Below, in pieces: positions 1 to 64,000 of a DNA stretch of 64,000 bases; the stretch's first letter is position 1, and every line of letters begins with the position of its first letter. The DNA is from Toxonevra muliebris. Its lineage: Eukaryota > Arthropoda > Insecta > Diptera > Pallopteridae. Location: NCBI GenBank assembly GCA_963691655.1, contig OY829327.1:63810079-63874078 (forward strand), given 5' to 3'. Under the pieces are notes generated by a model, which searched no databases, was not told the DNA's origin, and saw nothing but the letters and a program-made list of their open reading frames with translations. The position numbers and the translations under genes were made by a program.

Positions 1-60
1 TCATGATAATCCGTTGCGAAATATAGAAACCTATTAGGACTAAACATTAAATAGATCATT
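1..60 (+). repeat. Edge of an interspersed repeat also present at 30824
   Basis: The first ~57 bases match 30824-30880 almost base for base (shared core CCTATTAGGACTAAACAT). In the second location this stretch is near the 3' part of a pyrimidine-rich repeat unit. It is therefore the tail of another copy that extends beyond the left edge of the window. No coding content is visible. Confidence 0.75.
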
Positions 61-1149
61 AAAAAATATTAATTTTTACCTACATATTTGGTATAACTAA
101 AATTTTTTTTTTTTTTTGAGTAAAAAATTGATTTAAAAACTCACATGCGCAACTTAGTGCACTCGATGGAAGTGAAACTTCTTTGGTAGATTCGTGACTG
201 GGAATATGTAAGTGCAATAACAGCAGTCTGGGAGAGATAATTGTATGTATGCACATGGCATTTAAATAGTTAATATGAGTCGGTACATATCCAAAGTGCC
301 AAGACCATAGACGAAAATTTTCAAGATTTTTAATGCAATACACACTGACCGTACAAATAAATAGTTTAAACAAAAGAAATGAGCCAAATTAATGTTAATT
401 AAATTAAAAAACCTATTTAATTTAACTATTTTTTCAAAAGTGACTAAGTCCCATCGTAAGTGTAAATCAAAATTGCTTAAGTCCCTTTCAGCCAATCGCA
501 TTCTTTCCTTGTTCTGCTACTGAATTGTAATAAATTTAAATTTTTGGCTTTGCACATGGCCGCATTCATACAGATGCTTTATGTTTTCTTGTGCTTAAGT
601 CCAAATGATTTTTTTTCAAAACTAATTAGGTCCATATGGTATTTATCAAAAGTGCTTAAGTCCAACGTAAAACTGGTTTATTTTGGATTTGGCTTACTTT
701 ATCATTGTTTTTTCTTCGCAAAATGTCTGCAAAAACAGTTTTCTAAATACTTTTACCCATGTTACAAGTATTTAGAGGTAGATGCTTTTTTTCAAAAAGT
801 AGCCATTTTGAACATTTTAGAGGTGCATTTTTTTAAATGGATAGAAAAGAGTGAGTTAATAGAAGATTATTAATACTACTTTTATTACATAGTAGTAAAT
901 TATAAATTTTATTTATAATAAAAAACGGATAAATAATGTTATTAAAATTAGTTTTCTTTATTAGGAAATACCTTGAACATGTTAAGAGTCAAAAAATAAT
1001 ATAATAAACAACAACTATTTCTCTCTATGTTCATGCAATACTATACAAATTATTTTCTTATAAATTCTCACCTAAAAATTTAACTATGAAAGTACAACTC
1101 TGTTGAAACAACAAATGTTTTCCCAATTGTCAAAGTTCCACTTAGGCTG

Positions 1150-1457
1150 TGGTTATATTGCGAGTATGCGCGGCGAACACAATAAAATTATTGTTGCACC
1201 GAACACAAAGAGAGAGTCTTTGCTCACTCTCATAGCGAACACGATATGCTCGGTGTATTATACACCGAGCACGCCGAGTATTTAGGGTGGCAATGAGTTA
1301 TTTTACAAAACAGTATTATTACATACAAATTAGTATTAAGCAAACGAGTATATTTTGGCAAAAAGCAACTCTGCAACGAGCTGAATGTAACCACTATAAC
1401 CGAGCACGGAAGAAAATGTTTTGTGTTCGTCAAACACCGAGCACCAATATAACCAGG
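1150..1457. mobile_element. MITE-like insertion inside repeat arm A
   Basis: Comparison with the other arm shows the sequence between about 985 and 1457 is extra here. Within it, GGTTATATTG near 1150 is inverted as CAATATAACC near 1447, suggesting short terminal inverted repeats. The interior has a strong hairpin, TGCTCGGTGTAT/ATACACCGAGCA at 1247-1271. A second, broken copy of the family lies at 9519-9590 plus 10168-10228. No coding capacity is visible. Confidence 0.55.
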
Positions 1458-2061
1458 CACTTACTTGTCAAAATGCATCTACCTTCTTAATTCTTCTGCC
1501 ATGGTAGAGTGTGGATTTTCACGCACACCAGCTTGATTGCTACCGAAATTTTGTTGAGATTGATTTTGCACTGTTTTCTTTTTAATGTAAACGAAAAGGT
1601 AGATTCAAATATATTTATATTGTTTATGTTTTGCATTGCGCTATAAAAGCAACAGATGACGTTGCTATTATATATATATTCGTATTTATGTTTAGCATAG
1701 TGCTATAAAATCAACAGATGGCGTTTCTATTGAAAAACTACGTTAATAATAGATAATAAATAGTTTTTGATGTGCAACACTTACTTGTATTAAACAAGTC
1801 ATAACGCGCTGTAAATTTGTTATCTTTTTGTCGCACTAAATATTTCAGAAAACGTTTGTTTTTGACGTTCTCTTCATAATAGTAGTACATTCGAGTATAT
1901 TTATATTGTTTTGTATTGCGCTATAAAAGTAAACGATGGCATTGCTATTGATATGTGCGTATTTATGTTTTTCATAGTACCAACAGATGGCGTTGCTATA
2001 GAAAACTACTTTAATAAAAGATAATAAATAGTTTTTGATGTACAACACTTACTCATAACGC

Positions 2062-2263
2062 GCTGTAAATTTGTTATCTTTTTGTCGCACTAAATATTTG
2101 CGAAAACGTTTTGCTTTTGTTGTTCCTTTCATTATAGTAGTAGATTCAAATATATTTGACGTGCTGTAAATTTGTTATCTTTTTGTCGCACTAAATATTT
2201 GCGAAAACGTTTTGCTTTTGTTGTTCCTTTCATTATAGTAGTAGATTCAAATATATTTGAATT
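2062..2263 (+). repeat. Near-perfect 101-bp tandem duplication
   Basis: A 101-bp unit starting GCTGTAAATTTGTTATC at 2062 is repeated immediately at 2163. By eye the copies differ only at their last two bases. The surrounding arm is much more diverged from its relative at 56217-58123, so this duplication is recent or homogenised. Confidence 0.85.
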
Positions 2264-2641
2264 GTTTGTGTTTTTCATAGTACTATGAAGTCAGCAGATG
2301 GCGTTATTATTGTATCGACTCATCTCTTTCTCACTCATTGCCGATCTGTCATTTATGTTATATTGTGAAAACAAATATTCTTCTTTGTACAAAAATAATG
2401 CACAAACGTATTCTAAAAAATAACCCCTTAAAAAATTTTTTTCAGTAAATTAATGCTTAATATGCCAAACCAATTTAAGGGATTTTCAATATTTTTCATT
2501 TATACATCTCTTTTGTTTTTCACTTCGCTATGTAATAACCCCAAATGGAAGCATTGTGGTTGTGGAATTGAATAATTTCCGTCCCCGTTCTTCTTCTTAT
2601 TTTAACGGCTTCCGTCCCCACTTTCTGTTTCCTGTTCAGTT

Positions 2642-3088
2642 TACCCCTCAAAACGCACCAAAGAAGTAAAAAATTTTATTATTGATCGCAAAAATCATTG
2701 GTACTTCGATAGGTATCTAAGAAGCTACAGTTAATCGGATAGAAATTGAATTGAGAAATTCAAGTTAATCGTATAGAAATTATCCGGGGTTGTTGCATAC
2801 CAATTTGGAAAACATAGTTTTGAGATAATCGAGTTTAAAGTTCTTTTCATTCATTTGAGACCGATCGGAGGGACTCGAAAAATGAATGAATAAAACTTCC
2901 ATTTGTAGTGAAAAATCACTTTAATATCGATAAAAATTTTTAAATTTTTTTTCATATATTTTTTTTAATATGATGCAGTAGTTTTTCATTTACATTGAAT
3001 AGACATTAAAAAAAAACTAACATAATTTGGCATCAGGTGGCCCCAAATCACCTAATTTTGAAGCTGAAATATTCTGATAATAAAATGG
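2642..3088. other. No gene recognised
   Basis: AT-rich sequence between repeat arm A and the hAT fragment. No long open frame and no recognised repeat. It may be the non-coding remainder of the hAT element to its right. Confidence 0.4.
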
Positions 3089-3340
3089 CTAGCACCATAA
3101 GATTCTGCGTACTCGAATTAGGTTTACCACATTTTTCGACTTACTCAGTGTAATTGATACATTTGAAAACCATTCCTCTAACATGGTTGTTCGTAACCAG
3201 ATCTTTATAGGATGCTTGTCCAAAAAGCTTCTTTCACATCCTGCAGAGCTCACTGGCAGATCTAGAGCTGCTTGCGCCAATTTGTATAAATTAGGATAGT
3301 AGTCTTTGTTAATTCTTATGTAAGAGTTTTCAGTTCTCAA
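3089..3340 (-). pseudogene. hAT transposase C-terminal dimerisation domain fragment
   Basis: The reverse-strand frame of 83 codons carries the conserved C-terminal hAT dimerisation signature: a YPNLYKLAQAALDLPVSSA run followed by CERSF, then a WLRTTM..E..SNV block and a short tail. In hAT transposases this domain mediates dimerisation and sits at the extreme C terminus. The rest of the ~600-residue protein (BED finger, RNase H-like core) is not visible upstream on the minus strand, and the normal S after CERSF and part of the linker are altered. There is no authentic start codon in place. It is a truncated relic, not an expressed gene. Confidence 0.8.
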
Positions 3341-3530
3341 AAACTCGGAAAGTAAATGAAAACCACTTCATCTTTTACGTTGATTTTAAAAATTTGATTT
3401 TAATACTTATATGCGAATATTTATACAATCTTTAAAAATAGGTAAATTATAAATTAATCCTTCCCTTGAATGTGATTTTCCTTTTACTATACAATTTCTG
3501 GTTGTGGCTGGCTCTGGGTCCTTACCTACC

Positions 3531-4021
3531 GTATACCGCGGGCACATGAGGGTGCATTTCAGGCAAAATTTAATATTTGTTTGAAATGCGTCTGAAATGA
3601 AGATTTTCGTCATACTAAAATTGTCAAATAAAATTCTTCATTGAAAACTTCATTTCGATAAAGAAACACAAGGTTGCAAAAAACAGGATAAATTTAAGAT
3701 CTATTACATTTTTTTAGACATTTTGGATTTTGTTTTCATAGCAGCTGCTCTTGTAATATTTATTAAGTGAAAAAATAAAATAATGGAATGGGAAAGAATT
3801 CATTGCCATTTCTCCAATTATCTATAATTGTTATATAATTGGTGTCCAAATCCAACTGAAAAGCAACATTTTTATTTATTTTTTTTTACACAAAATGCAC
3901 ACAAAAATTCTTCTTCTTCTGTAAAAAAATGGATTTGAAATTAATTTATTGTCATGTGTCTACCTAAATTTGAAATGCAGAATTTCAACGAAATGCACTC
4001 TCGTGTGTCCGCACTATTAGG
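3531..4021 (+). mobile_element. MITE copy a (GGACACACGAGAGTG family), upstream of the carboxypeptidase gene
   Basis: The right end, inverted, reads GGACACACGAGAGTGCATTT, and the left end reads GGGCACATGAGGGTGCATTT, giving terminal inverted repeats of about 25 bp. The ~490-bp interior is non-coding and shares blocks with 13790-14093 (opposite orientation) and 40395-41070. It ends less than 300 bp before the start codon of the carboxypeptidase gene, so it lies in the promoter or 5' untranslated region. Confidence 0.65.
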
Positions 4022-4298
4022 TATATTTTTTTTCAGCCGAGGTTGATAGCTTTAAATTAAAAGATTATGGAAACTATAGCACCAACCAATTTAATATTTA
4101 TAATCTAAAATATGTATACGATATCATGAATTATTTGCTTGCCTTTATTAAAAAACTTTTGAAAAATGCAACGCTGAAGTGTTCATTACTTTCGATGATT
4201 ATTGTTCTACCAGTACCTAAATAATCTTTACACATACATCACTATTCATAACCGGTTTACATTTGTGTTTAAATGTGTTTGCAGATTTAAAGATAAAT

Positions 4299-4872
4299 AT
4301 GTTTTTCGGGTTCAAAATTGTGATTGCCATAATTTTCATTCATTGCTTCACAGCAATTAATTGTGTCATAATATCAGGAAATGAGAAATATATTTACAAA
4401 ACAAAGTTTTTCGATGTTCCTTTAGATAACTTCAATTTCGCTATAAATAAAACATTTAAATTGCGTTATTTATACAATGACACTTTTGCTAATGGCAATA
4501 CTTCGCCCATATTTTTTTATACTGGAAACGAAGGTGACATTGAACTTTTTGCCAAAAATACAGGATTTATGTGGAAGTTAGCTGCTCAATTTAAAGCAGT
4601 TGTAGTCTTCGCGGAGCACAGATACTATGGAAAGTCCCTTCCATTCGGTGACAGTACCTTCAATGTTACTGAACACATAGGTTTTTTGTCAGTTGAGCAA
4701 ACTTTAGAAGATTATGCCAAATTGATTGACTATTTAAAAGATGGAAAACAAACTCCTGTAATTGCTTTTGGAGGGTCTTATGGAGGTATGCTAGCCGCAT
4801 GGTTGCGTATAAAGTTCCCACATCTTGTATTTGGAGCACTAGCAGCTTCAGCGCCAATCTGGCAATTTAATG
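4299..4872 (+). CDS. Serine carboxypeptidase family S28 (prolyl carboxypeptidase-like), first coding exon
   Basis: This exon encodes 191 residues plus one base. S28 enzymes remove residues C-terminal to proline in lysosomes or outside the cell. Residues ~1-22 form a hydrophobic signal peptide. The family landmarks follow in order: FFYTGNEGDI, a VFAEHRYYG block, and the nucleophile motif GGSYGGM with the catalytic serine near residue 160, then ALAASAPIWQF. Several N-glycosylation sequons (NKT, NDT, NVT) fit a secreted protein. I chose ATG 4299 because it begins the signal peptide; the in-frame sequence before it lacks an ATG, and TTTGCAG at 4287-4293 may be a 5'UTR splice acceptor. The exon ends at AATG|GTAAGA, leaving phase 1. 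No stop or frameshift interrupts it, unlike all transposon frames here. Catalytic Asp and His lie in later exons. Likely a live host gene. Confidence 0.92.
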
Positions 4873-5229
4873 GTAAGATAAACATTAACAAGTACTAAAC
4901 AATATAATACATGGATTTCTAAAATTTTCGCTAAGCTTAGTTAACCTCCATTTTGCCACTGATAGTGTTTCGAAAAAGTGGATAATTTTTCGTCTCAAAA
5001 ACTCAAAAAATTAATTTCTTTAGTTTTTGAATATATTTCATTTTTAGCGTTTTGGCGCTAATTAGATATGTAAATATATTTTTAATTCAGAAATTTGGTA
5101 GTAAACCCACATTTTTTGTGTTATGAAAACGAAATGTAAGAAGGTATTTCAGATGTGTAATTTTATTAAAAAGTTATGATATTATTTCTAAAAAATTGTA
5201 TTTAATATAATTGAAGCATCCTTTATATT
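4873..5229 (+). other. Start of intron 1, no element recognised
   Basis: Intronic sequence after the GTAAGA donor. AT-rich, without an open frame or a repeat I can match elsewhere in the window. Confidence 0.6.
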
Positions 5230-6930
5230 TAGTTTGGATTTTTCTATCCTCAGGGCACACAAGCCTTGACTTTTGAATGCCCGCGATCGTCAGAATCTGG
5301 GACAAAACCTTGAGTTGCACAACTGTTCAACCTGTGAATACTAACTCCAGCCAAACACTCGATTTTAGTTTTGGCGAACATTCGCCCATTTGTTACAAAA
5401 ATTGACGACAGCTCCCTATTTCGGAAGAAAACAAAAAATAAGTGTAAAAAATTTAATAAGTACTAAAATTAATTCCTGTTTCTTTCTGTTTTTGTTGGAT
5501 TATAATAAATTAATATTGGCCGCCAAAGCTTATACTTCGAGCATAGTTTAAAAATGCACCAGCGGCCAGCGATTCATTTTCCGTTTTGTTGAATATTGCC
5601 CCAACATTTTGTCCATTACGTCGACTCCTCCCTATGTATGGTTATAAAAAATTATAGTGTTCGGTTTTTCTTCGATATCCGAAATTGTGGAATCCCATAA
5701 CACTGTGGAGAGCAGAACGACAGCATTGTTCTTTTTGGGAACATAGGAGCAAATTGTTCTATTTTCCCCAAACCCAACAGAGTTGTGAGCTCTTCATTCT
5801 GTGGTGAGGCAAATAAGTATTTTATTATTTTCATAGTGCCAACCGAAGAATCGCCAACTTGTTAGAATACATATCAGCTAATGGATATGCAGTGAAGAAA
5901 TTGTCACAGGTTACATTTGGTCCAGTGTTTCTATATTGTACAAATAAATCCTTCACTACCCTTTCCCCTTGGTTTCTATATCTAACGCCATAGGTTTTGC
6001 CTGTTTACATTTAAGAAGTTAGCGTATAGTACGACTCGGCATCGCCAAAATATGCACTCAACTCTTCCTCCAAACATATTTTCTGGATGATAGAATGACT
6101 TCGGCCAAAATAAAATTGAAACCCTAAAAGGGATAAAATATTTTCTTACCGTGGACTGTCGCTCTCACTTTTCACAATTATAGCGCTCTCTAGCTGATTA
6201 TTACCTGCCAAGGTGAATTTATACCAGGTGAAGTTACCAGCAACTCATCTTCATTTTTCGTGGTCAATATCATAGGCTGTCAAAATCATTGTTTACTTTT
6301 GATTGTTTGTTTACGTTTGTTCTCCATTTTTACATTATCTTCACGCCGCCATTATGACCGCAACAACAAAGATGTGTTGTTATTATTTTGTTGTACGGCT
6401 GATTTTGAGATTTTGTGATATCTGACGCAACAACAAAGATGTGTTGTTTTTGCCAAGATGAAATTATTGTAATCTGGCTATCACCTACACGATTTCACCA
6501 TTTGCCCTGTCTTTCTGCTCGGGTTCCGATATATAATTGATTGTATAGTCGCGTAATATATATATAATTTTAATACTGGGATTTAGACCAACTAAACGGG
6601 TCTCGCGGAATATATTTTGCTATCGCATGCGTTGCAATACATATGGAGTATTACTCAACTGTGTTCCGTCCTTACCCACCAAAAATACGTTCTTCTTCCC
6701 GCTCAAATTAAGGTCCTCCTGCTTTTTCTGTATCCTCAGGCTCATTCTCAAATTCCAACTCGTTTTCTGAGTCGCTTTCGTGTCCCAGCGCAACAGGGTA
6801 TGTCCCGATCTCAGCGTCAGAGCCTTCTTCATCATTTCATTGAACCTAATAAAACACCTCATCCTCTTCGATTACTCCACTTACTGTTGGGTTTGGTGCC
6901 ATTTCGACCTCATCGAAGTCCATATTGGTC
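5230..6930 (-). mobile_element. piggyBac transposon remnant
   Basis: Reading the minus strand in changing frames gives an acidic N-terminus beginning at an ATG at 6923. A conserved transposase core follows near 5640-5960, including GPN.TCDNFF, YVPKKN, and an FYN-T-GGVDVMDKM block ending KRKMNRWPL. Poorer C-terminal sequence continues towards 5230. The GGVD...D block holds catalytic aspartates of piggyBac DDE transposases. At least several frameshifts and stops are present, and the middle (about 6150-6560) contains unrelated sequence. The TTAA-flanked ends were not pinned down. Clearly inactive. Confidence 0.75.
6150..6560. repeat. Insert with a 21-bp direct repeat inside the piggyBac remnant
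   Basis: The reading of piggyBac protein is lost here. The sequence CAACAACAAAGATGTGTTGT occurs twice, about 66 bp apart (near 6361 and 6427). Each copy is itself a partial inverted repeat (ACAACA/TGTTGT). This is probably a small non-coding insertion; its ends are uncertain. Confidence 0.4.
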
Positions 6931-7419
6931 CATGTGGTAGCCTTTACATTAAAAAAATAGTAGTTCACTTCCTTCGTCGTCTAAAAATATCTAATGTGAC
7001 ATTTAGTGAGTCAGCATTTAAAATTTTTAATTTTTCGGATTTATTTGCCTTTTTCACTCACTTGACTAATTATTTGAATCACAAAAGTCGTTGAATGATT
7101 CTTCTACGAAGTTTCGAACAGTGTTGCTATTAACAAATTTATAAAAGTGCCAAAATTTGGGACAAAACGTATTTTTCAATACCAAAATGTATCTCACAAA
7201 AATTGTGTTGTGTCCATCAGTATAAAATATTGTTCAAAATTACAGCACACTTAGTACTCATTATGTTCACAGCAGAATAACTTCAGCATAAATCCAGAGA
7301 ACTTCATCGGGTCTTTTTTATTATGAAAGTCTATTTTATTCTGTATTAGTTTGAGAAATAAAAATGATCACTATAATACAAAAAAAAAAAAACAAAAATA
7401 TATCAAATTTTATTCGAAA
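6931..7419. other. No gene recognised
   Basis: AT-rich intronic sequence between the piggyBac remnant and the Jockey-like LINE. A run of 12 A at 7381-7392 lies near the LINE target site. No convincing coding frame. Confidence 0.5.
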
Positions 7420-7429
7420 GACTTTCGGA

Positions 7430-8652
7430 TTTTTTTTTTAGTATTACATCTTTATTTGCAATCTATCTGCTACAGATTATGAGCAAATTAAATAAGTTGA
7501 CGATATAACGATAGAAGTTGTTAAGCTACATTAAGGAAAACAATATTGAACTATATACAAGAGATAATATAAATATTTACAAGGGAATTTGAATACAAAT
7601 TATAGAGTTATGTACAACATATATCTTAAAATCTATGCGTTTTTATTTACAAATTAAAAAGAAAATATATACAACATATACCTTAAGTTCTAAATGGTAA
7701 GTAGAGGATATGGATTCTTTTTAGTCGTTTAACTTCATCCGTGTCATCTAATAGATAAATTGCTGATGAATTACCATGCTGACTTAGTCTCTCAAGATAT
7801 CTTATAGTGAAGCTTTTCACTTCCTCTTTAACTGTTGGCATGGAGAGATCTCTATGTATTGCATTATTTGTGACGTAGAATGGAGCATTGGTTATCATTT
7901 TTACGGTTTTGGATTGGTAGCTTTGAAGTATTTCAATATTTGAGTTGTTGGCTGTACCCCATAATTGTATCCCATAAGTCCAAACAGGCTTTAATATGGC
8001 TTTATAAATTTTATTTTCCAGACTTCCGACCTAGTAGCCAATATAGTTTTTGAGTTTTTATATTTAAACGAGTGTTCTTAGCTTTGATGTGGTTCTTCCA
8101 AGTCAAGCTTGGTCAAGGTGCATGCCAAGATATTTTATGGAGTCATTTTTAGGGATCTGAGAGCCATTAATATTAATGGTTGGACAGTCACCACGTCCTA
8201 GTGTAAATGTTACATGACCGCTTTTGTCAGAGTTAATTTTTATGTTCCATTTTTTAGCCAAACTTGAACTTCATCAATTTCAATTTGCACAAAGTGTGAG
8301 GTTTCACCAGGATTTTCGCAGTTATTGCTGTATTATTGCAGTTATTGCTGCATGCCCGATGTAAATATTGTGTAAGGACCTTGTGGAATACCAGCGTTAA
8401 TTTCATGAATATCCGAGATTTCATTTTTTATCTTAACATAAAAGTGTCGTTACGTAAGGTAACTTTGTAATAAAAGATAAAAGGGCGAAGGTACAAGTCG
8501 TTTAAGTTTGTAAAACAAACCTAAATGCCATACTCTATCAAAGCCTGCAAAAACACAGCTGAGCAAAATGCTTCAGTTATCACATTTATGACACTGTTCT
8601 GGTGTTCAATGCTTATGTCTAATACCGAATTGATGCTCTGGAATAATACCAT
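7430..8652 (-). mobile_element. 5'-truncated Jockey-like LINE with target-site duplications
   Basis: The minus strand reads through a Jockey-type reverse transcriptase tail: GKL-like and SLTWKNHIK, RLNIKTQKLYWLLGRKSG, then KMITNAPFYV, AIHRDLSMP, YLERLSQH and NLLDDTD-like residues to the C-terminus near 7683. The catalytic FADD box is gone and frames shift repeatedly. A T-run at 7431-7439 is the poly(A) tail of the minus-strand copy. The 13-bp sequence GACTTTCGGATTT flanks the element at 7420-7432 and 8653-8665 and is its target-site duplication. The element is therefore a discrete insertion of about 1.2 kb, truncated at its 5' end as is usual for LINEs. Confidence 0.9.
7683..7898 (-). pseudogene. 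C-terminal end of Jockey-like reverse transcriptase ORF
   Basis: This is the longest unbroken coding piece of the LINE: 71 codons, in Jockey-family elements the region just after the reverse transcriptase domain, ending ILYLPFRT. It starts with the conserved MITNAP.YV.N..IHRDL motif. No function remains without the polymerase domain upstream. Confidence 0.85.
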
Positions 8653-8665
8653 GACTTTCGGATTT

Positions 8666-9044
8666 AGTGTGCCAAAATTATTGCGCTTTTGAACTAATTA
8701 ATTACTAATATTTTATTAGGGACATTAAATTTGGTTTTTAGTATAAAGAAGGTTTACATCTGTATTTGTTAAAATTCTGAAATGTTTTGTAAATTTCTTA
8801 ACAAATATCTGATTTTAGGGATTCCTAATAATATTTAGTTAAATTGAAGATTATCTCTTTCCAGAAAGTTTTAATTCCAACATTAAAACCATCGCTATAA
8901 TTGTATTGTTTTCTATAGTTATTCCCTTTACGCTGAAGCCACTCCCAAATGTTTTCCGTAATGATTGATTCATGCAACTGGAAGCCACGACAAAATTTGA
9001 GAATTTTGGCTTACAATATCCGATTTAGCAATTCATGATGTATG
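8666..9044. other. No gene recognised
   Basis: AT-rich intronic sequence with no open frame. It is continuous with the target site of the LINE to its left. Confidence 0.5.
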
Positions 9045-9507
9045 TATAACGTTCGTATTTTTTTTCGGACAAAAAATTTGTATATTTGTACCAACAAATT
9101 TTAAAAAACTGCAAATCGATTTGAAAAAACTGTATATTTCGAGGTATCAATTTTATTCAAAGAGATTTAACAAGGAAAGCAAATTAACCATCATCTGAAT
9201 CGTCTTCCCCGTCTGTAGTTGTTGTATTTTACTTGTCTTTTGAAGAAAATTTGACGAAGCAGTTCCGGCTTCGTTATGAGGTATTTATAGAAATCAACGC
9301 ATAGATATTACATTTGACGATCAGAATCGCCTTCTATCAAAAGTATACTCGCAACGTATTGCCATTGTTCTCTCTGACGTTTTGCATTGTGATTGACAAA
9401 TTTGAATTTCGAAACGTTAAAAAATTAAATTTTTTTCTTAGGTATGCGGTTTATGAGTCTAAAAAACAGTATAATACCGCGAAAAACTGTATAGATACGA
9501 GCGTTAT
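9045..9507. mobile_element. Possible MITE with ATAACG(T/C)TCGTAT ends
   Basis: The left end TATAACGTTCGTAT is matched by inverted ATACGAGCGTTAT at the right end. The flanks both contain TGTATG, a possible target duplication, but this is low complexity. Non-coding interior of 463 bp with phrases such as AAAAACTGTAT near both ends. Confidence 0.5.
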
Positions 9508-9518
9508 GTATGTATGAA

Positions 9519-10228
9519 ATTGTTGTTGCACCGAAACTGGCGAGCATTCAGGGAGGCAATGAGTTATTTTACATTTTTGTGAAAATGAGTGTTGTTTAAA
9601 AAATTACTGAATAATTTTTATAAAGACATTGTGATTCAATGGCCAATTAACAAAATGGCGGAGCTTATTTTAGTAGTTCATAAATTTTAAAGATTATTTT
9701 TCTGCCTTTTTCATATAAGGAGGTCCATAACATAGCGCGATAATTCCATTTTAGTAACTTTTTAGATAAATGAATAAATTTAATTGAAGTCAATAGGATA
9801 TATATTGGAAATGTTCCATTTCGGTCTGAATCTTCATTTTTGGGATAGAAATAAAGGGAAATTAATGGCCATAGATTTCAACATGTAGAACTTAATTAAG
9901 TCAAAAAACTTAAAATTTCAAAAAGTGGAATTATTGCATTTTGTTATGGACCTCCTCATATATAAATGCAATATTTTTTGTATAATTTGTTGCTATTTCT
10001 ACCAACATTATCTCATATTGTCATTATAATTATTTTCCATCCAATTCCATTCGAATTTTTGAATTTTCATTCACTCCACAATACATGCATCAAAGAAAAC
10101 GATGAAAAGAGAGTAAAAACAGAAAATATTGACAGCAAAACATTGACCGTGTAACATCATCCTATGCTTTGACAAAAAGCAACCCTGCAACGAGCTGAAT
10201 GTAACCACCTCGACCGAGCACGGGGTGA
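9519..10228 (+). repeat. Broken second copy of the arm-A MITE family
   Basis: 9519-9590 matches ~1190-1310 (both read TTGTTGCACCGAA and GGCAATGAGTTATTTTAC), and 10168-10228 matches ~1362-1410 (CTGCAACGAGCTGAATGTAA, then CCGAGCACGG). The middle has been replaced or interrupted by other sequence including the MITE at 9718-9956. Non-coding. Confidence 0.65.
9718..9956. mobile_element. MITE with AGGAGGTCCATAACA ends
   Basis: Terminal inverted repeats AGGAGGTCCATAACA at both ends, with further inverted similarity inward (ATAATTCCA near each end). CATATA occurs directly outside each end (9712-9717 and 9957-9962), a likely 6-bp target duplication. 239 bp, no coding capacity. The superfamily is not clear. 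Confidence 0.8.
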
Positions 10229-10455
10229 AAATTGCCCCTATTACCGTTGTCGAGGTCGACTACAAAATGGTCGACAGCAGCGCTATCGCATCACATTTGT
10301 CGTGCAGTGACACACTTCGAGCAATCTATTACAATTGTCGAGTCTCAAACATCGGTGTGACAGTCAAGCATCGACAGAAGCAATTTTTTGTGAAAAAAAT
10401 CAAATAAAAAATTAAGAAAAATTAAAACAAAAAGAAAAAAAATGAAGTAAAAACA

Positions 10456-10680
10456 ATGAAAATTACAAATTTATCTCAATTTGAAGCTTTAGTGAAGCAT
10501 ATGGAGAGGAATGTGTCATTTGCAATAAGCTTCAATAAAGGCTTATCAAAAATGGACGTAGAGCTAGAATGGAACTCTCTAGCTGTGAAGCTAAAGGCCT
10601 TGGGTTCACCAATGCGCCACGGTGATGGTTGGCAAAAGGTTAGAAAAAATATATTCGAATACTTCGATGAAGTAATGTAA
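10456..10680 (+). pseudogene. Harbinger-associated Myb/SANT-like DNA-binding protein, N-terminal part
   Basis: The 74-codon frame begins MKITNLSQFEALVKHME and has the Myb/SANT-like pattern seen in the second protein of PIF/Harbinger transposons: a helix with QFE.LV, then W..L..KL..LG.P.R, then a W.KV block. In complete elements this protein binds the terminal repeats and brings the transposase to the nucleus. Here the frame stops early (DEVM then stop). The continuation (KRK-rich, TLEEHF, GG-like region lost) is found in other frames to about 11258, ending in a charged helix LKLAREKFEWKKKRQ. It is broken and pairs with the transposase remnant on the opposite strand at 11790-12420. Confidence 0.75.
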
Positions 10681-11258
10681 AAAGTGAAAATATAGGTTTG
10701 TATCGATTTAAAAGGAAAGGTAAAGAAAAAACTTGCTCATAACAAACGTGAGTCGCGCGACACTGGAGGAGCACTTTTTACCCAGAAAAGCCTTTCACCG
10801 TTGGAAGAAACCATGGCAAATATCATGTGCTTCAACGCACATGCTTTTAGACACTTCTGCTATTGTCGCAGCAGTAACACCAGCACCATTACTGGACCCT
10901 ATACCAGTTCCAACACCTATTCTTGATCCTGAACCAGCTCCATCCACGGTCGCACAATTGCTTAATAAAGAAATAAGAGAGGAAATCTCTTAAAATGTTG
11001 ACCCTACGTCAGCTTTGATTGGAAGTGCACAGAAAAGACGGATAAATGGTCAGGCTTAAATTTGGTAGAGCAGATCGAAATTCAAAGAAATTTATATATT
11101 CAAAGAATATATATGCCTCAAAAATATTGGAAACCATTTGAAGAAGTCCGAACGATATAATCGAAAACGATATATGCTTGACGAAGAAAAACTTAAGTTG
11201 GCCAGGGAAAAATTTGAATGGAAGAAGAAGCGGCAAGCTGGAAAAAAGGAAAATTGAA
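10681..11258 (+). pseudogene. Degenerate remainder of Harbinger Myb-like gene
   Basis: Reading in several frames gives VSRATLEEHFLPRKAF, a proline-rich linker (10880-10950), then ERYNRKRYMLDEEKLKL and a lysine-rich end with stop near 11258. This order (conserved block, low-complexity linker, charged C-terminal helix) fits the C-terminal half of the Myb-like protein. The 10733-10993 frame is only a piece of it and has no ATG. Confidence 0.6.
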
Positions 11259-11789
11259 AGTAAATTTTCTGTTAATTTTCATGAAGAAACTCAGATCTCA
11301 TGAAGAGGCTTATATATATTTTTTAGAGTTAAGTAATCTGGTCTCATGAAGAGATTATATTAATTTTATGTTTTTGTTTCATGAAGAGCTTTGTGTTTTT
11401 GTTTAACTTAGAGGAAAAACAAAAGTTGTGATTTAACTGTTGTTAATAGCCGTAATGTTAGTATAATAAACACATTAAATATATTTATGTATGTATTTAG
11501 TCAAGAATTAATTTTATTTTAAATTGAATTTTTTTTTTGTTTGTTTTGCTTAATATTAAATTTTTATGGAATTTTTTATTCTAAACTAATTGCATTTTTT
11601 ATCTCATTTCTTATGTGAACTGCCACTGCATTGCCGTTCACTTTCCTATAGTTGGACTTCTTCAATGTCAGGAGCATTGTAGTGGACACAAATGTTGTGC
11701 AAAGCTGCACATACATTCACAATTTTCGTTACTTTCATTGCATACATCGAAATCTGTTTTTCAACGCTCCAATGGTCCTCTCCACTATA
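11259..11789. other. Region between the two Harbinger genes
   Basis: AT-rich sequence where the Myb-like gene (+) and transposase gene (-) converge. CATGAAGAG occurs several times between 11280 and 11400 (for example TCATGAAGAGCTT), a small local repeat. The minus-strand transposase tail can be traced weakly into its right part (11615-11790). Confidence 0.5.
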
Positions 11790-12420
11790 TTTCGAGCCTT
11801 CGCATGAGTTACGTTGTATTTGGTTTCTGGGCTATTTTCCACAGCTGCTTGAAAAGGCGTCAGGATATCCTACGTCTCCTACGTTTATTTACTTAATAAA
11901 AAATACCTAAAAGCCAAATATTTCTTTCCCCATTTTCCAAATTTATTTCCATTAAATGTCTAAGCTGGCTTGTATTCCATATAAGAGCATCACGACGCTC
12001 CAGGGTACCTTGCGTCGATAAAGCGAATCCGCATTTTGTGATCGCAGACCTTAAGGTAATTTTCCACAAAGATAAAATGTATTCAAAATACTTACAATCA
12101 TTGCGTTGAGACTAGAGAAACCTTTTCTGTTACAATAAAGATTCTGTTGATTCTTGCAAGGTGTAAGTATTCTGATGTGTGTACCATTCACACATCCGAT
12201 GACATCAGGAAATCGGAATTTTTCGTAGAAGTAATATTTTGCTTCTGTTTTTTCTTCCCTTGTCATATTCATATTTACCCATTTTGGGCAAACTTCAGTC
12301 TCTAGGCATTCAAGTAATTCTTCCAAGACTCCGGACATAGTAGATTGCGCAAGACCTAAATAAAAGTAATTTCCAACTCCACAATATGATTGCAAGTAAC
12401 GTGTCTGTCATAAAAAAAAG
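11790..12420 (-). pseudogene. PIF/Harbinger DDE transposase remnant
   Basis: The best frame (12395-12051) contains KFRFPDVIGCVNGTHIRI, YCNRKGFSSLNAMIV, the first catalytic region of Harbinger transposases (normally GCVDGTHI; here the Asp is Asn, GCVNGTH). Further along the minus strand, in other frames, come GALERRDALIWNTS..R.., LTPFQAAVENSPETKYNV and THAKARNIVERTIGALKNRFRCM, the C-terminal region containing the catalytic Glu in ..VER. The gene is frameshifted and its N-terminal part is lost. Terminal inverted repeats and 3-bp target duplications were not identified. Confidence 0.8.
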
Positions 12421-12511
12421 AATTAAGGCGCTGCTTAAAAGTTGGGGTGGGCTCACCAAATATCAAGTAATTCCTGTTACCTCTTTATTGTTTTAAAAAG
12501 CTGATAAAACT

Positions 12512-13585
12512 AACGGTGTGAAGATAACCACGCGTGGCTATCTTAGCAAATACACAAACCGCAAAATGTAAACTTAACAAAAAATGTTAACCAAAAAATG
12601 TAATGTAAAGTAGAACATCATTATTTTTCGGATCCTGATGACCATTTGGAGAACTGACTGTGACCACCAGACATACCATTCGATAGGTATTGAACTGCTG
12701 TTTTATCCTGCATACACAAATTTCACATATTTATTTCAGATTATCTATACATTTATTAGTGTAACTACATTTTTATTCCAGAAGATCCAGGAGTGCTACA
12801 CTATTATATATCAATTTAAAGAGCTTGACGAGTAGGTTAGCAAAAAAATATTAGATTTAAAATCGGTTTGGCCAATTCCAAAATATTAGCGTCGGAAGCT
12901 CTTTAAAATTCACTCATGGAACAAAGCATTGCATTCATCGTTGTAAAAATCATTGCTTAAGCGGGAGTAAATAACAAATGAGAGAGAGAGAGAAAACATG
13001 AGTAACGGTATTTCTCAGAATTATCTAACGAATTATCTGCATACACAAATAAAAAAACGAACACCAACGAGTAGTTTGGTTTTCTTTTGATATTTGCTTT
13101 TTCATAAAGAGAGTTCTTCCGCAAAAAGAGTAGGTCAATCCTGCATTTCCCGGATATATAACATTAATTTCTGTCTATTAGTAATGATTGATTGAAAATT
13201 TACATATTGGGTTCAAATGGGTGGAGGAACTGGCAGTCATATGGAGCACTTGTACTTATGAGAAAGACAAGCCATGGGTATCATTGGATAAGTATTGAGA
13301 AGTAGATCAATCCTGCAATCCAAATATCTAACATTAATTTCGGTCTATTAGTAACGGCTGTTTGAAATAAATCTGTGAAATTTGTATATTCAGGATAAAA
13401 CAGCAGTTCAGTTCAGTCACAGTCAGTTTCATAAATGGTCATTAAGATCCGAAAGAATAATGTATGTACTGCTTAACATTACATTTTTTGGTTAACTTTT
13501 CTGTTAAATTTTCCAAAGAAATTTTTACATTTTGTGATTTGTGTATTTGCTAAGAAAGCCACGCGTGGGCTATCTCCACACCGTT
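12512..13585. mobile_element. Long-TIR element with 9-bp target duplications (Mutator-like or foldback type)
   Basis: The ends are inverted repeats starting AACGGTGTG(A/G)AGATA and continue for over 200 bp with moderate divergence, including GGCTATCTTAGCAAATACAC and GACCATTTA blocks on both sides. GATAAAACT lies immediately outside both ends (12503-12511 and 13586-13594), a 9-bp target duplication typical of Mutator-like and foldback elements. The interior is non-coding and contains a direct repeat around AATCCTGCA...AACATTAATTT (about 13134 and 13308). A separate repeat is nested at 12874-13126. Confidence 0.88.
12874..13126 (+). repeat. Dispersed repeat R, copy 1, nested in the long-TIR element
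   Basis: Matches 52094-52336 over its full length, from AATTCCAAAATATTAGCGTC to TTCTTCCGCAAAA, with a GAGAGAGA tract in the middle. A third, diverged copy lies at 14844-15050. Non-coding. Sharp ends in two different contexts show it is a mobile unit; its family is unknown. Confidence 0.8.
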
Positions 13586-13789
13586 GATAAAACTATTCAA
13601 AAACTGTTCAAAATTAATAAATTAAAAATTATATTTGAAACATTTGCTTTCCACTATTACTACGTAAAGTTGAAAAACATGAAATATTTTTCTTGTCCGT
13701 AATTCATCTAACAGGGACTGTATAGGTATGGAGAAAAATAAGATTTTTGTGTGTCTTCTGTGTAAATAAAAATAAATAAAAATGTTGCC

Positions 13790-14093
13790 TTTCATTTGCA
13801 TTTGGATACTAAGAATTTATGTAACAATTATGGGTAATTGGAGGAATGGCAATGAGTTATTCTCCGACTCTATTATTAAATGTCGAAAAAAATGTAAATT
13901 TATCCTGGTTGTTACAACCTTGTGTTTGAGGGTTGCTAGTTATTTTCTTCATTTTAGGCGCATTTCAACGAAATGAGTCTGAAATGCAGAATTTCATTTG
14001 ACACTTTTTGTAAGGGGAAATTGTGCATTTTAGATGCATTTCAACGAAATGTTAAATTTGCCTGAAATGCACTCTCGTGTGTCCACACTATAA
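13790..14093 (-). mobile_element. MITE copy c (GGACACACGAGAGTG family), truncated
   Basis: The right end, ACTCTCGTGTGTCCACACTA, is the terminal repeat of the family seen at 3531-4021. Interior matches (AATTGGAGGAATGGCAATGA, GCATTTCAACGAAATG) are in the opposite orientation to copy a. The other terminus is missing or too diverged to place. Confidence 0.6.
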
Positions 14094-14094
14094 G

Positions 14095-14850
14095 TCTTTT
14101 ATTTCATCTACTTCCGATAACCTTTTCCCATTTATCCAGTAATCAAACTTGACTATATTTCTAGCCCTTGCAACTTTCAGCGCTTTAAATTTAGCTACAT
14201 TTAGTTTTAAATCATTATCGCTCCAGCAACTTAAGTCGTTAATATTTTTCTGTAAAAAGTCACAATCTTCATACTTTTTAATTTTTCTGTAAAATTTACA
14301 GTCATCAGCAAACATACAAAATTCGGAATTGACAAAAACGGATTTTATATCATTAACAAAAACAGAAAAAAATGGGGGACTAAAATGGAATCTTGAGGAA
14401 CTCCTGATGTCACCTTGATCTCTGTAAATTTGACAATTTTTCTTCTATTACGCAAATAACTTTTCCCCTAATTCAAAATATGATTTGAACTGCCGACTTT
14501 ACTTAATTTGCATTCATAAAACCGTGCTGTTGGGGAATAATTATCTGATCAATGCTTTCTTTCATTATATCGATCATAATACTTGTTGTTTTGGAAATGG
14601 AGCATAACAGGCTTATAGGCCTATAATTGTTGACCTCATAGTTACATAACTAAATATCCCAGTGCCTGGAAACACTTCACTATCAAGCGATTTATTAAAT
14701 AAATAGTTTTGTGAGCGGCAATGCAAAAGATGATGGACAACTTTTAACAAATTAGATGGTATATTGTCAGAACCCGAACTAATTTTCCCAGAAGAACATT
14801 TTATTTTGTTGATGACCGGTTCCTTCAGATATTGCTCCAGCTCAAATGAG
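14095..14850 (-). pseudogene. LINE reverse transcriptase fragment
   Basis: Minus-strand reading in several frames gives SGSDNIPSNLLK and FNKSLDSEVFPG (start of reverse transcriptase), Q.HGFM, an INDIKS-like block, and MFADDCKFYRKI, where FADD is the catalytic box. SCWSDNDLKLNVAKFKALK and WINGKRLSEVDEIKDL follow. This order is that of a non-LTR retrotransposon polymerase. Stops and frameshifts interrupt it everywhere. Its 5' continuation is probably 16740-17165, on the same strand, beyond an inserted repeat and a mariner. Confidence 0.8.
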
Positions 14851-15050
14851 AGAACGAGAAGACAAGTAACGGCATCTCTCAGCATACACAAATAAAACAA
14901 ACACAAACGGGTAGTTCTTTCTTAATATTTGGTTTCTTCATAAAGGGAATGTTTTTCAGACTTAATGACAAATTTACAATCATCTACTTAGTTCTTTTTT
15001 TTTTTTTGTTTGTTTGTTGTTTTCATAAAGAGATTTCTTCCGCAAAAAAA
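14844..15050 (+). repeat. Dispersed repeat R, diverged copy 3
   Basis: Shares AAATGAGAGA, GTAACGGCAT, CATACACAAATAA, GTAGTT and the end CATAAAGAGATTTCTTCCGC with 12874-13126 and 52094-52336, with an internal insertion of about 60 bp. It begins where the LINE fragment at 14095-14850 stops, so it probably interrupted that LINE. It is followed by an A-run and the GC-rich block CTGGTACCGGGCCC. Confidence 0.65.
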
Positions 15051-15440
15051 AAAAAACCCTGGTACCGGGCCCTTACGAACTAGTATAATTTCATTATTCA
15101 ATCCTTTCTTTATTCCATTCCTGTCAAAAGTTATAGAGATTCAAAGTATAAATTTCTACCACAAAATGTTTTTTATCAATTTAATATCAATATTATTATT
15201 ATCAATATTTCTATATGGAAAATTAAAGAGATATTTTTCTCATACAGTATAAAATTATTTCATATTTAAGAATAAGTAATTTAATTTACATATTTTTTAT
15301 AAGTTTGACAAAACAAAAACATTTACTTATTCTTACTAAAGAATTCTGTAATCCATTGGCCTATAATTTTAGTTTCCTGCTTCCGTGCTTCTGTCACAGA
15401 GGATGGATCCTGCAAAGAATTAGTGAATAAATAAGTAATA
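15051..15440. other. No gene recognised
   Basis: AT-rich sequence between repeat R copy 3 and the mariner. It begins with an A-run and a 14-bp GC-rich block. No coding frame that resembles a known family. Confidence 0.5.
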
Positions 15441-16680
15441 CCACCTTGATGAAAAAGTTCCCGGAATAACCACCGTGTGGCGCTCCCATCGTATCGGTTT
15501 GGGTCTTTTTTGTTAAGTTGGTACATCTGTTGTTGATATTCCCTCTAAATTTTAGCGTCATAGCTTGACATTTGCAAAAGTTACGTAGCTAAGAGTAAAT
15601 CTATCTCCGTGTGTGTTGGCGATTTTTTACAATTTTAGAAATGGATTTAAACTTGCAACAACGATCTTGTATTGAATTTTGCGTAAAAAACGGAAAAGTG
15701 TTTCGGAAACGATTCTCTAAAGAAAACGGTCGTTTACCAGTGACACGAGCGGTTCAAAAGTGGTCGTGAGTCAATCGAAGATAATGAACGCAGTGGTAAA
15801 CCATCGACATCGAAAATCGACGAAAACATTAATAAAGTAAAATAAATTTTGGTCAATAACCGCAAATTAACCATCAGAGAGATAGCAGAGGACTTGAACA
15901 TTGCCTATGGATCCGTCCAATTGTCTATGGGTTTCCGTCGTGTAGCAGCAAAGTTGGTGCCAAAAGACCTAAATTTCATGCAAAAAAGAGACCGTGTTAA
16001 CGTCGTAAAAGGCATGATTTGTCAGGCTGAATCTGATCCCACATTCATCAAAAAGATCATTAATTGAGACGAGACCTGGGTTTATGAGTACGACACGCAA
16101 TGCAGACATCATGCAAGTGAATGGCGTTCACCAAATGAGCCGAGACCAAAAAAACCACGTCGTTTTCAGTCAAAAAAGAAGGCAATGCTCACGGTTTTCA
16201 TAGATTTCAACGGTGTAGTGCATCACGAATTTTTGCCAGAAGGCCAGACTGTAAACAAAGAGTATTATTTGGCCGTTATGAGATATTTGCGTGAAGCGAT
16301 TTGCCGAAAGAGATCAGAATTGTGGACAGAAAACTCGTGAATTTTGCACCATGATAATGCACCGTCGCACAGTGCCATCATTATTCGTAATTTTTTGACG
16401 AAAAATGCAAGAAATACCATCCAACAGCCACCGAATTCTCCTGATTTGCTCCCTGTGACTTCTTTCTGTTCAATCGAGTTAAAACCCATTACGGGGAACG
16501 CGTTTCAGCAGCCGAGAGGAAAATCGCAGAAAGCACTGATGGACATACCGAAAACCGAATATAAAAAAAGTGTGTTGAAGTCGATGGGGATTACTTTGAA
16601 GGGGACAATATAGATTTAGATGAATAAACTTGTATTTTTAATTTTCTGAATAAATTCCAGGAACTTTTTGATCAAGGTGT
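15441..16680 (+). mobile_element. mariner transposon, complete ends, inactive
   Basis: Terminal inverted repeats CCACCTTGATGAAAAAGTT and, inverted from the right, ACACCTTGATCAAAAAGTT are flanked by TA on both sides (15439-15440 and 16681-16682). The length (1240 bp) is near the usual 1.3 kb. The element encodes a defective transposase (see separate entry). A second copy of the same subfamily lies at 34953-35944 in the opposite orientation. Confidence 0.92.
15641..16626 (+). pseudogene. mariner transposase (DD34D type), broken
   Basis: The frame opens with MDLNLQQRSCIEFC at an ATG at 15641 and runs to a stop after WS. The rest is in other frames: RESIEDNERSGKPSTS, NNRKLTIREIAEDLNIAYGS (helix-turn-helix), RRVAAKLVPKDLNFM, DETWVYEYDT (first catalytic Asp), HHDNAPSHSA (second Asp), PNSPDL..CDFF (third Asp, in a shifted frame) and DYFEGDNIDLDE at the end. 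Several stops and frameshifts are present, including a stop just before DETWV. Both window copies share a shortened SVQLSMGFRR segment where mariners usually have about nine more residues, so the source element was already altered. Confidence 0.9.
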
Positions 16681-16739
16681 TATTTTGTGTTGTCAGTTGG
16701 TCAGTTGATCTAAATAACGTTGCGTTGCCACTACTGTAG

Positions 16740-17165
16740 CACGTCTCAAACAAAATAATTCTTTTTCATTCCCTGCAACCCAGTCATTATATTTTAAACA
16801 ACTAGGTAAGTTCTTATCCCTTCTTCTACTATTTACGAAATCTCAGAACAAGTTATTAAATAAATCCTCTGCTTTTTTAGTACGGTCCTACGCCTCTTCA
16901 GGAGCCGTATTGCGATCTACGCATATTATAAATGGGTGTTAAACTACATTTTATTGTTTGTCGTTGTAATTTCAATTTTTCCATTTTTCTTCTATGTTGT
17001 TTGGTTAAAAATTTTGACAGCTTTCTTCTGAGTAAAAGCTCTCGTTATCAACTATCGTTGTTTGATCAGCTACGTAATATCTCTGCCAACTATGCAAATT
17101 TGTTCATTTTGTTCGCTATATCCGATTCGTCGGTAGATGTCGTTAGTGACTGTTGATTACGTAAT
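16740..17165 (-). pseudogene. LINE fragment, endonuclease to reverse transcriptase linker
   Basis: Minus-strand reading gives KAEDLFNNLF, DFVNSRRRDKNLPS, LKYNDWVAGNEKEL, the pattern found between the endonuclease and polymerase domains of insect LINEs. Further upstream TTSTDESDIANKMN may belong to the same frame. Stops are frequent. Position and strand fit the upstream part of the LINE at 14095-14850. Confidence 0.5.
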
Positions 17166-17247
17166 TTATTATAATTTTACAATCCGCTGAACGCTTCGAT
17201 ATATGCACACTATTGAGGTTAGGTGCTCGCTATTATGACTCACACTG

Positions 17248-18221
17248 CACTATGGGGCCTATGAAAAATCTAGTTGACCAAAATTCGTAAAATCTACTAT
17301 CTCGGTTTGAATTCAAAAGTATATGTAAGTATACTCTCCATAGATCCCTCATCATAATCCACATATAGGATATTCTAATTAGGCGAAGGATCTGGCTGTG
17401 CGACCGTCGAAAGTTGCAATATCCTGCCGATAGTTTTGACATTGTTGAAAATGTGTTGAACATAAAGTGTAATATTTTAGCCAATACTAAAGCTAGATCT
17501 TTATTTTTGGTATCATATTAAAGAAAAAACTTTACGCTATTAATGAATGTGATAAAAAATTAATTTACCATTTTCTTATACCTAAAAATGCGATGAAAAA
17601 ATAATAACGTTTTTTTTAGCATTTCATTTTTTATTTTATGGATGAGAAAAAAGCTCCGATTTGCTCCGAGCGAAAATAAAAACTAGAATAAGGTATGAGT
17701 GCTTTGCAACTTTTTGCCACAGCTTTAATAACAAGCAAAAATATGACATCACTTAGCATTTGTTAAATCATAAGTAGTAATTTAAGGCGTTATATTTAAC
17801 CCATTTTAAATGGTAATCAGACAAAAATTGGTATACGGAGCTAAACTAATTGTCTTATTGATTCTGTATGAAAAACTTTTTAATCAGACAATTGCAACGC
17901 CTACTTCCTATATAAATGTATGTGAAATTTTGAATATGCAATAATGATTAAATTTAATCTGTTAATATATATTGAACATAAGCCATGCTAAAAATTATAG
18001 TTTTAAAAATTTTGCACATATGGGAAGTGGGCGTGGTAATAACCGGATCTATCCCATTTTTGAAACCTTTTCGCGGTTTCATTTGTATGGGAAGAAGGCG
18101 TGGTAATAGTCCGATCGTTATAATTTTCCACGTAGTAATTGCCAATGACCCCAGGAGCGAATGAGCCAAATTTCAGAATTTTAGCCAAATTTTAGCTAAA
18201 AACGGATTTGGCCCCATAGTG
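17248..18221. mobile_element. CACTATG-ended element, Transib-like, non-autonomous
   Basis: The ends are perfect 12-bp inverted repeats, CACTATGGGGCC. The bases outside are CACTG (17243-17247) and CATTG (18222-18226), a probable 5-bp target duplication with one change. Terminal CACWATG and 5-bp duplications are the hallmarks of Transib transposons. The 974-bp interior is non-coding and contains two copies of a GTGGGCGTGGTAAT-like phrase near 18026 and 18090. No transposase is encoded. Confidence 0.7.
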
Positions 18222-18339
18222 CATTGTTGTGATTGTTGTCGGAGTAGTGCTTAGTTGCCGGCGCACACTCTTGTGATTGTTACCGGATTCGCTGCAGCGA
18301 ATTAATGCGATACCCGATATTAAACACATTAAAGAGAGA

Positions 18340-18880
18340 TGTAAGGTTGTAATTTTCACGAACAGTCAGACCGTATAGTCAGACAGTTCAAGGAAAAAAT
18401 CGGTGCGTTAAATCTTCATGCGGATCTCACAATCATCTGGGTTCCCGGCCATAGGAATATTGATGGAAATGAGAAAGCAGATGAATTAGCGCGCAAAGGA
18501 GCTTCTCTTGACCTAACTCATGCGAAACTGGTACCTGTTTCTCTGGGGGTAATCAAGAAAGCGATCAACCTGCACTGTCTTTCCTTAGCTAGCAGGAGAT
18601 GGAGGACATTCACATCATCCAATACCTCGCGTGCGGCCTGACCGATATACGATATCAGTAGGTCTAGGGAACTTATCACCAGCGACCGCACATACATTGT
18701 CAGACTCATTGCGGTCTTTACAGGCCACTGGCCTATAGGCACTCATACAGAGAAACTGCGTATACACTAAACACTAACCCACTTCCTTTGCAAATGCCCA
18801 GCCTTAGCAGCTGCAAGAAACACATCCCTAGGATACCACTTTCTAGACCTTCATAAGCGCTTATAGTGATCTACGCATTG
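18340..18880 (+). pseudogene. LINE RNase H domain and C-terminus, degenerate
   Basis: On the plus strand IWVPGHRNIDGNEKADELAR begins near 18436. This is the RNase H signature of Jockey/R1/I-type LINEs. ASRRWRTFTSS, LITSDRTYIVR, FTGHWPIGTH and FLCKCPALAAAR follow in changing frames, as in the C-terminal knuckle region of such elements. The bases AACCAACCAACCAAAC just after the stop look like a LINE 3' end. The polymerase part is not present upstream. Confidence 0.75.
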
Positions 18881-19500
18881 GACGCATGCATGCTGTAGAT
18901 CGGTCACATTAACCAACCAACCAAACATGATACTCGATATGGGAGCAGCACGTGGACGCCAGTTGCTCAATATAGCAACTAGATGCTGAGCGCAATATAT
19001 GACGGTCAGTTACTCGACGCGGTAACTTGGTGTTATGCGTATCTTGTGGACGCCTAAATAAAAACTTCGAAAATGAACGTAGCTTGTAGCCGCCACTTGC
19101 TCTAAGTTCCGATGTTGAGCGCAGCACGTGTAAGCCAATTACTCGTGTGTGTATTTGAGGTTATATTCAAGCAACAACAGCATACAAAATCTTACGTTCA
19201 TCCGGCTCGAAGGACCAAAATGTAAATAGCACGAATCAAAAAATACAAATATTTTTACAAAAAGAAGACTGTATTTAATATTATAGTTAGGATAAACGCA
19301 AAATTCACAAATTCAATTCGGTGCTTAAATAAAAAACTCAAACACTTCAAAAATAAATTTTGACAAAAACTAAAAAACGGGAACAAAACTGATATAACAT
19401 ATATAAATATGGTCGCTTGATGCGTACAAACATAAAAATAAAAGAAGACAAAGAAGTTGCAAAAGAGTTGCAGAGTTGCAAAAATTAGTTACAATTAAAA
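18881..19500. other. No gene recognised
   Basis: Intronic sequence with three similar phrases built on GCAGCACGTG and ACTAGATGCTGAGCGCA (about 18940-19135), a loose internal repeat. The remainder is A-rich. No family recognised. Confidence 0.45.
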
Positions 19501-19551
19501 CGAAATTTGAAATGGACATCTTAAACACTGACAAACGGCAACCCTTTAAAA

Positions 19552-19797
19552 TTGTCAGTGGAAACAGCCATAGAAATGCTGGGTTATCAGACTATTTCCA
19601 CACGTCAAGTGAATGAGAGCAAACGTAGAGTACTTTGCACATACTGTCCATGTGAAAATCTGTCAAAAATTGGAAACTTTTGTTCGATTTGTAATAAAGC
19701 TATTTGCAAACAACATTTTTCAATCATGTATGATGCTTCAGAATTTTTTTTCTGTCTAGAGACACATTCAGTGTCGGCCCACTATGAAACCACATAG
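19552..19797 (+). pseudogene. piggyBac-type cysteine-rich C-terminal domain, orphan
   Basis: The frame contains KRRVLCTYCPC, FCSICNKAICKQHF: a C-x2-C ... C-x2-C-x4-C-x2-H spacing like the zinc-binding C-terminal domain of piggyBac transposases, which binds the transposon ends. The predicted core domain is not found next to it. The stretch before it (ISTRQVNESKR) would be the linker. It is either the tail of a mostly deleted piggyBac or an unrelated zinc-binding fragment. Confidence 0.5.
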
Positions 19798-20576
19798 TTG
19801 GACCTAAAATTTACGATCGGCAGTTTGGCAGTTCGTTTTCACTTATTGATTTGAAACTCTAGAGAATCTTCTTTGTTCCTGTCCCGCGTTTGCTAGGACT
19901 CGATTAATGTACATAGGAGCTCCACAGTTTGAGGGTCTGAATGAGGTCGTTAAACTGGGGGTGAACTGTCTTCTAAAGTTTACTAACCATGCTCGCATCC
20001 TAAATGATGTGTACACTTGCTAGATATACACTCGCTAAATAATTCCTATAGGACTCCTTTCTGGCGTCGCTAAGGACCTAAAGGTCTATGTGTGGCTTCG
20101 GCCAGCCAGTACTACCTAACCTAGTGGTTTGTACACTTTCTTATAATTCTCATATACTTCTTATCGACGGTGAATAGAATGAAGGTTATGAACGGTAAAC
20201 AACAGAACCAAGATGAGAATCGTACCCAAAAGTCTAGAGCACTAAACATCAAGGTCGTCATGCTTTAGAATATGCCTATTCTTTTTTTATACAGATTTTT
20301 TAATAAATATTTCTTCGCACACAAATGCCAATAGAATCTATTTTTATTTTGCATCTCAAAAATTCTCTTTTTCCTTTTTTTTTTACGACTTTTCATTTCT
20401 TTTAGTGTAAATGGAAAGGAATTTTTGAAAAAATTATTAAAAATTCGTCATCTTACATACATATTGCATAGAGGACAATAAGTTCATAAAGTTAGTTTAC
20501 GTTACTTTCAACCTAGGACAGTCACAAGGTTAAGCTGTTATAGTTTTTCACCACAGATATATGTACGTATATATTA
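19798..20576. other. No clear element; possible LINE 3' end
   Basis: 19930-20135 has a comparatively GC-rich stretch ending GGCCAGCCAGTACTACCTAACCTA, which resembles 3' ends of some insect LINEs, but no protein homology could be read. The rest is AT-rich. Confidence 0.3.
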
Positions 20577-21323
20577 GGGTGACCATTTATTGAATGGGGA
20601 AAAAATTTTGAACGTGTATTCTCGGTCTCACTGTCTAAAAATATTCGATTTGATAAGAAACTAAGAAATATAAAGTTTCTTGACAATCGCTGAAAATTTA
20701 GAGGTCCCTCACGAGCCCTAAAGTTAAAAAAGTGTTTTTCAGCGTTTTTCTCATTATAAAGTGATAAAAGTAATTTAAATCACTCTTAAAAATATATATT
20801 ACCAATTTGTATATCGCTGTAAGCAGCTAAATATCTTATTTTAAATAACACGTAAAAACTTACTCATGGGATAAATAAAAATAAAGTTACGGGCAAGTAT
20901 ATGATTTAACCTATCAAAAATGGGCGGCCCTAAGTCCAGATTTTGAGGGTCAATTCAAAATTCTGAGTATGCAGTTTTTTTCTGCTTGACTATACCTACA
21001 ATTTGAGCTATGTCTCGAGGAAAGTATATTTTCACTGTCACACAGTGTTACATGAAATTACATATTTTTTTCACCTTTAAAGAGAGATAATTGCCTTTTA
21101 TTAGCAATAAAATGATAAATAATACACGTAGAAAAAGTTTAAGCCCAATTTTGGAAAGGTGAATACAGTTTTATAGTAACTTAGCTGTTTTAGATTTTTA
21201 AAGTGGTTTAAATTATTTTTTTCACTTTATAATGAGAAAAATGCTGAAAAACAATTTTTTTCAACTTTAGGGCTCGTGAGGGACCTCTAAATTTTCTGCC
21301 ACCTTTGCAAAAAATGGCCACCC
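20577..21323. mobile_element. MITE with GGGTG(A/G)CCA ends and TA target sites
   Basis: Left end GGGTGACCATTT is matched by inverted GGGTGGCCATTT at the right. Inverted similarity continues for over 130 bp (AAATTTAGAGGTCCCTCAC, GAGCCCTAAAGTT, TTTTCTCATTATAAAGTGA). TA lies at both borders (20575-20576, 21324-21325), as expected for Tc1/mariner-type insertions. 747 bp, non-coding. Confidence 0.8.
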
Positions 21324-22042
21324 TAGTATATATATATGGTATTGCAAACAGGCTTTTATAGTACAAAGACTTTTAAAACGACTTTTATAATGAAAAATCC
21401 TTCAATGAGTCTTATGATATAAAAGAGTTTGAAGCCTTTTAAACATAGCTTTTAAATATAAAAATTATTTAGTAAGAGTTCAAATTAAATATTAAAAATA
21501 AAATAAGTTATTTCAAACCTCTTACTTCTCACTTTTAACTTTTATGAAATATAAGTTCATAAAACTCTTATTCTGAAAACTTTTTGATAAAAGCTATAAA
21601 AGTCTCAAGCTCTGCTGTCGAGACACACTTAGGCTTGAACTGCCCATTGTGATACCACATAGTTAGACCTACAATTTAACGCCGATTCCGAACGGCGGTG
21701 TGGCAATTTTTTATCAGCTCCAGTGCTGCCGTTTTGAAAATTTTAAGGGGAGGAATTTTTATTTCAAGCGGAGGATTTTGCTTTACAGAGGAGGAATTTT
21801 TCAAAATGTCTTAAAAGTTTTCAAGTATTACCTACTTAGATAATTGCTAACAGCTCCATTAATGTATAGAAATTTTATTAAAAAAAAATACGAAATTTGG
21901 TTCGCTCTGGCAACTCCGGTGAAAACCGTACCGAAATTTTTTCGTATACCTTTTTGTTGGGTTTGGTCTATAATAAAACCATGGACAAAGTTTGAAGTAA
22001 ATCTAAAATGACCAGGCCGAGATTTGTTTTTTTTTTGTTACG
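21324..22042. other. No gene recognised
   Basis: AT-rich intronic sequence. A phrase at 21620-21710 (ACCACATAGTTAGACCTA...TTTAACGCCGAT) resembles 19780-19825 (ACCACATAGTTGGACCTA), so a short unidentified repeat is present twice. Confidence 0.45.
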
Positions 22043-22463
22043 TTCAATTTGGAATGGCTGCAGAAACATATAGAATTCAATAATGTTTGGGTTTTAAAAT
22101 TTTTGTTTTTATTATAAACAGAAAATGGAACTGAAAAATACATTAAAACATCTCAACTTTGAAAGGCTATAACATTTAAAAGCGAGTTAACTTTTTAACT
22201 GGTTGTTACTCTGGACCAGTACTACCGACCTGTGTTGATCGCTTCTCCGTTAGATACCATGACCCTAAAATTGTTGCACAGTGTTATTTATAAAATAGAA
22301 ACAGTTCTCCATCACAAAAATGAATCTCAAATTGAAGAAAAAACATTAAAAAACTGTTAAAACCGATGAAATTGCCAAGTGCGTTTATCGCGCGTTGTAG
22401 CAAATTTTACATAACAAAATACCTAATAAAATTATATAATTATTCTAAAAACAATTTTTTGTG
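22043..22463 (+). repeat. Dispersed repeat S, copy 1
   Basis: Begins GTTCAATTTGGAATGGCTGC and ends AACAATTTTTTGTG. Copy 2 lies at 25549-25913 in the same orientation and is nearly identical apart from a ~70-bp segment (about 22105-22170) missing there. Non-coding. In copy 2 it forms the centre of a foldback structure; here no arms are seen. Confidence 0.85.
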
Positions 22464-23349
22464 AGGCGTCTGTTTCACTGGGTAAACCAAAAAACCGACA
22501 AGAGGTAAGCAACGTGCAAGTAAAACATAACAAAATAGAATAACACCCAAATGACAACAAAAGCAACAAAAAAAAAAGATGCCGACTCAGGACCACCTGC
22601 TTGGTGCCGACTCATGACCACTACGAGTTTTTACGCATTTTATGCTATTAAGCATACGCAACAAGTCCAAATGAAAAATCGACTTCATCATGCAAAAGCA
22701 TACAGAACACAGAAACCAACGTACTCAATTAACTGAACTTTTCAGATATTTACGCACCTGTAGCAATTTCACACAAACAATTTATACTGCGCTCACTTTG
22801 TCAAGCGAAAATTAAAGTGGCAATTGTCAACGTAAATTACGTTCATGTCTACCGACCTGTCATACGACGAAACGAAACGCGGGGTGCCGGCTTTGGGCCA
22901 CTCTCCCCTAATAATAGTAAATAATTATAAAAAAAGCAATAAAGATTAAAAAACTACAACAAACTTGTCTTCCTTCTTCTCAAAACCGGGTATAAAATAT
23001 TGAATGTTATTTGTGGTATTTTGAACCAGCTTAATCGAAGGGACCATTTAATCGAGGTATCTATTGAAGCAGCCTGGTTTGATTGCTTGATATTTCTTAT
23101 ATGTTTCTTGCACTAGCACATGAACCAGTACAAAAAAAGGAATAGGTTGCTCTAGCACTTTAACCAGAACAACACCGTAGAAGCAGTGCTAAAACGCTAT
23201 TCAAAAGTCAATGATTATACTTTTATATTTGCGTTAAGACTCTTTTATTAAGTATAAATGATGTGTTTAAATACTAAATTAATGCTAAATAATAATACAA
23301 TAAAAACATAATAAAATGTAAGTTCTCATGATAGCATGCAAAAGTATAA
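22464..23349. other. No gene recognised
   Basis: Includes repeated phrases GCCGACTCAGGACCAC and GCCGACTCATGACCAC (22580-22622) and GTGCCGGCTTTGGGCCAC (22885) that could be remains of inverted ends of an unidentified element. The rest is AT-rich without coding homology. Confidence 0.4.
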
Positions 23350-23585
23350 GCTCATTTACTAAAAGACTGTCATATCTCAAAAAACGCGATTTTGCAGAAA
23401 ACGCGTTTAAAGCTTACAATTGACTCCCACTTTGCAGAAAAAAGAAGAAATCTTATAATTCTCACGCGCAGAGTATACAAGATAATAATATGAAATTTTT
23501 ACGCAATATGAAGCCTAAATAATTTTGCATCATTAACTCAAAAATCGTGGTTTTTTGACTTATGACAGTCTTTTAGTAAATGAGC
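23350..23585. mobile_element. MITE with 24-bp perfect inverted repeats
   Basis: GCTCATTTACTAAAAGACTG at 23350 is repeated in reverse complement at the right end, exact over about 24 bp, followed by weaker inverted similarity. 236 bp and non-coding. Flanking TATA/ATAT may be part of the target site. Confidence 0.75.
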
Positions 23586-24416
23586 GATATAAGTCGGAAG
23601 TTGAAATAATAAATTGAAAAAATTAAATCCGCGACTGCCCGTAATGCGTTTCGAACGGTAAAATCTTTTGGGCCTTCTGCTTCTTGTAATGGAGTATTTC
23701 TCGAAAAGGTTGCATACAATATGCATCAAATTCTTTGTCAAAAATATTAAGCATAAACTCGTTTTTATGTACAATATTCGTATTTTTCGAGTCAGAGTAA
23801 AAAAGATATGTTCAACCAAAAGTATAAATATGTAAAAACTGAAATTGTCTGTCTTCACTTAATATGTCATAACTTCTACATTGTCCGATTTTAGCGAATT
23901 TATGTTTAATATTTTTGGAATAGAATTACCTTTTTTTTGCAATTTTTTTCAGTCTGAATTAAACAATAAAAGAAGTCGTAAAATCCACTTTTTTCGACTA
24001 CTTATAATCGCCTGTAACCAAAAAAAAACATTTTTATTCGATTGGCTTTGTGCCATCATCGGAAAGAAGAAGAACATACCTTTCAAAACTAGTGTAACAG
24101 ATTAATGTAGTAGCAGATTAATGTGTAATGTAGATTGTAGTATACAATATAAAAAGTGAAATCTGTATTTCGTGTGATTTTCGATAAAAAGCCAAATAAA
24201 GAAAGAGAAATTTGGCACACTTTATTTAGAACAATGTTGTTTAGGCTTTAGTCCAGTGAAAATTTGTTTTTTATGAAAATAGACACTTCTGAAAGGTGAT
24301 GTTATGGGGGATAAAAACCTGCACAATATATTGGGTCTCTTTTCAACACTTGTCTACTGTATTTATAATTCCTGTATGTTTTTACTTTTGAAACTAAAAA
24401 TTAACTTTGCTTTTAG
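23586..24416 (+). other. End of intron 1
   Basis: AT-rich intronic sequence up to the acceptor TTTTAG at 24411-24416. No gene or element recognised; the open frames here have no family resemblance. Confidence 0.5.
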
Positions 24417-24522
24417 GTTTGACTTCTTGCGATATTTACTCTAAAATAATAACGTCTGTTTTTACCACATCATACTCTCCAAATTGCAGCGTAAATATAC
24501 AACAGTCATGGAACATGTTCAA
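24417..24522 (+). CDS. S28 carboxypeptidase, second coding exon
   Basis: After a TTTTGCTTTTAG acceptor, 106 bases continue the frame left by the first exon (phase 1 in, phase 2 out) and encode 35 residues. The split codon makes glycine, so the protein runs SAPIWQFNG into LTSCDIYSKIITSVF, followed by SPNCSVNIQQSW and MF. Family S28 proteins have at this point a conserved SAPIWQF..L..C....K..T..F pattern followed by a second Cys and a W, which this exon reproduces. The donor is TTCAA|GTATGT. The intron before it is about 19.5 kb and consists of transposon remnants. Being a short exon it has no independent long open frame; it was found by homology and phase. Confidence 0.88.
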
Positions 24523-24731
24523 GTATGTAATTATGTGTTTAAACTAAAATTTGATTTAAAAAAGTTTATGTTTTTGTAACAGTACTATAATTTGGACTGT
24601 TTTTGTTTTCAAACAGTTAAACTTGATAAACAAGAAGTCTAAGAACGAAAAATTCATTATTTATTTAAAGGGGTAGTCTGGTAAAAGTTTTTAAAAATCC
24701 TGTTTTTCAAAAGTATAATTTTCTAGTAATA

Positions 24732-24930
24732 CAGTAGAATTGCGATAATTCGTCCCCGTTAATTCGAAAATCTAAATAATTCGTAACAAACTATTGGTCC
24801 CTTGAAAAAATCGCTTTAGTTCGTAAAAATTCCATATATTTTCGTCCCCTCGCTAATTCGTATTTTTTTTTTCAATACAGGGTCTGGTTGTTGACAACTT
24901 CTTATAATTCGTAATACAAATAAATATTAC
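24732..24930 (+). mobile_element. Possible pogo/Tigger-like MITE end
   Basis: CAGTAGAATTGCGATAATTC is close to the usual terminal sequence of pogo-type MITEs (CAGTA-AA-TC-CGATAATTCG), and AATTCG is repeated in the following 160 bp. The opposite end was not found. Could be a solo end. Confidence 0.4.
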
Positions 24931-25348
24931 TATGTATGGCACTATGATTCGAAAAAAATCAATCATAGTAGATAGCTACGTTCTCTTTTTTTGATGGAAT
25001 TTTTTGTGTTTTTCGTGGATGACATGATACATGAGAAGAGCCTTAAACAACTAAAAATTACAGGGTTTTTAAAACATAGTTTTTAATGGGGTCCAATATG
25101 TGTACATTAGATGGCTTATTTTGCTAAAGTATTTCAGATCTTAATTGTGACAGCGGAATATGAAAATAGGGTGCTAAAAACCAATTAAAATGAAAAAAAA
25201 AAATTTAAATTTGTGAAAACTGGATGCGTTACTCCGAAAACCGTGATTTTAAAGGATGTTTTACAATAGGTTAGGGATTTTGTATGGAAAAAGTATTCAA
25301 CTTGCATATAAAAGATTTTCAGATATCCATAACTACGTAAAAAATGCC

Positions 25349-26159
25349 GCTAAAGTGAATGGCGTACCCAGTTTGTTGATACAACTGAACACAAAGCCAC
25401 CCGTAGCGCCTAAAGTGGCCATTTGGCACTTTTTTTTACGAATTTTCAAATTCACCCGTTAGGATTTTGAAGTTAGCGGTAATTTTTTAAAAATTAAAGT
25501 ACGTAGCATTGTAGGTAATTTAATTTAGTTTATTTAAAACACAAAACGTTCAATTTGGAATGGCTGCAAAAACATATAGAATTCAATAATGTTTGGGTTT
25601 TAAAATTTTTGGCTATAACATTTAAAAGCGAGTTAACTTTTTAACTGGTTGTTACTCTGGACCAGTCCTACCGACCTGTGTTGATCGCTTCTCCGTTAGA
25701 TACCATGACCCTAAAATTGTTGCACAGTGTTATTTATAAAATAGAAACAGTTCTCCATCACAAAAATGAATCTCAAATTGAAGAAAAAACATTAAAAAAC
25801 TGTTAAAACCGATGAAACTGCCAAGTGCGTTTATCGCGCGTTATAGCAAATTTTACATAACGAAATACCTACTAAAATTATATAATTATTCTAAAAACAA
25901 TTTTTTGTGTCAAAGATGAACTTGATTGTACTCGACATGGGTTCACTAAAAGTTAATTTATTAGTTCAAATACAACTCGATTTGAAAAATTTTTGTGTTT
26001 TAAATAAATTAAATTGAATTACCTACAATGCTGCTTCAAAATCCAATCGGGTGAATTTGAAAATTCGTAAAAAAAAAGTGCCAAATTGCCACTTTAGGCG
26101 CTACGGGTGGCTTTGTGTTCAGTTGTATCAACAAACTGGGTACGCCATTCACTTTAGCA
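25349..26159. mobile_element. Foldback/MITE with ~170-200-bp arms and repeat S in its centre
   Basis: Left arm 25349-25547 and right arm 25998-26159 are reverse complements: GCTAAAGTGAATGGCGTACC at the outside, then ACAAAGCCACCCGTAGCGCC and CACTTTTTTTTACGAATTTT. The left arm has ~30 extra bases. The centre carries copy 2 of repeat S (25549-25913), otherwise found alone at 22043-22463. The right arm abuts the truncated DD37E transposase at 26160. No target duplication was found. Confidence 0.8.
25549..25913 (+). repeat. Dispersed repeat S, copy 2
   Basis: Nearly identical to 22043-22463 minus an internal segment. It lies exactly between the arms of the foldback element. The first bases after the left arm are GTTCAATTTGGAATGGCTGC, as in copy 1. 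Confidence 0.85.
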
Positions 26160-26842
26160 CTCTTCTACGTAAATTTTTTGGTTGATGGTACCAGTAGTGA
26201 CAAAAACTTCACTCTTTATACTGCATTGGCAAATTTCTTGCCAAACCAAATATTTCTTCGCAAACTTGGCCACTTTCTTTAGCTTAAATTTAGGCGCAAC
26301 ATCACCTCTCTTTTTTGAAGTGTAAATTAGTTGACCAGGAAGCTGATTAAAGTCTGCTTTGACATACGTTTCGTCGTCCATGATCATGCAATCAAAATTA
26401 TGTACAATTTTGTCGCACAGCTTTCGTGCGCGAGTTTTTGCTGTTGCATTTTTTTGTCATTCCGGTTCGGGGCTAGTGGAACTTTATACGTCTTAAGTTT
26501 TTTTACTCTGCATACTTTTTGAACATACTCGGGTGACATATGGACTTTTTTAGCAACATCTCTGATGGAAAGGCTTTGGATTGGAAAGGATTTTTTTTAA
26601 ACAAGTTTATCACTTTCTTTGCTTTTTCCTCTGAGATGAACCCCTTCTTTCGCCCACTTTTTCTTTCGGTAGTTAGTTGTTTACTAAAGTTTTTAAGCAC
26701 TAAAGTTACCGTAGATTTTGCAATTATTAAACTCATTTTGCGTAATGTAAAAAAATCAGAAAAAATAATGATGCAGAAATGTAAAACGGAAAATTCTCTA
26801 CGAATTAACAACAGTATCATTTGCTGTAACTGTCATATTTGA
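26154..26842 (-). pseudogene. Tc1-like DD37E-type transposase, N-terminal half
   Basis: The minus strand begins MSLIIAKSTVTLVLKNFSK near 26730 with a helix-turn-helix and then TTERKSGRKKGFISEEKAKK. After a frameshift it reads NRNDKK-like and MIMDDETYVKADFNQLPGQL, RGDVAPKFKLKKVAKFAKKY, LVWQ.ICQC, VTTGTINQKIYVEEC. DDETYVKADF contains the first catalytic Asp. The rest of the catalytic domain is missing: the frame ends at the foldback arm at 26160. Close in type to the elements at 27380 and 43729. Confidence 0.85.
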
Positions 26843-27379
26843 ATTAATTATTATTCCTTCCATGACATACCGAATCAGAATACAAATTAAATAGATTAAC
26901 TAATATACGCAATTCACTTGTCACTCTTAAGAAAAGCATAGGGCTTGAATTAATACGCCATTTTTACTGCGACCAGTTTTTATCGTATACATACCTTAAG
27001 TTGAAGTTAGGTTCTCTTCTGCAGAGAATTTCGGTTACATTAAAAAAAAAAAAAGCGAACATATTTACTATTCATATTTATAATTTCGAACTTTCGAAAA
27101 ATTAATCGGTGTTATCTCCTTCGCTCTCAATAAAAATACACGCGAGAAAAAAATATGCCAAAAAGATGAACCGTGAAAATTACATTCATTGCAACGTGTG
27201 CGAACGAGCTGTTCACTTAGTATGCGCCGGAATGACTGCAAGTTACTGGAGTTTCCAACATTGCGTTTCAGAATGATTTTCATTGCCATATTACAATATT
27301 ATCCCTATTTTTTATTTTATATAGAAAGGACGAAAAATACACAATTGAAATAAATAAAATTTTGTTAAATAGCTTAATA
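26843..27379. other. No gene recognised; one CxxC..HxxC fragment
   Basis: At about 27170-27260 the plus strand can be read as YIHCNVCERAVHLVCAGM, a C-x2-C-x4-H-x2-C pattern like a PHD-type finger from a LINE or other retroelement. It has no extended open frame. The rest is AT-rich. Confidence 0.3.
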
Positions 27380-28667
27380 AAGCGCGGTTCACGCCAAATT
27401 GGCACGCTTTGTTGTGGCCACCACGTCGCCCCTAGTCATAAGAACAACAAATTTTTTACTGGGATTTGTTTACAATACCGTTACCGTTAGTTGACAAAAT
27501 TTTCATATTAATTGATCGCAAGTTGGTGATTGTGTGCACAATGGAAGCTGCAAATAGAAAATTGATTGTGAACAAATTTATTGAAAATCCGTCGTGGTGT
27601 GGTTCAAAGATTGCGAAAGTGTTAAATATCTCCAAAAAAAACCGTATGTAGAGTTATAAATCGATATAAAGAAACTATTAGTGTTGAAAGAGCTAAAAAA
27701 GTTGTGAACAAAACGGGAACCACCAACCTTAAATTAAAGGCAAAGATCTTGAGGTCCATCAAAAGCAATCACGTACTATCCGATAGCGATCGTGCCAAAA
27801 AATTCAATACCAGCAAAAGTACTGCTAGAAGAATACGCATAAAAGCTGGGCTAAAGTGCTATCGTGCTATAAAATATCCAAATAGAACAGACAAACAGAA
27901 TTTGCTGGCCAAAAAACGTGCTCGTCTTCTTTATAATAATGTTTCAATCAAATTCAATGGATGCATTATTGTGGATGACGAATCATACGTAAAAATTGAT
28001 CTTAAACAGCTTCCAGGTCAAAAATTTTATATGGCAACGAATCGTGGTAATGTACTCTCAAAATTCAAGTACATAAAAATGGATAAATTTGCAAAGAAAG
28101 CAATGGTGTGGCAGGCTATTTGCAGCTGTGGTCTCAAATCCAGGGCACTTGTGACATCCTCTTCTATGACGTCTGATATTTACATCAAAGAGTGCTTTTC
28201 TAAACGACGACTGCCATTTGTTCGTCACCACCATTCGCCAGTGAAGTTTTGGCCTGATTTAGCCAGTTGCCACTACTCTAAGAAAACCATGGATTGGTAT
28301 CAGACAAATAAAGTAGATGTAGTGCCCAAATATATGAATCCACCCAATTGCCCCCAGCTTCGACCGATCGAAAAATACTGGGCTATTACAAAATATAAGT
28401 TGAAGAAAAATGCAGGTATTGTCAAAAATGTGAAATCAATGTTACTAAAATGGTACCAAATAGCCGCAAAAGTATCCAGAGCGGATGTTCAAAGGTTGAT
28501 GGGGTCCATTAAAAGGAATACCCGGAACTTTTTGCACAACAAAGAAATTTAAATCTTTCAATATTATAGTATTAAAACACAATATTAAACTTATCATTTA
28601 ATGCATTATTTGGTATTCTGAGTGTTCTGGTTAAAAAGATACAGCGTATTTTGCGTGAACCGCGCTT
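27380..28667 (+). mobile_element. Tc1-like DD37E transposon, nearly intact
   Basis: Terminal inverted repeats AAGCGCGGTTCACGC at both ends with TA outside each (27378-27379 and 28668-28669). Length is 1288 bp, and the single transposase gene inside has only one visible lesion. This is the best preserved element in the window and probably the youngest insertion of its class here. Confidence 0.93.
27541..28552 (+). pseudogene. Tc1-like transposase (DD37E) with a single frameshift
   Basis: ATG 27541 opens MEAANRKLIVNKFIENPSW with a helix-turn-helix (SKIAKVLNIS). At an A-run around 27633-27640 the frame shifts by one base; dropping one A would read on as KKTVCRVINRY. The main frame then continues unbroken to 28552: TTNLKLKAKIL, STARRIRIKAGLK, IIVDDESYVKID (first Asp), QLPGQKFY, AMVWQAICSCG, PVKFWPDLASCHYS (second Asp) and PQLRPIEKYWA (Glu). 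There are 37 residues between the second Asp and the Glu, which defines the DD37E type first described in mosquitoes. About 337 residues in all, the normal size. The A-run slip could also be a sequencing error, in which case the gene would be intact. Confidence 0.9.
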
Positions 28668-29099
28668 TATTTGTCTATTAAATACACGTTTAAAAAATTA
28701 TGTATGTGGTTCAAACATATGCTGAAAAATGTTAAAAATACTGCGAAAAATTAAATGGTAAGATGTGCGTGACCGCAGATGTATTTTTAAACAGTTAGTT
28801 TTGCAAAAATTAGGTAAACATTTCAAAAACCAAGGAAAATCAAATGTATGAAAATATGAAAATTTAGAAAATATTTTACGAAAAAAATTCAAAAAGACTC
28901 GATTTTACCGGACTTCCTTAAATTAAAGTTTTTTAAGAGATTTATTTATTAAATGCTGCATACTTTACAAAATTAATTTGAAGAGTATGGATAGGTGTAG
29001 GGATCGAGGCCATGTAGAACGGTATTATGATGTAGTACATTTCATTAATTGCATCTAATTATTTTGGTTGTATATAGTGTACAATCAATCATCTTTACA
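28668..29099. other. No gene recognised
   Basis: AT-rich intronic sequence between the DD37E element and the large pyrimidine-rich repeat. No open frame of interest. Confidence 0.5.
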
Positions 29100-31160
29100 T
29101 ATATAATCGTAGAGTTTTGTGTGTATGACGTGGTGTAACTTCTGAACGACTGGACCGATTGAAGTCATATTTCCAGAATATATTTTCTTGGGCGGGAGGA
29201 TGAAACATAGCTATTCAGAATGACTCTTAGGAAAGTGGGCGTGGCAGCTCCCATACAATCCTCATAGTTTTTCGGATATATCTCAAGAACTATTTATATC
29301 ACAGTACAAAAATTTGGTACAAGAAAGAGAATTGACAATGCCATGCTACAACAAAAATATGGGTGGGATTGACAAAGTGGGTGTGGGACTTTCCATATAA
29401 CCTGAATTTCCATTATGAGATATCTTAGGAGGCATTTATGGTACGGTACTAAAATTTAAATTCTTTCAGTTTGTTGGATTGGTGGGTGTGGCACCATGCT
29501 TTTTTTTTTTTTTTCTACTACTTTATAACTTCTTTCTACTACTTTTTTAACCAATATTTTCTACTACTATTTTACTTCTTTTTTCTACTACTTTTTTAAT
29601 ACATTTTTTCTTATTTTCTACTACTAATTTCTACTATTTTTTTACAGTTTTTTCTCTACTATTTTTTACATTATTTATACCACTCTTTCTACTCCATTTT
29701 TACTATTATTGTTCTATTATGTTTAACTATTTTTCTACTAATTTTTCTGTTACATTTTTACTACTTCTTTACAACAATTTGTAATATTATTTTCTATTCT
29801 TTTTCCTACTACCTTTTCTGGAACTATTTCTACTACTATTTTCTTCTACTTTTTGCTGATATTTTCTACTACTTTTTCCATTCCTTTTTCTAATATTATT
29901 TCTACTACTTTATGAAATATTTTAAGACCCTGCTTAGCTATCTTAAAATCCGATAGGTGGCGCAGTAACAAATAATAAATGTGAAATTGGTTAAAATTTT
30001 TAAATAATTTCAACTTCTAATGTAACTTCTGAACGGCTTGACCGATAGAAATTATATTTCTAGAATATGTTTGCTTTAACAATAGGATGAAACATAGCTA
30101 TTCATAAAGGCTTTTAGGAAAGTGGGCGTGTCACCTCCCATACAATCCTAATATTTTTTTGGATATATCTCAAGAATCATTTATAGTACAGTACAGAAAT
30201 TTGGTACAAAAACGTGAATTAACAATGCCATGCTACAACAAAAATATGGGTGGGTTGACAAAGGCGAAGTGACACTTTCCATATACCCTGAATTTTTATT
30301 ACGGGATATCTTAGAATGGAAGTATTATTAGTCAATACCGGATTTAAAAAATTCTTTCAGTTTGTTGGATTAGTGGGTGTTGCACCATGCTCAACTTCTA
30401 TTTTCTACTACTATATTAATTTCTTTTTTCAACATTTTCTTCTTATTTTCGACTACTACTTATACTTTTTACTACTATGTTTTACTATTTTTCTACTACT
30501 TTTTCTATTGCTTTTTTACTACCTTTTCTATCACTTTTTTACAAGAAATTGTAATACTATTTTCTATTCCTCTTACTACTACGTTTTCCACTACTATTTC
30601 TACTGCTATTTTCTACTACTTTTTTACTGTTTTTTTTTTTTCATTACCATTTTCTATTACTTTCCATTCGTTTTTTTCTATTATTTCTACTAATTTATGA
30701 AATATCTCAAGAACCTGCCTAGCTATGTCAAAATCCGAAAGGTGGAAAGAAACTATTTGAAATTAACTTAAAATAAATATCGACTTAACTCGACAAATGT
30801 CCAAAGCAATTGCATACTAAATTTCATGACAATCCGTTGCTAAATATAGAAACCTATTAGGACTAAACATTTAACAGAGCTCAATTTTATATATATAGAT
30901 AGCAAATGGGTCCATATTTTTAAATAGTTTTTGGAATTAAATATAACTTCTAGAACGGTCTTTGATATTCTTCTGCAAATTAAATACTTTTAAAAATCCC
31001 AATTTTGATGCCTCATTTTTAAATGTAGAAATTTTTCCAAATTACGTCCTTTGAGTTTAAAAAGAAACTTCATTCTTTTTCATTGAAATAAACTTCAATT
31101 TTCCCGCTTCTTCGTAGAAAGGGCAGACAACATCTGCCGGGTCAGCTAATATATTATATG
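29100..31160 (+). repeat. Large interspersed repeat with internal ~900-bp tandem duplication
   Basis: Two related units follow each other (about 29130-29980 and 30000-30760). Each opens with TAACTTCTGAACG(A/G)CTGGACCGAT-like sequence, then AAAGTGGGCGTG and CTCCCATACAATCCT. A long pyrimidine tract built on TTTTCTACTACT comes next, and a tail GAAATAT.T.AAGA.CCTGC. The right end reads CATCTGCCGGGTCAGCTAAT (31130-31150). Opening and closing phrases of this kind are common in non-autonomous insect repeats of Helitron-like type, but I cannot prove the class. The open frames in the pyrimidine tracts are low-complexity artefacts. Confidence 0.65.
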
Positions 31161-31169
31161 TTAAGTTTT

Positions 31170-31800
31170 GTTTTCTGAGCACTTCATTAATTTTATTGAT
31201 GGTTTCTTTTTCATCCCAATTGAAGCAAGTTCCAAGTGGTTCATTAATTTTTGACGAAGGGCAGTTTTACAACATGTGCCTGACTGTTAAATCCGTGGAG
31301 CAAGTGAGGCATTGTAATGGTTGCGTTTGGTTGAAATAGTGCTTCTGTGCCTGTTCGCATTCTAGCTAAAGTGATGCATTGTTCTCGCGTGAAGTTTATA
31401 TTATAATTTGGTGTAAATGGACAAGGGTTGTGCGTCCGCAAGAAGGAATCAGAAGATTCCCAGCGTTCCAGTATTTCCGGTTCTTGGAAGGCAGCGAAAC
31501 AAGTAAGCATGATTGTATAAACGCAAAGGGCTTCAGCAACCAAGGGTAAAGTTAAAGCAAAATGTATCGCAGCCAATGTGGTATTAAACGCACCAGAGTT
31601 AAGTAGTAATAGACTGTGAGTGAGTGTCTCGCACAACTGCATAGGAAGTTGTACCATCGAGGTAAGACCCGTCAGTAAAGAGTGTAATTTCTGGAGAAAA
31701 GTTGGCGACTGCATCAATAAAAAGTTATTTCAATACCGCGGGACTCGTGTCGCTTTTAATGTGTTGTGGGATGCTTACAGTTTTGTTCCGATAAAAAAAA
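31170..31800 (-). pseudogene. LINE RNase H domain fragment
   Basis: The minus strand reads ITLFTDGSYLDGTTSYAVV (first catalytic Asp of RNase H) near 31690. In a neighbouring frame come NTTLAAIHFALTLPL, FLRTHNPCPFTPN, ITLARMRTGTEALF and a broken HLLHGFNSQAHV. This is the C-terminal RNase H and post-RNase H segment of a Jockey-superfamily LINE. It starts abruptly against the piggyBac to its right and lacks the polymerase. Confidence 0.75.
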
Positions 31801-31839
31801 GAAATGTATTGCAACTCTTCATAATGAAAGGGAGATCGG

Positions 31840-33770
31840 TGAAACAACTAAAAAACCCAATGTTATACTTGAAAACAACCGTACAAAATCAGCTGTAGAT
31901 TCACTTGACCATTTGATCATTGTATCCTTGCAAAAAAAAACTTTGCGCTGGCCACTTGCATTATTTTTCTTATCTTATTGACATATACGATAATATGCAA
32001 CAAGTTGATCAAGAAAATCAACACCACCCAATCCAGCATTGTATATTTTGACTACTTCTGGTCTTGATATGCTGAAGTAGGTGCGTGTCTTGTCATAACG
32101 TTTAACTATATCAGTAACACCAACGCCTACAAAATTTGTTGGTCTGACGAACAACGCCCCTTTTTCATTAAATCCTTGTCATTTTTCAATGGTGGTGTCT
32201 TGAATCTTTTGATTCGTGCAGTACCAGCGTCTTGAATATTTTTTTCTTTGAGATAATGTAAAATATTGTATGATTAAAAAAGTTGTAGAAATAAAATTTA
32301 TGTCCAACTGCATCTTTTGGTATTCTATCCACAAGATGGATGACAATCGCTGCGCCAAATCCCAGCACAGAAAGAAAAATTTTATTCCCCAAGGATATGG
32401 CTTATTTTTTATGTATTGTTTTATAGATAAATGACTTTTAAATGGTATCAACTGTTCATCAAAGCCTTAATTCTTTTAATGGAAGTTTCAGTAGTCGTTT
32501 GCGAACATAATCCAAAATAGGTCTTACTTTATATAGTTTGTCCTTGCTCAGTGAATCTTTTGCATTGTTATCAACTAAATGCAATGTTGTTCGTAATTGA
32601 TAAAAGCGATTTCTAGTCATATGTTCAGTAAAAATTGGTAATGATAAACCTTTTTCCCAAAACATTTCAATACGTGGAAATTTAAAAATACCCATATATC
32701 CGTGCAATCCAAAGAAAATTACCGTTTCTTCCGCTGTGCATGCATTGAATCGCATTTTGAACTGCATATAAATTTGTGATCTGCTGTTTCAAAAAATTGT
32801 GGAGGTAGATATTGTTAGAAATAAGTGTATGGAGTCTTAACGTTATTTCCGGGTGATACATTGTAAACAAAAAGACCACTCAAAGTTTGTCGAATACGTC
32901 TCCATTCGATAACTTTCTTATCTGAACACATATAGCCATCAAGTGGTGATGGTGCTTTGGCCTGTTTCACATTTTCAACTGATGTAGCTAATGGCATTTG
33001 TAGGCGAAATGTTCTCTTTGATGTTGATGACCCTTGGTCAAGAGATTCTGTTACTATTTGACTAAAAAACTCATCATTTGGAACATATTTGTAAATCATC
33101 CGTCAACACAGCTAAATTAAAGTTTTTTTCATTTTCGTCGTCACTTTTCCCTTCATCATCATCGTCGACGTCTGTTCTCTAAATATGCAACAATTTCTTC
33201 GTTTGTGAACTTTTTGGGTTTAGCACGTTGCATTTTTAACTATAAATCACGATTATCACTTAAAAGAACTATAAAAATGCGTATAATTGTTACTTACCCT
33301 TTTCAATGCAATTAACAAAGAAATTTAACAAAAATGTATGCGAAAAAATCCAAAGAAAAAAATTTGCTTAGCTGTCGCTGATACTCATGTACACTACAGT
33401 GTCACTCACTTAAAATGAACAACCCTGAACTTTGCTGATGCTGAATTTTTCTGGGAAAAACACCAAAATGCGCTTTGAAGTCTTGAAAACTTAAAAAAAA
33501 ATATTTTCGAATTTTAGGAAACTGTTTTGAAATAGTAAATATAGCTCAAAAATTAAAAAACACAACGGAGAAAAAAGATTCGACCATCGTCAATAAAATT
33601 GTTCTTGCACTGAGCCGACGTGTAATTTTTTTGCCACGAACAATTTTGTTGTCTAGTTTACACTTTCAAAGGTATGCTGATACAAATCAAAATTCAAATA
33701 TTTTTAACGGTTATTTTTAAATTTTAGTTCTAGATACGTACACTGTAGTGTACAAAAGTAGTGCAAGGGT
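31840..33770 (-). mobile_element. piggyBac transposon, degraded, 5' end preserved
   Basis: The plus-strand right end GTGCAAGGGTTAG at about 33761 reads, inverted, as CTAACCCTTGCACTAC, a piggyBac-type terminus. The usual TTAA target is altered to CTAA. A near-palindrome GTACACTGTAGTGTAC follows inside (33738-33753), echoed by GTACACTACAGTGT near 33390. The left end, towards 31840, is not clearly placed and abuts a LINE fragment. The transposase gene lies between. Confidence 0.7.
31990..33233 (-). pseudogene. piggyBac transposase, broken
   Basis: ATG 33233 begins MQRAKPKKFTNEEIVAYLEN, then an acidic Asp/Glu run as in piggyBac N-termini. After frameshifts the core follows: SPGNNVKTPYTYF, MGIFKFPRIEMFW, MTRNRFYQLRTTLHLVDN, SKDKLYKVRPILDYV, LIPFK.HLSIKQYIKNKP, PWGIKFF and finally ISRPEVVKIYNAGLGGVDFL and DQVVAYYRI near 32000. 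The normal H/MGGVD catalytic block is present as LGGVD. At least four frame changes are needed to read it, so it cannot make transposase. The C-terminal cysteine-rich domain is not seen. Confidence 0.85.
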
Positions 33771-34952
33771 TAGGGAAGACGCCAGTTTCAGCTACAAAAT
33801 AAAATTAAATAATTACATAAAATATAAAATGAAATATTAATTTTTAACGGGTGCTGTTGTTTGTTTCCACAATCATGTGATTCGTAAATAAATAAAATTA
33901 TTAAAAATGTTGAAGTGCGCATAATTGGTCTTCACCAACTTTCAGTTCATCTTTCACAAGTTTTATAAGTTCTCTACTTTTATTAATATTTTCTGTTATT
34001 TTTCTTTTTTTTTTTGTGTAAACATTTTAGCTCACGGTATGGGCAAAATTTCAATTGTGTAAAATGTAAGAATAACTGTAACGTGATATAACTGTAACGT
34101 CCAGTTCCCCTCTCGCTCACACTACTGCGTGGCATGACTGTGCTACTCTAAACAACAAAGAGAAGAAGAGAGGGAGAAATTAAAATACGCGCGGAGTTTG
34201 TTTATGTTTCGATCAATTTACTCACATATATATGGTATGTACATACCAAAACAAAATGTGTGTGTACATTTATTCGTGGCAGAACTATTTGTTGGTGTTA
34301 AACGTGTGGAGTCGACTATACCATATAAGCAGAGAGGTCGCCGTAGCAAACACAGGCGTTTGTTAGATTGTGCATTCGGTTAGTTAGATTGGATTAAAAT
34401 TAAATATTTTTCAAAATATAAAAACAATACAAAAGATTAAGTAATAAAGAATCTAGGTTTCAAAAAAGGTATAAGCAAAATGTAGTGATAACGATAGCAA
34501 ACCAAATAAGGAAAATCTCATTGCGGTGCTTTTAAAAAGTAGTGGGGGGCTGGTCACCCCTGTTGCCTTTCTAAGGTTAAATGCGGGAAGTACTTATGTA
34601 AAATTTTCACATCTAATAAAATTTCAAATCGACAGGAAGAAAAAATTAAAGCGCGGAAAAAATGCAATTGCAGCTGCGTATATGCGAGCATTTCGTACCC
34701 GATGCATTGAGTAAAAGAAAAATACTGCAACTACAACACATCAGCCCTATTCACGATTTGGTGCAAATGCAAAATATTTCTTCTATCACAACAAATATAT
34801 GATATATGGAATAAAAATTCGCATTTGCAATGATGCAAAACCATTTGCAATTTATAGAGAATTGGACTATTATATATAAAAGATAATGATATCTAATAAA
34901 TTTTTAAGTTTATAAAAGAATTGTTTTAATTTGAATTGTTCACCTAAGCATA
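33771..34952. other. No gene recognised
   Basis: Intronic sequence between piggyBac and mariner 2. It includes a relatively GC-rich stretch (34080-34390) with pyrimidine/purine tracts (CCCCTCTCGCTCACAC, GAGAAGAAGAGAGGGAG) that might be an LTR or promoter-like fragment, and GCAAATG repeats near 34760-34850. No coding homology. Confidence 0.4.
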
Positions 34953-35944
34953 CCACCTTGATCAAAAAGTTCCTGGAATTTATTCAGAAAATTAAAAATA
35001 CAAGTTTATTCATCTAAATCTATATTGTCCCCTTCAAAGTAATCCCCATCAACTTCAACACCCTTATGCCAGCGCTTTATCCAATCCTCGAAACATTTTT
35101 TATATTCGGTTTTCGGTATGTCCATCAGTGCTTTCTGCGATTTTCCTCTCGGCTGCTGAAACGCGTTCCCCGTAATGGGTTTTTTTAACTAGATTGAACA
35201 GAAAAAGTCAGAGAGCCAAATCAGGTGAATTCGGTGGCTGTTGGATGGTATTTGTTGCATTTTTCGTCAAAAAATTACGAATAATGATGGCACTGTGCGA
35301 CGGTTTATTATCATGGTGCAAAATCCACGAGTTTTCTGTCCACAATTCTGGTTTCTTTCGACGAATTGTTTAACGCAAACGTCTCATAATGCCCAAATAA
35401 TACTCTTTGTTTACTGTCTGTCCTTCTGGAAAAAATTCATGATGCACTACACCGTTGTAATCCATGAAAACCATGAGCATTGCCTTATTTTTTGACTGAA
35501 AACGACGTGGTTTTTTTTTGGTCTCGGCTCATTTGGTGAACGCCATTCACTTGCTTGATGTATGGATTGCGTGTCGTACTCATAAACCCACGTCTCGTCT
35601 CCATTAATGATCTTTTTGATAAATGTGGGATCAGATTCAGCATGACAAATCATGCCTTTTGCGACGTTAACACGGTCTTTTTTTGGCATGAAATTTAGGT
35701 CTTTTGGCACCAACTTTGCTGCTACACGACGGAAACCCATAGACAATTGGACGGATCCATAGGCAATGTTCAAGTCCTCCGCTATCTCTCTGATGGTTAA
35801 TTTGCGGTTATTGACCAAAATTTATTTTACTTTATTAATGTTTTCGTCGGTTTTCGATGTCGATGGTTTACCACTGCGTTATCTTCGATTGACTCACGAC
35901 CACTTTTGAACCGCTCGTGTCACTGGTAAACGACCGCTTTCTTT
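34953..35944 (-). mobile_element. mariner transposon copy 2, 5'-truncated
   Basis: The plus-strand left border TACCACCTTGATCAAAAAGTT is the 3' terminal repeat of the same mariner as 15441-16680. The other end stops inside the coding region near 35944, within the part that reads PVTRAVQKW in copy 1. It encodes the same transposase with VNNRKLTIREIAEDLNIAYG, the same shortened SVQLSMGFRR, NGDETWVYEYDT intact (first Asp without the stop seen in copy 1), and HHDN followed by KPSH. Frameshifts after PRPKK destroy the C-terminal half. Confidence 0.88.
35447..35818 (-). pseudogene. mariner transposase fragment with intact DETWV motif
   Basis: Longest open piece of mariner copy 2 (about 123 codons): helix-turn-helix end, linker WRSPNEPRPKK and the first catalytic Asp in DETWVYEYD. 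Compared with copy 1 it lacks the premature stop before DETW, showing the two copies decayed independently after sharing the SVQ deletion. Confidence 0.85.
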
Positions 35945-36430
35945 TCCCTATGACATATGTGAGCTTATGTATATGGCATTCAGTTGGCTTAACTGTTTAC
36001 ACATCAAATATCTTGCGTGCCTTGCTCGCATCCATTGTTGAAGTGAAACTTCTTTTCTCTTGTCCTAGAGTAAAACCAACCGGATATGACGTCGCGCGTA
36101 AGTTTGCAATGCGACATAATTTTGTCGAGCAATGAGCATGAGGGGCTAAATATCAATATTCCGTAACTGAATTCACGAGTAAACTATATAATAAACGATT
36201 CATAAATAGTTTTAATTCAATATAACATATTAATTTCACACACACACACACGCGTTGCTAAAAATCTTCATAAAACTGATTTTCTTCGTCAACAAATTGA
36301 ACGAAGTTTAATGATTCGGGTGCGTGGCATCAGTCTAGTGTGTACACAGAGCATCATGATGCGTAGCATAGCGTCACGTATTGTCAGCATAAAGTGTATC
36401 TACCTTAACCCTTCGTGCTTAAATATTAAT
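35945..36430. other. No gene recognised
   Basis: Contains a short CA tract (36240-36252) and moderately GC-rich sequence; no open frame with family resemblance. It joins a truncated mariner to a truncated BEL fragment. Confidence 0.5.
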
Positions 36431-37400
36431 GTAAAAGATTGGACTAAATAAAGTTGATTGGGATGAGTACATTCCTGACAAATTGGCTCGTGAATAGAAA
36501 CATTTCATTGAAGACCTCAAGGCTATTTCTTGTCTCACGATATCTAGCTGGCTTGAAGTATCATCATGCGAAATTGAAACTGGAAGTCCATGGAATTTTG
36601 GACGCTTCTGAGCGTGCTAAGCTAAACCGGTTTGATGACATGCAGCCCTAATCGAACCAAAAACGAAAGTAGCCCCTCTCGAGCGCATGACAATTCCTCG
36701 TTTGGAGTTCACTGTTGGGTCGTGCTCTCGAAAAGAGCTGCTTATTTACTAAAGTACTCAAACTTATATAAGCTCCTTTTCATCAAAATTAATAACACTG
36801 AAATTTAAAGAATTTACTGGGTAAAAGTTACTACAAAATTTTACATTGCATTAGAAATACAAGCATTATTTCAAGGTTGAGATCTACTGAAATCCAACTC
36901 ACTTTGTAAACTCATACCATTTTTGGACTCTTATGGACTACAGCGCGTTGGCGGGCGGCTACGTATCGCACTACTTCATCCAGACGTAGTTCTATGCTTA
37001 CCACTTACAAAAATAATATCGTTTTATTTGTTTGCCTGTCAACATCAGCAATTTACTTGGATTAGTGACTGATTATACTACGAAGGGTTTCATCGCAGTA
37101 TTCAAGAGATCTGTGTCTCACCGTGGAAAATATCTTTATTAAGCGATTGTGATACCAATATAGTTAGTGCTGACTTGGAGTTAAAGAAACCTTTTTCAAA
37201 ATCGTATAATATCTTGGAAAACTTTCGGCTTTGTTGACAAATGACGGCACAGCTTTGAAATTTAATCCACCCTCCGCTGGTATTAAGTCCGTAAAATTCA
37301 TCTGCGAAGAATCATCGGTGACGCTGTTTTAACATTTAAGGAGTTTACCACACTATTAACACAGATTGAAGCTATGCTCAACTCCCGCCCCATTACACTA
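36430..37400 (+). pseudogene. BEL/Pao retrotransposon pol remnant (RNase H to integrase)
   Basis: The plus strand reads, with stops and frameshifts, NKVDWDEYIPDKLARE, HFIEDLKAISCLTISSWL, then KVAPLERMTIPRLEL, which is the BEL-type RNase H and its conserved KTRVAP...PRLEL motif. From 37240 on, KFNPPSAGIKSV, LRSLPHY-like and STPAPLHY-like pieces match the end of the BEL integrase core (IPP.APH.GG...V), strongly decayed. Opposite in strand to the BEL element at 59650-64000. Most of the integrase is deleted. Confidence 0.65.
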
Positions 37401-37436
37401 TACAACAAAATGAAAAAAATTGCAATACCCCTCCCC

Positions 37437-38225
37437 AAAGTGGATGGTTCTTAATGTTTTTTAGACCGCTGAATCCCAATCTAAAATCAGTTTTGTCGCA
37501 GCAACTCAGGTTTTCGAGATATAGCCAATTTTTAGATTTTTCGAACATGGGTCGTCATTTTTTTAAAAATTTCCACTTCTTCGAAATGAAAAGTAGAGCA
37601 TCTATATCTTTTCAAAAAGACTATTAACTTAATTAATTTCTTTAATTTAAATACTTTATCATTTAATTCCATTTCTGTCAAAAGTAATAGAGATTCGAAG
37701 TTGAAATTCTGACAAAAAAAAATGCAATTATTAAGTGCTGAAAACAAAATAACCCATCGCTGAATTTGTGAATTTATGAATCGATAGTGTAAATTCTTGC
37801 GCAAAATTAAAGTACTTATCGATGGATTTCCGAACTCTTCATTAATTTTAAGGCATAACATTATTTTTAATTAAACAGGGAATTGAGTTTTTTTACATTT
37901 TGTCTGTTGTTCGTTTTTGGTATTGGTGTCTCTAATGGTCATCTAACAATAATCGGCTAGCATTTCCTCATTCCATAAAACTTGATAACGAAATTCCATT
38001 GTTTCAAGGTGTTTAGGTTCACCCTGTTCATCACTCACTTCACCCAAGTTTGATGGAAAAATGTTTAGATGAGAATGGAGGAAATGCATTTTCAGCGACA
38101 TAGCGACCCATGTCTGAAAAATCAAAAAACTGGCTATATCTCGCAAATCTGAGTTATTGCGACAAAACCGGACCAGATTCGGATTCAGCGGTCCAAAAAA
38201 CATTAATAACCATTCATCGGAAATC
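37437..38225. mobile_element. Element with ~120-bp imperfect inverted arms
   Basis: Left arm (37437-37556) and right arm (38095-38225) are reverse complements: TTAATGTTTTTTAGACCGCTGAATCC against TTAATGTTTTTTGGACCGCTGAATCC, then GATATAGCCA and GACATGGGTCG/AACATGGGTCG. The interior is AT-rich and non-coding. It begins exactly where the BEL remnant loses homology, so it may have inserted into or truncated it. Confidence 0.7.
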
Positions 38226-39099
38226 GATTGAATGGAAAATGTAGAAGTTATGGGCATTTGGGAAAAAAAGTTGCCAAGGTTGGGCACATGATATCAGCAT
38301 TGGACACTTGATGTCAGCATTGACCACCCACTGGAAATCGACGAAAAATGTAGTAATAAAAAGTTACCTGGGAAACAAAATTTAATTAAATAAAAAGTCA
38401 AATTTAATGAATTTCGCCTTTGTTTTTATTCATAAAACACAGAATTAGTCATTTGAATACAATTGTTTATCATAAGTAACTTACTCAAATCCTGTGCTTC
38501 ACGGACTTTTGAAAACCCTAGCTGCTCTAGCCACTGAGTGGATCTTCAAATTTCTTTCCACTTCAAAATTGCCGCAATTGGTAGTTCGAACAAATCTAGA
38601 TTTACAGTTAAAATAAACAAAAATGCTCTTCAGACAATGAAATTTTACGTAACTCACACTTTACCGTACGAAAAAATAACGCTCCCACGTAAAATACGCT
38701 TCCTAGGTTTCAAACTATGGGTGCCCAACCCTAACATCAAGCGCTATTCCCACATCGCAACACGTCATAACGAAACACGTTGTATAATTGAATTTTTTCT
38801 CTCGCATAACATGCCTTGAAAATGCCATGGTTTTTTTCACTTTTTGCCACGAAAAATACTTTTTTAAAACTTACGTACAGCTTTCGCTTACTGAAATAAA
38901 AATGGCACTCAAAGTTTACTCTCGCAAAGAGAAGCTTTAATGAGCACACGCATTAACAGATCTCGTGTAATAACACTGTCAAATTGCAACTGCTCAACCC
39001 TGAAACCTACCCAACTCACTTCAGGAGACGAGGCGGACGGTAAGTTACGACATATGACAACCCATAACTTTGTAATTCTCTCGGAATCAGTTCAGCCCT
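38226..39099. other. No gene recognised
   Basis: Intronic sequence; two short direct phrases GATATCAGCATTGGACAC and GATGTCAGCATTGACCAC at 38290-38325. Otherwise nothing identifiable. Confidence 0.5.
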
Positions 39100-39410
39100 T
39101 TCAGAGCCTATAAGGAACATACATATCGCTGCCTTAATTTGCTAAAGCCCTAACATACATTTTTCAAATTTTACAAGAGAAGCAAAAAACATTTTGTTAT
39201 TTGGAGTACTGCTTCGAGAGTTTGTAATTTAAATTAAAAGAAGAGATTGTACGTTATTGGTGTAGGTCTCTAAAATTTTCAGTACAGATGAAAGTGGGCA
39301 CGCTTTATCATGATCCATCAAAAACTCGGTATTAAAAAATTTGATGTTAGGGCCTTAGAAAATTAAGGCAGCGATATATACATACAAATTTATAAACCCT
39401 AGGGATTTGG
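39100..39410. mobile_element. Small inverted-repeat element (MITE)
   Basis: ATATCGCTGCCTTAATTTGC near 39123 is inverted at 39367-39385 (TTAAGGCAGCGATAT), with continued inverted similarity around GCCCTAACAT/ATGTTAGGGC. About 310 bp, non-coding, ends not precisely placed. Confidence 0.65.
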
Positions 39411-39885
39411 TCTCGAATTCAAAATAACAAAACACGAAATGTGTTTTAGTTTGCATAGTATTGCCGAAGTGCGCTACTTTAATAAAATTAATATTAGTTT
39501 AGGTTATACCTTGAATTTTATCAATAATTTTTCTTACTTATTTAACATTTGATAAAACTGCTAATGCCCGAATTAGAATTTGAATCACGAATCCTGAAAA
39601 GCGGGTCCCGAACGATACTCTTATTAGTACACACATATTACTCCAATCTTAACCAAATTTAGTGCAGACATTTTTTATATTCAGGCATATAAAAGGTTAA
39701 GTTCTGATATTATCAATATCGGAAAAGTGGGCATGGCCCTCTCAAGTGGAATCTTTAAAGGGTGATACCGAAGCAAATGCTGAAACAAATTACATAAAAA
39801 AAAAATAATTTGATGCCAATGTGTTTGTATCTTATCTTATCCTTTGATTCACATACGTCTACCATTATTTTTTTTTGTATTTCAG
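39411..39885 (+). other. End of intron 2
   Basis: AT-rich intronic sequence ending at the acceptor TTCAG. Contains one GAAAAGTGGGCATGGCC phrase similar to the GTGGGCGTG phrases in the repeats at 29100 and 17248. Confidence 0.5.
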
Positions 39886-39983
39886 AAATATTTCGACAAC
39901 TGAAGAGGGGAAGAAACAACTAAATGAATTATTTAAATTTTGTGAACCACTAACTGATCAAGAACATGTCAACCAATTCTTAG
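39886..39983 (+). CDS. S28 carboxypeptidase, third coding exon
   Basis: A TTGTATTTCAG acceptor is followed by 98 bases that complete the split lysine codon from the second exon and encode 32 further residues, ending in phase 1 at CTTAG|GTAAGT. The translation contains NISTTEEGKKQLNELF and then FCEPLTDQEHV. This corresponds to the helical segment of S28 enzymes where the typical pattern is a G..L...L.LC.PL...D. Together the three exons give about 259 of the 450-500 residues expected. The next conserved block (a YPY motif preceded by A-M) was not seen between here and 64000, so the rest of the gene probably lies beyond the window. Confidence 0.85.
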
Positions 39984-40394
39984 GTAAGTAAATAAATTTT
40001 ATAAATTTATTAATAAAACTATTTAGAGCAAATTATGTATACACATTAGGACGGCCCTTAGCTATAGGTCATTTTTCAAAAGTCTGTGCAAAACTACAGC
40101 TCCATCGGACAACTTCTAGGTGACCCTCAAACGCCTTGAAGTTTAAATATAGTATACGCAACTATTAACTCCGTTCAAAAGCAGTACAGTCTTCCCTATC
40201 TTAACTATTTTCTTGTTTCTTCTTAGAGAATTTTATTTGGGTACATCCAGGAAATTGTGTGACAACATTCTGAACAAAATTTTGTAAAAGTAAATTCGCA
40301 CAATTCCTGAAACTATGAAAAATATAAGAAATATTACTTTTTTTTTTAATATCGCACACAACTTCTATAAAAGAAACTCTTTTTTATTTACAGA

Positions 40395-41070
40395 AATAAT
40401 ATCTGCAGAATTAATTCTGAATTTCACAAGAATTTCAACGAAATTCACTTGAAATGCCGAAAGTAACTCAGCAACCCTCAAACACATGGTTTTTAAAAAA
40501 AAAAAAAAACAGGGTAAATATAAGATATAGTTTTTAGACATTTTGTTTTCATGACAGGAGCTCTTGCAATATTTCTGTTTTAAAAATGAAAAACAGCATA
40601 ACTGGACTTAAGATGGAAAATATTCTATCACAAATTTTTGTCTTTAAATAATAAACTGATGCGAATTTTTAAGTAATTTTTAGAATTATATATCGTTTTC
40701 AAAAAGATCTTTAATTTTAAGATAAAGTCGTATGAAACAATGCTATATTTTCTCTAATATTTCTATTCAAAGCTATTAAACTCGGCTGACATGCAAATAA
40801 ACTTAAGCTGTTGTTCCTTTTTACCCCAGATGTATTAGTAAAATAATGTAGCCGGATAGCAACTCATTGCTATTCTTCCAATTAACCATAATTGGTATAT
40901 AAATTCTGGCAATGTAAATTCAATTGAAAGGCAGCATTCCAATTTATTTTTACTCATAATCACTCAAAAACAAAATTCGATTCTTGATGAAAATCCTTTT
41001 TTGGTGTGTGTCCACCTAAATTTGGAATTCAAAAGTTGAACGAAATTCACTCTCGTGTATCCGCACAATA
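40395..41070 (+). mobile_element. MITE copy b (GGACACACGAGAGTG family)
   Basis: The right end, inverted, is GGATACACGAGAGTGAATTTC, and the left end carries AACGAAATTCACTTGAAAT. The interior shares CTCTTGCAATATTT, AACCATAATTGGTATATAA and related blocks with copy a (3531-4021), in the same orientation. About 675 bp. It lies just downstream of the third carboxypeptidase exon. Confidence 0.6.
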
Positions 41071-41079
41071 AGAAAGAAT

Positions 41080-41376
41080 TTAGTAGTAGTTAGTTGTGTA
41101 TCTTTTTCGGTCTTCGGCAACGATTTGTGAAATAAATTTTTTCTCAGCTTCATGATGTTTCACATTTTTTTCTGCAACGTCATCAACACCAACTTTCTTC
41201 TCAAGTTTTTCGATTTCATTTTTGTAACCTGAATCATCTTCCCATGTTGATAGTTCTTTGTTGAAGAAATTGGTGCTGATAGAAAATTTCGCGAAGAAAA
41301 GACGTAAACTTGTAGCCTGCTTCCAATATAATTTATGCTTTATTTGTCTTATTGGCTGTTGGAACATTTTCATCAA
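41080..41376 (-). pseudogene. Unidentified coding fragment, 98 codons
   Basis: The frame contains a lysine/glutamate-rich helix (NEIEKLEKKVGVDDVAEKN) and ends QIVAEDRKRYTTNYY. It lacks a clear start context. It may be the tail of a transposon or retroelement protein; I do not recognise the family. Its position beside MITE copy b gives no further clue. Confidence 0.3.
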
Positions 41377-42179
41377 ATAATGATAGAGCCACAGTTTGGG
41401 GAGCTAAGTGCTCGGTGTGGGTAACAAATTTGTCGCCCGTCCTAATAATTTATCGATTGACGTATGAACAAAAATTGATTTAATAATTTAATACACCCGA
41501 ACAAGAAAAATATAAATTCTTTTTAGTAGTTTTTCGGATGTGAAATAACTGGAACTGGTCTTGAGAAAGGTATAACTTGAGCGCACAAGTCATTGTTAAC
41601 TCCAACAATTCTGGCTAATCACATCGGTGTTGCTTCTTCATGGAAAGGTGTTGTTCAAGAAATCCAAGAACAAAAAATTGATTTATCTGAAAAAATTATT
41701 TTCCGGGCGACAATGTACAACTTAATGGTCGATGAGGGCCGCCTAGCAGTTGTCCGATTGAGCTAAAATTTTGCACAGATTGTTTATTGATTGAAACAAG
41801 ATAGGAGTCTGGGAGCTAAACTTTTAGAAATTTGAAATATAAGGGCCAACCTAATACACATCTTCAATAATCTTTATACTATGCAAATTAGTTTTAAAAA
41901 ATGTAAATCACTTTTTATACTATTGTTATACTATAATATGTTCATATCACACGAACGATTATTCCGATTGAACTAATACTTTCATAGTAGATCCCTTATG
42001 GTCATGACCAGGTTTATGCGTATTCATTACGTTCAAACATGAGAAAAGGAAAGCAGATTTTAGACGATCAAATTCCTGTAGAAACTATAGGAATGACGTA
42101 CACGACACAAAGCAAAAGCCGTACTTCAACATGTCCGATTCCTCCTTCAGTCACCCTGAAGATTTCCTATCAATAGAGA
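41377..42179. other. No gene recognised
   Basis: AT-rich sequence, presumably still within the carboxypeptidase gene if later exons lie to the right. Nothing identifiable. Confidence 0.45.
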
Positions 42180-42600
42180 GAAGGGTTTTGCCTTCCCCAG
42201 TATGACTCTTCCTCGAATTCAGCAGCTTCCACTCTTTTACCGGGAATTCGTGTTAAGCTGGAGAAGGAAACCACAGTTAAGTGGCAGCTCAGTTTTGACG
42301 ATGACCGTTAGCACAGTTCCTTTCCACAGTTCCCCAAGATTAAAGATGATGGTTTTAACGAAGTCCGGGGCCTTTCTGGTGCCACACGCAACAATCTTCA
42401 CCCCAGAGACCTTCCAGGGCCGTCGAACTTATAATCATCCGAATTCCGTTTTCAACGCCTGCCATCATTGCTTTCAAAAGCTCATATTCAAGCAATAACC
42501 AGTTTTGGGTGGTCATTTTGCCATCAGGGTCCTGATGATTAATAATAGCCTGCTGCTCTTCCTGCATGACATTAAAACTGGTATCGGTTTTTTGCCCGTT
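42180..42600 (-). pseudogene. DUF4780-like retroelement protein fragment
   Basis: On the minus strand NWLLLEYELLKAMMAG, then in the next frame SGVKIVACGTRKAPDFVKT and LGELWKGTVLTVIVKTELP. This is the pattern of the domain known as DUF4780 (W..FKG..VI.C....L..LK......LW.G..L.V....LP), which occurs in insect retroelement-related proteins. One frameshift separates the two halves. A second, weaker fragment is at 51885-52090. Confidence 0.55.
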
Positions 42601-43728
42601 TAACCCATAAACGTTTACGCATAATATGTATATATATATAATATTTATCACTACATTAATTTGCTAACGCATTTCAATATCGAGTTTTTTCAATATCGAG
42701 TTTTTCATGGATTATGATAAAGCGTTCCCACTTTCGTTTATGAAAAAAATTCACGAAGCAGTACTCTAAATATCATAATGTTTTTGTTTCTCCCGTAAAA
42801 TTTGAAATGCAAATGCAATTAATTAATTGAAGGAGATCAGGACAATCGACTCGCCCCATAACTACATCAGAAATAAATAACAGAGATAAAATAGTTCTTC
42901 TACTCTCCAAAGATTTTAAGTCTATGAGCTTACAGCGGGCATTACATGAGGGAATTGGATTCAGAAATTAGGGAACTATCACAAAGATCACTGATGAGGA
43001 ACTGTAGAGGGTTCCGAAACAATCGTCTGATCTGCTCGTTCTATGAACTTTTTGACATTCTTCTTGCATCATTGTTCATTCAAAGCCTAATAACTAATTT
43101 TACTAACAAATATGTTATTATTATTATTAAAAAATTAAATGAACAATCTTGGGTCCGATTTTTTGAATTGTTATAGGTTCACCAGTAACCAATATAACAA
43201 TTTAAAAAGCTCTCAAAATGGTTTCATCAAATTTCTTATACATTTCTTTTGATGCCACGAAATTTGTTCAATTTTAGAATTTTTTCAAGTAAGACTTTTG
43301 TTCTCTTCAGCTAATTTTAGTTTTGTTAGTATTTGAGGAAATATTCTTTCCATATTCGCTACCTGCAAGTTCTACCTTGAAATACAATTACATTTTTATG
43401 ATAACCAAAACATATTTAAGTTTATTCTGCATATTATTGCAAATACTGTAAAAAAAAGTAAAATTGGGGAATAAACTGTAATATTTGAGGGAAATCTGTA
43501 AGACTGCATGACGACCGAAAAAACTGTAATTTACTGATAAATCTGTCAATATGGCATCGCTGATCCCAACATGCTCGCAAGGAGAATTCTGGATCTGTAT
43601 TTTACATCCCGACGACTCAAACGAGCAGTACCGCTCATGATTACCAACAGTTAATTCAAACCAGCACAAAATAAAACAAACAAAAAAGTATTATGTATGT
43701 AAAATTTGTTGAAATTTAAATCTACATA
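42601..43728. other. No gene recognised
   Basis: AT-rich. Around 43440-43560 the phrase AAACTGTAAT-like recurs four times at irregular spacing. No coding homology; the frame at 43388-43669 (-) does not resemble a known family. Confidence 0.45.
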
Positions 43729-45016
43729 AGGAGTGAGATCGAAAAAATCTTAACATATATAAAATTCAATAATTTTTAAACGGTTGATTATTAGAGTTTT
43801 GATTTTTTTTTTTTATTTAATTGATAATATTTTTACAAATTACAGAAAAATATAACTTGTAGTTCTAACCACTATTTATGAACTCATGGACCTTTTTTGG
43901 TAAGCCTTCCATTAGAGATTTAATAGTTGTTTCAGACACCTTTTTGGAATAGTTTGCCCATCTCCTTTTAAAATTTTCGATGTTTTGGGACACCTTTTTT
44001 GTGCTCTTTGAGTTTCTTTTAACAAGAGTCCAATATCTCTCCACTGGTCTTAGCTCCGGACAATTTGTAGGATTGGCCTCTCTTGGTACAAAAACAATGT
44101 TATTACTTTGGTACCACTCCAGAGCTTTCTTGCCGTAGTGACATATATAAAAATATGTGGACACGTTGTGCTCTCTTATGAAAGGAAGAAGTCTTTTTTT
44201 TAAACATTCTTTGATGTATATTTCGGTATTTATAGAGCCCACTGTATCAAATGACTTGCTTCTTTTGCCGCAACTGCATATAGCTTGCCATACCAGGAAT
44301 TTTTGAGGAAATTTTGTCTGCTTTTGGATTCTAAATTGTTCTTCGACATTTCCTCGAGCATCACCAACTTAGAAATTTTGACCCGGAAGCTGCGTAAAAT
44401 TTGCCAGTACATACGTTTCGTCGTCCATTATACAACATGAATATTTTTGTATGAAATTCGATTTTAATTTCCGAGCCCTACTTTTGGCATCTAAATTTTT
44501 TGCAGCATTCCTGTCTGAAGCTTTTTGGACTTTGTATGTTTTCAAACCTACATTGGCTTTAACTTTTCGCACCAAATAGTCAGAGCACTGGGCTAACCGG
44601 GCAGCTTTTCTACCAGATGTGGTTGTAGATCTTTTCAATATGCTTTCTATTTTCTTGGCTTTCCCAATATCATGTGGTTCTTGTTTTCTTCCCGAACCAG
44701 GTTTCCTATCGATGGTCGAATTCTCCTGAAACTGTTTAATAACATTGGAAACAGTTTGACGGCAGACCTTCAATTCTTTGGCCAATTTTTTGTATGACCA
44801 ATTTGGATTTTTTTTGAAAATTTTTAATAATTTTAAGACGTACTTCCTTTTCTTCACTCATTTTGATCAAACTCACAATAAATCAACATGTTTGTCATTA
44901 AAAATAACAACTAACATATTTTTCAAAGATAACTAGATCAAAGAAATGTTTAAATTTTACACCCAAAAAAAATTATTAGGTAAAACGTGTCTTAAGATTT
45001 TTTCGATCTCACTCCT
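43729..45016 (-). mobile_element. Tc1-like DD37E-type transposon, inactive copy
   Basis: Terminal inverted repeats AGGAGTGAGATCGAAAAAAT at both ends, with TA outside each (43727-43728 and 45017-45018). Length 1288 bp, the same as the 27380-28667 element although the terminal repeats are unrelated in sequence. The transposase gene is on the minus strand and broken. Confidence 0.92.
43865..44857 (-). pseudogene. Tc1-like transposase, two frameshifts and damaged catalytic site
   Basis: Starts near 44857 with KKRKYVLKLLKIFKKNPNWS, a helix-turn-helix (YKKLAKELKVCRQTVSNVI), a basic GSGRKQ linker and a second helix region (RKAARLAQCSDYLVRKV). MDDETYVLANF carries the first Asp, followed by QLPGQNF and a frameshift. 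The third piece has GSINTEIYIKECLKKRLL, CHYGKKALEWYQSNN and NCPELRPVERYW (Glu). The second catalytic Asp, expected in a W.D.A.CHY motif, is lost in a small deletion: the sequence reads YFYICHYG. Related in type to the elements at 26154 and 27380 but a different subfamily. Confidence 0.9.
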
Positions 45017-45239
45017 TACTAAAATGTAGGTATGTGTAATTGCTTTCACTAATATCGGCAATGGTCAATATTCTTCATGTCAAATTTGTAAACTGAACCA
45101 AAGTAAAAGCTAAATTTCCTTAAAGGATAGCTTGCTTTAAATAAAAACTAGAGTTAAAAAAAATGTATGTATGCGTAAATCCATACACACTCATACATAC
45201 AAATTGTTGGCACATCTATGTGTTTTGTTTAATCACCCA
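45017..45239. other. Spacer, nothing seen
   Basis: AT-rich sequence between the DD37E element and an AAGTGCTT-rich repeat. Confidence 0.5.
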
Positions 45240-45870
45240 GCGGTTTTTCAAACAAGTGCTTGAAAATTAAGTGCTTAAAAGTGCTTGCAAGTGCACCATT
45301 TCAACCGGAAATTGCAAAGCAACCATGCGAACAAAAAATTAAGTTTTCTATTGAGTAATAAAAACGAGTATCGTTCAACGAGACGCTACGAAATATTGAC
45401 TGAGCGAGTTAGTTTTCACGCAACAGCGAAGTAAAGTGGTTGTGAAATTTCATAAAAAGTGTGTGTGTTTTATTTTGTTTCTTTTTTGCAATTTTTTTTT
45501 ATTAAAAATAAATAAAAACGTAATTATATATATTTTGGTTTAAAACAAACAAAAAAGCAAAAGAAAAGAATAAAATAAAATGACGCAGCAATGAAAAATT
45601 ATGAATGCATGATCGATACTCGATATTTTTTCTCTCTCCTCTTTTTCTCAACTAAAGTAAGCACGAAGCAGCGAATGTGCCTATCTGCCTATTCTTTCTT
45701 GCGCTTGTTTAGCGCTAACAGTACTGCAATAAACAAGTGCTTGTCTTCTAGGACATGCAATGTTAAAATGTATATGGAACACTTGTAGACACTGTAAACA
45801 CTGCTTGTAGTACACTTAAGTGCTTGCAATCAAGCGTGGCATTTTTGCAAAAATCCAATGTCTTCGAATA
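45240..45870. repeat. Repeat rich in AAGTGCTT motifs, possible hAT-type MITE
   Basis: The left end CAGCGGTTTTTCAAAC resembles a hAT terminus (CAG.GGTT.TCAAAC). Clusters of AAGTGCTT/AAGCACTT occur at both ends (45260-45295 and 45730-45835). The matching right terminus was not found and no target duplication was established. Non-coding. Confidence 0.4.
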
Positions 45871-45999
45871 TCATATCAAACTAAAGTAATAAAATTTGGA
45901 TCCGCTAGTCCATGAGTCCATGAACTGGTGAACAATGAAATATATAAAAAATTATTTCTTTGAATCATTCTAAGCAATTTCTGTTTCTGTTTTTGCAGA

Positions 46000-46890
46000 A
46001 AGCAAGTTCGGTATGCCTCGTATATGGGACATTTACATATAAGGTTTCTTCTTCTGCCATGTTACAAATAGAACAGGTGTAATTTGGATTAATTCTATGA
46101 GACATATTATTAATGGTTAAAACAAAACATCTGGTGTTTGCTGTTCGTCTAACCTTCTGAATTGGAGCGTTGATGTTAGTTAACGAACAAGTTCCTAAAA
46201 ATTTGTAGTTTGGAACATAGAGCTCATGATTAGGTTGGTCTCCATATTATTGTAGAAATTACTAAGGTCACAAGTGATTGTGTTCAGCTTTCGCTGGAGA
46301 GTATGAGGATTAGCGTTAGCCAGATGATGTTCTTTATTCACCTGGCAGAGGTAGTTTTTTAATAACGAAAACCAGTTGTACTTCGTAATGTTTGCAGCAG
46401 ATGCATCTAATTTGATTAGAGCAATTTGACATCTTTTAGGGTATCTATTCACATCCATGCTTAAAATTTTACATAATAGTTTGATGGCTCTGTTGACAGA
46501 TGTAATAATTAAGTTGTTTAGCTTGAATTCTCTTCGAACAATGTAATTTGGCGTAGATTGGTCTATAAATTACAATGACTTAAAAAACCTAGTTTGCGTC
46601 TTTTGTAAGCAGTCTGGGTAGTTCAGAGCCCAAACTTCCGATCCATCTAACAAAACACTTAATATAAGTCTGTTGAAAAGGTAAACTCGGGAGCTATGTG
46701 ATTGCATTTTGGTTTTAATGAGAATATGTTTAACTTGTGACATTGCGGAGTTCGCTTTAGTCAACATTTGTTTGTTGGTATTGAGGAATAACCCAGAACT
46801 ACAGAATGGTATACCCAGATAAGTGTACTCTTTGACTAGTTCCAATTCCGTATGATCGAACTTAAAACGAAGATTTCTTGAAATTCTACC
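46000..46890 (-). pseudogene. LINE ORF2, C-terminal part
   Basis: Continues ORF2 beyond the inserted element: ELELVKEYTYLGIPFCSSG, QVKHILIKTKMQSHS, NRLILSVLLDGSEVWAL, QKTQTRFFKSL, then after a frameshift RYPKRCQIALIKLDASA, and a CCHC-like end CSICNMAEEETLY..CPIYEAY near 46010-46100. The thumb-to-C-terminus order is that of LINE polymerases. Followed by a short 3' untranslated sequence and no obvious poly(A). Confidence 0.82.
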
Positions 46891-46895
46891 TGCCG

Positions 46896-48304
46896 CACAG
46901 TGCTTCGAGAGTGGACAAAAATCAAAAAAAATTTATGTCTCCGATCACTAAAATTTTGATGTCATTTTAAAGGTAATAGATTTAAGACTTTTACAAAAAA
47001 ATTGCTTAAAAATCAGGTATCATTGACAGCGCTTTTATTTTTTTTTTTTAACTGAACCTTTTTTTTTAGAAATTTTTTTTTAAATTAATATTTTTTCAGA
47101 GAAAAACTTAAAAAATCGTCAACTTCAGTAAAGAATATAAAGATTTAGGCCGCAAAAGGCTGTGGTCTCGTGCTTTTTTTTTTTGTTAATAGCAATCCTT
47201 ACTTTCTTAAATGGTGGAAAAAAATTGGCCAACTTCGTCCAACCTTAGGAGAAAATCAATATTTACTAATACTCTTAAATACAAAAAAAAAAAAAAAAAA
47301 TTAAGAAATTTATTAAACTACTATTTCAACTTTTTAAAGCAATTTTTTTGGTACCATAATTTCCATAGCTTGGTCATCAAAACATACTAAAAAATCAATT
47401 TTAACCTATTAGTGACAAACCTCAAGTAAATACATTGAATTTAAATTTCTCCGAGTTTTAGGAGTCTCCTAATATTGACAAATGCCCATGTTTGGTATAC
47501 AAATTACATATGTTGGCGTACAAAATATTTGAATTGGTAAAAAAAATTCTTGAAATTAAAAGAAAAAACACAAGTTTTAGGAAGGGGCGTGACTAGAGGG
47601 TTAAATTAAGGTTTTTAGAAATCTATATTCTATTAATTTTGGCATTCGCAAACGTGAACACCCTTGGTTTTAATTAGTTCACGTTATTCGAGAATCCACT
47701 GCATTTTTGAAACAGTTACTTTTGGCTGTTATGTCAATATTTAAATTTGTGTTAGTATTTTGCAAAGCAGACTGTTTTATAAAAATATACTTAATTAGAA
47801 AATCTATTTTATTATATATATCTATGATAAAAGTTGGGACATTTTAAGAAGGTGAATTAGCGTTGTATTTTAAATAGTGTTCTATCCCAAACCGAAAGAA
47901 ATGATGGAGCATAGGTTCTTAATTGGCAATATTTAAAAAATAGTTGCACTGATATTTTAATAAATTTTTTTTAATTTTGAAGCTTCTGCAAAAAAAAATT
48001 TATCTGAAAACAGAAATCGGTACCAAAAAACCGATTTTAGAATCAGCATACTATAACCCTTTAGCAAATGCTATTTTTAATTTTTAGTTAGGCGCATCCA
48101 AATTCAAGCAATAATTTACATAGTATCTTAAAAGGTAAAAAAATTGGAAAAGAACCGGTTTTATAAAAAAGGGTAACCGGTACCAAAAAAACGATTCTAT
48201 TTTTGAAATCATTATGCCATAATCCTTTAGGAAATTAAGTTTCATCAAATTCAAATAACTCATTCTATTTTTGTCCAACTTTTATATGGGGACGGAGCAC
48301 TGTG
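46896..48304. mobile_element. Transib-like element with 12- and 23-spaced RSS-like ends
   Basis: Left end: CACAGTG (46896-46902), 12 bp, ACAAAAATC (46915-46923). Right end, inverted: CACAGTG (48304-48298), 23 bp, ACAAAAATA (48274-48266). The consensus recombination signal is CACAGTG with ACAAAAACC after 12 or 23 bp. The direct repeat TGCCG flanks the element (46891-46895 and 48305-48309). Removing the element plus one TGCCG joins the host LINE codons in frame (FKAA into GRISRNLRF). Five-bp duplications and CACWATG-like ends are known for Transib transposons, the RAG1 relatives. The 1409-bp interior is non-coding, so it would depend on a transposase supplied elsewhere. Confidence 0.88.
48005..48245 (+). 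repeat. Direct repeat inside the Transib-like element
   Basis: CGGTACCAAAAAACCGATT...CATACTATAACCCTTTAG near 48018-48065 recurs as CGGTACCAAAAAAACGATT...CATTATGCCATAATCCTTTAG near 48178-48232. Imperfect, about 50-60 bp per unit, spacing about 160 bp. Its role, if any, is unknown. Confidence 0.7.
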
Positions 48305-48309
48305 TGCCG

Positions 48310-50520
48310 CCTTGAAGACAATGACTTTGGATTTATTGGCATTCACTGTGAGATTATTACTAGTACAGAACATTTTCAGGGCGTCTAGGGCCTTTTGGAG
48401 ACTTGTAGGGCTGTCAGCTAGAAGAATCAGGTCGTCAGCGTAGAGTAGAGAATGAATATGCAGATTATAAACGTAAATTCCTTCCACATTTTGAGTTTCC
48501 AAGTGATCATTTAGGTCTACAAGGAATAAACTAAAAAGGAGTGGGCTTAGTGGGTCCCCCTGGAGAACGCCTTTATGGATTGGGATTTCATCGACTTGTG
48601 TACCTTTTAATATTGCAGTTATGTATGCATTACCATAGAAATTGCGAATGATTCTTATAAGCTTGGAGCTCAGCCCAAGAGAGTTATGGTTCACAGTGTC
48701 GAATGCTTTTTTAAAATCTATAAAGGCAGCAAAGAGCTTCTTTTTTTTTTACAAATATGGAGACTGATAATTGCATTTAAAGTAAAAATGTTGTCTGTAC
48801 AAGAACGACCCCTACGGAAACCTGACTGATGCTCGGGAATAATGGAGAGCGCATCAGCCCAGGAGGCGATTCTGTTTGAGATTATGTGTGTAAGCGTTTT
48901 CGCTATAGTGTTTATAAGGGCTAGGCCTCTATAATTATCGGGGAGAGTGTTATCTCCCTTTTTGTGTATTAAAATGAGTTTAGAGTGTGACCACTTTTTA
49001 GGGATGTCTTCGCTCTGCAAAATATTATTGAATAATTGCAATATAACATTTATGCCTTCACTAGGTAGATTTTCCCAAAACTAATTAGTGATTTCATCAA
49101 GGCCAGCGGATTTGGCACTCTTTAGAGTTACAAGTGTATCTACAAGTTCAGAAAGTGTAATGACTTGATCTAGGAATGCATGCCTAGCATCGAGGAAAAA
49201 TGTTGGTGATGGTAGGTATGCTTCAGCAAACAAGCCTGTCAAATAGGTACGCCATATGCCTGGTTCAATTGGATTGCCAGTTTGTGGTTTTTTTTGTTAG
49301 TTTTTTTGATTAAAGCCCAGAAGTCTTGTATGCTTTTAACTTGTGAAAATGTAATCTGAAGTTTTATAAAATACTCTTATTTTTTTAGATTAATTGTGTC
49401 TTTAAAAGATTTTTTCAAAGTTAAGTAATTTGAAAGTTCGATTGTCTGGAATGAACATTTTTTACATTTTCTTAGGGCTCTACGATGAAGTTTCTTGTGT
49501 GCAGCACAGTTGCCATCAAACCAAGGTTTAGAGCGAGCATTAATGAAGGGATCTGTGCGAACATGCGACATACGTAAGTCATGAGCGACAGCCGTGATTA
49601 ACTCTACCAGGTGGTCGTAAATTTGAGTACTTAATTGTTCGCTAAAATCGAGTTGTTTTAATCTTAGAGACATCAAAGATTGTAAGGACTCTGAAGCATT
49701 CTCTACCCATTTTAGAGAACGTGAATTAGATGTGTTAACAATTGTTGTGGTGGTATTGCTGGGGCGACCGTCATCAAGAATGATTAAGTAAGGTACGTGG
49801 TCGGAGGTTGTTGTGGACAACAGTATTTTCAAGTCCACTACTGAGCTGAGAAGGTTTAAGCTGATCCGGCATAGGTCTACGGTAGAGCACCCGTTGCTAC
49901 TAATGAATGTGAATTGCGCGGGGGAATCGCTTAGCGTACGACCATTCAATGCATAGAGCCCATTATTTACCATAAACTCAACTAACTTTATCCCTCTGCT
50001 ACTCACATGTTTATCCAACGAAGATCTGGTTTCATTAAGTGCTGTATTCTCGCACAACTCCTTGTTTATTAGATTTAGATTTCCAATTCTACCATTGAAG
50101 TCCCCAATTTGAACGAAATCATTATGGCTTGTGAAAGTAATTTTATCTAACGTTGTGTTTAAATTCCACAGGACATCGTCAATGTTAACAATAGAGGGAG
50201 ATAGATAAATTGCACCTAAAATAAATTTTTGTACATAAGATTTGATTTCTATAAAAATCCAGAAGTTAGAAGTTTCAACAATTTCGGCTTGTAAATGATT
50301 TTTAGTTAAAACAACAATTCCTCCACTCGCGCGACCTTTAATACCACTTTTTACAGCTGAAGATTCGAAACACTTGTAATTTAAAGAAAATTGAGAATTA
50401 ACAAATGAAGAGATGAGCCGGTTTTCAGTTAAGCAAATGATGTCGAAATCATTGAGAGAACTAACTTCATGAGATACATAATTAATAAAATTTGAAATTC
50501 CGTGGCAGTTCCAGGAGAGG
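48310..50520 (-). pseudogene. LINE ORF2: AP endonuclease and reverse transcriptase, first part
   Basis: Begins QLKILSWNCHGISNFI (endonuclease, WNC motif) and continues with ICLTENRL, QIGDFNGRIG and a TTTSDHVPYLIIL motif (SDH active site). The reverse transcriptase follows with PKKWSHSKLILIHKKGD, NYRGLALINTIAKTL, HQSGFRRGRSCTDNIF, FIDFKKAFDTV, GVLQGDPLSPLLFS, LLYADDLILLA (YADD catalytic box) and ANKSKVIVFKA. Lesions visible: a stop just before FWENLPSEG near 49085 and a frameshift at a T-run at 48741-48750. The reading stops at the Transib-like insertion and resumes at 46890. Confidence 0.88.
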
Positions 50521-50524
50521 ATCT

Positions 50525-51160
50525 TTAGTTGCCTTGTTGGCGCGGCGTATTTCCGCTGAATATATTGTCTATGCGCGTCTGAAAGTTTTTTGGTTTTTTC
50601 GACTCTATCGTTTGGTGAGAGGGGCCTGCCTCAGGAGAAGTTGACAAGGCCCTTTTGTTAAAAGGTTTCTTCCTATTTGCATTATTTTCCTTGCGTTTTA
50701 ATCGATCGCTGAGCGGAAGATCATTGTGGATGTAAATTCCTTTGAGCTTGGTGCGTGCATTAAATACTGCTGACTTCGATTCATAGTTTACAAAGCCAAC
50801 TTTCACGGGCTTGGAAGGCAAATTAGAATTACCCAAACTGTATATTGTTGTAATTTGCGAAACATTAATGTCGAGTTGTAGCTAATTTTTTGCAAATTTA
50901 CTGAATGAATGCTTAGGATTGGTTTTGTCGAACTCGAATCCATGAACGACAATATTATTTTTGTTTACTTCACGCAGCAGGAAATCAATTGTGTGTTGTT
51001 GTTTCTTAATAGTTTCTTCTAGCTTTGCATATTCTTGATTGTTAGCTAGGCACACTTGTTTTAGGTCTGATACTTCCCTGTTGATTTTTTCAACTTCGTC
51101 TTTGATGTCAGCTTCAAAACAATCCATTTTCAGAAGGAGTAAATCGATTTTTTTCTCCAT
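50525..51160 (-). pseudogene. LINE ORF1 protein, one internal stop
   Basis: ATG at 51160 begins MEKKIDLLLLKMDCFEADIK, followed by a coiled-coil (about residues 10-60, KINREVSDLKQV and KLEETIKKQQ) and NNIVVHGFEF. A single in-frame TAG at about 50880 interrupts it. The same frame then continues ITTIYSLGNSNLPSKPVKVG, FVNYESKSAVFNARTKLKG, an RRM-like RNA-binding fold as in L1-type ORF1 proteins, and a basic tail to 50525. ORF1 proteins coat the LINE RNA and aid reverse transcription. ORF1 and ORF2 overlap at their junction. Confidence 0.8.
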
Positions 51161-51180
51161 TATTTCTTTTGTTTTACTTG

Positions 51181-51884
51181 TTGCTCGTTGATTAGGGAAC
51201 GCACTGTAAAGTTGCAGTTGAAGTTGAAAGTGTTGAGATATTTGATGCTGGCAATACTTGTAAGTGTAGGCAGTGAGTTTACACTAACAAATTTTATTCG
51301 CCAGCGGAGCGCCAGCGAAAGAGTGAGCACAACTTGCAGAAAGATAAGCAAACAAAAATCATAGATTTTCGCATATCAGTCTCGACGAATAGAATAGGCT
51401 GAATTCACTGCAGTAATGTAGAGTAGTATTTTTTTTTTTCCTTTTTATTTTCTGCGAAGCTACTAGCAATTAACTTTTGAAGTGTCGTGCGGTTGAAGTG
51501 TCAGAAGATCAACAGCTGAAGAGTTAATAGAATTTGCTGAATAGTTCTGCCGGTAATAGTTAGTAGTGTTCCGCGATGACTTCAGATTGCTGCTCTCTAA
51601 ACAAAGGTTGATTCAAATTACCTCCAAACATCACCTATTATATCTAAATCACAACCAAAAAACATTCATTAATTAAATTTATACAGTTTTCCTAAATTTT
51701 GTAATTGTGCAAAGACCTTGTTTGCTTGTAATTTGCAAGTAGAAAAACGCATGTTGGTAATTCGGATCGATTTTAAAAGTTAATTTTTTTCTTAGTACGC
51801 TTTCTAAAAAGGTGCTTATTTTTACCAAACTATAGCAGAATATTTAGTGAACAAAACCTTATATAACTTTTGTGCAATAACATC
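51181..51884. other. LINE 5' flank, nothing else recognised
   Basis: 51181-51360 may be the LINE 5' untranslated region. The rest is AT-rich without coding homology. Confidence 0.4.
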
Positions 51885-52090
51885 CTGTAATAGGCCATAA
51901 CTATCGTTTTATTCACGTGGGCCTAATTAGGCCCAGGAGGTTATGTTAGCGCCTCCTAAAGAGGTGCCCATCGAAGGGTTAAACATCTCCTCTACGATGG
52001 CGTCTTATATTTGTCCTAGCTCTTCACGCCTGAGTATATTCTCAGGATACTTTTTTGGCAGTATTGCCAGTCTAATTGCCTTGGCGGTGA
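51885..52090 (-). pseudogene. DUF4780-like retroelement protein fragment, second site
   Basis: Minus strand: AKAIRLAILPKKYPENILRR, EELGQI then a stop, DAIVEEMFN. This resembles the N-terminal part of DUF4780 (RIAILP..YPE..L...QL..I..AI..E). Very short and broken. It adjoins repeat R copy 2. Confidence 0.4.
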
Positions 52091-52093
52091 TGA

Positions 52094-52336
52094 AATTCCA
52101 AAATATTAGCGTCGGAAGTTCTTTAAAATTCACTCATTGAACAAAGCATTGCATTCATCGTTGTAAAAATCATTGTTTAAGCGGGAGTAAATAACAAATG
52201 AGAGAGAGAGAAGACATGAGTAACGGCATTTTATCTAACGAATTATCTGCATACACAAATAACAAAACAGACACCAACGAGTAGTTTAGTTCTCTTTTGA
52301 TATTTGTTTTTTCATAAAGAGATTTCTTCCGCAAAA
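52094..52336 (+). repeat. Dispersed repeat R, copy 2
   Basis: Matches 12874-13126 from AATTCCAAAATATTAGCGTC to TTCTTCCGCAAAA with few differences. It interrupts the DUF4780-like fragment on its left. Confidence 0.85.
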
Positions 52337-52439
52337 TCGGGTCTCTAAAACAAGTCTACAATATTGCAGAGCACTCTAGCAGCAAAAAGTTATCGCAAGG
52401 TATGGAATTTAAGACTAAATGCAAATTCGTTAAAGTGTA

Positions 52440-52865
52440 AACTATAAACAGGTTTTTTCTTTGATTTCCTGCATTTATTCACCACGCAATGCTATTTGTG
52501 TCGTGAGCAGAAAAATCATCAACGAAAAACCGGAGCTTTCTGCTGTAATTGTAAAAAAGAGGTTTGTATTAAACATTCAAAACAATTGCATTGGTTGTAT
52601 ACTTGTACTTTTGCCCCAAGTATAGAGCAACAAGAATAACAATTCATTTTGAAATCTAATTTTTAAATAAAATAATGTATAAACACAATGAACAAACAAA
52701 AAAATTCGTCATTTTATTGATAATTCAATTGTACCCAATGATTTGAGTGCTTTAAATGAGCATAAAATAATGTAGTCATATGAAATTTCCATACAATTGC
52801 TCATAGGTCCCACGGACCTTATTACCTTTTTAACGGAAAAATCTTACCACTAATCCGAGGGTTAA
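52440..52865 (+). mobile_element. piggyBac 3' end with cysteine-rich domain
   Basis: Plus strand from about 52489: CYLCREQKNHQRKTGAFCCN, CKKEVCIKHSKQLHW. The C-x2-C ... C-x2-C-x4-C-x2-H spacing is that of the piggyBac C-terminal zinc-binding domain. A stop and an AATAAA-like signal follow (52663), then about 200 bp ending CCGAGGG at TTAA (52862-52865), the piggyBac target tetranucleotide with a CCC-type terminus when inverted. The transposase core is missing upstream. Confidence 0.7.
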
Positions 52866-53159
52866 GCAGGGTTGGACATTCTTGTTGTTTATTCTACAAT
52901 ATACAATATTTTTTAACTCAGTTGCTACATTACTCCTTTCCAGTGACTTGGACACGATAAAAATATTTGTGGTGCTTTAATTATATGCCCCTTTCTTGAT
53001 ATACGAGCTGGAGTTGTTTTATTGAAGATGACGTTTTTCTTTAGATTATGTCCTTTTTTATCTTGATTAGTGTTAATTAAATTATTGTTGGTTTTTTTTA
53101 TAAATTTAATATTGTTTTTTATATAATCATCAGTCATTGTTTGATTAACTATATATTAA

Positions 53160-54050
53160 TTAACGTTAGGCACATTTTTACTATTATTTTAAATGCTATT
53201 GTCTAATGAACTGAATTCGTCGTTTTCTATGAACGCTGCTTTTAAGCGATCGATGGCAACTTCTTGTTTTTTAATATCATATATGGCCCATTGTACGGTG
53301 GTGTCAAAGGTGGAGACACTGCATCGTTATGAAGAAAAACATGAGTACAGGTGCGTAAACCTTTTTGTACAAATGTTTTATGACGCGTGTTGTGATTAGC
53401 GGCTTCGACTGGTTCCATGTTTTTAAAAAGTAGTTTTAAATTTTTAACATAATCAGACTGAACAGTGATATGTTGCTTGGTTCGAAAAATTCAGCTAGTA
53501 AAGTCCACTCAGCCAGCGTCGCGTTTATATATTTTTTATGCTGAAACGATGAACTAATTGTATGGTGGGCATACAATCGACCCAATAATTGGCATTATTG
53601 CATTTAAGAACTGGTTCAATCGTTCTATGTAACGTGGTTTCGATAATATATAATGCCTGACAGTTTTGTCATTTCGTTGAACAACATCGACTCAAATTGT
53701 CTATCACGGTCGGTTGTTATGTATCTTGGAATTCCGAAACGGTTTCGCAACAGTTTCGGCGGGAATGTTGTTGATGGGAATGATTTCTGGCCATCTCGTA
53801 AAGCAATCTATGTCAAACAATAATTAAAACCGCGCGACGAAGGTAGCGGCCCACTAAGTCAATATTAATTTGGCTAAAACTAAGTCAATATTAATTTTGC
53901 TAAAACGTTTGTCTGGAACTAAAAATTCGGCAATTGGTCGTTTGTTATGGCGAGTGACTTTGGCTTTTTGACATAAAACGCATTGTTTTCACATTACTTA
54001 GTCTTGCCATAAACTCTGTTACAAAATTTCGATCACCTGCTTTATTTAAA
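53160..54050 (-). pseudogene. Ty3/gypsy integrase remnant
   Basis: Minus strand: CVLCQKAKVTRHNKRPIAEF and VPDKRFSKINIDL, then [20 protein letters not shown] (catalytic-core region with the first Asp nearby). Degraded sequence comes next, then DYVKNLKLLFKNMEPVEAAN, TFVQKGLRTCVFLHND and PPYNGPYMILKNK, the C-terminal chromatin/DNA-binding region of Ty3/gypsy integrases. About 30 bp (CTAAGTCAATATTAATTT) are duplicated in tandem near 53860-53895. Many frameshifts and stops. It may be the downstream half of the element at 58431-59270. Confidence 0.8.
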
Positions 54051-54221
54051 ATTTTAACCCTTCCCTGCCCATACCCGTTAGGCGAATTTTGCGAATTTCA
54101 ACACAAAAAAAATATTGCTGTGTTGCTAAAGGTATGCCGATTGGCATGTAACTTCAAATATGAAAAGTAAGTCATTGACTTTTTAAATTTTTTTTTTTGC
54201 AAAAATTCAAAATTTTTTTTA

Positions 54222-54508
54222 CGCAGTGCGACGAATTTTCAACTTTTGTCTTATGTGCGAGATTTTCCCACGGTTTTAAAGTAATTTAGGGTCACTTATT
54301 ACGACTGCGATGAACCAAGCCATTCATTAGAACCAAGCCATTCAGACTCAGTAAGTAAATAATGGAATCGTTTGTTTGTTATAATTACAGTAGGCTTCCA
54401 TGTGGAGCCAACCAAATAAAGCCTGATGCAATTAGCGGCCCTAAATTACTCTAAAACCGTTGGAAAATCTCGCACATAAGACAAAAGTTGAAAATTCGTC
54501 GCACTGCG
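54222..54508. mobile_element. MITE with CGCAGTGCGACG ends and TA target sites
   Basis: Both ends carry CGCAGTGCGACGAATTTTCA inverted to one another, with inverted similarity over about 74 bp (ACTTTTGTCTTATGTGCGAG). TA lies at 54220-54221 and 54509-54510. 287 bp, non-coding; a Tc1/mariner-type derivative. Confidence 0.88.
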
Positions 54509-55640
54509 TAATGAATGTGATATGCCATAATAAACTTGGGTGACAAAACAAATTTTTGAATTTTCAAGAAAAAAATTTTTGCAAAAAAAAATTTTCAAAA
54601 AATGTAATTGATTTTAATATATAGCTGTAATTAATGAAATGCCAATATCGGTTTCTAAAAAAATTGGAGTATGAGTATTCAAAAGTTACTTATTTACATG
54701 AAAATCAGAGTAGTAAACTTATTTTTAGTACGAAAAAGTCGCATGTAAAAAAATGTTCGCGAACAAATTCAAATATATCTCGTAAACCAAAGAATTACTG
54801 TGCATTTTTTCAGATTTTTCTTATGAATAGTTGGGCTAAAAAATGGGAAATATGAAATTTACAAAATCCGCCATTGCTCATTAAAAACTGCAGATAACGG
54901 TATAAAAATTTAGCCAAATCATTCTTAAATTAAGTACTACAAAAGGGTCTATGCGAAACTTTATTCGGTTTGGGGGCATTTTTGACATGGAAACCAGGCT
55001 ATGCCCTTTGTAATGGAGCGATTAATGGGCGATGAGGAATGAAGTGTGAAAGTGAAGATAATGAAGGTTTTGCGGAGGATGATTTTTACAGCTCGAGGAC
55101 GTCCTTTGAAAGTAACAAATACATTCCATATTCCACCCGCAGACAATAAACTGGATAACATAGGGCACCTCCCGAAAGTTAAGTCAACCTCTGAGGGATG
55201 ATTCAAATCCAAAGATCTTGGTTGTGGTACTATAACGTACTATAACATATTGTAATAAATGTGATGTTCAATTATGCTGTAAAGGAAAACGAAATTGTTT
55301 CTACAAATTTCACACAGAATAATTGGTATAAATTTTCATTTTTGGTTATTTTTCTCAATAAAGAGATTTTTTTTTTAAAGTTATACTTTTTTATTTTAGT
55401 TGATACTGCCCAACGAACCATATATGGTCCTCATGGTAATTTCAGATTTCAACACTTCTAATTAAGGTATTGAAAAAGCTATAGAACAGAGGTTGCTCAG
55501 AATGAAGAATGCTATCCCTTAATATTTTTTTAAACCATATTTGCGTTGTTGGACACTGAAGGGTTAAAGGAATAGCACCATTAGTTTTGTTTTTTAGAAT
55601 GTGTGCATCATAAAGAATAAAAAACAAATCAGTTTGATTT
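54509..55640. other. No gene recognised
   Basis: AT-rich. Short minus-strand frames at 54961-55212 and 55442-55627 have somewhat protein-like composition but no recognisable family. No clear repeat borders. Confidence 0.4.
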
Positions 55641-55649
55641 CAGCTTTTG

Positions 55650-56210
55650 TTTGATTATAATGCAGTGGGGCGTCAAAGAGAACCGCATTGTGGTAATTGC
55701 CTTATACACGTGCGAGAAAAGTGCTGGTCAAATTTTCACATTGCCGAAAAACCTTGAAATATCAAGAATGTTTGTTTATTGTGCTATTGATAGTTTCTTT
55801 GAATCGTCCGAAGTAGAAGACAGCTCAAGAAGTGGTAAAAGCTGTACTTGAACGAATTCTCAGAAATCCTCTTCGAAAACAGGAGGAATCCAGAGAGCTG
55901 ATAGGATATTTCCTCCAGATCCTAGTCTAGACTCATTCGAGATGATCTGAATATGAAAGCTTTCAGTCGGTCGACAGGACATTTGTTAACAACACGGTTG
56001 AAAAAAATTAGGTTTGACTCTTGCAGTGGAACACGAGCAATGGTCATAAAAATATTCTTTATACAAACGAAAAATCTTTAATATGGAGGAAGTTTTCAAC
56101 AAACAAAATTATAAAATCTATGCCTGAACATCAAAAGAAGCAAAAAGTGTTGTTCCAAGGATTCATCACCCTGCATCAGTAATGGTTTGGTGAGGAGTAT
56201 CTCACAAAGG
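55650..56210 (+). pseudogene. Tc1/mariner-superfamily transposase remnant
   Basis: Plus strand, several frames: VIALYTCEKSAGQIF and FESSEVEDSSRSGKSCT (helix-turn-helix and linker), RNPLRKQEESRELIG, NMKAFSRSTGHLL, EHEQWS-like / NGHKNILYTNEKS (first catalytic region, normally FTDEKIF, here the Asp is Asn), FNKQNYKIYA, HHPASVMVW.GVSHKGV. It stops abruptly at repeat arm B at 56217. Stops and frameshifts throughout. Confidence 0.75.
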
Positions 56211-56216
56211 TGTCTG

Positions 56217-58123
56217 AACTGAACAGGAAACAGAAAGTGGGCACGGAAACTATTAGAAAAAATAAGAAGATATGAGACGGAAGCCATTAAAATAAGACGA
56301 AAAACGGGGACGGAAACTAAAAGATAATCCAGTTCCACAACCACAATGTTTCCATTTGGGGTTATTACATAGCGAAGTGAAAAATAAAAGAGATGTAGAA
56401 ATGTTGAAAATCCCTCAAATTGGTTTGGTATATTTAACATTAATTTGTATTACTAGATTTTTACTTATAAGAATACGTGTGTGCGTTATTTGTGTACAAA
56501 GAATATTTGTTTTCACAATAAAACATAAATGACAGATCTTCAATAAGTGAGAAAGAGATGACTAGATACAATAATATCCATATAATAGGAATAACATCAT
56601 CTGTTGCTTTTATAGCTCAATGCAAAACATAAATAATGTAAATATATGACTATATGACTTGTTTAATACAAGTAAGTGTTGCATATCAAAAACTATTTAT
56701 TATCTATTAGTTAGTTTTTCAATAGCAACGCCATCTGTTGATTTTATAGCACTATGAAAACCATAAATACGAATATATCAATAGCAACGTCATCTGTTGC
56801 TTTTATAGCGCAATGCAAAACATAAACAATATAAATATATTCGAATCTACTACTATAAATAAAGAACGTAAAAAACAAATCGTGTTCGCAAATATTTAGT
56901 GCGACATAAAAAAGAATAATTTACTTCTTCTCTTTTATTAAAGTAATTTTTCGTTTACATTAAAAAGAAAACAGTGCAAAATCAATCTCAACAAAATTTC
57001 GGTACCAATCAAGCTGATGTGCGTGAAAATCCACACTCACAAAATACAATGGCAGAAGAATAAAGAAGGTAGATGCATTTTGGCAAGTAAGAGGAACTTT
57101 TTCAAGGTATTTCCTAATAAAGAAAACTAATTTTAATAACATTATTTATAAGTTTTTTATTATGAATAAAATTTTTAATTTAGTACTAAGTAATAAAAGT
57201 AGTATTAATAATCTACTATTAACTCACTCTTTTCTATCCATTTAAAAAAATGCACCTCTAAAATGTTTCTCTTTTTAAAAATTTAAAGTGGATACTTTTT
57301 GAAAAAATGCATCTCCCTCTAAATACTTCTACCATGGGTAAAAGTATTTAGAAAATTTATTTTCAAATACCAAATTCAAAATAAACCAGTTTTACGTTCG
57401 ACTTAAGCACTTTTGATAAATACCAGACCTAATTAGTTTTGAGAAAAAATCATCTGGTCTTAAGCAATTATGAAAAACACAGGTGGGGCTGAAAGGAAGC
57501 GCACTTGACAAAGCCTTGTTTCCCAAACGATTATGTAGGGGCTCTGAGAACATTATACTATATAAATTACACTATTTTATTACAATAAAATTATTGAAAA
57601 TATCACTAAAAAAATCAAAGTTAGACGATACTTAAAATTTATGTAAGAAATATATATATATAAAAGAAAACATAAAGCATCTGCATGAATGCGGCCATGT
57701 GCAAAGCCAAAAATTTAAGTTTATCACAATACAGTAGTAGAAGAAGCAAAGAATTCGATTGGCTGAAAGGGACTTAAGCAATTTTGATTTACACTTACGA
57801 TGGGACTTAGTCATTTTTAAAAAAATAGTTAATATTAAATAGGTTTTTTTAATTCAATTAACATTAATTAGGCTCATTTCTTTTGTTTAAACTATTTATT
57901 TGTTCGGTCATTGTGTATTGCATCAAAAATCTGGAAAATTTTCGTATATGGCCTTAGGCAATTTTGATATGTACCGATTAATATTCACTATTTAAATGCC
58001 ATGTCCATACATACAATTATCTCTCCCAGTCTGCTGTTATTACACTTATATATTCCTAGTCACAAACCTACCAAAGAAGTTTCACTTCCATCGAGTGCAC
58101 TAAGTTGCGTATGTGAGTTTTTT
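56217..58123 (-). repeat. Arm B of a dispersed repeat, inverted relative to 135-2641
   Basis: Reverse complement of arm A, lacking the inserted block at 985-1457 and the 101-bp duplication of that copy. It contains the same AACGCCATCTGTTG subrepeats (56590-56800) and CTTAAG-containing motifs (57400-57790). It begins inside the Tc1-type transposase remnant at its left, which it truncates, so one of the two borders of the unit is near 56217. Non-coding. Confidence 0.75.
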
Positions 58124-58172
58124 GTTTTATCTACAATTATATTATAAACAAATTAAAAATTCTATTGCAATA

Positions 58173-58390
58173 AGGAATAACAGCTAAATTCAAATTCGAA
58201 TAAAAACCTACTGTGTATTTTTTATTATAAATCCCAAAATGTTGAAAGTTTTTCAGAATTTTTTCCAATCTCCATAGTTTTTTATTAACTAAACTCCAAT
58301 AATTATTTAAGAACTTTTAATATTTTGGGTTTTATAATGAAAAATACGCAACATGTTTTTAGTCGACTTTTGAGTTTAGCTGTTACTCCT
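58173..58390. mobile_element. MITE with AAGGA(A/G)TAACAGC ends and TA target sites
   Basis: Left AGGAATAACAGCTAAA and right inverted AGGAGTAACAGCTAAA, with about 80 bp of imperfect inverted arms (CCCAAAATGTTGAAAGT / ACTTTTAATATTTTGGG). TA at 58171-58172 and 58391-58392. 218 bp, non-coding. Confidence 0.85.
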
Positions 58391-58430
58391 TAATGCCACA
58401 GAATTGTTTAAGTACATTAAGTTTCTACAT

Positions 58431-59270
58431 TTAACTTTGACAGCGTTTTAAACTTGTAACAAAACTTATGGCAGGACTAAGTATATTACAGTCTTTATTT
58501 ATACTTGGCCAAAAAAATTTATATGTCATCGATTTTTTCGTAGATTTGATGCCTGGATGATTCAAATTGTGCATTATTTTAAAATGTTTTGCGTGGTTTG
58601 AAAGGACGAATTTTATTATTCCCGATGTCGCAATAAATGGAATTTGGATTAATTTAAGTTTTAAATTAGTTTGTTCGCCGTTTAATAATGATTTTAATTC
58701 CACATCGGATTTTTGCATATTCAGACGTATTTGGATTTTCGATACGCGACAACATATCAACAATTACATTATCTCCACCGGAAATATGACGGATATCTGT
58801 GGTGAATTGCCCTATGTAATCAATGTGTCTTAACTGACTCGGAGTGCACTGATCAAACTTTTTATTAAACATAGATGTTAGCGGCTTGTGATCGGTATTT
58901 ATCGTAAATTCGCGACCTTCTAGTTGCATAAAAAAATGTTTAATGGGTTGATAAATAGCGAGTAATTCGCGGTCATATGCACTATATTTCTTTTGGGTAT
59001 CGGTCATACGTTTTGAAAAAAATCCAAGAGGCTCGTGTGTACCATCTATCACTTAGTTTAATGCAGCACCAACGCCAAAAATTAGATGCATCGACGAAGA
59101 GATTTAGTTTTGCAGATGCGCATGGATGTGCTAATAGAGCTGCATTTTTCATTTCGAATTTGCATTTTTCAAAAGCCGTTTTTGCTTTATCAGTCCAATC
59201 GATTAGTGTCTTGTCATTTTTCTTATTTTTACAAAATTGCCTTTGACTCTGCTGCGTTGGGAATGCAATG
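58431..59270 (-). pseudogene. Ty3/gypsy RNase H and integrase zinc-binding region
   Basis: Minus strand: GFFSKRMTDTQKKYSAYDRE, LLAIYQPIKHFFMQLEGREF, TINTDHKPLTSMFNKK, HIDYIGQFTTDIRHISG, NVIVDMLSRI: the RNase H domain of Ty3/gypsy pol. A frameshift leads to HNLNHPGIKSTKKSMTYKFF, WPSINKDCN, the HHCC zinc-binding start of integrase. The polymerase upstream (59053-59270) is only faintly readable (KFEMKNAALLAHPCAS-like). It ends near 58431, next to a MITE and arm B. Confidence 0.82.
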
Positions 59271-59650
59271 ACGAGAAGAATTAATGATGCAAATAAATAA
59301 AAATGTTTTTATTAACTCTTTCACAATCGTAAGGACTGTGGCGGCATTTAAACATTTTTTTTTTTTTTAAATTTTAAGTTATATTTGATGAAATTACAAT
59401 TAATTTCAAAACTGTGAAGTTGAAAAAAATATCTTTTTAAAACAAATGAATTTATTTTGGGACATATGTGTCCTTATGTGCGTTAACCTCTAACCCACAA
59501 GATTGAAATAATAAAAAACAAATACCAGAATTTTTGTTTCCAGTTAATATTGATGAAAGAAACATAAATATGAAGTACATTTTTTGATTAGTTTTTGAGT
59601 TTAGTAGTTAGGTGTGAAAAACAAAAGGCTGCCCTGAGGCGGCCTTGCGG
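59271..59650. other. No gene recognised
   Basis: AT-rich spacer between gypsy and BEL remnants. No borders seen. Confidence 0.5.
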
Positions 59651-60025
59651 GTTTAAGCAAAAAAATAATGATATATTTGAGAAATTCACAAGGTGTCTTA
59701 TTTGGTGTCGTATCCTCTCATTTGTCATAAATTCTCTAATTTTCCATACAAAATTATAAGAAATTATGATTATACGGCTGTTAACGCGAGTTCCAAAATT
59801 AAAACAAATGTAAAAAAAATCGTCTTCAAATTTATTTTGTTACATGTAATACAAAAAGTAATTGTACCGAAATTAAACATTACAGAACTAAAAAACGGTA
59901 CTCAATTTGTTCCGATTTTAGGTCATAGTAGGTCCATTGCTGGAAGGAACAGAGCAAATTGGTTGGTCATAGGTTTCACTATGCCAGTTATCCGATATTG
60001 GCAGCGGACATAATTTTGCAATGGG

Positions 60026-61383
60026 TCATTTGATGACTCCACCTTGCGTTTTTAAAGTGGCGACACGAACCTTCCCATCAGTACCTGCGTGTGTTTCTAC
60101 AATTCTGCCTAGTAGCCAACTATTGCAAAGGAATCGTTCGTCTTTAATAAAAACGACGTCGTTTATTTGTAGATTTGGTCTAGATCGTAGCCATCTTGGT
60201 ATTCTCGATCGGGCGCGATAGATATTCACTGCTCCAGCGACGCCAAAATTGTTGAACCAAAAATTGACAATTTTGCCAGTGTACTTAAGTTTCCAACTTC
60301 TGGTGAGGGTGGTGCGAAAAGCGCATCTCCGGTTAAGAAATGACTCGGGGTCATGACCATCCAGTCATCGGGATCATTTGTTAGAGGACGGAACGGCCTA
60401 GAGTTCAGGCAGGATTCGATTTGCGCAAGCACTGTAGCCAATTCTACGAAAGTAAGCACTCGATCTCCCATAGTTCGCTTCAGATGATGCTTGATGGACT
60501 TTACGCCTGCTTCCCACAGCCCCCCAAAGTGGGGTGCAGAAGCAGGTATGAAATGCCATTGAATTTGTTTTTTGTTTAGGAATGGTAGACCGAACGTAAG
60601 TTCGGTAATGCTGGGAGGCTGCCCATAAGCTGGTCTTGTACCTTTGGCTTGCACCGGTAGCAGACGATGCAGCGATGAATAATAAATCTAACTGCATTTC
60701 GCCCATTTATAATCCAAAAACGTTTCCTAGTGTAATTTAAGGTGACAGCTGCACCGCCATGTAGCGTGGTGAGATGGCTGTAATTAATTAATAGTTCCGT
60801 GAAATGGTGTTTTGCTATTTTGATATTTTTCTTTAACTGGTAGAAGAGAGTCCCGGGGACGTCCTCCCAAACGTAGGACATTCTCGGAGTGGTCAAAGAA
60901 AGGGTTCAATGGTGTTAGAGTACTACCGTCAGGAACATTACGATTTGAAGATAGCGCATTCCACTCGGAGGTGAATGCGTCACGCTGTACTAAAGATACT
61001 ATGCTCGTCAAACTCTGATTTAGTTCTTCAACAAGCAAAGCGTCTTTTCGCTTGTCTTTTGGATGGCGGCAATTAAAGCTGAATCTCTGACAGTAGGCGA
61101 CAACGCGTAATAAACGTGTATACGAAGAAACTTCGTCGATAAAAACTGATAGATGGGGTTTTTCGATGTTGATCAAGTTTACCTTTAAACGGACCATTTC
61201 CGATTCGACGACCGATTTTGGTAGAGTTGTATCAAGTGTGGTGTTTGGCCAGCACTGGTAAGGTTTACGCAACCAAAGTGGCCCATTCCACCAAAGTTGA
61301 TGCGTTTGCTTCGTCGGGTTAAGCCCGCGACAGGAACAGTCTGCCGGGTTATCTGCTGACGCCACATACCGCCACTGCTGCAC
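60026..61383 (-). pseudogene. BEL/Pao integrase, core deleted
   Basis: YVASADNPADCSCRGL and LWWNGPLWL (linker), the HHCC-type zinc region with LRVVAYCQRF and LHGGAAVTLNYTRKRFWI, then CIVCYRCKPKVQDQLMGSLP. After this the expected catalytic Asp-containing core is missing: the frames jump to TELTFGLPFLNKKQIQWHFI, PASAPHFGGLWEAGVKS with the Glu region, NSRPFRPLTNDPDD, and the C-terminal VFIKDERFLCNSWLLGRI. The deletion removes most of the DDE core, so no active integrase can be made. Confidence 0.85.
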
Positions 61384-61406
61384 ATCAGAAAACTCTAAAA
61401 TTTTGC

Positions 61407-62921
61407 TTAAACGATTCGCAATGAAAACCTTCCAACGAGCGGAATCACCTCGAATTTATCCAAGCACCACCATCGAGTCGGACCAGAGAACAGTTTTAGA
61501 GAAGTCAATTTTGGAATTAAAATTCTTTTTAAGAATTTGTATAATTTTATGGCTAATACAGCTGCACATAATTCTGCTCGTGGTATCGTTAGCCTAGGTT
61601 TGATTGGCGCTACCTTGCATTTAGCCATTAGTAAGCTTGTGTAATGACACTTATGTCCATCTTGCGCTCTGAGGTACGCTGCGGCAGAGTATGCATGAGC
61701 CGAAACATCGCAAAAGATATGAAGACTGCTTGCGGTGTTGTGATGGCTTGTTTTTAGCCAGCGAGGTATTCGTATCGTTGATATAGATGGAAGTCCTGCT
61801 ATGTACTGGGCCCACGATAATTGTAGCTGTTTGGGTAATGCCTCATCCCATCCGAGATTATGGGTCCACAGCTGCTGCATTATTAGCTTTGCTTTAACGA
61901 TGATTGGATTTAACAATCCCAACGGGTCAAATAGGCATTCTATTGTAGATAAGATATTCCTTTTCGTCGGCTGACCGGTTGGAATGTAAAATTTGAAACG
62001 ATAGGCAAATTCATCGGATGCAGGATTCCAGTACATCCCTAATGCTTTCAACGTTTCGCTCTCATTAAGTTGAAGCGTGCTCTTGGTCTCACGATGCTCC
62101 ACAGGAATGCGCTCCAATAACTTGATATGATTGCCAGCCCATTTACGGAGTACAAATGTTCCGCGCTTAAGCATAGATATGGTTTGAAACTGTACGTCGA
62201 GTGCTGCGTCGACTGAATCGCCACCTGATAGAATGTCATCGACGTACATTTGATGATTTATAACACTGACCGCAAGTGGGAAATGGTGTGATTCGTCCTC
62301 GGCGAGTTGCTTCATCGTGCGAATGGCCGAAAATGGTGCCGATCGCGTACCAAACATCACCGTTTAACAGAAGTACTCTTCTATTTCGTCATTTGAAGTA
62401 CGCCGCCATAATATTCGTTGATATTGTGCATCTTCTTCAACTACATCGATACAGCGGTACATTTTTTCAACATCCGCCACAACGCATATTTCAACATTCG
62501 CCAATTTGAAAGAACGGCTGCTAAATTATTTTGTAATGCAGCGCCGCACGCTAGTATGTCATTTAATGAGTTACCATTGCTGGTCTTAGCTGACGCATCA
62601 AAAACAACGCGTACCTTCGTAGTGGACGATGATTCCTTGATCACCGGATGATGTGGTAGGTAACAGCAGGTGGATGTGATTACGTTATTCTTGGAGTCTT
62701 GGTGCTCTTGTTCAGATGATTTGACAGGTTGCATTTGGCCAAGTTGTAAGCTTTTTTAAGGACCGCATCCTGTACGACGTTCTAGATGAAAAAACGCTTT
62801 TGAGCAATATACCTTGACGTGCTAATGACGCTGGAAGGATTGAAGGTAGATAGCAATGGCAGTCGTACGATATATTTACCATCGTCCCTGCGTTGGAACG
62901 TGGATTTGTAAAACTCCCCAC
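61407..62921 (-). pseudogene. BEL/Pao reverse transcriptase and RNase H region
   Basis: Several frames: HHPVIKESSSTTKVRVVFDA (polymerase start) with SLNDILACGAALQ, a frameshift, then FGTRSAPFSAIRTMKQLA and MYVDDILSGGD, with YVDD the catalytic box. Next are STIECLFDPLGLLNPIIVKA and LWTHNLGWDEALP, then the RNase H with IFCDVSAHAYSAAAYL and LTIPRAELCAAVLA. This is the standard BEL pol order. Two or more frame changes between 62360 and 62921 break it. Confidence 0.88.
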
Positions 62922-62979
62922 ACCACTGATCTAATTGTGATGGTATTCGTTTCTCCAACTCTTCCTCTAATTCCCAAAA

Positions 62980-63942
62980 TCATTTGAGGAGTTGGTCAGT
63001 TTCGATCTGCGTATGCAAAGAGGATACAGCGAGAGTCGGAAGTTGTTGTTTGTTGATTTTTCCAGATAAAATATAACCAAAGGTGGTACATTGAGCGATG
63101 GGTTCTCCGCTGTTCGCTCGGCGAGCATCACTGCGTATAATTTCATCATAAATGTCGCTGCCTAGTAGAATATCAATACCTTGCGGGTCAAAATGTCTCG
63201 GATCCGTTAGAGGCAAATCTGCCAAATGCACCCAAGGCTTCAGTGTTACGCACTTGTTTGGCATTATGCGACTTAGCTTTGGTAAAACACATGCAAGAAC
63301 CTGATAGTTAACAGTATTGTCATGACGTGAACCAATGTTTAAAAACACGCAAAAACGACATTCTGCGACCTTGGTTTCGCCCAAGCCTGTAATATTGATT
63401 GATGCTCTCTGCCGAGGTAAGCATAATAGTTGAGCAGGGCGCTGAGTTACGAAAGATGCTTGATTGAAAAAGGCTCGAAAAGGTAGCCTTCGGCCTTCAG
63501 ATGTTTCGATGTTCACGATAGCTGTTGGTAATAGCACGTCGGAACTAGCCAATGCAGACTGCAGTGCATAGTATGTGGGCTCGCAGCTCTTTACAAGGGC
63601 AACATGCATAGACGTTGAATTAACCGGTTTTTCAATGCTTTCTGCATGTATGAGTGTGTGATGTCTTCCACCACACGTTAAACAGTTCCTACGGCTGCTG
63701 CAATTTGTTGATCGATGATTGTGTCCTAAGCAGTTGAAACAAAGCTTATGCTTTTCGGCAGCAGCCTTTCTTTCAAATAAATTTAAATTGATGAAATTTT
63801 TACATTCACGCACTGGATGATCCGCTTTGGTACAAATTGGATAGATGATACTTTTCTTAGCGACATGATATACCCTGGCTTCCCTTTTGCTTGCAACAGG
63901 ATCAGCTTTTCGACATTTCGAGCATTTTGATGTTATCATCAT
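62980..63942 (-). pseudogene. BEL/Pao gag zinc knuckle and aspartic protease region
   Basis: About 320 codons without a stop. A CFNCLGHNHRSTNCSSRRNC zinc-knuckle region is followed by CGGRHHTLIH, then the retropepsin fold: LPTAIVNIETSEGRRLPFRA, FFNQASFVTQR, INITGLGE, ILLGSDIYDEI and TTFGYILSG. In BEL proteases the active site DSGSQ.SF is expected where this reads FFNQASF, so the catalytic DSG triplet is lost. The start lies beyond the window, and the frame ends near 62980 at a frameshift before the polymerase. Confidence 0.85.
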
Positions 63943-64000
63943 TTGATAAAACTCGTCAAGATGTTTACAGAGATCAGCAAAGACAGGTATATCCTTTTGT

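Follow-up and report, generated by a model that had tools for sequence, protein, structure and literature searches.

A non-autonomous Transib family with 12/23-type ends resembling recombination signals in the fly Toxonevra muliebris

The finding of an insertion whose two ends resemble the 12/23 recombination signals of V(D)J recombination, within a LINE reverse-transcriptase frame of Toxonevra muliebris, raised the question of whether such a layout is a coincidence of AT-rich DNA, an inherited peculiarity of one founder copy, or a property of a Transib family that its transposase recognises. The window, by which we mean the whole stretch of 64,000 nucleotides that was analysed, carries the following features at this locus:

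46896..48304, plus strand: non-autonomous Transib element of 1409 bp, internally shorter than the 1580-bp family consensus
46891..46895, plus strand: left copy of the target-site duplication (TSD), TGCCG, read from the sequence
48305..48309, plus strand: right copy of the TSD, TGCCG, read from the sequence
46896..46902, plus strand: left heptamer, CACAGTG
46903..46914, plus strand: left spacer of 12 bp, CTTCGAGAGTGG
46915..46923, plus strand: left nonamer, ACAAAAATC
48298..48304, minus strand: right heptamer, CACAGTG, inverted
48275..48297, minus strand: right spacer of 23 bp, CTCCGTCCCCATATAAAAGTTGG
48266..48274, minus strand: right nonamer, ACAAAAATA, inverted
48277..48285, minus strand: ATAAAAGTT, a degenerate box resembling a nonamer, in the right end at offset 12, overlapping the CATACAA core of the 23-ends
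48305..48748, minus strand: portion of the LINE reverse-transcriptase frame that precedes the insertion
46580..46895, minus strand: portion of the LINE reverse-transcriptase frame that follows the insertion, its lower end hand-counted from the translation

The end layout claimed by the first-pass annotation proved exact, with CACAGTG-12-ACAAAAATC on the left, inverted CACAGTG-23-ACAAAAATA on the right and TGCCG on both sides, and its count of one and two differences between these nonamers and ACAAAAACC, the vertebrate nonamer consensus, was right as well. The borders are equally exact, since removal of the element together with one TGCCG joins the LINE frame (...SKVIVFKAAG/RISRNLRF...) through a stop-free junction. 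The two ends amount to one inverted repeat, in which CACAGTGCTYCG is followed by an 11-bp length difference and then by TGGACAAAAAT. As a caution, a weak box of the 12-type is present in the right end as well, where ATAAAAGTT at offset 12 equals ACAAAAATC at 6 of 9 bases. We found no transposase remnant in the window element, and the stop-free stretches of the family consensus reach 68 amino acids at most.

A chance match deserves attention in DNA of this composition, where A-rich nonamers are easily found; in dinucleotide shuffles, each end pattern is expected 0.16-0.19 (about 0.2) times per window when up to two mismatches are allowed. The element's ends, however, match their patterns with 0 and 1 mismatch, and an inverted CACAGTG pair spaced 100-8000 bp apart with an exact outside 5-bp repeat was absent from all 200 first-order Markov sequences. 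By the same distance and repeat criteria, the window element is the sole case in the window among inverted CAC[AT][AG]TG pairs, and one of three among inverted CACNNTG pairs.

Several other features lie in the window. A broken Tc1/mariner-type transposase, named by the look of its sequence, occupies 43865-44857 on the minus strand as two adjoining stop-free frames, and helix-turn-helix families match its 44369-44857 part while none matches 43865-44368. A 308-amino-acid stop-free frame at 27626-28552 (plus strand) has a weak DDE_3 match under the curated cut-off and is perhaps another Tc1/mariner-type relic; a BEL/Pao-type retrotransposon piece at 60784-62363 (minus strand) matches Peptidase_A17 strongly over 61407-62360. 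Two copies of a repeat of roughly 1 kb, in inverted orientation and 91% identical, lie at 15719-16683 and 34950-35944. Close to either end of the window, at 135-2616 and 56276-58122, a set of repeat blocks recurs in inverted orientation with about 80-93% identity. At 4221-4898 (plus strand) there is an exon of a host S28 peptidase (Pro-X carboxypeptidase), whose named near matches, among the best 120 of 3713, are mostly from insects with flies ranking high. Teleopsis, Musca, Lucilia, Drosophila and Megaselia stand near the top at 58-68% identity, while the best score belongs to a nematode record and a fish record ranks high too, so that the exon by itself points to a fly as the probable source.

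As the first-pass annotation had suggested, the genome was searched for copies of the window element (491 Mb in 96 contigs; 40 of 529 candidates scored), which gave at least 95 matching pieces. The pieces other than the window copy were grouped into 39 places, all 39 of which were retrieved, making 40 copies in total. Their ends were located by fuzzy match to the window element's own ends (up to 9 edits), a choice of probe that favours like ends, and the counts leave out copies without a located end (10 of 40 on the left and 6 of 40 on the right). On this basis the left spacer measures 12 in 29 of 30 copies, the exception having 8, and the 29 include the left ends of L039 and L046, which were scored as 12 with the heptamer lost. 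The right spacer measures 23 in 30 of 34 copies; the remaining four were scored 24, 24, 22 and 12, and in these either the heptamer is lost (L030, L044) or the A run at the nonamer is shortened (L012, L024). The heptamer itself, CACAGTG, is present in 25 of the 30 left ends and 29 of the 34 right ends, as is typical of the RSS-heptamer-like termini of Transibs. Copies lacking the 12-bp or the 23-bp nonamer had been named in advance as the outcome that would speak against the claim; instead the layout repeats in nearly all the located ends, and because of this repetition across the genome it is not a product of chance.

Among the 26 copies with both ends, the flanking 5-bp duplication is exact in 17, has one mismatch in four and at least two mismatches in five. 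Over the 21 copies with an exact or one-mismatch TSD the duplications are 75% GC with the consensus CGNCG; GC-biased duplications are described for both Transib and RAG in PMC8289069. A consensus built from the 26 copies is 1580 bp long with 28% GC, and divergence from it averages 3.9%, with 19 copies at 2.3-3.8%, two at about 5.5% and five at 7.2-7.8%. Viral contigs gave no exact match to one DNA pattern and no tblastn-confirmed candidate for two Transib queries, and no match was found in phages.

The enzyme that goes with these ends was approached through the RAG1 profile PF12940, whose single match in the genome is the Transib relic L048; the match of this relic to HzTransib (6pqn) scores 4e-27 and that to RAG1 chains about 1e-4. 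The relic led to longer relatives, among them P0005, which matches 6pqn at 2e-117 and in turn gave, with 67 of 964 candidates scored, at least 76 genomic matches to transposase, many of them with stops. At one locus, L079 (C1:88942600-88947700), we found a 3417-bp element with the ends CACAGTG-12-ACAAAAATA and TACAGTG-23-ACAAAAATA, the first base of the right heptamer thus being T, and with the exact TSD CGTCG. Its outer parts align with the window-family consensus over positions 1-693 at 87% and 1261-1579 at 83%, and between these two consensus-like parts sits a frameshifted transposase. Read through one stop, a 273-amino-acid piece of this transposase matches HzTransib (6pqn) at 4e-62. With DDE residue numbers from PMC6941560, transferred by eye via the alignment, both Asp positions of L079 carry D and the Glu position falls in a frameshift overlap. 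No intact source was seen among the nine transposase loci searched for ends, which include the frameshifted L079. Thus, of the autonomous partner with the same ends that the first-pass annotation had called for, the Transib transposase and the identical 12/23 layout are both present in L079, but the element is broken.

An element of the CACTA/Chapaev type, or of another superfamily with CAC ends, could have been suspected, because CAC termini are present in CACTA elements. The duplications of CACTA/Chapaev-type groups measure 2-4 bp, however, against 5 bp here, and it is a Transib transposase that lies between the same ends in L079; the duplications and L079 together rule out this assignment, to which we attach practically no probability. 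A partner transposase from another superfamily, which had been foreseen as a contrary outcome, did not turn up either, as that of L079 is of the Transib type and related to HzTransib. Because L079 combines the same end layout with an HzTransib-related transposase, we assign the window element to the non-autonomous Transibs, so that the annotation's placement of it as such an element in an insect stands, together with the fixed 12/23 ends and the GC-rich 5-bp duplications.

Constancy of the 12/23 spacing inside one family may, however, reflect a common founder copy only. In that case an ancestor with an 11-bp longer right end would have passed it on while the transposase reads no more than the heptamer and the bases next to it, and with copies averaging 3.9% from their consensus, descent alone would keep the spacing. 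Since constancy in so young a family may equal inheritance, other families were examined, with the enrichment of end patterns judged against reversed-pattern controls. At no more than two mismatches, CACAGTG-N9-TGGACAAAAAT occurs 732 times in the genome against 24 for the reversed pattern, and the 100 listed matches, all exact, comprise several spacer types. CAGTG-N23-ACAAAAA has 1038 matches against 225 for its control, part of the 1038 belonging to another repeat (CCATCATTATTCG...), and CAGTG-N12-ACAAAAA has 733 against 165, part of the 733 being 23-ends caught at their offset-12 box. Among the 23-type matches, the repeated sequence CAGTGCCATCATTATTCGTAATTTTTTGACAAAAA is not a clear Transib end and raises the count. 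On C1 below 53.1 Mb, three of the 12 listed 12-ends have a convergent 23-end within 8 kb among the 100 listed 23-type matches, compared with 0.08 such pairs expected by random placement; one of the three belongs to the window's family. The genome copies and these pattern counts together rule out a chance match, which we consider vanishingly improbable.

The other two of the three convergent pairs are the 12/23-type ends of L093 (4529 bp), with the exact TSD CGTTC, and L094 (2282 bp), with the one-mismatch TSD CAACG/CACCG. Compared with the window family, the terminal 30-120 bp of L093 and L094 align at 76-83% while their interiors are unalignable save for short pieces, and since the terminal parts align, their ends share descent with those of the window family. 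The same terminal 30-120 bp align with the window-family consensus at 71-84% across L089, L090, L091, L093 and L094, which indicates common descent, and because of this resemblance several of the other families are not independent cases. For other 12-end types five loci were retrieved (L088-L092) and the opposite ends read by eye: the spacer is 23 in L088, 22 or, in another register, 23 in L090, and 23 in L092, with TSDs that do not match, and in L089 and L091 the opposite end was looked for and not found. Outside its ends, L092 has only 27 bp that align with the window family. A more distant case is L085, whose transposase and that of L079 share 39% identity over 374 positions; the element is flanked by a TGCCG duplication and its ends are readable as 12 (AAAAAAAAC) and 23 (AAAAATATA), the register of the A-rich nonamers being soft. 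A 23-type right end is kept in L058 and L076.

Symmetric Transibs coexist with these. Of the nine transposase loci searched for ends, L079 and L085 look 12/23, L080 (TSD TGGCG) and L081 (TSD CACTA) are symmetric or nearly so, and five have no convincing ends. Scanning 30 transposase loci, partly the same places as the nine, yielded L065 (C3:23747727-23751134) as the sole clear new pair, a Transib whose symmetric 24/24 ends (CACACTG...TCAAAA) are nearly identical and whose TSD is CAGCG; L064 and L072 have pairs with an exact duplication, and in these the two ends show little mutual likeness and no clear 12/23 layout. What is added to earlier descriptions of 12/23 Transib ends is a single genome with further Transib families of 12/23-type pairs beside symmetric ones.

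How far do these families bear on a founder accident? The coexistence of symmetric Transibs with other ends (L080, L081, L065) and the shared terminal parts are in its favour, as are the HzTransib ends, described in PMC8289069 as heptamer-like with little or no nonamer likeness. Moreover, the part of the ends that is matched within a family is the first spacer bases: in seven same-locus end pairs, of which three lack matching TSDs, comparison of the first six spacer bases gives agreement between the two ends at 36 of 42 positions, a value reached by 12 of 5040 re-pairings, which is not a strict probability because some of the families are mutually related. Against a founder accident, the spacing and both nonamers are kept in L093 and L094 (exact and one-mismatch TSD) despite interiors that hardly align, and again in L092 despite its scant alignment elsewhere, and in L085 the spacing is kept with soft nonamers. 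We therefore hold a founder accident to be a serious possibility that falls short of even odds.

The 23-end has an anatomy of its own. From the 100 listed CAGTG-N23-ACAAAAA matches, manual removal of duplicates and near-duplicates left 68 strings. The strings with a spacer ending in GG reduce to 12 collapsed 23-end types, which have in common a core like CATACAA over positions 10-16 of the spacer; this core matches at 86% at that offset and at 44% or less elsewhere, and 48 other collapsed strings have no CATACAA peak. At offset 12 the 12 types read ACAA exactly in six and ACAAA in four, with the nonamer proper 11 bp further in; the ACAAAA profile, at 0.67 for offset 12 and 0.64 for offset 10, lacks a sharp peak. 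We put forward as speculative, and rather unlikely as it stands, a model that reads the 23-end as a 12-end carrying an additional nonamer box, placed 11 bp (one DNA turn) inward. In this model the asymmetry would have come about by one-sided gain or doubling of an 11-bp nonamer unit and would have persisted in diverged Transib lineages owing to a transposase that pairs unlike ends. If this were true, the 12/23 asymmetry could be traced stepwise through coexisting asymmetric and symmetric Transib families.

Taken together, we conclude with a probability of about 0.93 that the window element is a non-autonomous, RAG1-related Transib, moved in trans by a transposase that recognises 12/23 ends and inserted by a 5-bp staggered cut into a CGNCG-like site of the LINE. 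In such a scheme, a Transib transposase, probably of the L079-type lineage, would act in trans on the element and recognise its two RSS-like ends, whose spacers measure 12 bp on one side and 23 bp on the other, presumably with contacts to the nonamers. By analogy with HzTransib and RAG, cutting might proceed through hairpins on the flanking DNA, and the 5-bp staggered cut in the target would account for the insertion into the LINE.

The suggestion that the element bears on when the 12/23 rule arose is weakened by comparison with the literature. PMC8355894, citing Kapitonov and Jurka 2005, lists 12/23 asymmetry in Transib5 of D. melanogaster and in Transib2, N1, N2 and N3 of An. gambiae, and PMC9435367 assigns asymmetric ends to all Subgroup I Transibs and both kinds to Subgroup II; in PMC8289069, Transib families are described as mostly symmetric. 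Because asymmetric Transib ends have already been described, the window element alone leaves the dating of the rule unchanged. In the open-licence literature we found no paper on the window family, on a side-by-side comparison of asymmetric and symmetric Transibs, or on the offset-12 box. The coexisting 12/23-type and symmetric Transibs lend themselves naturally to a comparison that asks if a Transib transposase enforces 12/23 pairing and if the longer signal arose by an added 11-bp nonamer unit.

Among known systems, Transib5 and the Anopheles elements Transib2, N1, N2 and N3, as listed by PMC8355894, are insect transposons that share with the window element an RSS-like heptamer and nonamer and spacers of 12 and 23 (+/-1). 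HzTransib of Helicoverpa zea (6pqn and others) has a transposase related to that of L079 and a 5-bp duplication, GCTCG in PMC1852546, as here; its ends, however, are described as symmetric with little or no nonamer likeness (PMC8289069), whereas both nonamers and an 11-bp difference are found here. ProtoRAG of amphioxus (27/31) and AanRAGL (4/13) likewise have bipartite asymmetric ends and 5-bp duplications according to PMC8289069 and PMC9435367, but their spacer lengths differ from 12/23; the second element of AanRAGL reads differently from the nonamers here (PMC9435367), and for B. belcheri PMC8355894 states that no RSS-like nonamer was identified, unlike in the window element. The vertebrate 12RSS and 23RSS share with the ends of the window element the heptamer CACAGTG, the spacers of 12 and 23 and, to within one and two bases, the nonamer ACAAAAACC; here, in contrast, the signals are the ends of a transposon in an insect, with no known recombination function. 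The window family provides a clean multi-copy case of RSS-like 12/23 ends outside vertebrates.
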